DNA of 50,581 nt, taken from the NCBI GenBank assembly GCA_028099475.1, contig JAOHHF010000005.1, positions 1 through 50,581 of the forward strand, written 5' to 3'. Below, piece after piece: positions 1-50,581 of the stretch. How positions within the stretch are numbered: the stretch's first letter is position 1; each line of letters opens with the position of its first letter. The stretch comes from Candidatus Pelagibacter sp. (lineage in GTDB: Bacteria > Pseudomonadota > Alphaproteobacteria > Pelagibacterales > Pelagibacteraceae). The position numbers were made by a program, and so were the translations under genes. The notes under the pieces were generated by a model. It made no database searches, had not been told where the DNA came from, and was given only the letters and a program-made list of their open reading frames with translations.

Positions 1-2
1 AA

Positions 3-815
3 TATCTAATTGTTGATCATAAGTTAAGAAAGGAATCTACTTCTGAAGCAAAATATGTACAAAAAATTTTAAAAAAGTATTTAATAAGTCTTGAAATCTT
101 AATTTGGAACGGTCCCAAACCAAAAAAAAATATTCAATCTTTAGCTAGAGATAAAAGATATGAGTTATTAATCAAAAAAGCTAAAAAATTTAATATAAAA
201 AATATTTTACTCGGCCATCATTTAGACGACTTATTTGAAAATTTTTTTATAAGAATTCTTAGAGGGAGTGGCCTTAATGGATTAATTTCACTTGATAAAA
301 AAACAGAAAAAGATGGAGTCAATTTAGTTAGACCTTTAATAAATGTTGATAAAAAAGATTTGATTTATATTAGTAAAAATATTTTTGGATCATATGTTGA
401 AGATCCAACAAATCAAGATGACAAATATAAAAGAGTTAAAATAAGAAATTTTTTAACACAATTAAGTTCAGAAGGTCTAGATAGAAATAAGTTTTTTTTA
501 ACAATTAAAAATCTAAAAATTGCTAATGAAAATATTAAATTTTATGTGAAAAGAAATTTAAGTGAAAACTTAACTTTTTTTGAAAAAAAACAAAAAATTA
601 TTTTAAAAGAAAAGTTTTTATTTCAATCAGATGAAGTTTTGTTTAGATCATTTGTGGAATTAATTAAAATGATAGGTAAAAAATATCATCCTGTTCGAGG
701 AAAAAAAATTGATAAAATTATTCAATTAATAAATTCAAAACCTTCATTTAAGGTTACTTTAGGTGGTTGTGTGGTTAAAAAAGTTAATGGAACAATAATA
801 CTGTCAAAAGAGTAA
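3..815 (+). CDS. tilS: tRNA(Ile)-lysidine synthetase, C-terminal part (5' end outside window)
   Basis: The reading frame is open from the first bases of the window, so the gene begins upstream and only about 270 C-terminal residues are visible. The segment HHLDDLFENFFIRILRG (encoded near 220-265) matches the conserved HHxDDxxEN region of the PP-loop ATPase TilS, followed by the usual G-S-G-L-N-G-L. TilS attaches lysine to C34 of the CAU-anticodon tRNA-Ile so that it reads AUA; this is important in an AT-rich genome with many AUA codons. The N-terminal SGGxDS ATP motif is not in the window. The tilS-ftsH order is common in bacteria and supports the call. An ATG at 360 lies inside the domain and is not the true start. 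The distal part is lysine-rich and poorly conserved, as usual in this family. Confidence 0.9.
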   Translation, partial: YLIVDHKLRKESTSEAKYVQKILKKYLISLEILIWNGPKPKKNIQSLARDKRYELLIKKAKKFNIKNILLGHHLDDLFENFFIRILRGSGLNGLISLDKKTEKDGVNLVRPLINVDKKDLIYISKNIFGSYVEDPTNQDDKYKRVKIRNFLTQLSSEGLDRNKFFLTIKNLKIANENIKFYVKRNLSENLTFFEKKQKIILKEKFLFQSDEVLFRSFVELIKMIGKKYHPVRGKKIDKIIQLINSKPSFKVTLGGCVVKKVNGTIILSKE

Positions 816-880
816 ATATTTCTATTAATTAATGATATTTTGTCACTTGTTAAACTCATAATAATTCTTATTTTATACAT

Positions 881-2788
881 ATGAATTTAAAAAATCTTGC
901 AATGTGGGGCATCATCGTCTTTTTAACGATAGGTCTTTATAATATGTTCAAAAATCCACAACAAAATATTAGAGGTGGAAATCAAATTATATTTTCTGAA
1001 TTTTTAACCTCGGTAGAGAATGGCGAGGTTTTAAAAGTTGAAATCCAAGGAAATAATATCAAAGGAGTATTTTCTAATGGAAATTCATTTTCCACATACT
1101 CGCCCAATGACCCAAATTTAATTGAAAAATTATCTGATAAAGGAGTAAGTATTTCTGCAGCGCCTCTGGAAGAAAAGATGCCTTCATTGTTTGGTGTTCT
1201 TTTATCTTGGTTCCCGATGTTACTTTTGATTGCTGTTTGGATTTTCTTTATGAGACAAATGCAAGGTGGCAAAGGTGGTGCGATGGGCTTTGGGAAATCA
1301 AAAGCAAAAATGATGAATGAACTTAAGGGAAAAGTTACGTTTAATGATGTTGCGGGAGTAGAAGAGGCCAAAGAAGAAGTAGAAGAAATTGTAGAATTTT
1401 TAAAAGATCCAAAAAAATTTAGTAGATTGGGAGGCAAAATTCCAAGGGGGGCATTATTGGTTGGGCCTCCTGGAACTGGTAAAACTTTACTAGCAAGAGC
1501 AATAGCTGGAGAAGCAGATGTTCCTTTTTTTACTATTTCAGGTTCAGATTTCGTTGAAATGTTTGTTGGTGTGGGTGCTTCAAGAGTAAGAGATATGTTC
1601 GAACAAGGAAAAAAAAACTCACCATGTATAATTTTTATAGATGAAATAGATGCTGTAGGTAGAAGTAGAGGTGCTGGCTTAGGAGGTGGAAATGATGAGA
1701 GAGAGCAAACATTAAACCAATTATTAGTAGAGATGGATGGGTTTGATACAAATGAGGGAGTTATTATCATTGCAGCAACTAATAGACCAGATGTTCTTGA
1801 CCCTGCGTTATTGCGACCAGGCAGATTTGATAGACAAGTAGTAGTTTCTAATCCAGATATAATAGGACGTGAAAAAATTCTAAAAGTACATGTTAAAAAA
1901 ATAAAAATGGCTCCAGATGTAAACTTAAGAACTATAGCTAGAGGTACCCCTGGTTTTTCAGGTGCTGATTTAGCAAACCTAGTTAATGAAGCAGCTTTAT
2001 TAGCTGCTAGAAAAAATAAAAGAATTGTAACTTTAATTGAGTTTGAAGAAGCAAAAGATAAAGTGATGATGGGTGCCGAAAGAAGATCAATGGTAATGAC
2101 TGAAGATGAGAAGAAATTAACAGCATATCATGAGGGAGGACACGCTTTAGTGTCTTTTAATATGCCTAGTTATGATCCAATTCATAAAGCAACAATAATT
2201 CCAAGAGGTAGGGCTCTTGGGATGGTTATGAACTTACCTGAAAGAGACAAGCATGGATATTCAATAAAATATCTTAAAGCTAGAATGGCTGTATGTTTTG
2301 GTGGAAGAGTTGCAGAAGAAATAATTTTTGGAAAAGATAATATATCTACAGGTGCTGGTGGTGGAAGTGGATCAGATATTAATCAAGCAACACAACTTGC
2401 TAGAGCAATGGTTACCAAATATGGGATGAGTGAGGAAATGGGTCCTATTGAATATGGAGAAAACCAAGAAGAAGTATTTTTAGGTAGATCAGTTACTCAA
2501 ACACAATCAGTTTCAGAGGAAGTTGCACAAAAAATAGATAAAGAAATTAGAAAATTAGTCGATGAAGGATATAATCAAGCTACAAAGATATTAACAGAAA
2601 AAATTGATGATCTTCATAAAATTGCTAAAGCACTTATAACTTATGAGACTTTAACAGGTGAAGAAATTGAAAATATAATAAATAAAAATTTATATCCAAA
2701 AGACAAAGTGGCTGATAAACCAGAGGAAAAAGACGATCAAAGTTCAGCATTAGGTGCGATGGGCTTGAAACCAAAAATAGTTCATTAG
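881..2788 (+). CDS. ftsH: ATP-dependent zinc metalloprotease FtsH
   Basis: A 635-residue protein with the complete FtsH layout. Two membrane segments lie near residues 5-22 and 104-124, bracketing a small periplasmic domain. The AAA+ module has Walker A GPPGTGKT (195-202), Walker B IIFIDEID and the second region of homology ending in RPGRFDRQ. The zinc protease motif HEGGH is at about 417-421. FtsH is a membrane-anchored hexamer that extracts and degrades membrane proteins and short-lived regulators, classically sigma-32 and LpxC in E. coli. Its modulators HflK and HflC and the likely substrate RpoH are also encoded in this window. It follows tilS after 65 bases and precedes folP by 8. The C-terminal tail after about 600 is charged and probably flexible. 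Length is normal. Confidence 0.98.
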
Positions 2789-2796
2789 TAAATACA

Positions 2797-3849
2797 ATGA
2801 TTAGATATTACACTAGAGTGTGTAATTTCTACTATGGAAAAGAGTCTGAGTTATTAGTTGATAAAAAAAAAGCAATTCCTCTAAATGGAAATAAAAAGTT
2901 ATCATTTGACCATGTAGAAATAATATCAAGAATTTCAAAGAAAATATTACATATTAAAAAAATAAAAAGTTTAGAAAAATCATTAAAAAAAAAAATCATA
3001 TCAGATTTAAAAAAAATTAGACAGAAGCAAAAAAATTTTGCAAATTTAAATTTTTTAAAGATACCAAATATAATGGGTGTATTAAATCTTACCCCCGATA
3101 GCTTCTCTGACGGAGGAAAATTTAATAAAAAAAATAAAGGATTAAAGCATGCACTTGAAATGTTTAACTCAGGCGCAAATATAATTGATGTAGGAGGGGA
3201 GTCGACTAGACCTGGGTCAAAAGCTATAAATGATAAATTAGAGTGGAAAAGAATAGAAAAATTTATTAAATCCACAAAAAACAATATTCCAATTTCCTTA
3301 GATACAAGAAAATCTGAAATTATGAAAAAAGGAATTAAGTTTGGTGTTAAAATAATTAATGATGTCTCTGGACTGAATTATGACTCAGAAACTATTAGTG
3401 TTCTTAAAAAATACAAAGTTCCTTTTGTTATCCAACATTCACAAGGAACACCTGAAAATATGCAAAATAAACCATTCTACAAAAATGAGCTTTTAGAAAT
3501 TTATGATTTTTTTGAACAGAAGATAAATTTTTTGAAATCAATTGGCATTAGACATAATAATATTCTTATTGATCCTGGAATTGGTTTTGGAAAAAATTTG
3601 AAACATAATATGAATTTAATTAGGAATATCTCTATTTTTCATTCACTTGGTCTTCCTATACTTGTAGGTAATTCAAAAAAAAGATTTATAAAAGATATTT
3701 CTGGAAAAAATGATACAAAAAATAGAATTGGCGGAACAGTTGCTTCATCTATTTATCTTATGATGCAAGGTGTACAAATTTTAAGAGTTCATGATGTTAA
3801 TGAATTGATTCAAGGAGTAAAAGTCTTTAAAGAACTAATAAATCAATAA
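2797..3849 (+). CDS. folP: dihydropteroate synthase
   Basis: The 350-residue product contains the dihydropteroate synthase signatures NIMGVLNLTPDSFSDGG (about 91-107) and IIDVGGESTRPGS, followed by a TIM-barrel with the conserved NDVSG and DPGIGFGK segments. The enzyme joins p-aminobenzoate to 6-hydroxymethyl-dihydropterin diphosphate in folate synthesis. The first 85-90 residues are a lysine-rich extension not found in the roughly 280-residue enterobacterial enzyme; no domain is recognised there. Because the reading frame begins 8 bases after the ftsH stop and the extension has a codon use like its surroundings, I keep the upstream ATG. The stop codon overlaps the glmM start by one base (TAATG). 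The ftsH-folP-glmM order is a widespread bacterial arrangement, which strengthens the identification. Confidence 0.95.
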   Translation: MIRYYTRVCNFYYGKESELLVDKKKAIPLNGNKKLSFDHVEIISRISKKILHIKKIKSLEKSLKKKIISDLKKIRQKQKNFANLNFLKIPNIMGVLNLTPDSFSDGGKFNKKNKGLKHALEMFNSGANIIDVGGESTRPGSKAINDKLEWKRIEKFIKSTKNNIPISLDTRKSEIMKKGIKFGVKIINDVSGLNYDSETISVLKKYKVPFVIQHSQGTPENMQNKPFYKNELLEIYDFFEQKINFLKSIGIRHNNILIDPGIGFGKNLKHNMNLIRNISIFHSLGLPILVGNSKKRFIKDISGKNDTKNRIGGTVASSIYLMMQGVQILRVHDVNELIQGVKVFKELINQ

Positions 3850-5180
3850 TGGCAAAAAAATATTTTGGAACAGACGGAATAAGAGGAGCTATTAATAGTA
3901 AAAATATTAATGGTGATATGTTTTTCAAATTTGGTTTAGCATCAGGAACATATTTCAAATCACAAAAAAAAAGAAAACAAACTGCAATTATTGCTAAAGA
4001 TACTAGATTGTCTGGTTACTCTTTGGAACCAGCATTAGTTTCAGGGCTTACATCTGCTGGAATGCATGTTTATACACTTGGACCTTTACCTACAAATGGT
4101 TTGGCTATGTTAACAAAAGCAATGAAAGCTAACATGGGTATCATGATTACAGCCTCTCATAATCCGTATCATGATAATGGTCTAAAATTGTTTGGTCCAG
4201 ATGGAATGAAATTGTCTGATAAAATTGAAAAAAAAATAGAAAATTTAATTGATAAAAAAATTGAAAAACATTTATCAAGTCCAGATAAGTTAGGTAGAGT
4301 AAAAAGATTAGAAAGCGGAACAAAAGAATATATAAAAATCTTAAAAAAAAATTTTCCAAAAGAATTTAACTTACGAGGGTTACGTATTGTAATTGATTGT
4401 GCAAATGGTGCGGGATACAAGGCGGGACCTGAATTACTAAGATCATTAGGAGCAAAAGTAATAGCAATTGGAGTTAATCCAAATGGTATAAATATTAATC
4501 ACAACTGTGGCTCGACTTATCCTAACAAGATAAGACTTGCTGTAAAAAAATATAAAGCGCACTTAGGTATTTCTCTGGATGGAGATGCAGATCGAATTAT
4601 TATGAGTGACGAATTAGGAAATATAATTGATGGAGATCAAATAATTGCAGCCATATCAAAGAGATGGAAAGTTAAAAAAATGCTTAAGGGAGGGGTTGTT
4701 GGTACTTTAATGTCTAACTATGGTATAGAGAAATTTTTTAAATCTGAAAAGATAAAATTTTTAAGAGCAAATGTTGGAGATAGATATGTGAAAGAAAAAA
4801 TGCAAAAAAATAATTTCAATTTAGGGGGTGAGCAATCTGGACATATCATTTTAGGGAAGTTTGCTACAACTGGAGACGGATTGTTAGTTGCCCTAGAGGT
4901 TTTATTTGCAATTAGAAAAGGAAAAAAAGCCAGTTATTTTTTCAATAAATTTAAAAAGACTCCTCAAGTTTTAGAAAACATTGAAGTAAAAAATAAATCA
5001 ATAATTAAAGACTCAGGAGTTAAAAAATCTATAAAACTTGCTAAAAATTTAATGAAAGATCAAGGAAGAATATTGGTAAGGGAGTCCGGCACAGAATCTA
5101 AAATAAGAATAATGGGTGAAAGTGAGAATAAAAAACTTTTAATTAAGTGTATGAATATAATTTCAAAAAAAATAAAGTGA
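3849..5180 (+). CDS. glmM: phosphoglucosamine mutase
   Basis: A 443-residue member of the alpha-D-phosphohexomutase family, of normal GlmM length. It starts KKYFGTDGIRG, has the phosphoserine loop TASHNPYHDNG with the catalytic Ser at about position 103, the metal-binding DGDADR at 244-249, the sugar-binding GGEQSGH, and the C-terminal phosphate-binding RESGTESKIRIM. It interconverts glucosamine-6-phosphate and glucosamine-1-phosphate, supplying UDP-GlcNAc for peptidoglycan and any lipopolysaccharide. It overlaps folP by one base and thiD by four (GTGA), so it is almost certainly cotranscribed with both. Confusion with phosphomannomutase is unlikely given the FGTDGIRG start and the folP neighbour. 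Confidence 0.97.
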   Translation: MAKKYFGTDGIRGAINSKNINGDMFFKFGLASGTYFKSQKKRKQTAIIAKDTRLSGYSLEPALVSGLTSAGMHVYTLGPLPTNGLAMLTKAMKANMGIMITASHNPYHDNGLKLFGPDGMKLSDKIEKKIENLIDKKIEKHLSSPDKLGRVKRLESGTKEYIKILKKNFPKEFNLRGLRIVIDCANGAGYKAGPELLRSLGAKVIAIGVNPNGININHNCGSTYPNKIRLAVKKYKAHLGISLDGDADRIIMSDELGNIIDGDQIIAAISKRWKVKKMLKGGVVGTLMSNYGIEKFFKSEKIKFLRANVGDRYVKEKMQKNNFNLGGEQSGHIILGKFATTGDGLLVALEVLFAIRKGKKASYFFNKFKKTPQVLENIEVKNKSIIKDSGVKKSIKLAKNLMKDQGRILVRESGTESKIRIMGESENKKLLIKCMNIISKKIK

Positions 5181-5989
5181 AACCTAAATCTATAGTTTTA
5201 ATTATTGCAGGATCAGATTCATCAGGTGGAGCAGGCATCCAGGCTGACATTAAAACTGTTACAGCGTTAGGCTCATATGCTATGACAGCGATAACTGCCA
5301 TCACTGCTCAAAATACAACTGGTGTTAAATCCATAGTACCAATTCCAACAAAAGAAATTTTTAATCAGATTACATTTACTATTAAGGACATTAAGCCAGA
5401 TGCAATTAAAATTGGAATGCTTCATTCAAACAAAGCGATAGAGTCAGTAATTCGATCTTTAAAAATTGCCAATATTAAAAACATAGTTCTGGATCCTGTT
5501 ATGGTTGCAAAAGGTGGAACTAAGTTAATAGATGATAAAGCTATTAAGATGCTTAAAGATAGATTAATAAAAAGAGTAATGTTAATTACCCCAAATATTC
5601 CAGAAGCAGAAATATTAACAAATACATTTATTAGAAGTAAAGAAGATATGATTTTTGCTGCACATAAATTAATAGAGATGGGGGCAAGCAATGTATTAAT
5701 TAAAGGAGGTCACTTAACATCAAAAATAGTCCAAGATATATTTGTTTCAAAATCGGACATTAAAATTTTTAATAATAAGAGATATAAAACAAAAAATACA
5801 CACGGAACTGGATGTACATTATCAAGTGCAATAACTACATTTTTATCATGTGGAAAACCTATAAAGAAATCTTGTGAGCTTGGAATTAACTATGTAAATT
5901 CTGGTATAAGAACTAATCCCAAATATGGTAAAGGTCATGGTCCAATTAATCATCTTAATTCAATTAATTTAGAAAGAAAATTTAGATAA
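5177..5989 (+). CDS. thiD: hydroxymethylpyrimidine (phosphate) kinase
   Basis: A ribokinase-fold protein with the ThiD signature [17 protein letters not shown] near the N terminus, followed by the conserved PDAIKIGM and the C-terminal anion-hole region [13 protein letters not shown] with its catalytic aspartate replaced in the usual ThiD way by a Cys-containing GTGC. ThiD phosphorylates HMP and HMP-P for thiamin synthesis or salvage. I chose the GTG at 5177, which overlaps the glmM stop as GTGA and gives 270 residues beginning MKPKSIVL; an in-frame ATG at 5147 would add ten residues lying wholly inside glmM. SAR11 bacteria are known for an incomplete thiamin pathway that depends on external pyrimidine precursors, where ThiD would be needed; that link is inference. 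The stop overlaps purA by one base. Confidence 0.92.
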
Positions 5990-7281
5990 TGAAAAATATA
6001 GTTGTAGTTGGTTCTCAATGGGGAGATGAGGGAAAAGGAAAGATTGTTGACTGGTTATCCGAACAAGCAGATGTGGTAATTAGATTTCAAGGAGGACACA
6101 ATGCGGGGCATACTTTAGTAATTGATGGAGTAACATATAAATTAAGATTGCTACCATCAGGAATTGTAAGAAAAAATAAAATTTCAATTATTGGGAATGG
6201 AGTAGTTGTTGATCCTTGGGCATTACTTGAGGAAATTGATGAAATAAAATCAAAAGGTGTAGATGTAAATATAGATAATTTTATTATCTCTGAAGCTGCT
6301 AACTTAATCTTACCATTTCACAGAGAAATGGATGAAATTAGAGAAGATGCTGCTGGTAAAAGTAAAATTGGGACAACAAGAAGAGGAATTGGTCCGGCAT
6401 ACGAGGATAAAGTTGGTAGAAGATCAATTAGAGTAATGGATTTAAGGTCAGAAAAGAATTTAGATCAAAGATTAGAGTCGGTATTAGTTCATCATAATGC
6501 GATTAGAAAAGGTTTAGGAAAAAATATCTTTGAAAAAGAACAATTAAAATCAGATTTATTAAAAATAGCACCTCAAATATTAAAGTTTTCTCAACCAGTT
6601 TGGCTTAAAATTGATGAATTTAAAAAACAAAAAAAGAAAATTTTATTTGAAGGAGCTCAGGGAATTTTATTAGATGTTGATCATGGCACATATCCTTATG
6701 TAACATCTTCTAATACTGTTGCATCAAGTGCTGCAACAGGTACAGGATGTGGTCCAAATTCAATTAATTATGTTTTAGGAATTACCAAAGCATATACTAC
6801 CAGAGTTGGTGAGGGCCCTTTTCCAACAGAATTAACAGATGATATTGGTGAATTACTAGGCACTCGAGGAAAAGAATTTGGAACAGTGACAAGTAGAAAA
6901 AGAAGATGTGGTTGGTTTGATGGAGTACTAGTAAGACAAACTATAAAAATTTCAGGTATAGATGGGATTGCACTAACCAAACTTGATGTTCTTGATGAAT
7001 TAGATGAAATTAAAATGTGTGTTGAGTATGAACTTGATGGAAAAAAAATAGATTATTTACCTGCTGCTGTTGAAGACCAATTAAAAATAAAACCAATTTA
7101 TAAAACTTTTCAAGGATGGAAAACATCAACTAATGGTATAAAAAATATGGATGCGTTACCTGATAATGCAAAAAAATATATCTTTGCAGTAGAAGATTTT
7201 ATAGGTGCAAAAGTATCTAGTGTATCAACTAGTCCTGAAAGAGATGATACTATTTTAGTTGAAAATCCTTTTGATATTTAG
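5989..7281 (+). CDS. purA: adenylosuccinate synthetase
   Basis: A 430-residue protein with all PurA landmarks: [11 protein letters not shown] at 8-18 (IMP/GTP-binding loop), [10 protein letters not shown] near 34-43, the [14 protein letters not shown] segment, ARG/threonine-rich [10 protein letters not shown], and [11 protein letters not shown]. It uses GTP to join aspartate to IMP, the first committed step to AMP. It begins one base inside the thiD stop (TAATG). Its 3' end overlaps the convergent rpoH gene by four bases, so the two messages are antisense to each other at their stops and no separate terminator fits between them. In E. coli purA lies close to hflK-hflC-yjeT; here those genes are 17 kb away, so that synteny has been broken. 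Confidence 0.98.
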
Positions 7282-8171
7282 TTTATAGGTAATAAATTTT
7301 TAGATTTAGCCATTAGTAACATTTGTTTTTGTAATTTTTCAAATGCTTTATTTTCAATCTGTCTAACTCTTTCTCTGCTGATTTTATGTTTTTTGCTCAA
7401 ATCTTCTAAAGTTGTAGGGTTATCATTTAGTCTTCTTGAGTATAAAATTTCTTTTTCCCTATCATTTAAAACTTTAATTGAGTCTTTTAACAAATCTTTT
7501 CTTTGCTCCATTTCTTCATGATGAGCAAATTTTAAATCATGATCTAACTCTTTATCTACTAACCAATCCTGCCATTCATCCCCATCTTCACCAACTTGAG
7601 CATTTAATGAAAACTCTTTACCAGAGAGCCTTCTATTCATAGAAACTACTTCATCCTTGCTAACGTCTAGTTTGTTAGCTATTTCACTCACATGCTCATC
7701 TCTCATATCACCTTCGCTTTGAGGTGCAATTTGATTTTTTATTTTTTTTAAATTGAAAAATAATTTTTTTTGAGCAGTGGTCGTACCAATTTTAACTAGG
7801 CTCCATGATCTTAATATATATTCTTGGATAGATGCTTTGATCCACCACATAGCATATGTTGCTAATCTAAAACCTTTTTCAGGTTCAAATTTTTTAACTG
7901 CTTGCATTAGCCCAACATTACCCTCAGAAATCATTTCATTTACTGGTAGACCATAGCCTTTGTAGCCCATTGCGATTTTAGCTACTAACCTCAAATGGCT
8001 TGTTACTAATTTTTCAGCTGCTTTTATATTGCCTGTAGTTTTCCAATTTTTTGCTAACATGTATTCTTCTTCAGCAGCTAGCATTGGAAATTTTTTTATT
8101 TGTTCTAAATATGCTGACAACCCCCCTTCATTTGATAGAGCTGGCACATTGCTGTTAAAAGTTGCATTCAT
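7278..8171 (-). CDS. rpoH: RNA polymerase sigma factor RpoH (sigma-32, heat shock)
   Basis: A 297-residue group-3 sigma factor. Region 2 is seen in [20 protein letters not shown], then [13 protein letters not shown] and [18 protein letters not shown]. The RpoH-box hallmark [10 protein letters not shown] follows near residue 133, and region 4 ends with the helix-turn-helix [15 protein letters not shown]. The RpoH box separates it from the housekeeping sigma-70, which is also much longer. RpoH directs transcription of chaperone and protease genes and is degraded by FtsH in E. coli; FtsH and HflKC are encoded nearby. It is preceded on the same strand by the rluD-type gene with 41 bases between them, enough for its own promoter. 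No Shine-Dalgarno sequence is obvious before the ATG. Confidence 0.95.
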
Positions 8172-8180
8172 AGCTGTATT

Positions 8181-8208
8181 TATTTAGTTAACTATACTAA
8201 ATTTTCAA
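8181..8208 (-). promoter_or_regulatory. possible promoter for rpoH
   Basis: Reading the minus strand there is TTGAAA (8208-8203), 16 bases, then TAAATA (8186-8181). These match the housekeeping -35 and -10 at four to five of six positions. A start site about seven bases downstream would fall only a few bases before the rpoH ATG, giving an almost leaderless message, which is one reason for doubt. In such AT-rich DNA chance matches are common. Confidence 0.3.
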
Positions 8209-8212
8209 TGAT

Positions 8213-9193
8213 TTATTCGCTAGTATTTCTAAGCATATTTAATAAATTATTTAGCTCTTGTGGCAAAATTGAGGAAAAAATCATTTCCTCATTAGTTTTT
8301 GGGTGACTAAATCCTAGAGTTTTGGCATGTAAAAATTGTCTATTTAAATCAGAAATAGAACTTTCTAATTTTATATCAATATTTTTTAGTTTCTTATATT
8401 TTTTTTTATATTTATCATCACCAACAATACTGTTTCCCATATGAGTCATGTGCACTCGAATTTGATGAGTTCTTCCAGTTTCCAATTTACACTCAACTAA
8501 ACTTAATGTTGGTGTTTTATCATTTTCAAAAATTTCCATAGTTGTATAATTGGTAATTGCGTGCTTACCTTTAGATCTGCTAACTTCCATTAATTGTCTG
8601 TTTTTTGAGCTACGAGTTATTAAAGTATCAATTCTGCCAGAGGAAGGTCTTAATTTGCCCCATATTAATAATTGATAAACTCTTGTTATTGTATGATTAC
8701 TAAATTGTTTTGATAAGTTTTCATGAGTTTCATTATTTTTTGCAATAACTACTAAACCTGATGTATTTTTATCAATTCTATGTATTATACCCGGTCTAAG
8801 TTCATCTCCGATAGTAGAAAGAGAATTTTTATCATAATGCATTAATGCATTTACAATTGTTTTATCATAATTTCCTGCACCTGGGTGCATAATTATTCCG
8901 GCTGGTTTGTTGATCACTAACAAATCTTCATCTTCATGAATTATTTCTAGTTTAAAGTCATAAGGCTTTAAAGAGGCTTCCTGAGGCTCAGGAATACTAA
9001 GGCTTAATTTATCACCTGCTAAAACTTTTTTTGAAGGATTTTTAATGATTTCATCATTTAACTTGAGTTTCTCTTTAAGGATTAAATTTTTGATTCTAGT
9101 TCTGCTAATCAATTCTTCTTTTTTTTTGATTAATACATCAACTCTTAGATTATTTTCATTTTCTTCAACTATAAAATTAATGTTTTTTTTCAT
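8213..9193 (-). CDS. rluD: RluD-family 23S rRNA pseudouridine synthase
   Basis: A 326-residue protein with an N-terminal S4 RNA-binding domain (about residues 10-75, with NLRVDVLIKKK and SRTRIKNLI) and a RluA/RluD catalytic domain. The catalytic aspartate lies in IIHRIDKNTSGLVVIAKN at about residue 141, and the conserved LxTGRTHQIRVHM is near 235. These enzymes isomerise uridines in 23S rRNA; the S4 domain and length fit RluD (helix 69) better than RluA, which lacks S4. RluC has a similar layout, so the exact target is not settled by sequence alone. It is upstream of rpoH on the same strand and its start is 23 bases from the divergent tRNA-Arg gene. Confidence 0.88.
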   Translation of the reverse strand: MKKNINFIVEENENNLRVDVLIKKKEELISRTRIKNLILKEKLKLNDEIIKNPSKKVLAGDKLSLSIPEPQEASLKPYDFKLEIIHEDEDLLVINKPAGIIMHPGAGNYDKTIVNALMHYDKNSLSTIGDELRPGIIHRIDKNTSGLVVIAKNNETHENLSKQFSNHTITRVYQLLIWGKLRPSSGRIDTLITRSSKNRQLMEVSRSKGKHAITNYTTMEIFENDKTPTLSLVECKLETGRTHQIRVHMTHMGNSIVGDDKYKKKYKKLKNIDIKLESSISDLNRQFLHAKTLGFSHPKTNEEMIFSSILPQELNNLLNMLRNTSE

Positions 9194-9216
9194 AAAATGT
9201 AATATTAATACTATAT

Positions 9217-9293
9217 GCGCTTGTAGCTCAACTGGATAGAGCGCCTGACTTCGGATCAGGAGGTTCTGGGTTCGACTCCTAGCAGGCGCGCCA
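9217..9293 (+). tRNA. tRNA-Arg (anticodon UCG)
   Basis: A complete 77-base cloverleaf including an encoded CCA. The acceptor arm GCGCTTG (9217-9223) pairs with CAGGCGC (9283-9289) through seven pairs including one G-U. The D stem is GCTC/GAGC. The anticodon stem CCTGA/TCAGG encloses the loop CTTCGGA, giving anticodon TCG, which reads CGA and, by wobble, other CGN codons. The T stem CTGGG/CCTAG holds the loop TTCGACT. Discriminator is G at 9290. It lies on the plus strand between two minus-strand genes, so it is transcribed on its own. Confidence 0.97.
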
Positions 9294-9311
9294 ATTTATT
9301 TGCTGAAATTG

Positions 9312-9353
9312 ATTAAAGTACCTTTCTGTCTTTGATAAATTGATTACTTTAAT
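9312..9353. repeat. inverted repeat downstream of tRNA-Arg
   Basis: ATTAAAGTA (9312-9320) is followed 24 bases later by its exact complement TACTTTAAT (9345-9353). The pair sits in the 72-base gap between the tRNA and the end of the Sua5-type gene, where transcripts from both strands must end. The arms are AT-only apart from one G/C and there is no long U run, so this would be a weak terminator; it may instead be chance. Confidence 0.3.
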
Positions 9354-9365
9354 TGATTTTATCAT

Positions 9366-10298
9366 TTAATATCTTGAAGCTCTTTTCAATCTATCATTTA
9401 TTGTTTTGCCAATTCCTTTATTTGGAATCTTTTCAACTGCAATGAATTTATAACCATCTTTTTTAATTTTCCTTAATAATGTGTATAGATTTTTAGCAGA
9501 TTGCTGAAGATTATTTTTTTTACTCAAATAGTAGTAATTTTTAGATGTAGTTTTTCTTTTTTTAATCAATACAAAGGCTTCATTCATTTTTGGTTTAGTT
9601 ACATTTGTTCTTAATGGAATGCCTGGAGAGTAATGTAATGGAAACTGGCCAGGAGCAATTTTCTTTTTTGAATTAGTTTTTACTAAAACTTTTTTTTTTA
9701 ATATTTTATTTATTTTAGAAATATCTAATCCTCCAAATCTAAGTATTGTTGGTTTATTTAAAAGATTAATGATCGTTGATTCTATACCAATTTGACATTT
9801 TCCTCCGTCTAAAACATATCTAATTTTTGACCCAAACTCTTCAATCACATCAGATGCTTGAACAGAACTTAATCTAGTTGATATATTTGCGCTAGGAGCC
9901 GCTAATGGATAAGACAAATTCTTAAGTAGTTTTTTAAATAAAGGATGTTTGGGAAAACGAACAGCAAGAGTTTTTTGGTTATTAGTTACTAACTTAGAAA
10001 TTTTAGAGTCTTTTTTTAATTTTAAGATAAATGTAATGGGTCCAGGGGAAAGCTCTTTATAAAGTTTGATAAAATTATCATTAATATGACAATCAATTTT
10101 AAGTTTATTGATATCTGAATAATGAACAATTAGAGGGTTGTTTGAAGGTCTTTTTTTCAATCTGAATATTTTTTTTACAGATATGTCTGAATAAGCATTT
10201 CCAGCCAGTCCATAGACAGTTTCAGTAGGCACGGCTATACAATGATTTTTATCTAAATATTGTCTAGCTTTTTTGATATTTGATTGAATAGATTTCAT
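9366..10298 (-). CDS. threonylcarbamoyl-AMP synthase, Sua5/YwlC type
   Basis: A 310-residue protein with the YrdC fold signature AVPTETVYGLAGNAYS near residue 22, followed by IFRLKKRPSNNPLIVHY, PGPITFIL, VRFPKHP and PLAAPSANIST. The C-terminal ~110 residues, beginning around IAPGQFPLHYSPGIPL, correspond to the extra domain of the long Sua5 form, absent from short TsaC/YrdC. The enzyme makes threonylcarbamoyl-AMP from threonine, bicarbonate and ATP for the t6A37 modification of ANN-decoding tRNAs. It is divergent from xseB with only 20 bases between the two start codons, so their promoters must overlap the coding regions or each other. The assignment of the family is firm. Confidence 0.93.
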   Translation of the reverse strand: MKSIQSNIKKARQYLDKNHCIAVPTETVYGLAGNAYSDISVKKIFRLKKRPSNNPLIVHYSDINKLKIDCHINDNFIKLYKELSPGPITFILKLKKDSKISKLVTNNQKTLAVRFPKHPLFKKLLKNLSYPLAAPSANISTRLSSVQASDVIEEFGSKIRYVLDGGKCQIGIESTIINLLNKPTILRFGGLDISKINKILKKKVLVKTNSKKKIAPGQFPLHYSPGIPLRTNVTKPKMNEAFVLIKKRKTTSKNYYYLSKKNNLQQSAKNLYTLLRKIKKDGYKFIAVEKIPNKGIGKTINDRLKRASRY

Positions 10299-10318
10299 GT
10301 ATTAATAATTATTATTAT

Positions 10319-10555
10319 ATGAAAGATAAAAATTTACTACCTGATAATGATACAAGTACACTTGAAGACCTAACAGATCAAGCAAATCAAATGATAGACT
10401 CTTTAGAAAATGAAAAAGATCTAAATAACTCGATTGAAAGCTATCAGCAATTATTAAAGTTAAATAATATTATTGAAAAAAAATTTCATAAGAGCTTTAG
10501 ATCTCTAGGAGAGGAAACTAACAAAAAAGTTAAAGAAATTGTTAAAAAGAAATGA
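10319..10555 (+). CDS. xseB: exodeoxyribonuclease VII small subunit
   Basis: A 78-residue acidic and lysine-rich protein. The segment from TLEDLTDQANQMIDSLE to LEESIESYQQL-like NNSIESYQQLLKLNNIIEKK matches the two-helix coiled-coil shape of XseB, where a helical hairpin caps the large subunit XseA. Sequence identity in this family is low, so the position counts strongly: xseB-ispA-dxs is a conserved order in proteobacteria and here the stop codon overlaps the ispA start as ATGA. XseAB degrades single-stranded DNA. The large subunit gene is not in the window. Confidence 0.85.
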   Translation: MKDKNLLPDNDTSTLEDLTDQANQMIDSLENEKDLNNSIESYQQLLKLNNIIEKKFHKSFRSLGEETNKKVKEIVKKK

Positions 10556-11424
10556 ATATCAAGTTAAATAAGATTGCAAAAGATACCAACTTTTTCTTGA
10601 AGAAATTTATTGCTAAGCAAAATAACTCTAAATTAATTCCAGCAATGAAGTATGGTTTATTTCCTGGTGGAAAAAAAATTAGATCTAAAATTCTAATTGA
10701 TATTGGCTCATTGCTATCAATTGATTACAAAACATTAATTTCAATAGGTGCGGCTGTTGAATGTATTCACGCCTATTCCTTAATACATGATGATTTACCA
10801 TGTATGGATAACGACAAGATAAGAAGAGGCAAACTGTCAACCCACATTAAATTTGGAGAGTCTACAGCTGTTCTTGCTGGAAACTCTTTACTCACAATGG
10901 CGTTTGAAATTTTATCAAGTCCAACTTTAAAAGTGAGCGATATAATTAAGGTTAATTTAATTAAAAAATTATCAGAATGCTCAGGCCACTTGGGTATTGC
11001 TGGTGGTCAATTTCTAGATCTTAGCTATGAAAAAAAAAAGACTTCCAAAAATAAGATTATAGAAATGGAAATAAAAAAAACAGGAAAATTATTTAGTTTT
11101 TGTTGTATGGCCCCTGCAATAATCAAAAAAAAAAATGCCAAAGAAATAAAATCTTTTGAAAATATTGGTTCAGATATTGGTTTATTGTTCCAAATAGCAG
11201 ATGATTTAATTGATTTTAAAGGTGATTCAAAAAAAGCTGGAAAAAAAACAGGAAAAGATCAAAAAAAAGGAAAAGCAACGCTAATAAGTTTACTAGGTCA
11301 TATGAATGCAATTAAATATTGTGATAAGATTATTTTAAAAATAAATAAGAGTATAAAAAAATATGGTTCTAATTCAAAAAATATTGAAGAAACACTATAC
11401 TATATTCTAAATAGAGATAAATGA
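10552..11424 (+). CDS. ispA: farnesyl/geranyl diphosphate synthase (short-chain polyprenyl synthase)
   Basis: A 290-residue trans-prenyltransferase. The first aspartate-rich motif is seen as [12 protein letters not shown], with DDxxxxD spacing, followed by RRGKLSTH; the second is [18 protein letters not shown] near residue 38 is the substrate-binding segment. It condenses IPP with DMAPP/GPP to give farnesyl diphosphate for undecaprenyl and quinone side chains. The DDxxxxD spacing and the xseB/dxs neighbours favour IspA over long-chain synthases, whose homologue here is at 15085-16098. It overlaps both neighbours through ATGA junctions. Confidence 0.95.
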
Positions 11425-13337
11425 TGCAAAACTATAAATTTTTAAATGATATAAATTTTCCATCTGATTTAAAAAAACTACCAGAACATGATTTACAAAT
11501 CGTTTCTGATGAAGTTAGAAAAGAAATGATTAGTGCAGTATCTGAAACTGGAGGACATTTGGGTGCTGGCTTAGGTGTCGTTGAATTAACTGTTGCTCTT
11601 CATTATGTTTTTGACACACCTCATGACAAATTGATTTGGGATGTTGGGCATCAAACTTATCCACATAAAATTTTAACTGGAAGAAAAAACAAAATTAGAA
11701 CTTTGAGACAAGGAAATGGACTATCAGGATTTACAAAAAGGTCTGAAAGTGAATATGATCCTTTTGGAGCCGCTCATAGTTCAACGTCTATATCTTCAGC
11801 GCTAGGTATAGCTGAAGCAAATAAATTAGCCAACAAATCATCTAATGTAGTTGCTGTAATTGGTGATGGTGCAATAAGTGCGGGTATGGCTTATGAGGCA
11901 ATGAATAATGCTGGAGCATCAAAAACTAAGATGATTGTCATTTTAAATGACAACGATATGTCTATTGCAAAACCTGTAGGTGCCATGAGAACTTATTTAG
12001 CAAAGTTGTTTACTGGAAAAATTTACTTTAGTTTAAGAGAAACATTTAAGTTAATTACTTCTGCATTTTCAAAAAGATTTAGTAAAAGTGCTGGCAAAGC
12101 TGAAGATTTTTTACGTTCAGCAGTTACAGGAGGTACTTTGTTTAACTCATTAGGTTTTTACTATGCAGGTCCAATAGATGGTCATGACTTAACAAGTCTT
12201 GTTCCAATTTTAAAAAATGCAAGAGACTCCAAGCATGAGGGCCCAATTATGATTCACGTTAAAACACAAAAAGGAAAAGGCTATTCATATGCAGAAAAAG
12301 CTATAGATCATTATCATGGTGTTACTAAGTTTAATGTTGAAACTGGGGAGCAAGTGAAAAGTGGAAGCAATCTCCCAGCTTACACAAAAGTATTTGCTAA
12401 TACGCTAGTTAAACACGCTCAAAAAGATAGTAAAATTGTTGGGATTACTGCTGCAATGCCAGGTGGTACGGGTATGGATATTTTTGGAAAAGAATTTCCA
12501 AAAAGAATGTTTGATGTGGGTATAGCAGAACAGCATGCTGTAACTTTTGCAGCTGGTTTAGCTACAGAAGGCTACAAACCTTATGCTGCAATTTACTCTA
12601 CTTTTTTACAGAGAGCCTATGATCAGGTTGTTCATGATGTGGCTATTCAAAGTTTACCAGTAAGATTTGCAATTGATAGAGCAGGTTTAGTTGGCGCAGA
12701 TGGCTCAACACACGCTGGTTCATTTGATATTACTTATTTATCAACATTACCTAATTTTATAGTAATGGCAGCAAGTGATGAAGTTGAGTTGGTAAAAATG
12801 ATAAATACTTCAGTAGATATTAACGATAATCCTAGTGCTATTAGATATCCACGAGGAACAGGGGTTGGACTTGATTTACCTTCAATTGATGAAAAGATTG
12901 AAATTGGAAAAGGAAAAATTGTTCAAGAAGGAAAACAAGCTTGCATTTTGAGTTTAGGAACTAGACTTGAAGAGTGCAAATTAGCTGCTGAAGAATTAAA
13001 TAATAAAGGTGTATCAGTTACAATTGTTGACGCAAGATTTGCCAAACCTCTAGATCAAGATCTTATCTTAAAATGTGCTAGAGAGCACGATGTTATGATT
13101 ACTATAGAAGAAGGATCGATAGGTGGTTTTGGATCGCATGTTAAAAATTTACTTGCTGAAAAAGGTATTTTTGACAAAGGGTTAAAGTTTAGATCAATGA
13201 CACTGCCGGATACTTTTATAGAACAAGATAGTCCAAAAAATATGTATGAATTTGCAGGATTGAATGCTTCTCAAATTTCAAAAAAAATCTTAGATGTTTT
13301 GTTTACAAAAGACTCTATTAAAGTTGTAAAAAATTAG
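11421..13337 (+). CDS. dxs: 1-deoxy-D-xylulose-5-phosphate synthase
   Basis: A 638-residue thiamin-diphosphate enzyme of normal length. Visible landmarks are [35 protein letters not shown], the ThDP-binding [20 protein letters not shown]...[15 protein letters not shown], and in the second domain [17 protein letters not shown] and [18 protein letters not shown] condenses pyruvate with glyceraldehyde-3-phosphate, the first step of the MEP isoprenoid pathway. It starts at ATG 11421 within the ispA stop; a second ATG follows directly and either may serve. The thiamin dependence fits the thiD gene elsewhere in the window. The convergent aroC gene ends 8 bases downstream. Confidence 0.98.
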
Positions 13338-13345
13338 CAGCTAAA

Positions 13346-14428
13346 TCAACTACATTGAGCTTTGTTCATTAGATAATGGTCTAATAAAACACAATTCATC
13401 ATAGCTTCACCAACAGGAACAGCTCTTATACCAACACAAGGATCGTGTCTTCCTTTAACTGAAATAGTAGTATTTTTTCCAAATTTATTAATTGTTTTTC
13501 TAGTTGTTAAAATTGATGATGTGGGTTTTACAGCAAATGAAGCAATAATTTCTTGACCACTTGATATACCGCCTAAAATTCCTCCAGCATTATTTGAGTC
13601 AAATTTTAATTTTTTTCCTTTTTGAGAAATTTCATCTGAGTTTTGCTCCCCACTTAATTGAGCTGAATTCATTCCAGCTCCAATATTAACACCTTTGACA
13701 GCATTTATACTCATTAGTCCTGAGGCTATATCAGAGTCTAATTTTGAGTAAATTGGAGCTCCTAGTCCTGCAGGTATGCCTCTTGCTCTAATTTCAATTA
13801 CTGCGCCACAAGAGGACCCAGATTTTCTAACACCTAATAAATATTTTTCCCAAAGTTTCAACATGGATTTATCGGGACAGAAAAAAGGATTTTTATAAAT
13901 TGTTTTGTCATCCCACTGATTTGTATCACAACCTAATATCCCTAGTTGAGTTACTGCACCTATAACTTTAAATTCTTTACCTAATTTTTCTTGTAAAACT
14001 AATTTAGCTATTGCACCTGCTGCAACTCTGGCAGCAGTTTCTCTTGCTGAAGATCTTCCACCTCCTCTGTAATCCCTTATTCCATATTTTTTAAAATAGG
14101 TAAAATCAGCGTGACCTGGTCTAAATTTATCTTTTATTTTACCATAATCTTTTGATCTCATATCTTTGTTGTAAATTATAAGAGATATAGGTGTTCCAGT
14201 AGTTTTTCCTTCAAAGACTCCAGATAGTATTTGAACTTTATCATCTTCTTTTCTTTGAGTTGTAAATTTTGACTGACCTGGTTTTCTTTTATTTAATTCT
14301 ACCTGAATATCTTGTTCTTTAAGGCTTATGTTAGGTGGACAACCATCTACTATACATCCAATGGCAGGACCATGAGATTCACCCCAAGTTGAGAATCGAA
14401 ATAGCTTTCCAAAAGTATTAAATGACAT
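13346..14428 (-). CDS. aroC: chorismate synthase
   Basis: A 360-residue protein beginning with the AroC signature [20 protein letters not shown] and continuing with [39 protein letters not shown] and, near the C terminus, [16 protein letters not shown]. It uses reduced FMN to convert EPSP to chorismate, the branch point to aromatic amino acids, folate and ubiquinone. It converges on dxs (8-base gap) and diverges from pdxH (33-base gap). PdxH supplies no direct step, but both are flavin-dependent enzymes. No obvious terminator lies between aroC and dxs. Confidence 0.98.
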
Positions 14429-14461
14429 TATTTATATTATATAGATTATTTTGTTTAAATT

Positions 14462-15088
14462 ATGAATCAAAAAAACTCACTTGGCCTTAATAACTGTTTT
14501 TCAGATCTAGATGATCCATTTCAGTTATTTAAAATATGGATGGATGAAGCAAATAAGTCAGAACTGAACGATCCTAATGCACTTTCATTGGCAACATCAA
14601 ATAATGACAATATTCCATCTGTAAGAATGGTTTTGCTAAAAGAGTTTAGTGAAAAGGGATTTGTATTTTATACCAACTTAAATAGCCAAAAAGGAAAAGA
14701 GTTAAAAGAAAATCCAAAAGCCGCAATGTGTTTTCACTGGAAAAGTCTTTTGCGGCAAATAAGAATTAGCGGAACAATAACCCAGGTAGAAGATAAAGTT
14801 GCTGATCAATATTATAATTCAAGAGGTTATGAGAGTAGAATTGGCGCTTGGGCCTCAAAACAGAGTAGTGAGCTAGCTAATAGGGATGAACTGATAAATT
14901 CAATTAAAAAATATAAAGAGAAATATAATGATGAAAATAGTGTTCCAAGACCAAGTCATTGGTCTGGCTGGAATTTATCTCCATCAAGTATAGAATTTTG
15001 GTTGGATGGTGATAGCAGAATTCATGAAAGACTAAAGTATACGAAAGATAGAAATAGCAAATGGATAAAATCTTTATTGAGTCCCTAA
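14462..15088 (+). CDS. pdxH: pyridoxamine/pyridoxine 5'-phosphate oxidase
   Basis: A 208-residue FMN split-barrel protein with the PdxH pattern DPFQLFKIWMDEA, ALSLATSNNDNIPSVRMVLLK, FVFYTNLNSQKGKEL, AMCFHWKSLLRQIRISG and the C-terminal WSGWNLSPSSIEFW...RIHERLKY. It oxidises PNP or PMP to pyridoxal phosphate. Length is close to the family's usual 210-220. It is divergent from aroC, and its 3' end overlaps the convergent polyprenyl synthase gene by four bases. Confidence 0.96.
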   Translation: MNQKNSLGLNNCFSDLDDPFQLFKIWMDEANKSELNDPNALSLATSNNDNIPSVRMVLLKEFSEKGFVFYTNLNSQKGKELKENPKAAMCFHWKSLLRQIRISGTITQVEDKVADQYYNSRGYESRIGAWASKQSSELANRDELINSIKKYKEKYNDENSVPRPSHWSGWNLSPSSIEFWLDGDSRIHERLKYTKDRNSKWIKSLLSP

Positions 15089-16098
15089 AAATTTCTAGCC
15101 AAACTAAATGATGTAAGACTTTTAAGAATTTCTTTTTCTTTACAGTCTTTAAATATAGTTAAAGAATTTGAAGCAAGATTAATATAATGCTGAGCTTTTT
15201 GATAGCATTCTTTGATAATAGCATATTTTTTTATCAAAGAAATTATTTCATCTAAATCATTTTTATCTCTCATATTTTTTTTAAATGTCTCGATTAAAAA
15301 TTTTTTTTCTTCTAGGTTTATTTTTTGGAAAAGAAGGATGATAGGTAAAGTGATTTTTCCCTCAAAAAAGTCTTGACCAATTTTTTTTCCAAACAATTTA
15401 AGATCAGAATTATAATCTAGGGTGTCATCAGCAATTTGAAAGGTTAGTCCAAGATTTCTTCCATAAAATTCTAACGCATCTTTTTCTTTAGTATCTACAT
15501 TTGATAAAATTGCTCCTACTTTTGTTGCAGCTGCAAACAGTTCTGCAGTTTTTGCAGAGATAATTTTTAAATAAGTTTCTTCAAGCATATCAACTTCACC
15601 TTTGTGCTGAAGTTGTAAAACTTCTCCTTGAGCAATTTTAGATGAGGTTGATGATAATAATTTTAAAACTTCCAAGTTGCCGTCTTCCACCATCATTTCA
15701 AAACATCTACTTAACAAATAATCTCCAATTAAAACTGAAGAATGATTATCCCAAACTTTATTTAAAGTATCTTTTCCTCTTCTTACAACACCCTCATCAA
15801 TTACATCATCATGCATTAATGTTGCACTGTGAATTAATTCTACACAAGCTGCCAAATTTACATCTCTTGACCCCTTGGAATACCCACATAATTTTGCAGC
15901 CCCTAAGGTCAAAAGAGCTCTCAATCTTTTTCCACCAGTTTCAATATGGTAGTCAGTCATTTTTTGCACCAACTCAACATCACTGGCTAATTTTGATTTA
16001 ATTTTTTCTTCAGTTAAGACAAGCTTGTCCTCAACAGAATCTTTGAGCTGAAAGTAAGAATCGTTTATCTGATTTTTAAGCTGTACTACTGTTCCCAT
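15085..16098 (-). CDS. ispB: long-chain all-trans polyprenyl diphosphate synthase (IspB-like)
   Basis: A 337-residue trans-prenyltransferase with GGKRLRALLTLGAAKLCGY, first aspartate-rich motif LMHDDVIDEGVVRRGKDT and second motif QIADDTLDYN. The DDxxD spacing and the LMHDDVIDE wording are those of octaprenyl/decaprenyl/solanesyl synthases that make the ubiquinone tail; the product chain length cannot be read from the sequence alone. It is distinct from the short-chain IspA enzyme at 10552. It is divergent from the S49 peptidase gene, with a 113-base gap that holds a good plus-strand promoter. Confidence 0.9.
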   Translation of the reverse strand: MGTVVQLKNQINDSYFQLKDSVEDKLVLTEEKIKSKLASDVELVQKMTDYHIETGGKRLRALLTLGAAKLCGYSKGSRDVNLAACVELIHSATLMHDDVIDEGVVRRGKDTLNKVWDNHSSVLIGDYLLSRCFEMMVEDGNLEVLKLLSSTSSKIAQGEVLQLQHKGEVDMLEETYLKIISAKTAELFAAATKVGAILSNVDTKEKDALEFYGRNLGLTFQIADDTLDYNSDLKLFGKKIGQDFFEGKITLPIILLFQKINLEEKKFLIETFKKNMRDKNDLDEIISLIKKYAIIKECYQKAQHYINLASNSLTIFKDCKEKEILKSLTSFSLARNF

Positions 16099-16144
16099 AT
16101 TCTAAGTAAATTAATATAATTAAGTTTTATATATTACTTATCAA

Positions 16145-16172
16145 TTGACGCACCTTTTTCTTCAATTATAAG
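16145..16172 (+). promoter_or_regulatory. likely sigma-70-type promoter for the S49 peptidase-glyQS-ppdK group
   Basis: TTGACG (16145-16150) and TATAAG (16167-16172) each match the consensus at five of six positions and are 16 bases apart. They lie in the divergent gap, about 40 bases before the start codon, and a Shine-Dalgarno-like AAGGA follows at about 16201. Genes downstream are packed without gaps as far as ppdK, so this could drive all four. Confidence 0.55.
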
Positions 16173-16211
16173 TGTTTTTATATTCAATTAATAATTCTAT
16201 AAGGAATAATT

Positions 16212-17018
16212 ATGTTCTCTTTTTTTAAAAAGAAAAAGACTATAGCCCATATCAAATTAAGTGGAGTTATAGGAAATGCTGGAAAATTTAAACAAGGTAT
16301 TGATTTTGCGGGACAAGAAGAACTCATAAGGAAGGCTTTTGCTCTCAAAAAAGCAGCTTGTGTTGCTGTTACCATTAATTCACCTGGTGGATCACCTGTT
16401 CAATCACATCTAATTTATAGTTTAATAAGACAAGAAGCTAAAAAAAATAAAAAAAAAGTAATTGTATTTGCTGAAGATGTAGCTGCATCTGGAGGATATC
16501 TTATTTCATGTGCTGGTGATGAAATTTATGCAAATTCAAGTTCAATCATTGGATCTATTGGAGTGATATATTCTTCATTTGGATTTACAGAATTAATAAA
16601 AAAAATTGGTGTTGAAAGAAGAATTCATACTGCTGGAAAAAATAAAAGTACATTAGACCCTTTTTTAGAAGAAAAAAATGAGGACATTGAAAGATTAAAA
16701 AAAATTCAATTAGATTTACATAAAGATTTTATAGATGTAGTGGAAGAAAGCAGAAAATCTAAATTAAATAAATCTGAAGTGGAACTTTTTTCAGGAGAAT
16801 TTTGGTCAGGCAGTAAAGCAAAAGATTTAGGACTAATAGATGGAATAGGTGATGCACACATAATTTTAAAAGAAAAATTTGGAGATGATGTGGTAATTAA
16901 AAAATTTGAAAAGTCCAAAAGTTGGTTAAGTCAAAAACTTTCATCTTCAAGTAATCAAATAGATCAATTAGCCAACATCTTAGATGAAAGGTCAATCTGG
17001 CAAAGATATGGTTTCTAA
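16212..17018 (+). CDS. S49-family serine peptidase (SppA/SohB-like, short form)
   Basis: A 268-residue protein with the S49 fold: [11 protein letters not shown] at the start, oxyanion segment [11 protein letters not shown] near 58, the nucleophile region [20 protein letters not shown] near 97 (serine in ASGG), then [14 protein letters not shown] and the K-containing [14 protein letters not shown], where the catalytic lysine of the family is expected. SppA digests leftover signal peptides. Unlike E. coli SppA (about 618 residues, tandem domains, membrane anchor) this is a single domain and has no evident signal peptide or membrane segment, so it may be cytoplasmic and closer to SohB-type proteins. 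A Shine-Dalgarno AAGGA precedes the ATG. The 3' end overlaps glyQ by 11 bases. Confidence 0.88.
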
Positions 17019-17889
17019 AATAAAAAGACCAAAGCAAAAATTTCAATCATTTCAAGAAACAATTTTAAATCTTCAAAAGTTTTGGAGTAAGAAAGGCTGT
17101 ATTGTTTTGCAACCATACGATATGGAGGTGGGCGCTGGAACATTTCACCCGGCAACTACTCTCAGGTCACTTGGCCCAAAACCATGGAAGGCTGCTTATG
17201 TTCAACCATCCAGAAGACCAACAGATGGAAGATATGGTGAGAACCCAAATAGACTTCAACATTATTATCAATTTCAAGTTTTAATAAAACCTTCACCAGA
17301 TGATATAAAAAAATTATATCTTAATAGTTTATCTGCGATTGGAATTGATCATAACGAACACGATATTAGATTTGTTGAAGATGACTGGGAAAGCCCCACG
17401 TTAGGTGCAGCAGGTTTGGGCTGGGAAGTTTGGTGTGATGGGATGGAAATAACGCAATTCACATACTTTCAACAAATGGCAGGCTTTGAATGCAAACCTG
17501 TTTCAGTAGAAATTACATATGGCCTAGAAAGAATATGTATGTTTACCCAACAACAGAAAAATGTTTATGATTTATTGTGGAATGATCAAGGGGTAAAATA
17601 TCACGAAGTTTTTCATCAAGCAGAAAAAGAATTTTCAGCGTATAATTTTGAACACGCAAATGTAGATATTTTATTAAAGATGTTTGATATGCATGAAAAT
17701 GAAGCAAAATCCCTTGTAGAAAAAAAGATATCATTACCAGCATATGACCAATGTTTAAAAGCAAGTCATGTATTTAATATTTTAGATGCACGCGGAGCTA
17801 TAAGTGTTGCTCAAAGAGCAGTATATATTGGCAGAATTAGAGACATAACAAAAGCTGCTGCAGAAATTTGGTTAGACAGTCAAAGTTAA
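17008..17889 (+). CDS. glyQ: glycyl-tRNA synthetase alpha subunit
   Basis: The product contains the GlyQ signature [65 protein letters not shown] and the class II catalytic [21 protein letters not shown]. It is the catalytic subunit of the alpha2-beta2 glycyl-tRNA synthetase. I place the start at ATG 17008 (293 residues, MVSKIKRPK), overlapping the peptidase stop by 11 bases; an in-frame ATG at 16984 would add eight residues inside the peptidase gene and is a possible alternative. The beta subunit starts directly after the stop. Confidence 0.97.
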
Positions 17890-19956
17890 ATGTCAGATTT
17901 TTTTTTAGAACTATTTAGTGAGGAAATACCCTCATCGCTTCAAAAGAATTTAAGGGAAGATTTATTAGAGAGTTTTAATAAACTATTTGCTGAAAAATTT
18001 ATTTCATATAAAAAAAGCTCTTCATTTTCAACACCTAACAGGTTGATAGTATTATTTGAAGGCCTACAGAAACAGATAGTTTTGAAATCTGAAGAAGTTA
18101 AGGGACCTAATGTAAATGCTCCTGAAGTAGCACTAGAAGGTTTCATGAGGTCAAATAGTATATCTAAAGAAGACCTGTTTAAAAAAAAAATAGATAAAGG
18201 AGAGTTTTATTTTTTTAATATAAAATCAAAAAAACTTAACACACATAATTTGTTAGAGGAACTTGTTCCTCTGGTATTACAAAAAATTCAATGGAAAAAA
18301 TCGATGAAGTGGGGTGAGTTTGATTTGAATTGGGGTAGACCACTAAAATCAATATTAGCAGTATTTGATAAAAAAAAATTAACTTTTGATTTTCATCACT
18401 TAACTTCATCAAACTCAACTTTTATTGATAAAGAGTATGAGGAAAAGAAAAAAATATTTATTGATTTTAAAGAATATAATAATTTTTTTAAAAACTTGAA
18501 TATTGTTATTGATCACGAACAAAGAAAAACTTTAATTGAAAAAAAATTAAATGAAATTTCAAATAAAAAAAATATAAAGATTGAAAGCAACCCCAACTTA
18601 CTTAATGAAATTGTTGATCTAACAGATCAACCAAACGTTATATTATGTGAATTTGATAGAAAATTTCTTAATATTCCAAAAGAAATATTAACTATTACCA
18701 TGCAACATCATCAAAAATATTTTCCGACTTTTGATAAGAAAGGAAATATTACAAATGAATTTTTAGTTGTAACAAATAAAAAAGACACAAAAGGTTTTAT
18801 AAAATTAGGAAACGAAAGAGTTGTGGATGCTAGATTAAGTGATGCTGAATTCTTCTGGCAAAAAGACAAATCTCAAAATTTAGTTAAAAGAGTTTCAAAA
18901 CTAAAATCTATGAATTATTTTAAAGGTCTTGGAACGTATTTCGACAAAGTTCAAAGAATGAGAAAACTTGGAGGAATGCTTTCAGATGAATTGCTAATTA
19001 GTAAAGAAAAAGTTGAATTATCAGCATCTATTTGCAAAGTAGATTTAGTTTCTGAACTTGTTGGAGAATTTCCAGAGCTACAGGGAATTATGGGTGGCTA
19101 TTTCGCAGAAGAGCAAGGTTTTGAGAAAGATATTTGCAAAGCTATAAGTGAGCAATATCTGCCAGTAGGATTTAGTTCGAGGGTACCAAAAAAACCTTAT
19201 AGTATTGCACTTTCTTTGGCTGATAAAATAGATACGTTAGTTGGTTTTTTTGGAATTAATCAAAAGCCTACAAGCTCTAAAGATCCATTTGCTCTAAGAC
19301 GACTGGCTTTAGGAATAATTAAAATAATAATTGAAAACAAAAAAGACTTTAAATTACGAGATCTAATTAGCTATTCATCAAGCTTATATATGGATCAAGG
19401 TTTTGAGTTTGAAAATAAATCACTACAAAATGAATTGGCAGATTTTTTGATGGATAGATTAAAACATTACATGAAAGAAGATAAAATCCGTCACGATATA
19501 ATTCAAGCTTCAACAAACTCTTTAAACTTGGATCAATCAGTTGTCATTTTTGGTAAAGCTAAAAGTTTGAACAAGATTATAGAAAAGCCAATTGGTGTAG
19601 ATTTAATATTGAGTTATAAAAGAGCCTCAAACATTCTGGAAAATGAATTAAAAGATAAAAATTTTGAACTGTCTAATACAACTGACCCTGGTATTTTTAA
19701 AACAGAATTGGAAAAAAATTTATTTAAAAAGATTAATGAATTAAGGAAATATTTCCAAAATATTAATAAAGATGAAAATTTTGAGCAAACCCTGGAAAAT
19801 TTAGCTGAGTCTAAAAAGACAGTTTTTGATTTTTTTGACAATGTGATTGTAAATGACGAAGACCAAACAATTAAAAAAAACAGACTGGAACTAATTCAAA
19901 TGTTATGTAAAACGTTTGATAATTATGTTAATTTTTCTCTAATAGATTCCCTTTAA
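17890..19956 (+). CDS. glyS: glycyl-tRNA synthetase beta subunit
   Basis: A 688-residue GlyS of normal length. It begins FFLELFSEEIPSSLQ, the standard start of the family (usually LLVEIGTEELP), then FSTPNRLIVLFEGL, MKWGEFDLNWGRPLKSIL, TMQHHQKYFPTFD, LVVTNKKDTKGFIKLGNERVVDARLSDAEFF split here by family position, and LVGEFPELQGIMGGYFAEEQG. The C-terminal third is the DALR-type anticodon-binding region. It is immediately adjacent to glyQ (no gap) and its stop overlaps the ppdK start by one base (TAATG). Coupling of glyQS to ppdK is seen in other alphaproteobacteria, which agrees with a common transcript. Confidence 0.97.
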   Translation: MSDFFLELFSEEIPSSLQKNLREDLLESFNKLFAEKFISYKKSSSFSTPNRLIVLFEGLQKQIVLKSEEVKGPNVNAPEVALEGFMRSNSISKEDLFKKKIDKGEFYFFNIKSKKLNTHNLLEELVPLVLQKIQWKKSMKWGEFDLNWGRPLKSILAVFDKKKLTFDFHHLTSSNSTFIDKEYEEKKKIFIDFKEYNNFFKNLNIVIDHEQRKTLIEKKLNEISNKKNIKIESNPNLLNEIVDLTDQPNVILCEFDRKFLNIPKEILTITMQHHQKYFPTFDKKGNITNEFLVVTNKKDTKGFIKLGNERVVDARLSDAEFFWQKDKSQNLVKRVSKLKSMNYFKGLGTYFDKVQRMRKLGGMLSDELLISKEKVELSASICKVDLVSELVGEFPELQGIMGGYFAEEQGFEKDICKAISEQYLPVGFSSRVPKKPYSIALSLADKIDTLVGFFGINQKPTSSKDPFALRRLALGIIKIIIENKKDFKLRDLISYSSSLYMDQGFEFENKSLQNELADFLMDRLKHYMKEDKIRHDIIQASTNSLNLDQSVVIFGKAKSLNKIIEKPIGVDLILSYKRASNILENELKDKNFELSNTTDPGIFKTELEKNLFKKINELRKYFQNINKDENFEQTLENLAESKKTVFDFFDNVIVNDEDQTIKKNRLELIQMLCKTFDNYVNFSLIDSL

Positions 19957-22616
19957 TGAAAAAACTAATTTTAAATTTTAAAGCTAAAGATAGTAAAAAA
20001 ATTAAAAATCCTAAAAATTTTCTAGGTGGAAAAGGTGCAAACTTATCTGAGATGGGGCGAATGGGTCTTCCTGTTCCACCAGGTTTTACAATTTCAACAA
20101 AAGTATGTGAACTTTTTTACATAGATAGGAAAAAATTAAATAAAAATATAATTAGTCAAATTAAAAAAGAGTTAAAAATAATTGAAAAAGATGTTGGAAA
20201 AAAATTTGGAGATTTAAAGAATCCTTTACTTCTTTCTGTAAGATCGGGAGCTAGAGTTTCAATGCCTGGTATGATGGATACTATTTTAAATCTTGGTTTA
20301 AATGACAAAACTGTAAATGCATTAGCTATAAAAACTTCTAATGGAAGATTTGCCAAAGACAGTTATAGAAGATTTATCCAAATGTATGGCAATGTAGTAA
20401 TGGGTGTCGAAGGCTATCATTTTGAAGAATTAATTGAAAACTATAAACTTACCAAAGGAGTTCTTTTAGATACTGACTTAGATGAAAATGATTGGGATGG
20501 ATTAATAGTTGACTTTAAAAGAACTGTGAAGGAGAAAGCCAAAAAAGAATTTCCTCAAGATGTTTATGAGCAATTACTTGGGGCAATTAGTGCCGTATTT
20601 TTATCTTGGGAAAGTAATAGAGCAAAAGTTTATAGAAAATTAAATCAAATTCCAGCTGAATGGGGAACAGCTGTAAATGTTCAGTCAATGGTTTTTGGCA
20701 ATATGGGAGAAGACTGCGCTACAGGAGTGGTATTTACCAGAAATCCTTCAGATGGATTAAATGAAATCTATGGTGAGTATTTAATTAATGCACAAGGTGA
20801 GGATGTTGTGGCTGGAACAAGAACACCACAATACATTACAAAAAAAGCAAGACAACAAGCAAAAGTTAAGGCTCCATCAATGGAAGAAGTAATGCCTAGT
20901 GTTTACAAACAACTTCATAAAATTTTAAAGAAATTAGAAAAACATTACAGAGACATGCAAGACGTTGAGTTTACAGTTGAAAATCAAAAACTATGGATGC
21001 TTCAAACTAGATCTGGAAAAAGAACAGCTAAGTCAGCGGTAAAAATCGCAGTTGATATGGTTAAAGAAAAATTAATTTCAAAAAAAGAAGCTGTTTTAAG
21101 AATTGATCCAAATTCTTTGGATACATTACTTCATCCCACTTTAGATGAAAAAAGCTCAATAAATGTTATAGCCTATGGCTTACCAGCATCTCCTGGAGCA
21201 GCTAGTGGAAAAGTAGTTTTTACATCAGAAGAAGCTGAAAGATTAACGGGGATGATGCAAGATACAATTTTAGTTAGAGTTGAGACTTCTCCGGAAGATA
21301 TTCAAGGAATGCATGCAGCAAAAGGTATTTTAACTGCAAGAGGAGGGATGACAAGTCATGCTGCGGTAGTTGCAAGGGGAATGGGAAGACCGTGTGTTTC
21401 AGGTTCTAGCGAGATAGATATAAATTACGAGAATAAATCATTTAAAACCTCATCTATGGAAATTAAAGAAGGTGAAGTTATAACTATAGATGGTTCTACA
21501 GGTAGAATCATTTCAGGAAGTGTTGCAACTGTAAAACCAGAAATTTCTGGTGATTTTTCTAAATTAATGTCATGGGCTGATAATTTTAGAAAATTAAATA
21601 TTAGAACAAATTCAGAAACACCAAAGGACACAAAAACGGCAAAAGATTTTGGTGCAGAGGGCATTGGTCTTTGTAGAACAGAACATATGTTTTTTGATGA
21701 AGAAAGAATTTTATCTGTTCGTGAAATGATTTTATCTAAAACTAAAGAAGATAGAGCTAAAGCACTTGATAAACTTTTACCTCATCAAAAAAAAGATTTT
21801 GTAGAAATTTTTAAAATTATGGGCGGGTTGCCGGTTACTGTTAGATTGCTTGATCCTCCTCTTCATGAATTTTTACCTCGAACAGAAAAAGAAATAAATG
21901 AAGTGGCAAATGTTGTTAGTCTTTCAGTCAAAGAGGTAGAGTCAAGAATAGATGAGCTACATGAGCAAAATCCAATGTTGGGCCATAGAGGTTGTAGACT
22001 TGGTATATCTTTTCCAGAAATTTATGAGATGCAATGCAGAGCTATTTTTGAAGCGTTAGTTGAGCTAAAAAAGAAAAAAATTAAATCAGCTTTTCCAGAA
22101 ATTATGATTCCTCTAGTATCTACAGAAGCTGAAATTAAAATAATGAAAGATTTAGTAATTAATATTGCTAGCGAGGTTCAAAAACTACAAAAAGTCAAAA
22201 TAGAATTTATGGTTGGTACAATGATTGAGCTTCCAAGAGCTGCAATAAAAGCAAAAGAAATTGCTAAACATGCAGAGTTTTTTAGTTTTGGAACTAATGA
22301 TTTAACACAAACAACATTTGGAATTAGCAGGGATGATAGTGGAAAATTTTTAAATGATTATTTAGATAATAAAATATTTTCAATTGATCCATTTGTTTCA
22401 ATAGATGACGGAGTTGCAGATTTAGTAGAAATTGCTGTTGAAAAAGGAAAAAGTCAAAATAAAAAATTGAAACTTGGAATTTGTGGTGAGCATGGAGGTG
22501 ATCCAAAAAGTATTGAGTTTTGTTCTAGAGTAGGTCTAAATTATGTTTCTTGCTCACCTTACAGAGTACCTATTGCTAGATTGGCTGCTGCTCAAGCAGA
22601 AATAAAAAAACAATAA
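19956..22616 (+). CDS. ppdK: pyruvate, phosphate dikinase
   Basis: An 886-residue three-domain enzyme. The N-terminal ATP-grasp domain shows GGKGANLSEMGRMGLPVPPGFTIS interrupted only by family variation, and RSGARVSMPGMMDT. The swivelling domain has the phospho-histidine segment GGMTSHAAVVARGMGRPCVSG, near residue 465. The C-terminal PEP/pyruvate barrel has GLCRTEHMF, LPVTVRLLDPPLHEFLP and GTMIELPRAA. PPDK interconverts pyruvate + ATP + phosphate and PEP + AMP + PPi; it can work in gluconeogenesis or as a PPi-saving replacement for pyruvate kinase. It closes the peptidase-glyQS run and converges on ssrA. PEP synthase is excluded by the N-terminal form and by length (about 790 for PpsA). Confidence 0.97.
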   Translation: MKKLILNFKAKDSKKIKNPKNFLGGKGANLSEMGRMGLPVPPGFTISTKVCELFYIDRKKLNKNIISQIKKELKIIEKDVGKKFGDLKNPLLLSVRSGARVSMPGMMDTILNLGLNDKTVNALAIKTSNGRFAKDSYRRFIQMYGNVVMGVEGYHFEELIENYKLTKGVLLDTDLDENDWDGLIVDFKRTVKEKAKKEFPQDVYEQLLGAISAVFLSWESNRAKVYRKLNQIPAEWGTAVNVQSMVFGNMGEDCATGVVFTRNPSDGLNEIYGEYLINAQGEDVVAGTRTPQYITKKARQQAKVKAPSMEEVMPSVYKQLHKILKKLEKHYRDMQDVEFTVENQKLWMLQTRSGKRTAKSAVKIAVDMVKEKLISKKEAVLRIDPNSLDTLLHPTLDEKSSINVIAYGLPASPGAASGKVVFTSEEAERLTGMMQDTILVRVETSPEDIQGMHAAKGILTARGGMTSHAAVVARGMGRPCVSGSSEIDINYENKSFKTSSMEIKEGEVITIDGSTGRIISGSVATVKPEISGDFSKLMSWADNFRKLNIRTNSETPKDTKTAKDFGAEGIGLCRTEHMFFDEERILSVREMILSKTKEDRAKALDKLLPHQKKDFVEIFKIMGGLPVTVRLLDPPLHEFLPRTEKEINEVANVVSLSVKEVESRIDELHEQNPMLGHRGCRLGISFPEIYEMQCRAIFEALVELKKKKIKSAFPEIMIPLVSTEAEIKIMKDLVINIASEVQKLQKVKIEFMVGTMIELPRAAIKAKEIAKHAEFFSFGTNDLTQTTFGISRDDSGKFLNDYLDNKIFSIDPFVSIDDGVADLVEIAVEKGKSQNKKLKLGICGEHGGDPKSIEFCSRVGLNYVSCSPYRVPIARLAAAQAEIKKQ

Positions 22617-22635
22617 TATATTTAAAGGTTAGTAA

Positions 22636-22893
22636 GGGGCGTTCTGTTGCCAGGTGCCCCGGACCCCGTCTACTTAATTAACAGAGTTAATTAGGCAGCA
22701 AGTGCGTAACTTTCGTTAGCAATTATAAATTAGCCCGTTACGGTGGAACAATTCCGAACAAAAGAATAGCCTTTAGTCATCCGTCGAATCTAGTTCACCC
22801 CCATAAGTTGTAATGGTGGAGGTGGTGGGTACTGCCCCCACGTCCGCAATGGTTATTACGAAATTCGTTTATCGTCATAGTTGGAAAACCAAC
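22636..22893 (-). ncRNA. ssrA: tmRNA, circularly permuted two-piece alphaproteobacterial form
   Basis: On the minus strand the order is: acceptor piece, short spacer, coding piece. The acceptor piece ends with T stem GTGGG/CCCAC (22841-22825) around the loop GGCAGTA, then CACCTCC (22824-22818) and ACCA (22817-22814). An 11-base spacer (22813-22803) follows. The coding piece begins GGGGGTG (22802-22796), which pairs with CACCTCC through seven pairs; the third pair is G-U, the alanine identity element. Next come the tmRNA hallmark AGATTCGACGG, the tag frame (22720-22691), a hairpin holding the tag stop codon (22693-22675) and a GGGGC/GCCCC stem (22660-22636). GGCTATT (22771-22765) and AATAACC (22857-22851) can pair six of seven as the P2 helix joining the pieces. 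The precursor probably starts near 22893 with the hairpin GTTGG-TTTT-CCAAC. Exact mature ends are estimates. tmRNA with SmpB rescues stalled ribosomes and tags the peptide for proteolysis. Confidence 0.94.
22691..22720 (-). other. tmRNA tag reading frame (ANESYALAA, stop)
   Basis: Read on the minus strand from GCT at 22720-22718 the codons give A-N-E-S-Y-A-L-A-A followed by TAA at 22693-22691. With the alanine carried on the tmRNA, the added tag would be AANESYALAA. The YALAA ending is that recognised by ClpXP and ClpAP in E. coli (AANDENYALAA). The stop lies in the 5' side of an AT-only hairpin, as in other tmRNAs. Confidence 0.92.
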
Positions 22894-22899
22894 ATTATT

Positions 22900-22927
22900 A
22901 ATATAAAAGCATTTAAAAGAGATTCAA
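22900..22927 (-). promoter_or_regulatory. ssrA: probable ssrA promoter
   Basis: Minus strand TTGAAT (22927-22922), 16 bases, TATATT (22905-22900). The -10 matches five of six positions and the -35 four. A start about seven bases downstream would be at 22893, exactly where a perfect 5-bp hairpin with a UUUU loop begins. The -35 is nine bases from the thyX start codon at 22936, so ssrA and thyX are divergent with overlapping control regions. Confidence 0.55.
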
Positions 22928-22935
22928 TAAAAATC

Positions 22936-23883
22936 ATGAAATTAACTAGTGAACAAACACAAGAGATTAAAGAACAACAGTCTCAACAAAATCAAACCAA
23001 AAGAGTTACGGCCCCAGCACTTGAAAATATTCTATACGAGGCAATGCCAGCATTAGATCATGGTTTTGTAAGGGTTGTAGATTATATGGGTGATGATACA
23101 TCAATTGTTCAATCAGCTAGAGTTTCTTATGGTAAAGGAACTAAACAAGTTTCTACAGATGCAGGTTTAATTAAATATTTAATGAGGCATTGGCACAGCA
23201 CTCCGTTTGAAATGTGTGAAATTAAATATCACGTTAAGCTTCCAATTTTTATTGCTCGACAATGGATTAGGCATAGAACAGCAAATGTAAATGAATATTC
23301 AGCAAGGTATTCAATTTTAGATAAAGAATTCTATTTGCCAACAGCTGAAAATTTAGCAGCACAATCTTCAAGCAATAGACAGGGAAGAGGAGATGTTTTA
23401 GAGGGTGAACAAGCAAAAGAAGTTTTAGAGCTCTTAAAAAATGATTCAGAGAGAACTTATGACAATTATGAAACAATGCTAAATGAAAGATTTGATGGTT
23501 CAACTATTGATAAAAATAAAAAAGGTTTAGCTAGAGAATTAGCTAGAATGAATTTAACTTTAAACACCTACACACAATGGTACTGGAAAACTGATTTATT
23601 AAATTTAATGAATTTTTTAAGATTAAGAGCAGATAGTCATGCTCAATATGAAATTAGAGTGTATGCAGACATAATGTTGGATACCGTAAAAAAATGGGTT
23701 CCAATCACTTATGATGCTTTTATGGATTATAGAGTTGGAGGCACTGAAGTTTCAGCAAAAGGGAAAGCTATTATTCAAAAACTTATTAAAGGTGAAAATG
23801 TTGATTTAGAAAGATCAGGACTTTCGAAAAGAGAATGGAACGAGTTAATGATTGCTTTTGATCTTAAAGATAAGTTGATTTAA
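22936..23883 (+). CDS. thyX: flavin-dependent thymidylate synthase
   Basis: A 315-residue ThyX. The family signature is seen in [21 protein letters not shown], that is RHR-X7-S, with the preceding [19 protein letters not shown] cut short here by position. A C-terminal [17 protein letters not shown] segment carries the conserved R/H dUMP contacts. It makes dTMP using methylene-tetrahydrofolate and FADH2 and so replaces ThyA and reduces dependence on dihydrofolate reductase. An in-frame ATG at 22813 would add 41 residues, but that stretch is antisense to the tmRNA acceptor piece and its promoter; the ATG at 22936 ([10 protein letters not shown]) is the likely start. Even so the product is somewhat longer than the usual 210-260 residues, mainly from an N-terminal glutamine-rich lead and insertions. 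The 3' end overlaps mrp by 20 bases. Confidence 0.94.
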
Positions 23884-24688
23884 TCTTATTAGCAAAGTCT
23901 AAATATATTTTAGAAATTTCATGATCTGGTTTAGCTTCTACGATAGGTTTTCCTTCATCTCCACATTTACCAATTTCAGGATTTATAGGGACTTCTCCTA
24001 AAAACTCTTTACTAAATTCTTCGGCAGTTTTTTTAACACCGCCCTCACCAAAAATTTTGTATTTCTTACCATCATCCCCAGTAAAATAGCTCATATTATC
24101 CACTAACCCTAAAATTTTAACTCCCAGTTTATCAAACATTTTAATTCCTCTTTTAACATCTAATAAAGCTACTTCTTGAGGCGTTGAAACAATTATTGCC
24201 CCATCCATTTTAATTTCTTGTGAAAAGGTTAATTGAGTATCACCAGTTCCTGGAGGCATGTCGACAATTATAAAATCTAAATCTTTCCAATTAACTTTTT
24301 GAGTAAAAGTTTTAATTGCACTTGTCACCATAGGGCCACGCCAAATCATGGGCGTTTGCTGGTCCGCTAAAAAACCAATGGACATACATTGAATGTCATA
24401 TTTTGTGATTGGTTCTAATTTTTGACCATCACTTTTTGGTTTTTCATTTATGTCAAACATTTTTGGAATTGATGGACCATAAATATCCGCATCCAATAAA
24501 CCAACTTTACAACCAATGTGCTTTAAAGCTAACGCAAGATTCGTTGCAAACGTAGACTTACCAACTCCTCCCTTTGCACTCGAAATTGCTATAGTAAACT
24601 TTGTTCCCAATATTGGATTCTTTATGAATTTCCTAGGCTCTAGCTTCTTTTTCATTGCGTCACTTAGTTCTGGTTTTTTATCCGTCAT
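23864..24688 (-). CDS. mrp: Mrp/ApbC-family P-loop ATPase (Fe-S cluster carrier type)
   Basis: A 274-residue deviant-Walker ATPase: [17 protein letters not shown] (about 36-52), [47 protein letters not shown] and [10 protein letters not shown]. In E. coli Mrp and Salmonella ApbC a CxxC follows the NMSYF/NMS segment; here that place reads [15 protein letters not shown] with no cysteine, and the N-terminal DUF59 domain is also absent. Loss of the CxxC seems common in alphaproteobacterial members by my recollection, so Fe-S binding through that motif cannot be assumed. The family helps assemble or deliver Fe-S clusters. It overlaps thyX tail to tail by 20 bases and is divergent from hflK with a 51-base gap. 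Confidence 0.9.
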
Positions 24689-24702
24689 ATTTTCATCATT
24701 AC

Positions 24703-24732
24703 TTGTTTTTTATAATAAAGACACTATATACT
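24703..24732 (+). promoter_or_regulatory. possible promoter for hflK operon
   Basis: TTGTTT (24703-24708) and TATACT (24727-24732) are 18 bases apart in the mrp/hflK divergent gap; a TATATA two bases earlier would give 16. A start seven bases downstream would coincide with the hflK ATG at 24740. No Shine-Dalgarno sequence is seen before hflK, which is consistent with, but does not prove, a leaderless message. Confidence 0.35.
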
Positions 24733-24739
24733 TTGACAT

Positions 24740-25843
24740 ATGTCAGACGATTTTAAAGGTAGAGGTGGAAGTCCATGGGGATCACCTCCAGGTGGAGGTG
24801 GAAATGGCTCAGGTAGAGGACCTACACCGCCAGACATTGATGCAATTATAAGAGACATTCAAAACAAAATTAATAAATTTTTACCTGGTGGAAGTAAGTC
24901 AGGCGGAAAACCAATTGGCTTAATTTTAATTATTTTACTTTTTGTGTGGTTAGCAAGTGGACTATACAGAGTGCTACCTGATGAACAGGGTGTAGTTTTA
25001 AGATTTGGAAAATTTATAAAAACAACTCAACCTGGACTAAATTATCATATTCCTTTCCCAGTAGAGACTGTTGAAACACCTAAAGTTACTAAAGTTAATA
25101 GAATGGATATTGGTTTTAGATCTGAAAGAGATAGTGGTTTTTCTTCAGGCGGTGGAGTTGCAGATGTTCCCCAAGAAAGTTTAATGTTAACAGGTGACGA
25201 AAACATTGTGAATATAGATTTCTCAGTATTCTGGGTAATTAAAGATGCGGGAAAATTTTTATTTGAAATTCAAGATCCTGAAGGAACTGTTAAGGCGGCT
25301 GCAGAAACAGCTATGAGAGAAGTAATTGCAAAAAGTGATATTCAACCAATCTTAACTGAAGGTAGAGCTAAAATTGAAGTTGAAACACAAGATATTATTC
25401 AATCAATATTAGATGAATATAATAGTGGCATTCAAATAACTCAGGTACAAACGCAAAAAGCAGATCCACCCGATCAAGTTATTGATGCATTTAGAGATGT
25501 GCAAGCTGCAAGAGCTGATATGGAAAGATCTAAAAATGAAGCTGAAGCGTATGCAAATGATGTAATCCCAAGAGCAAGAGGAGAAGCTGCAAAAATTTTA
25601 CAAGCTGCAGAAGCCTATAAGCAAAAGGTTGTGGCATCAGCAGAAGGTGAAGCAAGTAGGTTTGTATCAATTTTTAATGAGTACGATAAAGCAAAAGAAG
25701 TAACTCAAGAGAGAATGTATCTTGAAACTATGGAAAAAGTTTTAGCTGATATTGAGAAAGTAATTATTGAAAAAAATGCTGGATCAGGAGTAGTTCCATA
25801 TTTACCATTACCTGAACTTGGAAAAACAAAGGTAACTAACTAA
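24740..25843 (+). CDS. hflK: HflK, SPFH/band-7 modulator of FtsH
   Basis: A 367-residue protein with a glycine-rich cytoplasmic start (GRGGSPWGSPPGGGGNGSGR), one membrane segment near 58-75 (PIGLILIILLFVWLASGLY) and a band-7 domain from about 80 with VLRFGKFIKTTQPGLNYHIPFP. The distal RARGEAAKILQAAEAYKQKVV region is the usual coiled-coil part with ETA/EGEA repeats. HflK and HflC form a large periplasm-facing cage around FtsH and moderate its activity. hflC starts directly after the stop codon. The DUF2065 gene further down is also a normal companion of hflKC in proteobacteria. Confidence 0.96.
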   Translation: MSDDFKGRGGSPWGSPPGGGGNGSGRGPTPPDIDAIIRDIQNKINKFLPGGSKSGGKPIGLILIILLFVWLASGLYRVLPDEQGVVLRFGKFIKTTQPGLNYHIPFPVETVETPKVTKVNRMDIGFRSERDSGFSSGGGVADVPQESLMLTGDENIVNIDFSVFWVIKDAGKFLFEIQDPEGTVKAAAETAMREVIAKSDIQPILTEGRAKIEVETQDIIQSILDEYNSGIQITQVQTQKADPPDQVIDAFRDVQAARADMERSKNEAEAYANDVIPRARGEAAKILQAAEAYKQKVVASAEGEASRFVSIFNEYDKAKEVTQERMYLETMEKVLADIEKVIIEKNAGSGVVPYLPLPELGKTKVTN

Positions 25844-26713
25844 ATGAAAGCACAAAAAATATTATTACCAATAGTAGCTGTATTGGGCGCTTTAGTTTTC
25901 TTTTCAGTATTTATTGTAAAAGAAGTTAATCAAGCGATTGTTTTACAGTTTGGTGACCCTAAAAAGATTATTATTGAGCCAGGTATAAATTTTAAATTGC
26001 CTTTTATTCAAAACGTTGTTTTTTTAGACAGCAGAATTTTAAATCTAGACACACCACCAGCCGAGGTTATTGCTTCTGATCAAAAAAGATTAATTGTAGA
26101 TGCATTTGCGAGATTTCAAATTATTGATCCTTTAAAATTCTATATTTCAGTTGGGAATGAAAGAGTTGCAAGATCAAGATTAGCAACAATTATTAATTCA
26201 AGAATTAGAAATGTATTAGGTCAACAAGAATTACAAACTTTACTTTCCAAAGATAGATCTAAACAAATGTCTTTAATCCAAGAGGGAGTAAATACAGAAG
26301 CTCAAAAATTTGGAATAAAGATTGTAGATGTTAGAATTAAAAGAGCCGACCTTCCACAAGCAAACAGTGATGCTATTTATAGAAGAATGCAGACTGAAAG
26401 GGAAAGAGAAGCAAAAGAATTTAGAGCAAGAGGTGCTGAGATGGCAGTAACTATTACATCTACTGCGGATAAAGAAGTTTCAGTGATATTAGCGAATGCA
26501 AATAAAGATTCAGAGATCATGAAAGGGGAAGGCGATGGTGAAAGAAATAAAATCTTTGCCGAAGCCTTTGGAAGAGACCCAGAATTCTTCGCATTCTATA
26601 GAGCAATGCAAGCCTATGAAACTGCTTTAATTGGTGGAGATACATCTTTAATTTTATCTCCTGACAGCGAATTTTTTAAGTTTTTTGGAAATATAAAGCC
26701 TAAATCAGAATAA
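25844..26713 (+). CDS. hflC: HflC, SPFH/band-7 modulator of FtsH
   Basis: A 289-residue band-7 protein with a single N-terminal membrane segment (ILLPIVAVLGALVFFSVFIV, residues 5-24) and EVNQAIVLQFGDPKKII followed by EPGINFKLPFIQNVVFLDSRIL. The C-terminal half has MQTEREREAKEFRARGAE and the EGEGD-like GEGDGERNKIFAEAFGRDPEFFAFYRAM, cut here by family position, which is highly typical of HflC. It partners HflK in the complex with FtsH. There is no gap to hflK and 8 bases to the next gene. Confidence 0.96.
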   Translation: MKAQKILLPIVAVLGALVFFSVFIVKEVNQAIVLQFGDPKKIIIEPGINFKLPFIQNVVFLDSRILNLDTPPAEVIASDQKRLIVDAFARFQIIDPLKFYISVGNERVARSRLATIINSRIRNVLGQQELQTLLSKDRSKQMSLIQEGVNTEAQKFGIKIVDVRIKRADLPQANSDAIYRRMQTEREREAKEFRARGAEMAVTITSTADKEVSVILANANKDSEIMKGEGDGERNKIFAEAFGRDPEFFAFYRAMQAYETALIGGDTSLILSPDSEFFKFFGNIKPKSE

Positions 26714-26721
26714 CGAATTTT

Positions 26722-26907
26722 ATGAAGGAATTGATCATAGCATTTGGTCTCTTTCTTTTTATTGAAGGCATTTTGTATGCCATATTTCCATCAAAAATGA
26801 AAAGTATGTTAAAAAAATTGGAACTTGTAAGAGATAGTCAATTAAGATCAGGTGGGCTAATTTTTGCAATTATAGGTTTTATAATAATTTATTATATTAA
26901 AGGTTAA
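26722..26907 (+). CDS. small membrane protein, DUF2065 (YjeT-like)
   Basis: A 61-residue protein with two hydrophobic helices (about 3-20 and 43-59) and the DUF2065 pattern EGILYAIFPSKMKSMLKKLE and LRSGGLIFAIIGF. YjeT lies next to hflC in E. coli, and the same placement here supports the call. Its function is unknown; the constant link with hflKC suggests a role connected with the FtsH-HflKC membrane complex, but this is only inference from context. Spacing to degP is one base. Confidence 0.88.
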   Translation: MKELIIAFGLFLFIEGILYAIFPSKMKSMLKKLELVRDSQLRSGGLIFAIIGFIIIYYIKG

Positions 26908-26908
26908 T

Positions 26909-28318
26909 ATGAAAAAATTTAAATTTATAGTTTTAACATTTATTTTAGCTTTTAGTTTTTCAATTAATTCAAATTCAAAAACAGTTCCAGCATCTTTTGC
27001 AGATTTAGCTGAAAAGTTAATGCCATCCGTTGTTAATATTTCAACAACACAAACTGTAACTACAACAACAAATCCGTTTCCATTTCAATTCCCTCCGGGC
27101 TCACCGTTTGAAGATATGTTTAAAGAATTTGGAACTCCTCAAGAGCGAAAATCATCAGCACTTGGGTCTGGTTTTATTATTGATGAAAAAGGGATAGTGG
27201 TTACTAATAATCACGTCATTCAAGATGCAGAAGATATCATCGTAAGAGTTAATGGTGATGAGGAATATAAGGCAAAAGTAATTGGTGCTGACCCCTTATC
27301 AGATATTGCAGTGCTTCAACTAGAAACTAAAGATATATTTACTCCAGTAGCGTTTGGAGATTCTGATAAAGCAAGAATTGGGGATTGGGTTATTGCAATT
27401 GGAAACCCATTTGGTTTAGGAGGCACCGTAACTTCAGGTATTATCTCAGCAAGAAATAGATCAATAGGTTTATCAAGATATGAAGATTATATACAAACAG
27501 ATGCATCTATTAATTCTGGAAATTCAGGTGGTCCATTATTTGATATGAATGGAGATGTTATTGGAATTAATACTGCAATCCTTGGAAGAAATGGATCAAT
27601 CGGTATTGGTTTTTCAATTCCTGCAAACAGTGCAAAAATAGTAATAGATCAGTTAATTGAATTTGGTGAAACTAAAAGAGGCTGGTTAGGAGTTAGAATT
27701 CAAGATGTAACACAAGAAATTGCTGATGTTGAAAAATTGGATGAACCTAGAGGGGCATTAGTTGCAAGTGTTGCAGAAAACAGTCCGTCAGAAAAAGGTG
27801 GAATTAAAGCTGGAGATATTATTTTAGAGTTTAATGGAGTTAGAATTAATCAAATGAAGGAGTTACCAGCTATTGTTGCTAAAACAAAAGTTGGAACCAA
27901 AGTTAAAGTTGAAATTTGGAGAAATAAAAAAGTAATAACTAAAAGTATTCTTTTGGGAAGATTAGAAACTTCAGATGACTTTAAAGTAAGTGAAAAAAAA
28001 TCTAAAGCTCCTCAAGACATAATGATAGAAGACTTAAAAATTACAGTTAGAAAATTAACTAAAGAAGATATTAAGACCAGAAAACTACCCAATCAAACTT
28101 CAGGATTAGTAATAACAAAAATAGGGAATACTAGTCCACTACTTAAATCAATAGAAACTAATAGTGTTATAGTTGAAGCACAAAAAATAAAAATTAAGAG
28201 TGTAAAAGATTTAGAAAAAATTGTTAAAGATGTTTTAAAATCAAATCAAAAAACAATTTTACTTGCAATATATAATAATGAAAATCAAAGAAGATATATT
28301 GGCATTAAGTTAGACTGA
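26909..28318 (+). CDS. degP: periplasmic serine protease, Do/DegP (HtrA) family
   Basis: A 469-residue protein with a signal peptide (FKFIVLTFILAFSFSINSNS, cleaved around residue 25) and a trypsin-like domain with the catalytic triad His102 (NNHVIQDAED), Asp132 (DPLSDIAVLQL) and Ser206 (NSGNSGGPLFD). Two PDZ domains follow; the first has RGWLGVRIQDV and GALVASVAENSPSEKGGIKAGD split by family spacing, and the second (from about 375) is more divergent. Two PDZ domains point to DegP/DegQ rather than DegS. It degrades or refolds damaged envelope proteins. In many alphaproteobacteria degP follows hflKC, as here, so this is a quality-control operon. Confidence 0.95.
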   Translation: MKKFKFIVLTFILAFSFSINSNSKTVPASFADLAEKLMPSVVNISTTQTVTTTTNPFPFQFPPGSPFEDMFKEFGTPQERKSSALGSGFIIDEKGIVVTNNHVIQDAEDIIVRVNGDEEYKAKVIGADPLSDIAVLQLETKDIFTPVAFGDSDKARIGDWVIAIGNPFGLGGTVTSGIISARNRSIGLSRYEDYIQTDASINSGNSGGPLFDMNGDVIGINTAILGRNGSIGIGFSIPANSAKIVIDQLIEFGETKRGWLGVRIQDVTQEIADVEKLDEPRGALVASVAENSPSEKGGIKAGDIILEFNGVRINQMKELPAIVAKTKVGTKVKVEIWRNKKVITKSILLGRLETSDDFKVSEKKSKAPQDIMIEDLKITVRKLTKEDIKTRKLPNQTSGLVITKIGNTSPLLKSIETNSVIVEAQKIKIKSVKDLEKIVKDVLKSNQKTILLAIYNNENQRRYIGIKLD

Positions 28319-28320
28319 TC

Positions 28321-29232
28321 ATGGATTTTAAATCCAAGATTATTTTAATTTCTGGACCAACAGCCTCAGGCAAATCAAATTTTTCAATTAAATTAGCTAA
28401 AAAAATTAAAGGTGAAATCATTAATGCTGATAGTATGCAAGTGTATAAAGAATTAAAGATTTTATCAGCTCGCCCCTATATTAAAGATTATCAAAAAATC
28501 AGACATCACTTATATGGTTTTTATAGTGTTAAAAATAATTTTTCAACAGGTGACTGGTTAAAACATGCCATTCAAAAAATTAAAGAAGTAAGAAGGCGAA
28601 AAAAAATTCCAATTTTTGTTGGAGGAACAGGATTATATTTTAAAGCTCTAACTAATGGACTAGTAAGTATTCCTAATATTCCAATTAGATTTAGGCATAA
28701 AATAAGAGAATTACATAAAAATTTAGGTCAAAAAAAATTTTATCAAAAACTTATAAAACTTGATCCACTCTCTAAAGAAAAAATTATTCCAACAGATGTT
28801 CAAAGATCAATAAGAGCTTATGAAGTAAAGAAATTTACTAAAAAATCTCTCCACGATTGGTTTAAAAACACAAAATCATATTTTGATAAAGACGATTTTT
28901 TTAAAATCTACATTGATTATCCACGTCAAGATTTAATTCAAAGAATTAAGAAAAGAACTGAATTAATGTTTAAGATTGGTGCAATTAGTGAGGTTAAAAG
29001 ATTTTTAAAATTAAGAATAAGAAAAGATAAGAGCGTCAATAAAGCCATCGGCATCAATGAGATAAAAGAACATTTGGAAAAAATAAATGATTTAAGCGAT
29101 GTTATTGAAAAAATATCAATAAAGACTAGGCAATATGCTAAAAGACAGAGTACTTGGGCTAGAGGTAACATGATCAGTTGGTTAAAATTGCCACCGCAAG
29201 ACTTAAATAATTTTTTAAAAAAAATTAAATAA
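28321..29232 (+). CDS. miaA: tRNA dimethylallyltransferase
   Basis: A 303-residue protein with the N-terminal P-loop ISGPTASGKSNFSIKLA, then GEIINADSMQVYKELKILSARP, RHHLYGF, FVGGTGLYFKALTNGL and C-terminal TRQYAKRQSTWARG. It transfers a dimethylallyl group to A37 of tRNAs that read UNN codons. It uses DMAPP, the product of the MEP pathway to which dxs in this window contributes. It follows degP by two bases. In many proteobacteria hfq is next to miaA; here the next gene is ilvB, so hfq is absent from this position. Confidence 0.96.
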   Translation: MDFKSKIILISGPTASGKSNFSIKLAKKIKGEIINADSMQVYKELKILSARPYIKDYQKIRHHLYGFYSVKNNFSTGDWLKHAIQKIKEVRRRKKIPIFVGGTGLYFKALTNGLVSIPNIPIRFRHKIRELHKNLGQKKFYQKLIKLDPLSKEKIIPTDVQRSIRAYEVKKFTKKSLHDWFKNTKSYFDKDDFFKIYIDYPRQDLIQRIKKRTELMFKIGAISEVKRFLKLRIRKDKSVNKAIGINEIKEHLEKINDLSDVIEKISIKTRQYAKRQSTWARGNMISWLKLPPQDLNNFLKKIK

Positions 29233-29245
29233 TTCACTCTAAAAC

Positions 29246-29275
29246 TTGACCAATCAGTGCAACTTCAGCTAGATT
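29246..29275 (+). promoter_or_regulatory. possible promoter for ilvBN-ilvC
   Basis: TTGACC (29246-29251, five of six) is followed after 18 bases by TAGATT (29270-29275, four of six) in the 48-base gap after miaA. The implied start site is about the ilvB ATG at 29281. There is no Shine-Dalgarno-like sequence before that ATG. No leader peptide rich in Ile/Val/Leu codons fits in the gap, so classical attenuation is unlikely. Confidence 0.35.
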
Positions 29276-29280
29276 GCCTA

Positions 29281-31047
29281 ATGCCAAAATTATATACTGG
29301 AGCAGAGATAGTATTTAAGTGTCTAGAAGACCAAAAAGTAAATCATATTTTTGGTTATCCAGGCGGAGCAGTTCTTCCGATTTATGATGAACTTAAAAAT
29401 CACACTTCAATTAAACATATTTTAGTAAGACACGAACAGGGTGCGGGTCATGCAGCAGAAGGTTATGCAAGATCTTCTGGTAAACCAGGAGTTGTTTTAG
29501 TTACTTCTGGACCAGGAGCAACTAATGTTGTTACTGCATTAACAGATGCTTACATGGACTCGGTACCATTAGTTTGTATTTCAGGGCAAGTACCCACTCA
29601 TTTAATAGGAACAGATGCTTTTCAGGAATGTGACACAACTGGAATTACAAGACCATGCACAAAACACAATTGGTTAGTGAAAAATATTAATGATCTCCAA
29701 AGAATTATGAATGAAGCATTTGAGGTTGCAACCACAGGAAGACCGGGGCCAGTGCTTGTAGATATTCCAAAAGATATCCAGTTTGCAAAAACAAAATATG
29801 CTTCTTTTAAAAAAGAAAAAAAAATTGAAATTAAAAACAGAAATAGATTTAATCAAAAAGATATTGATCAATTGATTGAGTTAATGAATAAAGCTTCTAA
29901 ACCAATTTTTTATACAGGTGGTGGTGTTGTAAATTCTGGGCCAAAAGCAAGTGAACTTTTAAGAGAACTAGTTGCATTAACTGGATTTCCAATTACCTCA
30001 ACACTGCAAGGTCTTGGCTCTTATCCTGGTGATGATAATCAATTTTTAGGAATGCTTGGAATGCATGGAACTTATGAAGCCAATAATGCCATGCACGATT
30101 GTGATTTACTAATTAATATTGGTGCAAGATTTGATGATCGTATAACTGGTAAAATTGATGAGTTCTCCCCAAAGTCAAAAAAAGTACATATTGATATTGA
30201 CCCATCATCAATCAATAAAATTATAAAAGTAGATTTAGCAATTGTTGGAGATGTAGCTGATGTTATTAGCTCAACAACAAAAACATTAAAAAAGAAAAAC
30301 ATCAATTTGCAAAAATCAAATAAACAAAAAATTTCAAAATGGTGGCAACAAATAGAAAAATGGAGAACAAAACAATCATTAAACTTTATTAATAGTGATA
30401 AAATAATTAAACCACAACACGCTGTTCAAAGACTTTATGAATTAACTAAAAACCAAGATACTTTTATAACAACCGAAGTTGGTCAACATCAAATGTGGGC
30501 AGCGCAGCATTATAAATTTATTAAGCCAAATAGATGGATGACCTCAGGTGGTCTGGGTACTATGGGTTACGGTCTACCTGCTGCAATAGGAGTTCAGGTA
30601 GCAAATCCTAAAAAATTAGTAGTTGATGTGGCTGGGGAAGCTTCAATTTTAATGACTATGCAAGAGATATCAACTGCAATTCAATATAATTTGCCAATAA
30701 AAATCTTCATTTTAAACAACCAATACATGGGAATGGTAAGGCAATGGCAGGAATTACTTCATGAAAAAAATTACTCAGAAAGCTATTCTGAAGCCCTACC
30801 AGATTTTGTAAAATTAGCTGAAGCTTACGGATGTCTAGGTATTAGAGCTAAAAATCCTGACGAATTAGATGATAAAATTGAGGAAATGATCAGTGTTGAT
30901 AGACCAGTAATATTTGATTGTCATGTTGATCAAGCAGAGAATTGTTTCCCTATGATCCCATCGGGAAAACCTCACAATCAAATGTTATTAGGTCCAAAAG
31001 ACCAAGAGGAAAATAAAATTACAGGTAAGGGTAAAGCGTTAGTTTAA
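29281..31047 (+). CDS. ilvB: acetolactate synthase, large (catalytic) subunit
   Basis: A 588-residue thiamin-diphosphate enzyme starting MPKLYTGAEIVFKCLEDQ. It shows HIFGYPGGAVLPIYDEL, VRHEQGAGHAAEGYARSSG with the catalytic Glu, VTSGPGATNVVTALTDAYMD, the FAD region GARFDDRITGKIDEF, and the ThDP motif VVDVAGEASILMTMQE...NNQYMGMVRQWQ. It makes acetolactate and acetohydroxybutyrate for valine, leucine and isoleucine synthesis. A GTG at 29257 in the same frame would add eight residues (QLQLDCL-type) lacking family similarity, so I use the ATG at 29281. The small subunit gene follows with no gap. Confidence 0.97.
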   Translation: MPKLYTGAEIVFKCLEDQKVNHIFGYPGGAVLPIYDELKNHTSIKHILVRHEQGAGHAAEGYARSSGKPGVVLVTSGPGATNVVTALTDAYMDSVPLVCISGQVPTHLIGTDAFQECDTTGITRPCTKHNWLVKNINDLQRIMNEAFEVATTGRPGPVLVDIPKDIQFAKTKYASFKKEKKIEIKNRNRFNQKDIDQLIELMNKASKPIFYTGGGVVNSGPKASELLRELVALTGFPITSTLQGLGSYPGDDNQFLGMLGMHGTYEANNAMHDCDLLINIGARFDDRITGKIDEFSPKSKKVHIDIDPSSINKIIKVDLAIVGDVADVISSTTKTLKKKNINLQKSNKQKISKWWQQIEKWRTKQSLNFINSDKIIKPQHAVQRLYELTKNQDTFITTEVGQHQMWAAQHYKFIKPNRWMTSGGLGTMGYGLPAAIGVQVANPKKLVVDVAGEASILMTMQEISTAIQYNLPIKIFILNNQYMGMVRQWQELLHEKNYSESYSEALPDFVKLAEAYGCLGIRAKNPDELDDKIEEMISVDRPVIFDCHVDQAENCFPMIPSGKPHNQMLLGPKDQEENKITGKGKALV

Positions 31048-31596
31048 ATGGCAAAATCTAAATCTGCATATAGTACTCCAAGTAAACAAAGTAAATTAGA
31101 AACCCATATAATTGTGGTTTGGGTAGATAATGAAGCAAGTGTTCTGTCTAGAGTAGTGGGTCTTTTTTCAGGAAGAGGATATAATATTGAGTCACTTGCT
31201 GTAGCAGAAGTTGATCAAAAAAATAATTTATCAAGAATCACTATTGTAACCACAGGAACTCCCGAAGTGATTGAGCAAATTGTGCTGCAACTTAAAAAAT
31301 TAGTTCCTGTTCATAAGGTTGCCAATTTTAAAAGAGAGGATAAAAATGTCATTTTTAAAGAAATGGCATTACTTAAAATCCTTGGAAATAATGCAAAAAT
31401 TAAGAAAGTTTTAAATACTTGTAAAAAATACAATCCAGTTATATTAGATCAATCAACAAAATCTGCTGTAATACAAATTACCGCATTACGTAGAGAGATT
31501 GACAATATGACAAAAAAATTAAAATCGCTTGGTCTGATAAGTGTCTCAAGAACTGGAGCGGTAGCAATGACTAGAGGCGCAGAAATATTTAACTAA
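31048..31596 (+). CDS. ilvN: acetolactate synthase, small (regulatory) subunit
   Basis: A 182-residue protein with an N-terminal ACT domain (HIIVVWVDNEASVLSRVVGL, then FSGRGYNIESLAVAEV) and a C-terminal half (MALLKILGNNAKIKKVLNT, TKKLKSLGLISVSRTGAVAMTRG by segment) typical of IlvH/IlvN of the longer 160-180 residue type. It confers valine feedback control on, and activates, the large subunit. The first 20 residues (KSKSAYSTPSKQSKLE) are a short extra polar lead found also in other alphaproteobacterial members by recollection. It is immediately after ilvB and 19 bases before ilvC. Confidence 0.95.
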   Translation: MAKSKSAYSTPSKQSKLETHIIVVWVDNEASVLSRVVGLFSGRGYNIESLAVAEVDQKNNLSRITIVTTGTPEVIEQIVLQLKKLVPVHKVANFKREDKNVIFKEMALLKILGNNAKIKKVLNTCKKYNPVILDQSTKSAVIQITALRREIDNMTKKLKSLGLISVSRTGAVAMTRGAEIFN

Positions 31597-31600
31597 TTAA

Positions 31601-32638
<1,038 letters not shown>

Positions 32639-32644
32639 TTTTTA

Positions 32645-32717
32645 TACATAGACCTAAATCGGTCAGCGCTTCTATGTAAAATTTAACATTTATTTTGCAA
32701 TCTCTCCTATAGATTGT
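32645..32717 (+). promoter_or_regulatory. two hairpins between ilvC and leuA (attenuator, terminator or leader RNA)
   Basis: Hairpin 1: TACATA (32645-32650) pairs with TATGTA (32673-32678) and, stacked inside, GACC (32651-32654) pairs with GGTC (32661-32664) around the loop TAAATC; an eight-base 3' bulge AGCGCTTC stays unpaired. Hairpin 2: GCAATCT (32697-32703) pairs with AGATTGT (32711-32717) around the loop CTCCTAT. The second is followed by ATTATCTGTTTTC, a modest U-rich stretch, 28 bases before leuA. It may be the ilvC terminator or a leuA leader. I cannot match it to a named riboswitch. Confidence 0.45.
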
Positions 32718-32744
32718 ATTATCTGTTTTCTTAAATATATAGAT

Positions 32745-35352
<2,608 letters not shown>

Positions 35353-35357
35353 AAAAA

Positions 35358-36206
35358 ATGGCTACGAGCAGAGATGATTTTGTAATAGCCTTTAGATCTG
35401 CATTTTTAAAAAAAAAAGATAAACAAAAATTTTCATTATTAACTTTATTATTTTTATCTATATTAGTAATTATTCTAAGTAATTATAATTTTAAAGTTAT
35501 TCAACTTATTAAAATTGGAATAAATGAGTTCACATATAGAGCTTCATTTTTAATTTCAACTCCTGAAAATAAAATACAAAAAATTAATTCTCAAATCAAA
35601 GATCACCTAAAGGTATATGACAACTATAAAAATCTAGAGTTAGAATTAGAAAAATTAAAACAAAAAAAATTAACTAATAACTTTTTAAAAATGGAAAATG
35701 AGAAATTACGTGATTTAATCAATGAAAGTATTAGTTCTAATGAAATATTAGCTAGGGTTTTAATAGATAAAGAAAGTCCTTTCTTAAGATCAATTATTCT
35801 GAACAAGGGAACTAAAGACAAATTGAAAATTGGTATGGCCGTGGTAGATGAAGTACATCTTGTGGGTAAAGTTATTGAGGTAAATTTTACAAATTCAAGA
35901 GTATTACTTTTGTCAGATTTAAATAGCAAAATACCAGTAGTATTAGAACCAATTGGCATGCAGGCAGTAGTTTCGGGCACTGGAGGCACCAATGGTAAAA
36001 TTCAATACACAAAAGAAGAATATAGTGATGATATTAATAACCAAGAAATTATAGCTTATACATCTGGTTTAGGAGGCTTGTTTAAGCCAGGGCTTCCAGT
36101 AGGTAAAATTTCCAGAATAAATCCACATGAAATTGTTTTTTTTTCTGATTTTAAACAATTGGAATATGTAAAAATAATTTCACTAAATATTGAGGATAAT
36201 AATTAA
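35358..36206 (+). CDS. mreC: rod shape-determining protein MreC
   Basis: A 282-residue protein with one N-terminal membrane helix (FSLLTLLFLSILVIILSNYN, about 26-45), a coiled coil (about 75-115, lysine/glutamate-rich) and a periplasmic beta-barrel domain with ILNKGTKDKLKIGMAVVDE, LVGKVIEV, SRVLLLSDLNSKIPVV and TSGLGGLFKPGLPVGKI. It links MreB to PBP2 and activates it. It lies five bases after mreB and shares one base with mreD. Confidence 0.94.
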   Translation: MATSRDDFVIAFRSAFLKKKDKQKFSLLTLLFLSILVIILSNYNFKVIQLIKIGINEFTYRASFLISTPENKIQKINSQIKDHLKVYDNYKNLELELEKLKQKKLTNNFLKMENEKLRDLINESISSNEILARVLIDKESPFLRSIILNKGTKDKLKIGMAVVDEVHLVGKVIEVNFTNSRVLLLSDLNSKIPVVLEPIGMQAVVSGTGGTNGKIQYTKEEYSDDINNQEIIAYTSGLGGLFKPGLPVGKISRINPHEIVFFSDFKQLEYVKIISLNIEDNN

Positions 36207-36724
36207 TGTCATCATTAAATAAAAACTCATTGTCAAATATAATATTTTCATATTTTCCGATTGGAATGTTATTTTTATCTGTTTTTAATGACTTTGATTT
36301 TAATTATTTAAAAATTGAGTATTTCTCATTCAACTTTGCTCACATATTAATTTTTTTTTGGACATTAAAAAATCCTGATCATCTTGGATATGTCTCTATA
36401 TTTCTAGCAGGTATTATCAATGATGTGATTATTGGAATGCCAATAGGGATTAGTAGTTTTTGTTACCTTTTGATTTGCACTGCAACTGCTTACATTAGAA
36501 ATATAACTCTAAGCCCAAATTTTATTAATGATTGGCTATCTTTTTTATTTATAATTTTATTGATTAATTCAATTCTGGTTTCAATATTAGATTTAATATT
36601 TTTGATTGAAATTGATTATCTAAAATATTTAATTAATACAGGTTTTACTTTTTTATTATATCCAATATTTTTTTTCTTTTTCAATTTCATTAACCAGAAA
36701 ATTTCATTCAGATTAAATGATTAA
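36206..36724 (+). CDS. mreD: rod shape-determining protein MreD
   Basis: A 172-residue, strongly hydrophobic protein with about five membrane segments. The family is poorly conserved, but FAGIINDVIIGMPIGISSFCYLL (here in the form LAGIINDVIIG...PIGISSF) with the polar D in a helix is a typical MreD feature. Its position between mreC and mrdA settles the call. Start overlaps mreC by one base, and its 3' end overlaps mrdA by eight. Confidence 0.88.
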   Translation: MSSLNKNSLSNIIFSYFPIGMLFLSVFNDFDFNYLKIEYFSFNFAHILIFFWTLKNPDHLGYVSIFLAGIINDVIIGMPIGISSFCYLLICTATAYIRNITLSPNFINDWLSFLFIILLINSILVSILDLIFLIEIDYLKYLINTGFTFLLYPIFFFFFNFINQKISFRLND

Positions 36725-38621
36725 AGAAAATTCAGGTATTAGAAAAGAAGATATTATCAATAGAAGAATGTTTATAATTGGTGCCGCTAAAATTATAATC
36801 TTCACAGGAATTATTAGTCGATTATTTTCATTACAAATTAGTGATAATAAAAAATATTTAACTCTTTCTGATAAAAATAGAATTAGAGAGTGGAAGTTGC
36901 CACCAACTAGAGGAAATATTTTTGATTATTTTGGAAATGTGATTGCTGGAAATTTAAAAGTTTATCAGCTTCATATAATCCCTGAACAAGTAGAAAACCT
37001 CAATTATCTTCTTTCAAGACTTAAAACCCTCTTACAGTTAAGTGATAAAAAAATTTCAAATATTTTAAAATTAAAGAAGAGATTAAAACCATGGGAAAGT
37101 ATTATTGTATCTGAAAATTTAAGTTGGAGTGAATTTGTAAAAGTGAATAATTATTTATATGATTTAGTTGGTGCAAAACCAGTGATGACAATTTCAAGAA
37201 ATTATCCATTTAATGATATTTATACTCATGTTTTAGGTTACGTTAGCCAACCAAATGAAAATGATATTTTACAAAATGAAATCATTCAAGAAAGATTTGT
37301 ACCTGGTATGAAGGTGGGGAAACTTGGATTGGAAAAAACTTTAGAAAATTATTTAATCGGCACAAATGATATTCAAAGATATGAAGTAAATGCATATGGA
37401 AAAAGAATTAATCAGCTTGATTACCAAAAAGGTAAACAAGGTTCAAAAATCCGATTAACTGTAGACACGGAGGTTCAAAAGCTATCTGCTAAATTGTTAG
37501 ATGGTAAAGCTGGATCAATAAGTGTAATGGATATTTATACAGGAGAAGTTGTCGCTATGTATTCCTCACCTTCGTATAATCCAAATTTGTTTTTATTTGG
37601 AATTAGCCAGGATGAGTGGGAGTTAATTAGGAACAATCCATTGAAACCACTAATTAATAAAACACTTTCAGGCATTTATTCTCCTGGCTCTACTATAAAA
37701 CCAATAGTAGCTTTATCAGCTCTAGAAAATAATATAATTAGCTCAAATTTCAAAGTTCGATGTACTGGTAAAACGGAACTCTATGGACAAACATTTCATT
37801 GCTGGAAGGAAAAAGGGCATGGTGTTGTAAGTTTAAACAATGCAATGAAGCAATCTTGCGATACATATTTTTATGAAATTGCAAGATTACTTGGTGTTGA
37901 TCGATTAAAAGTTACAGCTCAAAAATTTGGTTTAGGTGAAAAAGTTTTAGGTGAATATTTTGAAAATGAAAAAAAGGGTCTCTTTCCAAATACTAGTTGG
38001 AAAAAGAATAATCTTGGAAAAGGTTGGGTTTTAGGAGAAACATTAATAACAGGTATAGGCCAAGGATATGTTCAAACTACACCATTGCAGTTATGTATAA
38101 TGACAGCTCAAATTGCAAATGGTGGATACTCCATTAAACCAAAAATTATAGTAAATAATAACCCATTAAATTTTGCAGAAGCTAAAAAGTCTATGGAAGA
38201 ACAGAATTTTTTTAATTCTAATAATCAACTTTTTAAAGATGAAAGAAATATAAAGCTAATTCAAGAAGCGATGTTTAGCTCAACTAATGAAATTATGGGT
38301 ACTTCTTATGGATCAAGAATTGATGACCCTAAATATCAATTTGCTGGAAAAACTGGGACGGCTCAAGTAAAAAGAATCAGTAAAAGAGAACGAGAGTTGG
38401 ATCTTAAATTAGAACAGATACCTTATAAAGATAGAGATCATGCGTTGTATGTTGCTTATGGCCCATATAAAAATCCAAGGTACGCCCTTAGTATTATAGT
38501 TGAGCATGGTGGGTCAGGCAGTAAGGCAGCTGCTCCAATGGCAAAAGAACTTTTTAAATTAATAATTGATAGAGATGAACTAAGAGAAAAACAGCCCAAC
38601 TCTGAAGAAATAAATATTTAG
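36717..38621 (+). CDS. mrdA: penicillin-binding protein 2 (peptidoglycan transpeptidase)
   Basis: A 634-residue class B PBP. A short cytoplasmic start is followed by one membrane helix (MFIIGAAKIIIFTGIISRLF, about 18-37), the pedestal domain with PPTRGNIFDYFGNVIA, and the transpeptidase domain. The active-site S-x-x-K is STIK (Ser325-Lys328 in SPGSTIKP), the second motif is SCD (in KQSCDTYFYE) and the third is KTGTAQ at 545-550. It crosslinks new side-wall peptidoglycan with RodA as glycosyltransferase. Its start lies inside mreD by eight bases and rodA follows without a gap. Confidence 0.96.
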   Translation: MIKENSGIRKEDIINRRMFIIGAAKIIIFTGIISRLFSLQISDNKKYLTLSDKNRIREWKLPPTRGNIFDYFGNVIAGNLKVYQLHIIPEQVENLNYLLSRLKTLLQLSDKKISNILKLKKRLKPWESIIVSENLSWSEFVKVNNYLYDLVGAKPVMTISRNYPFNDIYTHVLGYVSQPNENDILQNEIIQERFVPGMKVGKLGLEKTLENYLIGTNDIQRYEVNAYGKRINQLDYQKGKQGSKIRLTVDTEVQKLSAKLLDGKAGSISVMDIYTGEVVAMYSSPSYNPNLFLFGISQDEWELIRNNPLKPLINKTLSGIYSPGSTIKPIVALSALENNIISSNFKVRCTGKTELYGQTFHCWKEKGHGVVSLNNAMKQSCDTYFYEIARLLGVDRLKVTAQKFGLGEKVLGEYFENEKKGLFPNTSWKKNNLGKGWVLGETLITGIGQGYVQTTPLQLCIMTAQIANGGYSIKPKIIVNNNPLNFAEAKKSMEEQNFFNSNNQLFKDERNIKLIQEAMFSSTNEIMGTSYGSRIDDPKYQFAGKTGTAQVKRISKRERELDLKLEQIPYKDRDHALYVAYGPYKNPRYALSIIVEHGGSGSKAAAPMAKELFKLIIDRDELREKQPNSEEINI

Positions 38622-39746
38622 ATGTTTCAGTATAATAGACTAGACTCAGATTTAACTTTTGTTCAAAAAGTTAAAAATTTAGATTATACATTGTTGTTTA
38701 GCATAACATTACTTTCAATAATAAGCTTATTCGTTATGTACTCTACAGATGGTGGAGAAGTGCTCTACCATACAAGAAGTCATTTTATGAAATTAATTAT
38801 TTTTTTTCCGTTAATGATAATTATATCTTTTTTTAATATAAAATTTTGGCATACTACCTCTTATCTACTTTATTTTATTATAATTTTGCTTTTGATATGG
38901 GTTTCAATTGATGGAATTAAATCCTCAGGATCACAAAGATGGATAGATTTATATTTTATAGTGCTTCAACCATCAGAACTTATGAAGATAGGTATTATAT
39001 TATGTCTTGCTAAATACTATCACAGAATTAAAATTGATAGTGTTAACTCATTCACAAATATTATTGTAGCTCTTTCCATAATTATAGTTCCAGTTATTTT
39101 AGTAGTATCCCAACCAGATCTAGGAACATCAATTCTAATTGCATTAAGTGGATTAATAATTTTATGGGTAGGAGGTTTAAAAATTAAATATTTTTTTGTT
39201 TCTTTTATTATTTTTTTAATTTCATTACCTTTTATTATTTCTTTTTTAAAACCTTATCAAAAACTAAGAATATTGACGTTTTTAGATCCAGACAGAGATC
39301 CGTTAGGAGCAGGATATCAAATTATTCAATCTAAAATTGCAATAGGCTCAGGCGGATTAAGTGGTAAAGGTTTTTTAAAGGGAACACAAAGTTATCTAGA
39401 GTTTTTGCCAGAAAAACACACTGATTTTATTTTCACTTTATTTTCCGAGGAATTTGGGTTTTTAGGATCTATTGGTCTTTTAATTCTTTATATAATTATA
39501 ATTGCAAGAATTATTAGGATTGGAGCTATATCAAGAAGTAATTTTGCAAGACTTTTCTGTTTTGGTTTTGCCTTTGCTATTTTTATTTACATTGTGGTAA
39601 ATTTATCGATGGTGTTAGGTTTATTACCTATAGTTGGATCTCCTTTGCCTATAATGTCGTACGGTGGATCATCAATGCTGGCAACCATGATTGGGTTTGG
39701 AATTGTTTTAAGTGCAAAAATTAATCATAAGCAAGCAATTTCCTAA
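38622..39746 (+). CDS. rodA: rod shape-determining protein RodA (SEDS glycosyltransferase)
   Basis: A 374-residue SEDS protein with about ten membrane helices. Family landmarks are SSGSQRWIDL-like GIKSSGSQRWIDLYFIVLQP with PSELMKIGIIL, QPDLGTSILI, GAGYQIIQSKIAIGSGGLSG, the catalytic-region EKHTDFIFTLFSEEFGFLG and the C-terminal LPIVGSPLPIMSYGGSSML. RodA polymerises glycan strands from lipid II in complex with PBP2. FtsW is excluded by gene context. It ends the shape cluster; a 66-base gap follows. Confidence 0.96.
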   Translation: MFQYNRLDSDLTFVQKVKNLDYTLLFSITLLSIISLFVMYSTDGGEVLYHTRSHFMKLIIFFPLMIIISFFNIKFWHTTSYLLYFIIILLLIWVSIDGIKSSGSQRWIDLYFIVLQPSELMKIGIILCLAKYYHRIKIDSVNSFTNIIVALSIIIVPVILVVSQPDLGTSILIALSGLIILWVGGLKIKYFFVSFIIFLISLPFIISFLKPYQKLRILTFLDPDRDPLGAGYQIIQSKIAIGSGGLSGKGFLKGTQSYLEFLPEKHTDFIFTLFSEEFGFLGSIGLLILYIIIIARIIRIGAISRSNFARLFCFGFAFAIFIYIVVNLSMVLGLLPIVGSPLPIMSYGGSSMLATMIGFGIVLSAKINHKQAIS

Positions 39747-39780
39747 CAATTTTTAATTTTCATGAGTATAATTTGTCACT

Positions 39781-39807
39781 ACAATTTTGAATTTTAAATT
39801 GTATAAG
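39781..39807 (+). promoter_or_regulatory. dyad next to a -10-like element, before DAO-type gene
   Basis: ACAATTT (39781-39787) and its complement AAATTGT (39796-39802) flank eight bases, forming a perfect 7-bp dyad. TATAAG (39802-39807) directly adjoins the right arm and looks like a -10; no good -35 is seen at the correct distance. The dyad would occupy the promoter spacer, so it could be an operator for a regulator of the downstream gene group. The bases are almost all A/T, which raises the chance of coincidence. Confidence 0.3.
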
Positions 39808-39812
39808 TCCCT

Positions 39813-41054
39813 ATGAATAAAAACACTAAAGTTGGGATTATTGGAGCTGGAATACAAGGTGTTTCCAATGCATTGTTTCTTCAAAAAAAAGGCTTCAATG
39901 TAACAATCTTTGATCGAGATAATCCAGGAAGTCATGCGGCGTCTTATGGAAATGCAGGTCATTTTTCACCATACGCCTCAGTTCCTCTTAATAGGCCTGA
40001 CGTGTTAGCAGATATCCCAGCTATGCTTTTAAGTTCTTCTGGACCGCTCGCATTAAAATGGAACTATGTACCTAAAATGATTCCATGGTTTATGAAATTT
40101 ATTATGAATTCCACCACAAAAAATATGATGCATACTGCAAAAAATATGCATCAAATTTTAGATTTAGCTTTACCAGCTTATGATGAGTTGTTTGAAGAGG
40201 TTGATTTAGAGGGGTTAGTTGAGAATAAAGGTATTCTTTATATTTGGAACGATCAAGATCTGAAAAGCAGAGAATTAGAAATTAATATACGAAATGAGCT
40301 AGGTGTTGAACAGCAACTCGTCAATAAATCTGAGATTCACGATTTAGAACCTCACATTAAACCTTTTTATCACGCAGGAGTTTATTATCCTTACGCAAAA
40401 CATGCGAGAAACCCTAAGAAAATTTTATTAAAACTATTTGATCTATTTTTACAAAAAGGTGGAAAATTTAATAAAGTTAATATCAAAGATATTAATTTTG
40501 ATGAAGAAAAACCAATTTTTAAAACAGAAACTCAAAATTATATTTTTGATAAAGCTGTAATTGCTTGTGGAGCTTTTTCAAAAAAATTAACTGATAATTT
40601 AGATGAAAGAATTCCCTTGGATACGGAGAGAGGATATCATGTTCATTTTAAAGGAGTTGATCATTTATTAAGCAGACCTGTAATTTTTTCTAATCGTGGA
40701 TTTGGAGTAACTCCAATGGAACAAGGTTTAAGAGTTGTAGGTACAGTTGAATTTGGTGGTTTAGATAACGCACTATCTAAATCAAGAATAAAAAATTTAA
40801 TTAATAATGCTAAATATATGTTTGGTGATTTGCCAGAACATGAAGATGAATGGCTGGGTTTTAGACCATCTTTGCCAGATTTTCTTCCAGTTATGGGACC
40901 ATCAAAAAATCATAAAAATGTTTTTTATTGTTTTGGTCATCATCATTTAGGATGGACTTTAGGACCAATTTCTGGGAAAATAATTTCAGGAATGATAGCA
41001 AACGAAAATACTAATTTGGATTTAAAACCTTATAGCTCATCAAGATTTAGTTAG
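39813..41054 (+). CDS. DAO-family FAD-dependent oxidoreductase (D-amino-acid dehydrogenase-like)
   Basis: A 413-residue flavoprotein with the N-terminal dinucleotide fold VGIIGAGIQGVSNALFLQKKG, acidic strand end VTIFDRDNPGSHAASYGNAGHFSPYAS in two parts, and the C-terminal GFRPSLPDFLPVMGPS with FGHHHLGWTLGPISGKII. The layout and the SYGNAG segment resemble DadA-type D-amino-acid dehydrogenases, which feed electrons to quinones, but related proteins oxidise sarcosine, hydroxyproline or opines; substrate is not determined by sequence. The following genes (a DMT transporter and a 2-hydroxyacid dehydrogenase) are one base and then an overlap away, suggesting a shared catabolic role. Length fits DadA (about 415). 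Confidence 0.8.
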   Translation: MNKNTKVGIIGAGIQGVSNALFLQKKGFNVTIFDRDNPGSHAASYGNAGHFSPYASVPLNRPDVLADIPAMLLSSSGPLALKWNYVPKMIPWFMKFIMNSTTKNMMHTAKNMHQILDLALPAYDELFEEVDLEGLVENKGILYIWNDQDLKSRELEINIRNELGVEQQLVNKSEIHDLEPHIKPFYHAGVYYPYAKHARNPKKILLKLFDLFLQKGGKFNKVNIKDINFDEEKPIFKTETQNYIFDKAVIACGAFSKKLTDNLDERIPLDTERGYHVHFKGVDHLLSRPVIFSNRGFGVTPMEQGLRVVGTVEFGGLDNALSKSRIKNLINNAKYMFGDLPEHEDEWLGFRPSLPDFLPVMGPSKNHKNVFYCFGHHHLGWTLGPISGKIISGMIANENTNLDLKPYSSSRFS

Positions 41055-41951
41055 GTGAGCAAGAACACCAAAGCATACTTAATGTTAGTTTGTGCAACAT
41101 TATTTTGGGCAGGTAACTTTACTATTGGAAAATTTGCTTATTTAGAAAATATACCTCCATTTTCTCTTGCCTTCTTAAGGTGGTGCTTAGTATGGTTAAT
41201 ATTACTTCCATTTACTTATAAAGAAATATTCAAATTAAAATATAAGATCAAAGAAAATTTATCTTTATTTTTAATTCTTGGTTTTACTAGCGTATGTATA
41301 TTTACTTCATTCACTTATAATGCTTTAAACTATACCCAAATTATTAATGCATCACTTTTCAACACTGCTATTCCAGTAACAATAATTTTAGTTTGTTTTT
41401 TATTAAAAATTGAAAAAACAAATATTCATCAATTGTTAGGATTACTAATTTCAGTATTAGGAATTTTAGCTATCATTACTAAACTCGATCTCAATATTTT
41501 ACTTTCTTTAAATTTTAATAAAGGAGATTTATTCATGGTTGTAGCTATCATTGCTTGGGGAATTTACTCTGCATATTTAAGAAAAAGAAACTTTGATGTG
41601 TCCTTATTATCTCTTGTTCATATAATTTGTACATTTGGATTAATATTTTTATTTCCATTATTTTTGTTAGATTTGATTCAGGGCAAACCTGTTGAGATAA
41701 GCACTAATCTTTTTTATATTTTAATTTATATTGCAATATTTCCAAGTATTGGTTCTTATTATTGTTGGGCTGGTGCTGTTGCAATTATCGGAGCAAATAG
41801 AGCAGGTATTTTTTTATCATTAATTCCTCTATTTAGTACAATTTTAGCAATGATATTTTTTAATGAAAAATTTTTATTTTTTCATTTCATTGGCTCTGTT
41901 TTAATTATATTAGGTTTATTTTTATCAAACAAAAAAATTACAAATGCTTAA
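41055..41951 (+). CDS. EamA-family (DMT superfamily) transporter
   Basis: A 298-residue protein with about ten membrane helices in two EamA repeats. The first repeat starts LMLVCATLFWAGNFTIGKFAY and the second near residue 155 (FMVVAIIAWGIYSAYLRKR), the usual inner duplication. Start is GTG at 41055, right after the TAG of the previous gene; an ATG at 41082 would remove nine residues before the first helix and is a plausible alternative. Members export or import small metabolites and amino acids; the substrate here is unknown. Its 3' end overlaps the next gene by eight bases. Confidence 0.85.
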   Translation: MSKNTKAYLMLVCATLFWAGNFTIGKFAYLENIPPFSLAFLRWCLVWLILLPFTYKEIFKLKYKIKENLSLFLILGFTSVCIFTSFTYNALNYTQIINASLFNTAIPVTIILVCFLLKIEKTNIHQLLGLLISVLGILAIITKLDLNILLSLNFNKGDLFMVVAIIAWGIYSAYLRKRNFDVSLLSLVHIICTFGLIFLFPLFLLDLIQGKPVEISTNLFYILIYIAIFPSIGSYYCWAGAVAIIGANRAGIFLSLIPLFSTILAMIFFNEKFLFFHFIGSVLIILGLFLSNKKITNA

Positions 41952-42894
41952 AGTTGCAATATTAGATGATTATCAAGATGTTTCACAAGAGTTTGTGGAT
42001 TTAAAAAAACTATCTGGAAAATATGAGTTTAAAATTTTCAGTGAACCTTTTTTAGATGAGGCTGATGCTATAGAGCAATTATCTGATTTTGAAGCATTGT
42101 TAATCATGCGTGAGAGAACTCCAATTACTAAAAATTTAATCGATAATCTTAATGATCTAAAATACATAATTACGAGTGGTACAAGAAACAAATCAATTGA
42201 TTTAGATGCTGCAAAAAAAAGAAAAATTATAGTTTGTGGAACAGAGATTAATTTCAACCCAACGTGTGAACTAACTTGGGCTTTAATTTTGGGCTTATCA
42301 AAAAATCTTAAAACTGAAATTGATAATATGTACCAAGGATATTGGCAAACTACCGTTGGTTTTGAATTAAAAGGAAAAATTATAGGTTTAATTGGTCTTG
42401 GAAGGGTAGGTTTACAAGTTGCAAAAATTGCAAAAGCATTTGGAATGCAGGTTATGGCCTGGAGTGAAAATTTAGATTTAAATAAATGTAAAGAATTAGA
42501 TGTACTTCCTTGTACCAAAGAAGATTTAATTAAAACATCTGATTATATTTCAATTCATGTACAAGGTGGAGAGCGCTATAAAGATTGCATTACCATTAAA
42601 GAGTTCGATCAAATGAAAAAAACTGCATTTTTAATTAACACTTCTAGAGGACCTATTGTTAATGAGGATGATCTAATTATAGCTTTATCAACAAATGTAA
42701 TTTTAGGAGCTGGTATAGATGTTTATGAGAAAGAACCATTACCAGAGGGTAATAAATTGAGATTTTTACCAAATGCGCTTTTGACACCTCATATTGGTTA
42801 TGTTACTGCAGAAAACTATAGTATTTTTTATACTCAAATGATTGAAGATCTAGAAGCTTGTGTAAATGGTAAACCTATAAGAATAATAGAATAA
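41944..42894 (+). CDS. D-isomer-specific 2-hydroxyacid dehydrogenase family protein
   Basis: A 316-residue protein with the NAD-binding motif KIIGLIGLGRVGLQVAKIAKAFG (GxGxxG near 150), TSGTRNKSIDLDAAKKRKI, MKKTAFLINTSRGPIVNEDDL, the GAGIDVYEKEPLP segment with catalytic Glu, and LLTPHIGYVT with catalytic His. It resembles SerA/GyaR-type enzymes but is shorter than SerA (no ACT domain). It probably reduces or oxidises a 2-keto/2-hydroxy acid; together with the upstream DAO-type enzyme, which would release a 2-keto acid from an amino acid, a two-step conversion is imaginable. This is inference only. Confidence 0.82.
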   Translation: MLKVAILDDYQDVSQEFVDLKKLSGKYEFKIFSEPFLDEADAIEQLSDFEALLIMRERTPITKNLIDNLNDLKYIITSGTRNKSIDLDAAKKRKIIVCGTEINFNPTCELTWALILGLSKNLKTEIDNMYQGYWQTTVGFELKGKIIGLIGLGRVGLQVAKIAKAFGMQVMAWSENLDLNKCKELDVLPCTKEDLIKTSDYISIHVQGGERYKDCITIKEFDQMKKTAFLINTSRGPIVNEDDLIIALSTNVILGAGIDVYEKEPLPEGNKLRFLPNALLTPHIGYVTAENYSIFYTQMIEDLEACVNGKPIRIIE

Positions 42895-42897
42895 ACA

Positions 42898-43272
42898 ATG
42901 ACAAAAAAAATCAATCCCAATTTAACCTCAGAGCAAAAGTTAGTTTTATTTGAAGAGGGAACAGAATTAGCTGGTACAAGTGAACTTAATCATGAAAAAA
43001 GAGAAGGAAGTTTTCATTGTGCCAATTGTGAAGAAAAATTATTCAATTCTCATACTAAATATGAAAGTGGATCTGGTTGGCCATCATTTTATCAATCATT
43101 ACCCGATGTTTTTGAAACTAAAACAGATCATCATTTAGGTTATGCTAGAACTGAATACCACTGTAAAAAATGTGGTGGTCATCATGGACATATATTCGAG
43201 GATGGACCAGAACCAACTGGCAAAAGATACTGCAACAATGGTGTTTGTTTAATTTTTAAACCAAAAAAATAG
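42898..43272 (+). CDS. msrB: peptide methionine (R)-S-oxide reductase
   Basis: A 124-residue MsrB. Two zinc-binding CxxC pairs are present, CANCEEKLF and CKKCGGHHGHIF, with HTKYESGSGWPSF between them and HLGYARTEYHCK before the second. The C-terminal RYCNNGVCLIF holds the catalytic cysteine at the place where most members read RYC[IV]NS. It reduces methionine-R-sulfoxide in proteins. It is three bases after the dehydrogenase gene and adjoins the next gene without a gap. Confidence 0.94.
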   Translation: MTKKINPNLTSEQKLVLFEEGTELAGTSELNHEKREGSFHCANCEEKLFNSHTKYESGSGWPSFYQSLPDVFETKTDHHLGYARTEYHCKKCGGHHGHIFEDGPEPTGKRYCNNGVCLIFKPKK

Positions 43273-43614
43273 ATGATTATTAAGTACATTAGTTTTCTAA
43301 TTGGCATTATTTGGTCATATTCAATTATAAAAACTCAATCAGTTTTTAGTAAAAAAGCTGGAATAATTTTTAAAATTTTTATTACTAATGTTTCGTGGTT
43401 TACTTTAATCGCAGCCTGTTATTTTGGTTACAAAAACTTTTCAATCAAATTAACAATTTTAGGAATTATTATTGGTGTTATCTTGGTAAACATTGGGTTT
43501 TATTTTTCAAAAAGATTTATAAATCATAAATTTAATAAAAAAAATGTAGAACTTTTTAGACGTTTTTTTGAATATACTCTAATTTTTTGGGTAATTTACT
43601 ACGTTTTATTTTAA
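43273..43614 (+). CDS. small membrane protein of unknown function
   Basis: A 113-residue, very hydrophobic and lysine-rich protein with about four predicted membrane segments (roughly 2-19, 33-51, 58-77 and 95-112). I do not recognise the family. The reading frame begins directly after the msrB stop and its end overlaps grxC tail to tail by nine bases, so it is tightly fitted into its place, which suggests a real gene. No functional claim can be made. Confidence 0.6.
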   Translation: MIIKYISFLIGIIWSYSIIKTQSVFSKKAGIIFKIFITNVSWFTLIAACYFGYKNFSIKLTILGIIIGVILVNIGFYFSKRFINHKFNKKNVELFRRFFEYTLIFWVIYYVLF

Positions 43615-43860
43615 TAATTCTTGTAGTTTATTGTCTTTTTCTAAGGCTCTAACATCGTCATAACCACCCATGTGCTGGTCATCAAAGAAAATTTGAGGAA
43701 TAGTTCTTTTTCCATTAGCTTTTGAAATCATTTCCTCCATTGCCCCATCAACTGTTGCAATATTTATTTCTTTATATTCAACATTGTTTCTAGTTAATAA
43801 TCTTTTAGCTGCCTCACAATAATTACAAAGTGGACCTGTATAAATAGTGACTGATTTCAT
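43606..43860 (-). CDS. grxC: glutaredoxin 3-type (class I) glutaredoxin
   Basis: An 84-residue thioredoxin-fold protein. The redox motif is CNYC at residues 12-15 (GPLCNYCEAAKRLL), where GrxC usually has CPYC. The cis-proline segment RTIPQIFFDDQHMGGYDDV and the C-terminal LEKDNKLQELL are typical of glutaredoxin 3. It uses glutathione to reduce disulfides. It is close to msrB, a partner theme of thiol and sulfoxide repair, though on the other strand. It starts three bases after the stop of the DUF2805-type gene on the same strand. Confidence 0.92.
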   Translation of the reverse strand: MKSVTIYTGPLCNYCEAAKRLLTRNNVEYKEINIATVDGAMEEMISKANGKRTIPQIFFDDQHMGGYDDVRALEKDNKLQELLK

Positions 43861-43863
43861 GAC

Positions 43864-44160
43864 TTATAAATAATCATTCTTTTTTAATTTACTAGTTATT
43901 TCTTTTCTAGAATATTCAAATTTTTTTCTGTGTTTTATACTTTTTTGATTTACTCTTTTTCTCCATAATCTGAAAGAAGTGGGTTTTATCGATCTACGCA
44001 TAATTTTAATAACTTCAGATTCTGTCTTTCCGGTCTTTTTTTCTATTTCCTCAAAGGTGATCCGATCAGCCCAAGCTGCCCAAATTATCCAATCTGGGTC
44101 ATTCACATTTGGCTCTGGATTTTTTACTCTGGTGATAGGGGTGTGACCTTTTTTTTTCAT
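43864..44160 (-). CDS. TIGR03643/DUF2805 family protein
   Basis: A 98-residue basic protein. The segment NDPDWIIWAAWADRITFEEIEKKTGK with the later VIKIMRRSIKPTSFRLWRKRV (both seen in parts) fits the small conserved family known as TIGR03643 or DUF2805. The central part looks like a short helix-turn-helix (FEEIEKKTGKTESEVIKIMR), so nucleic-acid binding is possible; function is not known. It appears to be the first gene of a two-gene minus-strand unit with grxC. Confidence 0.78.
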   Translation of the reverse strand: MKKKGHTPITRVKNPEPNVNDPDWIIWAAWADRITFEEIEKKTGKTESEVIKIMRRSIKPTSFRLWRKRVNQKSIKHRKKFEYSRKEITSKLKKNDYL

Positions 44161-44224
44161 AAATCCTTTATATTTGAAAAAAATGATTAATGCATTTTTT
44201 TTAGGGCATGATATTATGAATATT

Positions 44225-44271
44225 GATAGTCCATCTTAGCCATCTTTAGCTCCCGGTTTTTTTGGACTATC
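44225..44271 (+). promoter_or_regulatory. large inverted repeat in leader of LysE-family gene
   Basis: GATAGTCCA (44225-44233) and TGGACTATC (44263-44271) are exact complements, nine pairs, separated by 29 bases. An inner pairing AGCC (44238-44241) with GGTT (44255-44258) is possible. The right arm ends nine bases before the start codon of the exporter gene, and no clear Shine-Dalgarno lies between. It could be a cis-acting RNA element that controls translation, or an operator. It lies within the 120-base divergent gap between the DUF2805-type gene and the exporter. Confidence 0.45.
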
Positions 44272-44280
44272 TTCCTTAAA

Positions 44281-44895
44281 ATGTACCCCTTAAATTATTT
44301 TCTATTTTTACAGATAATTTTATTTTTATTTATTACCCCTGGGACACCTAGAGTTGTAATAATTTCATATTCTATGAATTATGGAGTTCAAAAATGTATT
44401 TGGACTGCATTAGGAGATGTGACCGCAAATATTATTCAAGCAACTTTAGTAATTTTTGTTCTTGGATCTTTTTTTGTAGATAATCCAAATTTTTTAAATA
44501 TTTTTAAGTGGGCAGGAATAACCTACTTATTGTATCTTGCCTATGATATTTATAATTCAAGACCAAAAGATATTCATTCGGATAATATTTCTTCAAAAAC
44601 TTTTCTTTCTTTCTTTAAAGATGGTTTTTTAGTTGCAGGAACAAGCCCAAAGGCTTGGATGTTTTTTCCACTAATCTTTCCACAATTTATTGATTTTAAT
44701 TCAAATTATATTGTTCAGTTCTTAATTTTAATTACAACGTATGTGGTTTTAGATTTTTTATCCCTAATTGCTTACGCAGTGCTTGCTAGAAAATTAATTA
44801 TTTGGATAAAAGCAAATCCAAAATTTATAAATACAATTTCGGCGTGTGTATTAATATTAATCGCAATAATTATAGCCTTTATTCAAAAGTATTAA
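44281..44895 (+). CDS. LysE/RhtB-family amino-acid exporter-like protein
   Basis: A 204-residue membrane protein with six predicted helices. The N-terminal FLFITPGTPRVVIISYSMNYG is the LysE family's ITPGPxxxxVxxxxxxxG pattern, followed by ALGDVTANIIQATLVI. The second half has FKDGFLVAGTSPKAWMFFPLIFPQFI, the usual N/SPK segment. Family members export lysine, threonine, homoserine lactones or other amino acids; the substrate is not evident. It is preceded by a leader with a long inverted repeat and followed by an 88-base gap before livK. Confidence 0.87.
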   Translation: MYPLNYFLFLQIILFLFITPGTPRVVIISYSMNYGVQKCIWTALGDVTANIIQATLVIFVLGSFFVDNPNFLNIFKWAGITYLLYLAYDIYNSRPKDIHSDNISSKTFLSFFKDGFLVAGTSPKAWMFFPLIFPQFIDFNSNYIVQFLILITTYVVLDFLSLIAYAVLARKLIIWIKANPKFINTISACVLILIAIIIAFIQKY

Positions 44896-44983
44896 GTCGC
44901 AAGCTTTATTACAGACTTGTTTGTTTTTAATTTTAGGAGTTAAATTAATTTTTTAAAATTAAAACTAATAGAGGAAAAATAAA

Positions 44984-46219
44984 ATGAAAATCAGAAATAT
45001 ACTAATTACATTAGTTTCTGCAATTGCCCTTTTAATTTCTTCATCAACAATATCTTTCGCAAAGGTTGTTGGTGATAAGATAATTTTAGGATCTGCTATT
45101 TCATTAACTGGAAAATACTCATCTAATGGTGTTCATACTCAGAATGGTTATAACATGGCTGTTGATAGAATTAATGGTATGGGTGGAGTAAAAGTTGGTG
45201 GAAAAACTTATAAGTTTGAAATCATTTATTATGATGATGAGTCAAACCCGAAAAGAGCAGCTCAACTTGCAGAAAGATTAATCTCTCAAGATGGTGTTGA
45301 ATATATGCTAGGACCATATAGTTCAGGTTTAACAAAAGCAATTGCACCTGTAACAGAGAAATATGGAGTTCCAATGGTTGAGGCCAATGGAGCATCTAGA
45401 TCTCTATTTACTAAAGGTTACAAATATCTATTTGCAGTACTCGCGCCAGCAAACCTATATCTTGATGTGGCTATAGATTTAGCAGTTGAAAAAAATGGTG
45501 GTAAACCAGTTTCAGTTGCAATGGCTTTTGAACAAGATGCTTTTTCACAAGATGTTAGATTAGGTGTTTTGGAAGCAATCGAGAGAACAGGCTCTAAAAA
45601 AGTAATTGATGATAAGCTACCTAAAGAACTTAACGATATGGCAGCAACTTTAGCAAAAGTTAAAGCAGTTAAACCAGACGTTCTTGTGGTCTCGGGTCAT
45701 ACTAAAGGTGCTTTGACAGCTATCAGACAAATTGCTGAAATGAAAGTTGATGTACCGATGCTTGCAATGACACACTGTGATGCTGCGAAATTATCAAAAC
45801 AACATGGTAAAAATTCACAGTACGCATTATGTGCTTCACAATGGCATAAAACATTAACTTACAAGGATGATTTCTTTAAAGACGGTATGACGTATGATGC
45901 TGACTTTAAAAAACTATTCAACTATGCACCACCATATCAAGCAGCTGAGTCTTCTGCAGCTTTATTGGTTTTCAAAGATGCATTTGAAAGAGCTAATTCT
46001 TTTGACAAAGTAAAAGTTAGAGATGCTTTGGCAGCTACTGATATGCAAACTTTTTATGGAAACATAAAATTTGCAGCAGGTGGTCAGAATGTTGATAAGC
46101 CAATGGTGTTATTCCAAGTTATGTGTGATGGGGATAAATGTGAAAACAAAGTTGTAGCTCCTACTAAATGGGCTTCTGCTGAGTTGATACATCCAATTCC
46201 TTCTTGGTCTAAAAGATAA
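44984..46219 (+). CDS. livK: branched-chain amino acid/amide ABC transporter, periplasmic binding protein
   Basis: A 411-residue type I periplasmic binding protein. The signal peptide covers about residues 1-26 (ILITLVSAIALLISSSTISFA). The mature part starts with IILGSAISLTGKYSSNGVHT, continues with FEIIYYDDESNPKRAAQLAE and LGPYSSGLTKAIAPVTEKYG, as in LivJ/LivK and amide-binding relatives. Ligand could be branched-chain amino acids, other amino acids or amides. A purine-rich ribosome-binding site GAGGAA (44971-44976) precedes the ATG. A strong terminator follows, before livH, so the binding protein is likely made in excess of the membrane parts, as is typical of SAR11 and other oligotrophs. 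Confidence 0.92.
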   Translation: MKIRNILITLVSAIALLISSSTISFAKVVGDKIILGSAISLTGKYSSNGVHTQNGYNMAVDRINGMGGVKVGGKTYKFEIIYYDDESNPKRAAQLAERLISQDGVEYMLGPYSSGLTKAIAPVTEKYGVPMVEANGASRSLFTKGYKYLFAVLAPANLYLDVAIDLAVEKNGGKPVSVAMAFEQDAFSQDVRLGVLEAIERTGSKKVIDDKLPKELNDMAATLAKVKAVKPDVLVVSGHTKGALTAIRQIAEMKVDVPMLAMTHCDAAKLSKQHGKNSQYALCASQWHKTLTYKDDFFKDGMTYDADFKKLFNYAPPYQAAESSAALLVFKDAFERANSFDKVKVRDALAATDMQTFYGNIKFAAGGQNVDKPMVLFQVMCDGDKCENKVVAPTKWASAELIHPIPSWSKR

Positions 46220-46231
46220 TATCTAATATGC

Positions 46232-46263
46232 AAAATGCTCCCTAGCAATAGGGGGCATTTTTA
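46232..46263 (+). terminator. Rho-independent (partial) terminator after livK
   Basis: AAATGCTCCCTA (46233-46244) pairs with TAGGGGGCATTT (46249-46260) over 12 pairs with one G-U; the loop is GCAA, a stable GNRA tetraloop, and the downstream strand runs into ATTTTTAT. This is the clearest terminator in the window. It lies 13 bases after livK and 45 before livH, so partial read-through would set the ratio between binding protein and transporter. Confidence 0.9.
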
Positions 46264-46307
46264 TATAAAAAGTTTTTAAATTTTATTCAGAAAGTTTCAA
46301 AAATCTT

Positions 46308-47186
46308 ATGGATCTGCTTATATTTCAAGTACCAATATTAATGGTTCAAGCATCGTTGGATGGAATATTACTTGGAATTTTGTTTGCACTTATAGCTTAT
46401 GGAATGGCTCTTCAATGGGGAGTAATGAATATTATAAATATTGCCCAAGGAGATTTGGTAATTCTTGGTGGTTATATTACTTATTTTATGTACCTTTCTG
46501 GCATCCATCCTGCTTTAGGAGTAATAGTTGCTCCTGCCATAATGTATTTTGTGGGTGTTGGTCTTTATAAATTAGTTATTAATAAAGTTGTAGATAGGGA
46601 TTTGTTTATCTCGATACTTGCTACATTCGGGATAAGCATACTTTTTATGCAGTTAATGAACTTTGCATTTGGCGCAGATGTTGTTCTTGCAAATTCTGAA
46701 TTTGGAACAACTATGTTGTTTAATAACTCAGTTACTTTGCCAAATTCAAAAATATTTTCAGCTATTATAAGTATTATTTTTGCAATAGGCCTTGTTGTGT
46801 ATATGAAAAAATCAAAGCTGGGTCGTGCAATTAGAGCTACAGCTCAAAATGCAAGAGCAGCAAAAATTTTAGGAGTTGATACTGAAAAAGTTTATGCAGC
46901 TACATTTGGAATTAATGCAGCACTATGTGGAGTAGCAGGTGCGTTAGTTGCTATCACATTCACAATTCATCCTTATATGGGGCTACCTTATACAATTAGA
47001 TCTTTTATGATTGTTATTATTGCAGGATTAGGAAATTTACCAGGTGTTGCAGTTTCAGGGATGGGTTTAGGAGTGTTTGAAGAATTTGCTGATTATATTT
47101 TGGGAACAGAATTTAGAATTGGGTCTGTATTCTTATTATTAGTTTTAATTTTAGTTTATCGAAGATTTAAACTTTCAATAAAATGA
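46308..47186 (+). CDS. livH: branched-chain amino acid ABC transporter permease LivH
   Basis: A 292-residue permease with about eight membrane helices. The LivH start is recognisable as SLDGILLGILFALIAYGMAL, then WGVMNIINIAQGDLVILGGY, with the conserved GRAIRATAQNARAAKILGVD loop (EAA-like site contacting the ATPases) and FVIVVIAGLGNLPG-like MIVIIAGLGNLPGVAVSG. It pairs with LivM in the membrane. The stop overlaps the livM start as ATGA. Confidence 0.95.
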   Translation: MDLLIFQVPILMVQASLDGILLGILFALIAYGMALQWGVMNIINIAQGDLVILGGYITYFMYLSGIHPALGVIVAPAIMYFVGVGLYKLVINKVVDRDLFISILATFGISILFMQLMNFAFGADVVLANSEFGTTMLFNNSVTLPNSKIFSAIISIIFAIGLVVYMKKSKLGRAIRATAQNARAAKILGVDTEKVYAATFGINAALCGVAGALVAITFTIHPYMGLPYTIRSFMIVIIAGLGNLPGVAVSGMGLGVFEEFADYILGTEFRIGSVFLLLVLILVYRRFKLSIK

Positions 47187-48235
47187 AGAATAATAATATT
47201 ATTTTATATGCTGCAATATTGATTTTTGGTGTTCTTGCACCATTTATGCTTCCGGCATTTAAGGTTCAATTATCAATTCTTTGTATATTAATTGTTTTAG
47301 CCTTAACTTGGAATATTCAAGGTGGCGAAATGGGTTATAACTCATTTGGAAATATTCTTTTTTATGGCCTAGGAATGTATATTTGTGCATCTGTTCAAGT
47401 GGGCATGTTTTTTCCATTAGCAGAATGGACAGAAAGTGGTGGTGAAAAAACATTTGTACATTCACCTACCCAGTTTTTTCAAGGTATGGCATTTGGACTT
47501 TTGGCAGCAGCAATTATACCGACAATAGTTGCAGGTTTAATTGGTTATGCAATTTTAGGACTTAGAGGACATTATTTTGCAATTTGTACATTGGGTCTTG
47601 GTGTAGCTGCGGGTGAAATTTCAGGGGGAATTGAAATCATTGGAGCAGGACAAGGATTCACAACTCCTCCATTTCCTGAAATTGGAAGCTTAGAGTCGAG
47701 AGGACAATTTTTTTATTTTTTAAGTTTTTTAGTTCTTGTATTAACTTTTGTTGCTGTAAAATCAGTTTACTCAACCAGGTTTAAATTAGTTCTGAATGCA
47801 ATAAGAGACAATGAAGACAAAGCTGAAGCTATGGGTATTCAGACAATGAAATATAAAATTATTGGTTGGATGATATCAGCTTTCTTCTGTGGTTTAGCTG
47901 GTGGGATTATGGGAGGATTAGTTGGCTACATTGATTCTACAGATGTTGCATTTGATGGGAGAGAAATGGGTGTATTTATGGTTTTGATGGCAATACTTGG
48001 AGGTAAAGGAACATTATGGGGGCCTGTTATTGGTGCAACTCTTTTTCACTTATTCAAAGAAGGTTTTTGGACTTATTTCTTAGGCTGGCAGTATGTTGCT
48101 TTAGGAGTGCTGATTGTTGTAATTGTAATTTATTTTCCAGAAGGATTAATGGGATGGCTTAGAGAAAAATACCCAGAGAGATTTGGTGAAGTCGTAGACG
48201 AAGCTGATCGTAAAGCACAAGTGGAACTAAAATGA
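47183..48235 (+). CDS. livM: branched-chain amino acid ABC transporter permease LivM
   Basis: A 350-residue permease with about ten membrane helices; LALTWNIQGGEMGYNSFGNILFYGLG in parts and GLRGHYFAICTLGLGVAAGEI are LivM features, as are RDNEDKAEAMGIQTMKYKI (ATPase-contact loop) and GGKGTLWGPVIGATLF. A loop near 75-90 (ESGGEKTFVHSPT) is longer than in E. coli LivM. It starts and ends with ATGA overlaps with livH and livG. Confidence 0.95.
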   Translation: MKNNNIILYAAILIFGVLAPFMLPAFKVQLSILCILIVLALTWNIQGGEMGYNSFGNILFYGLGMYICASVQVGMFFPLAEWTESGGEKTFVHSPTQFFQGMAFGLLAAAIIPTIVAGLIGYAILGLRGHYFAICTLGLGVAAGEISGGIEIIGAGQGFTTPPFPEIGSLESRGQFFYFLSFLVLVLTFVAVKSVYSTRFKLVLNAIRDNEDKAEAMGIQTMKYKIIGWMISAFFCGLAGGIMGGLVGYIDSTDVAFDGREMGVFMVLMAILGGKGTLWGPVIGATLFHLFKEGFWTYFLGWQYVALGVLIVVIVIYFPEGLMGWLREKYPERFGEVVDEADRKAQVELK

Positions 48236-48972
48236 GTATCTTAGAAGTAAAAAATGTTAGCAAATCTTTTGGTGGTGTAAAAGCTAATGTTGATATTTCA
48301 ATGTCTGTTGAAAAGGGAAATATTGTTGGCTTAATTGGACCAAATGGATCAGGTAAAACAACCTTGTTTAACTCAATTGTTGGAACTTATCCTATAGATA
48401 CTGGATCAATTAAATTCAATAACAAAGAAGTATCCGAGTTACCAGTTCCTGTAATAGCAAAACTTGGTTTGCTTAGAACATTTCAACAAACAAGAATTTA
48501 TGGAAAATTAAATTGTATAGACAATATGTTAATTAGTCATAAAGGAAGTGATGAGAGTTTAATCAAGATATTTTCCAAAATTCCTCAAGATCTAACAGAT
48601 AAAGCGGAAAATTTATTAAGTTTCGTTGGATTATATCAAAAAAGAAAATTGAGAGCAGGAGATTTATCTTTTGGTCAACAAAAACTATTAGAGCTTGCAA
48701 TGGCTTTAATGAATGAGCCAGAAATGCTTTTATTAGATGAGCCAACAGCTGGAATAAATCCAACTTTAATTAATGGAATTATAGATAGATTAATTAAAGT
48801 AAATCAAGACTTTGGCATTACACTCTTGGTTATTGAGCACAATATGAAAGTTATAATGCAACTAGCTGAGGACATTTTTTGTCTAGCACATGGAAAGATG
48901 CTAGCTAATGGATCTCCAGATGAAATTAAAAATGATAAGCGTGTGATTGACGCTTATTTGGGGGCACAATAA
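48232..48972 (+). CDS. livG: branched-chain amino acid ABC transporter ATPase LivG
   Basis: A 246-residue ABC ATPase. Walker A is GPNGSGKTT (near 36), signature LSFGQQKLLELAMAL, Walker B MLLLDEPTAGINP and switch His in VIEHNMKVIMQLA. The FNSIVGTYPIDTGSIKFN and KLGLLRTFQQTRIYGKL segments and IEHNM are LivG-type, separating it from LivF. It energises uptake together with LivF. Confidence 0.95.
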   Translation: MSILEVKNVSKSFGGVKANVDISMSVEKGNIVGLIGPNGSGKTTLFNSIVGTYPIDTGSIKFNNKEVSELPVPVIAKLGLLRTFQQTRIYGKLNCIDNMLISHKGSDESLIKIFSKIPQDLTDKAENLLSFVGLYQKRKLRAGDLSFGQQKLLELAMALMNEPEMLLLDEPTAGINPTLINGIIDRLIKVNQDFGITLLVIEHNMKVIMQLAEDIFCLAHGKMLANGSPDEIKNDKRVIDAYLGAQ

Positions 48973-49757
48973 TGTCAAATCAGTATGAAGTATTGGGGAA
49001 AGCACCAACTCCAGATGATTTAAAAAAACTATCTCCAAATGAAGTTCACCTAACAATTAAAAATTTAAATGCAGGTTATGGTAAAATGGAAATTTTACAT
49101 AATTTTGATTTGTTTGTTAACAAGGCGCAGTCCCTATGTTTGATTGGACCAAATGGTGCGGGCAAATCTACAATACTTCATTCGATATATGGTTTTACAA
49201 ATATTTTTTCAGGTCAAATAGAAATAGATGGAAAAGAAATTACCAATTTATCACCAGCTGAAAAATTAAAGTCAGTAGGGGTAGCTTATATTCTTCAAGA
49301 TAATTCTGTATTTCCAGATATGACAGTTGAAGAAAATTTATTAATGGGTGGGTACATTAAAGACAAAACTGATGAGTCTTATGAAGAGGCAGAAAAGATT
49401 TTTGAAAAGTATGAAAGATTAAGAAACCGAAGAAATCAACCAGCAAAAGTTTTATCTGGTGGTGAAAGAAGATTGTTAGAAATATCAAGAGCTCTAGTAA
49501 TGAAGCCATCAGTATTATTAGTTGATGAACCATCAATTGGTTTAGAACCTAGATACATTGACATGGTTTTTGAAATTCTAAAAGATCTTCAACAAAATGA
49601 AAAAAAAACAATTATTCTTGTAGAGCAAAATGCTAAAAAAGGTTTAGAATTTGCTGATATAGGTTACGTTTTAGTTTCAGGCCAAACAGCTATTGCTGGA
49701 AAAGGTGATGAATTATTAAGTAATCCCGATGTCGGTAGACTATTCCTTGGCGGCTAA
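48972..49757 (+). CDS. livF: branched-chain amino acid ABC transporter ATPase LivF
   Basis: A 261-residue ABC ATPase with an N-terminal extension of about 25 residues before the core. Walker A GPNGAGKST, GVAYILQDNSVFPDMTVEENL, signature LSGGERRLLEISRAL, Walker B VLLVDEPSIGLEP and switch VEQNAKKGLEFAD are seen; the NSVFPDMTVEENLLMG portion is typical of LivF. It overlaps livG by one base (TAATG) and the azlC start by one base. Confidence 0.95.
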   Translation: MSNQYEVLGKAPTPDDLKKLSPNEVHLTIKNLNAGYGKMEILHNFDLFVNKAQSLCLIGPNGAGKSTILHSIYGFTNIFSGQIEIDGKEITNLSPAEKLKSVGVAYILQDNSVFPDMTVEENLLMGGYIKDKTDESYEEAEKIFEKYERLRNRRNQPAKVLSGGERRLLEISRALVMKPSVLLVDEPSIGLEPRYIDMVFEILKDLQQNEKKTIILVEQNAKKGLEFADIGYVLVSGQTAIAGKGDELLSNPDVGRLFLGG

Positions 49758-50461
49758 TGATTAATAAAGAATTTTTCTTTAAAGGGTTTAAATCTATTTT
49801 AGCTTTTGATAGTCCTGCGATAGCACTTGGTTGTTGTTTTGTAGCAATTGGAGCTCTTCTTAAAAATTTAGGATTTAATATTCAAGAAAGTATTTTTTCT
49901 ACAATGTTAACGTACGCTTTGCCTGGATCGTTGGTAATGGCCGAGTCATTGTTGGTTGGGGCATCTTTATTGAATATATTTTTAGCTGTTTGGTTTGTTA
50001 ATGCTCGATTATACCCAATGACTGTTTCTTTATTCCCATTAATGATGCACAAAAGCCAACCAAAATGGAAATATTATTTCTCCTGTCATTTTATTGCAGT
50101 GTCAGCTTGGTTGATAATGAAAAGTAATTACAAAAATATTGAAAAAAAACATAGAATTGATTTCTGGATTGGTATTGGTTCAGCAACATGGACCACTGCT
50201 GTAATTGGTACATTTATTGGATTCTATGCATCTGATTATTTAGATAAAAATATAATGATCGGTTTAGCTATTTTAAATCCAATTTATTTTTTATGTATGA
50301 TGGTAGGTGCAATGAAGACCATCCAAATATCAGCTTCAGTTATACTAGGCTTGTTGCTGGGACCAATATTTTATTTTCTATCCCCAGAGTGGTCAATTTT
50401 ACTTGGTGGACTGGTGGGTGGGACTGTTGCATATTTTGTAGGAGAGTTAAGTGTCAATTAG
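49757..50461 (+). CDS. azlC: AzlC-family branched-chain amino acid exporter subunit
   Basis: A 234-residue membrane protein with about six helices. The start FKGFKSILAFDSPAIALGCCFVAIGALLK (in parts) and LPGSLVMAESLLVGASLLNIFLAVWFVNARLYPM are characteristic of AzlC, where the VNxRxxPM-type segment is conserved. AzlC with AzlD exports branched-chain amino acids or analogues. It directly continues the livHMGF operon with a one-base overlap. The azlD-like gene begins inside its 3' end. Confidence 0.88.
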   Translation: MINKEFFFKGFKSILAFDSPAIALGCCFVAIGALLKNLGFNIQESIFSTMLTYALPGSLVMAESLLVGASLLNIFLAVWFVNARLYPMTVSLFPLMMHKSQPKWKYYFSCHFIAVSAWLIMKSNYKNIEKKHRIDFWIGIGSATWTTAVIGTFIGFYASDYLDKNIMIGLAILNPIYFLCMMVGAMKTIQISASVILGLLLGPIFYFLSPEWSILLGGLVGGTVAYFVGELSVN

Positions 50462-50581
50462 TATAGTTCTTGCAATCTTAGTAACTTCATTAGCAACTTT
50501 TTCCTCTAGATTTTTAGGAGTAGTTTCTTCAGTAGGAATAAAAGAAACATCAAAATTATTTAGATGGTTTAATTGTTTAGC
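50451..50581 (+). CDS. azlD: AzlD-family protein, 5' part (truncated by window end)
   Basis: From GTG at 50451 an open frame runs to the window end, giving about 43 residues with SISIVLAILVTSLATFSSR and FLGVVSSVGIKET, a membrane helix followed by an arginine-bearing loop as in AzlD (usually TxxxRxxP). It overlaps the azlC stop by 11 bases. AzlD is the small partner of AzlC. The truncation makes the call dependent on context. Confidence 0.7.
   Translation, partial: MSISIVLAILVTSLATFSSRFLGVVSSVGIKETSKLFRWFNCL

Follow-up and report, generated by a model that had tools for sequence, protein, structure and literature searches.

Identification of a permuted tmRNA gene

The locus considered here raises two questions: what is encoded on the minus strand in the gap between a pyruvate phosphate dikinase-like gene (ppdK) and a thyX-like gene of a Candidatus Pelagibacter contig, and what use may be made of the end of that gene in related genomes. 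The window, that is to say the whole stretch of DNA analysed, comprises 50,581 nucleotides of contig JAOHHF010000005.1. The ppdK frame ends at 22616 on the plus strand and the thyX-like frame probably starts at the ATG at 22936 on the same strand, on the other side of the gap; both genes were named by resemblance, and thyX also by synteny with P. ubique. A sequence-only reading had placed a circularly permuted two-piece tmRNA on the minus strand of this gap, and two covariance models and ARAGORN agree on it. Indeed (i) the Rfam model alpha_tmRNA (RF01849) matches over its entire length (positions 1-355 of 355) with 225.4 bits (E 4.3e-64; gathering score 50), (ii) the model tmRNA_permuted (RF04321) matches from 22876 onwards with 128.8 bits (E 5.7e-25; gathering score 47) over model positions 1-213 of 213, and (iii) ARAGORN calls a permuted tmRNA at 22600-22908 with the tag ANESYALAA. 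The outer ends of the ARAGORN call look loose, since conservation ends just past GCCCC(T), at about 22635, in 72 aligned SAR11 sequences. The segment 22893-22636 of the minus strand is almost certainly a circularly permuted two-piece tmRNA gene (ssrA) of a SAR11-type (Pelagibacterales) bacterium.

Three other identities were considered for this segment. A chance or palindrome artefact is ruled out by the covariance-model scores, a standard one-piece tmRNA by the order of the parts, and a tRNA gene has no counterpart here among the ARAGORN calls, the sole tRNA of the window being a tRNA-Arg at 9217-9293.

The acceptor end, its partner, the 11-base gap between them, the tag frame and the two hairpins all lie where the sequence-only reading had placed them (Table 1). 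The 3' half of the acceptor stem is encoded upstream of the 5' half, which gives the permuted order, and all seven pairs of the stem form, the third being the G-U pair that had been announced. This G-U pair, present in 26/26 aligned sequences, and the CCA end are the alanine-charging features that can be read from the letters of the window. The tag frame likewise shows the hydrophobic end followed by a stop that is usual in this family. Furthermore, the tmRNA strand folds better than shuffled sequences (z -2.78; 1 of 200 shuffles as good). Upstream of the gene, a promoter is predicted; the consensus scan by itself means nothing (one found against 1.6 expected in shuffles), and in the 72-sequence alignment five of the six bases of TATATT are invariant and variation at the sixth touches no more than 10% of the sequences, whereas most preceding bases vary more.

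Table 1. Features of the tmRNA gene and of its surroundings in the window (positions are those of the window)
Feature	Positions	Strand	Content and basis
Predicted tmRNA promoter TTGAAT-16-TATATT	22900..22927	-	thyX-tmRNA gap; consensus scan and conservation
5' hairpin GUUGG/CCAAC	22880..22893	-	Rfam alignment; paired and invariant in 26/26 sequences
Rest of acceptor piece	22814..22876	-	Three helix strands; T arm 22841-22825; acceptor 3' half CACCTCC 22824-22818; encoded ACCA 22817-22814
Intervening segment TTACAACTTAT	22803..22813	-	11 bases; predicted to be removed
mRNA-like piece	22636..22802	-	Acceptor 5' half GGGGGTG 22802-22796; AGATTCGACGG 22791-22781 (TCGACG region); tag frame; AT hairpin 22692-22676; GC-rich stem-loop 22660-22636
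Tag frame ANESYALAA and stop	22691..22720	-	GCT AAC GAA AGT TAC GCA CTT GCT GCC TAA; ARAGORN
23-base core GGCACCTGGCAACAGAACGCCCC within the 3'-terminal GC hairpin	22636..22658	-	Putative empty insertion site in the window
N-terminal extension of the thyX frame, probably false	22813..22935	+	ORF list; overlaps the tmRNA gene

The kind of gene is not new, permuted tmRNA being already described for SAR11. According to the accessible part of Meyer et al. 2009 (PMC2704228), the tmRNA of P. ubique HTCC1062 is, as in the window, split, permuted and located beside thyX, the annotated start of which lies wrongly over part of the gene. Two differences appear against the same portion of that article: the sections are separated by 75-125 bp in general there and by 11 bases in the window, and the neighbour on the far side is COG4696 in P. 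ubique and ppdK-like in the window. Compared with the two Rfam families, the window matches the whole length of both models, with a spacer and a tag region shorter than the consensus. Protein-based annotation would indeed miss the gene, as had been remarked: at its longest, the thyX frame opens at 22813, within the tmRNA gene. The use of the tmRNA is here an annotation fix, namely of the thyX start and of the missing ssrA. Elsewhere in the window, at 44209-44289 (+), an rhtB RNA motif (RF01814) was matched with 78 bits; rhtB RNA is among the candidate RNAs described in P. ubique in the consulted sections of PMC2704228.

Conservation and pairing in relatives

Relatives were collected by a protein search with thyX, which gave at least 590 stretches, at least 582 of them confirmed; the best 80 were kept as loci, all from records titled Pelagibacterales, Pelagibacteraceae or Candidatus Pelagibacter. 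Among these best 80 SAR11 loci, ARAGORN found a tmRNA in 72, and another one, which it had missed (L024), was recovered by pattern. A complete tmRNA was absent from the DNA examined in the seven remaining loci of the 80: L031, L047, L055, L057, L070, L073, and L058, which carries a partial gene at a contig end. In L047, 63 bases weakly match the tmRNA 5' end.

When a pattern demanding the order acceptor half, spacer, partner was run on 89 sequences, it matched 74, namely the window, 72 of the 80 loci and one phage contig, so that the acceptor half comes first there as had been proposed for the window; eight SAR11 loci and seven phage contigs were left unmatched. The halves read CACCTCC and GGGGGTG in all 73 SAR11 matches, and the spacer measures 10, 11 and 12 bases in 2, 54 and 17 sequences, respectively; the pattern tolerated limited variation, and the constancy of halves and spacer is therefore partly due to selection. 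The tag of these 73 sequences is ANESYALAA in 56, ANESYAIAA in 16 and ANESYAVAA in one. A spacer of 17 bases was found in L101, from a later sample. The pattern failed in L069, for which ARAGORN reports a tmRNA: its acceptor end has AAA instead of CCA (CACCTCCAAAA instead of CACCTCCACCA), which is either an assembly error or a tmRNA needing CCA addition.

Pairing was assessed in 26 aligned sequences, chosen by hand. The acceptor stem, the T stem, the 5' hairpin and the GC hairpin are paired and invariant in 26/26, an invariance that by itself says nothing for or against pairing. In the outer GACGA/UUGUU helix the changes are one-sided only and pairing is kept in 130/130 cells; the CGG/CCG helix shows a two-sided change at one pair in one sequence and one pair broken in five sequences; the AT hairpin shows two-sided changes at two pairs (in two sequences and one sequence) and two broken cells. 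Against the model, GAAUUUC/GCUAUUC contains two non-standard pairs in 26/26 sequences and CAU.GCG/CGG.AUG contains one, the same places being flagged in the Rfam alignment. SmpB is encoded in 3/4 and, in a second sample, in 24/30 genomes of relatives, whose completeness is not given; one of the 24 genes has an in-frame stop.

Proposed maturation and function

By analogy with the family, we infer that the window gene gives rise to two RNAs with the spacer excised. One precursor would begin near 22893, the first base of the 5' hairpin and the probable transcript start, perhaps from the TTGAAT/TATATT promoter. The acceptor stem would then close over ACCA and the 11 bases; G22802 would become a 5' end through RNase P cleavage, and trimming from the 3' side would leave the encoded CCA at 22814. 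Two products would result, the acceptor RNA measuring about 80 bases and the mRNA-like RNA about 167, probably held together by the acceptor stem and by three further helices, as is expected from the family. In this family, alanyl-tRNA synthetase charges the tmRNA through the G-U pair and SmpB carries it to stalled ribosomes; the ANESYALAA tag would mark the rescued product for proteolysis.

A decayed or unprocessed gene, whether a pseudogene or a one-piece transcript that works without removal of the spacer, is very improbable. The spacer is indeed very short, with 11 bases against 25 in the single phage match, but the gene is strongly conserved, spacer included (on average 3.4% non-consensus bases in the SAR11 alignment, against 0% in the acceptor halves), ARAGORN finds no second tmRNA elsewhere in the window, and a free CCA end is required for charging. 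The near-invariant SAR11 spacer of 10-12 bases is a natural substrate for work on the minimal sequence needed for the maturation of a permuted tmRNA. The two-piece outcome expected for the window has precedents: a general description has one precursor processed into two RNAs (PMC11915505, in the portion available), and the available text on S. meliloti gives bands of 82 and 204 nt for its two-piece tmRNA (PMC2245857).

A repeated core at the 3' end of the gene

The gene ends in 23 bases (22658-22636), referred to as the core, that recur in some relatives on the same strand, downstream of the tmRNA. This repeated core matters more than the tmRNA itself, as it points to a possible route by which streamlined ocean bacteria gain small genes without an integrase. 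A search with the last 65 bases of the tmRNA matched 74 sequences, 19 of them at least twice. The window has a single copy, with ppdK adjoining, and reads as an empty site. With at most one mismatch, the 23-base core was found in 30/30 genomes reached via the loci, about two thirds of which had been picked because their loci had repeats, and its reversed control in none; it was also found in 80/99 genomes sampled within the family to which G003 belongs, where the control gave none. In 26 of these 99 genomes, inspection by eye showed at least two cores that share contig and strand and lie no more than 20 kb apart; the maximum was seven cores in one genome (G063), the gene's own included.

Core repeats were seen in L002, L003, L012-L014, L021, L022, L024, L026, L028, L034, L043, L050, L051, L061 and L069, and also in the stretches L092-L105; in L095, L098, L100, L102 and L103 there are cores and no tmRNA in the fetched stretch. 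The distance between such a remote core and the tmRNA copy is about 14-17 kb in G125 and G091, about 85 kb in G113 and 290-325 kb in G081; the remote cores of G125 and G091 are perhaps the far ends of larger islands.

Both the end of ppdK and the tmRNA core are visible in 42 loci, of which 14 are empty (core 4-25 bp from ppdK) and 28 occupied, with 0.8-3.4 kb between tmRNA and ppdK. A second core is present in nine of the 28 occupied loci. In five of these nine (L003, L024, L026, L034 and L051), 9-17 bp separate the last core from ppdK, as in the empty state; the distance is 87 bp in L050 and 0.8-1.8 kb in L002, L012 and L013. Flanks were compared in 13 loci. In three of them (L003, L026 and L051), the DNA on the left of the first copy corresponds to the tmRNA side of an empty site (98-100%) and the DNA on the right of the second copy to its ppdK side (81-95%, against 57-60% for shuffled sequence), so that the repeat is the exact point of difference between empty and filled states; for the ten remaining loci, no ppdK side was found within 120 bases of the last copy. 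Taken at the level of these sequence comparisons, the 3' end of the tmRNA gene is probably an insertion site in relatives.

The 19 other occupied loci have one core only, and their inserts (0.9-2.9 kb) are unexplained by intact cores; these are L001, L007, L011, L017, L019, L027, L037, L054, L056, L059, L060, L062, L066, L067, L072, L075 and L077-L079. A rule by which every insert at this place carries a core is thus not borne out. A weaker second copy appeared in the 65-base search in L062.

These repeats could have been produced in several ways. We favour, with a probability of about 0.55, the reading in which a mobile gene-cassette system uses the 3' (non-tRNA-like) end of the SAR11 permuted tmRNA for attachment, with tandem units of about 0.2-2.8 kb, cores in one direction and single units crossing distant SAR11 lineages; the value is 0.55 and not 0.60 because of the 19 of 28 occupied loci that have no second core. 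An unlikely alternative is that the core is a dispersed hairpin, terminator-like or REP-like, and no mark of insertion. It would agree with the GC hairpin that the core forms in its tmRNA copy, with the copies located far from the tmRNA in G081 and G113, and with those same 19 loci. However, the 5' stem GGGGC of the hairpin is intact in just 25 of the 53 copies outside the tmRNA, against 82/82 tmRNA copies, a loss to be expected if what is maintained in these copies is a DNA site rather than an RNA hairpin. Furthermore, no opposite-strand pair of cores within 20 kb was recognised by eye in the 99 genomes, the empty-site flanks bracket the insert in L003, L026 and L051, and, as detailed below, a whole unit is common to two genomes between unrelated flanks.

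Units between cores and their probable transfer

Measured from core to core, 48 segments from 26 loci range from 233 to 2776 bp, with a median of 1176 bp. Sharing between genomes is sparse, since five pairs, involving 7/48 segments, passed the cut for likeness. The clearest case is a 300-bp unit of L021 and L092, 99.3% identical with both cores included, in loci whose thyX and tmRNA genes are 77.1% and 88.8% identical and whose flanks, compared over 150 bases, come close to background (61.5 and 58.7%). Such a unit amid unrelated flanks indicates that at least this one moved singly. Another unit, common to L094 and L097, is 95.1% identical, for 85.3% in thyX, 97.0% in the tmRNA and 59.5 and 64.7% in the flanks.

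Seen by eye, a unit holds between one and a few small genes, and many of these have an N-terminus resembling a signal or membrane segment. Their cargo was scanned with Pfam and PADLOC in 60 hand-chosen ORFs, three of which come from distal or edge segments and the rest from tmRNA-proximal ones. Fifteen Pfam families were matched, including trypsin-like (three ORFs), DUF805 (three), polysaccharide lyase (two), SHOCT (two) and an Mrr-type nuclease domain (one). PADLOC returned RT-Protease_XI (three), PDC-M35A (three) and PDC-M72B (one), which are too few matches for the arrays to be called defence islands.

Should the cassette-system reading be true, an organism that ranks among the most abundant streamlined ones of the sea would own an integron-like gene store hung on its ribosome-rescue RNA. 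The repeated core provides a testable site and a testable unit.

Search for a recombinase

No integrase family was matched by Pfam among the 60 cassette ORFs. Tyrosine recombinases (PF00589) were matched in 21 of 30 genomes (10/18 and 11/12 in the two sets), none near a core, since in every case a different contig or a distance above 300 kb separated the match from the core; mostly there is one protein of about 310-340 residues, with further ones in G009 and G074. Serine resolvases (PF00239) were found in 0/12 genomes. These counts come from fragmented assemblies, in which the gene may sit on a missing stretch. No attC sites were recognised (by eye only). Under the cassette-system reading, the units would be without a recombinase of their own, so that the enzyme would act from elsewhere; it could be the Xer-like recombinase of the cell, or the integrase of a phage or helper element.

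The same searches bear on a different explanation, in which units are swapped by homologous recombination at the cores and at shared cassette ends, no site-specific recombinase taking part. This is possible, though less likely than not. It would account for the absence of a recombinase gene near the core and in the 60 scanned ORFs, and some cassette ends are alike beyond the core. On the other hand, 23-26 bases are short for homologous exchange, and the 300-bp unit of L021 and L092 is flanked by unrelated sequence on both sides.

A phage origin of the window tmRNA was considered and rejected: this tmRNA had no match in a phage collection at blastn sensitivity (E limit 1e-5). The exact core occurs in eight stretches of viral contigs (L084-L091), in 8/8 inside a phage permuted tmRNA gene, so these viral contigs bear no sign of a cassette recombinase. 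The tags of the phage tmRNAs are ADENLALAA in seven and AKTINADENLALAA in L088, and the spacer of L090 measures 25 bases.

Comparison with known systems

In the literature searched, no earlier report of cassette arrays at the SAR11 tmRNA was found. The closest parallels are the following: (i) in Dehalococcoides, tandem islands are anchored at ssrA with direct repeats of about 20 bp of that gene, 11 of them in strain VS (PMC2764846, in the text available), so that many direct repeats of an ssrA end stand in a row as in the SAR11 arrays; (ii) in Ca. Methylopumilus, additive flexible islands lie at tRNA genes with direct repeats of part of the tRNA (PMC10872708, accessible portion), and in Ca. 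Actinomarinales gene cassettes lie at tRNAs (PMC7771536, accessible portion), both sharing with SAR11 a streamlined planktonic life and DNA inserted at direct repeats of part of an RNA gene; and (iii) in the Islander survey, as far as the available part of it goes, no target is more enriched than the tmRNA gene. In view of these parallels, the SAR11 arrays belong to a known kind; unusual are the use of the non-tRNA end, the size of the units and the lack of a visible integrase.

Differences appear within each comparison. The two Dehalococcoides islands described in the portion of PMC2764846 at hand have recombination genes and a reductive dehalogenase cargo, whereas SAR11 units are small and 0/60 scanned ORFs match an integrase family. 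Compared with what the available sections on Methylopumilus and Actinomarinales report, the SAR11 arrays are anchored not in a tRNA gene but where the mRNA-like piece of a permuted tmRNA ends. In contrast to a classical integrative island or a tycheposon, a recombinase next to the attachment site was not found in the genomes searched (30 for PF00589 and 12 for PF00239). As for additive arrays, the direct repeats expected at the ends of an insert are present in part of the cases, namely nine of the 28 occupied loci, and the exact difference between empty and filled states at the repeat was seen in three of the 13 loci compared.

Two minor observations concern the surroundings of the gene in relatives. 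In L079 (3592-3677) and L080 (742-827), the strand opposite the tmRNA carries a tRNA-Leu (gag) gene near the tmRNA 3' end. At the opposite end, L022, L053 and L063 have DNA between thyX and the 5' end of the tmRNA, and in L022 part of the tmRNA 5' region is duplicated (4008-3931 and 2604-2329); from this duplication, the 5' end may also be a target.
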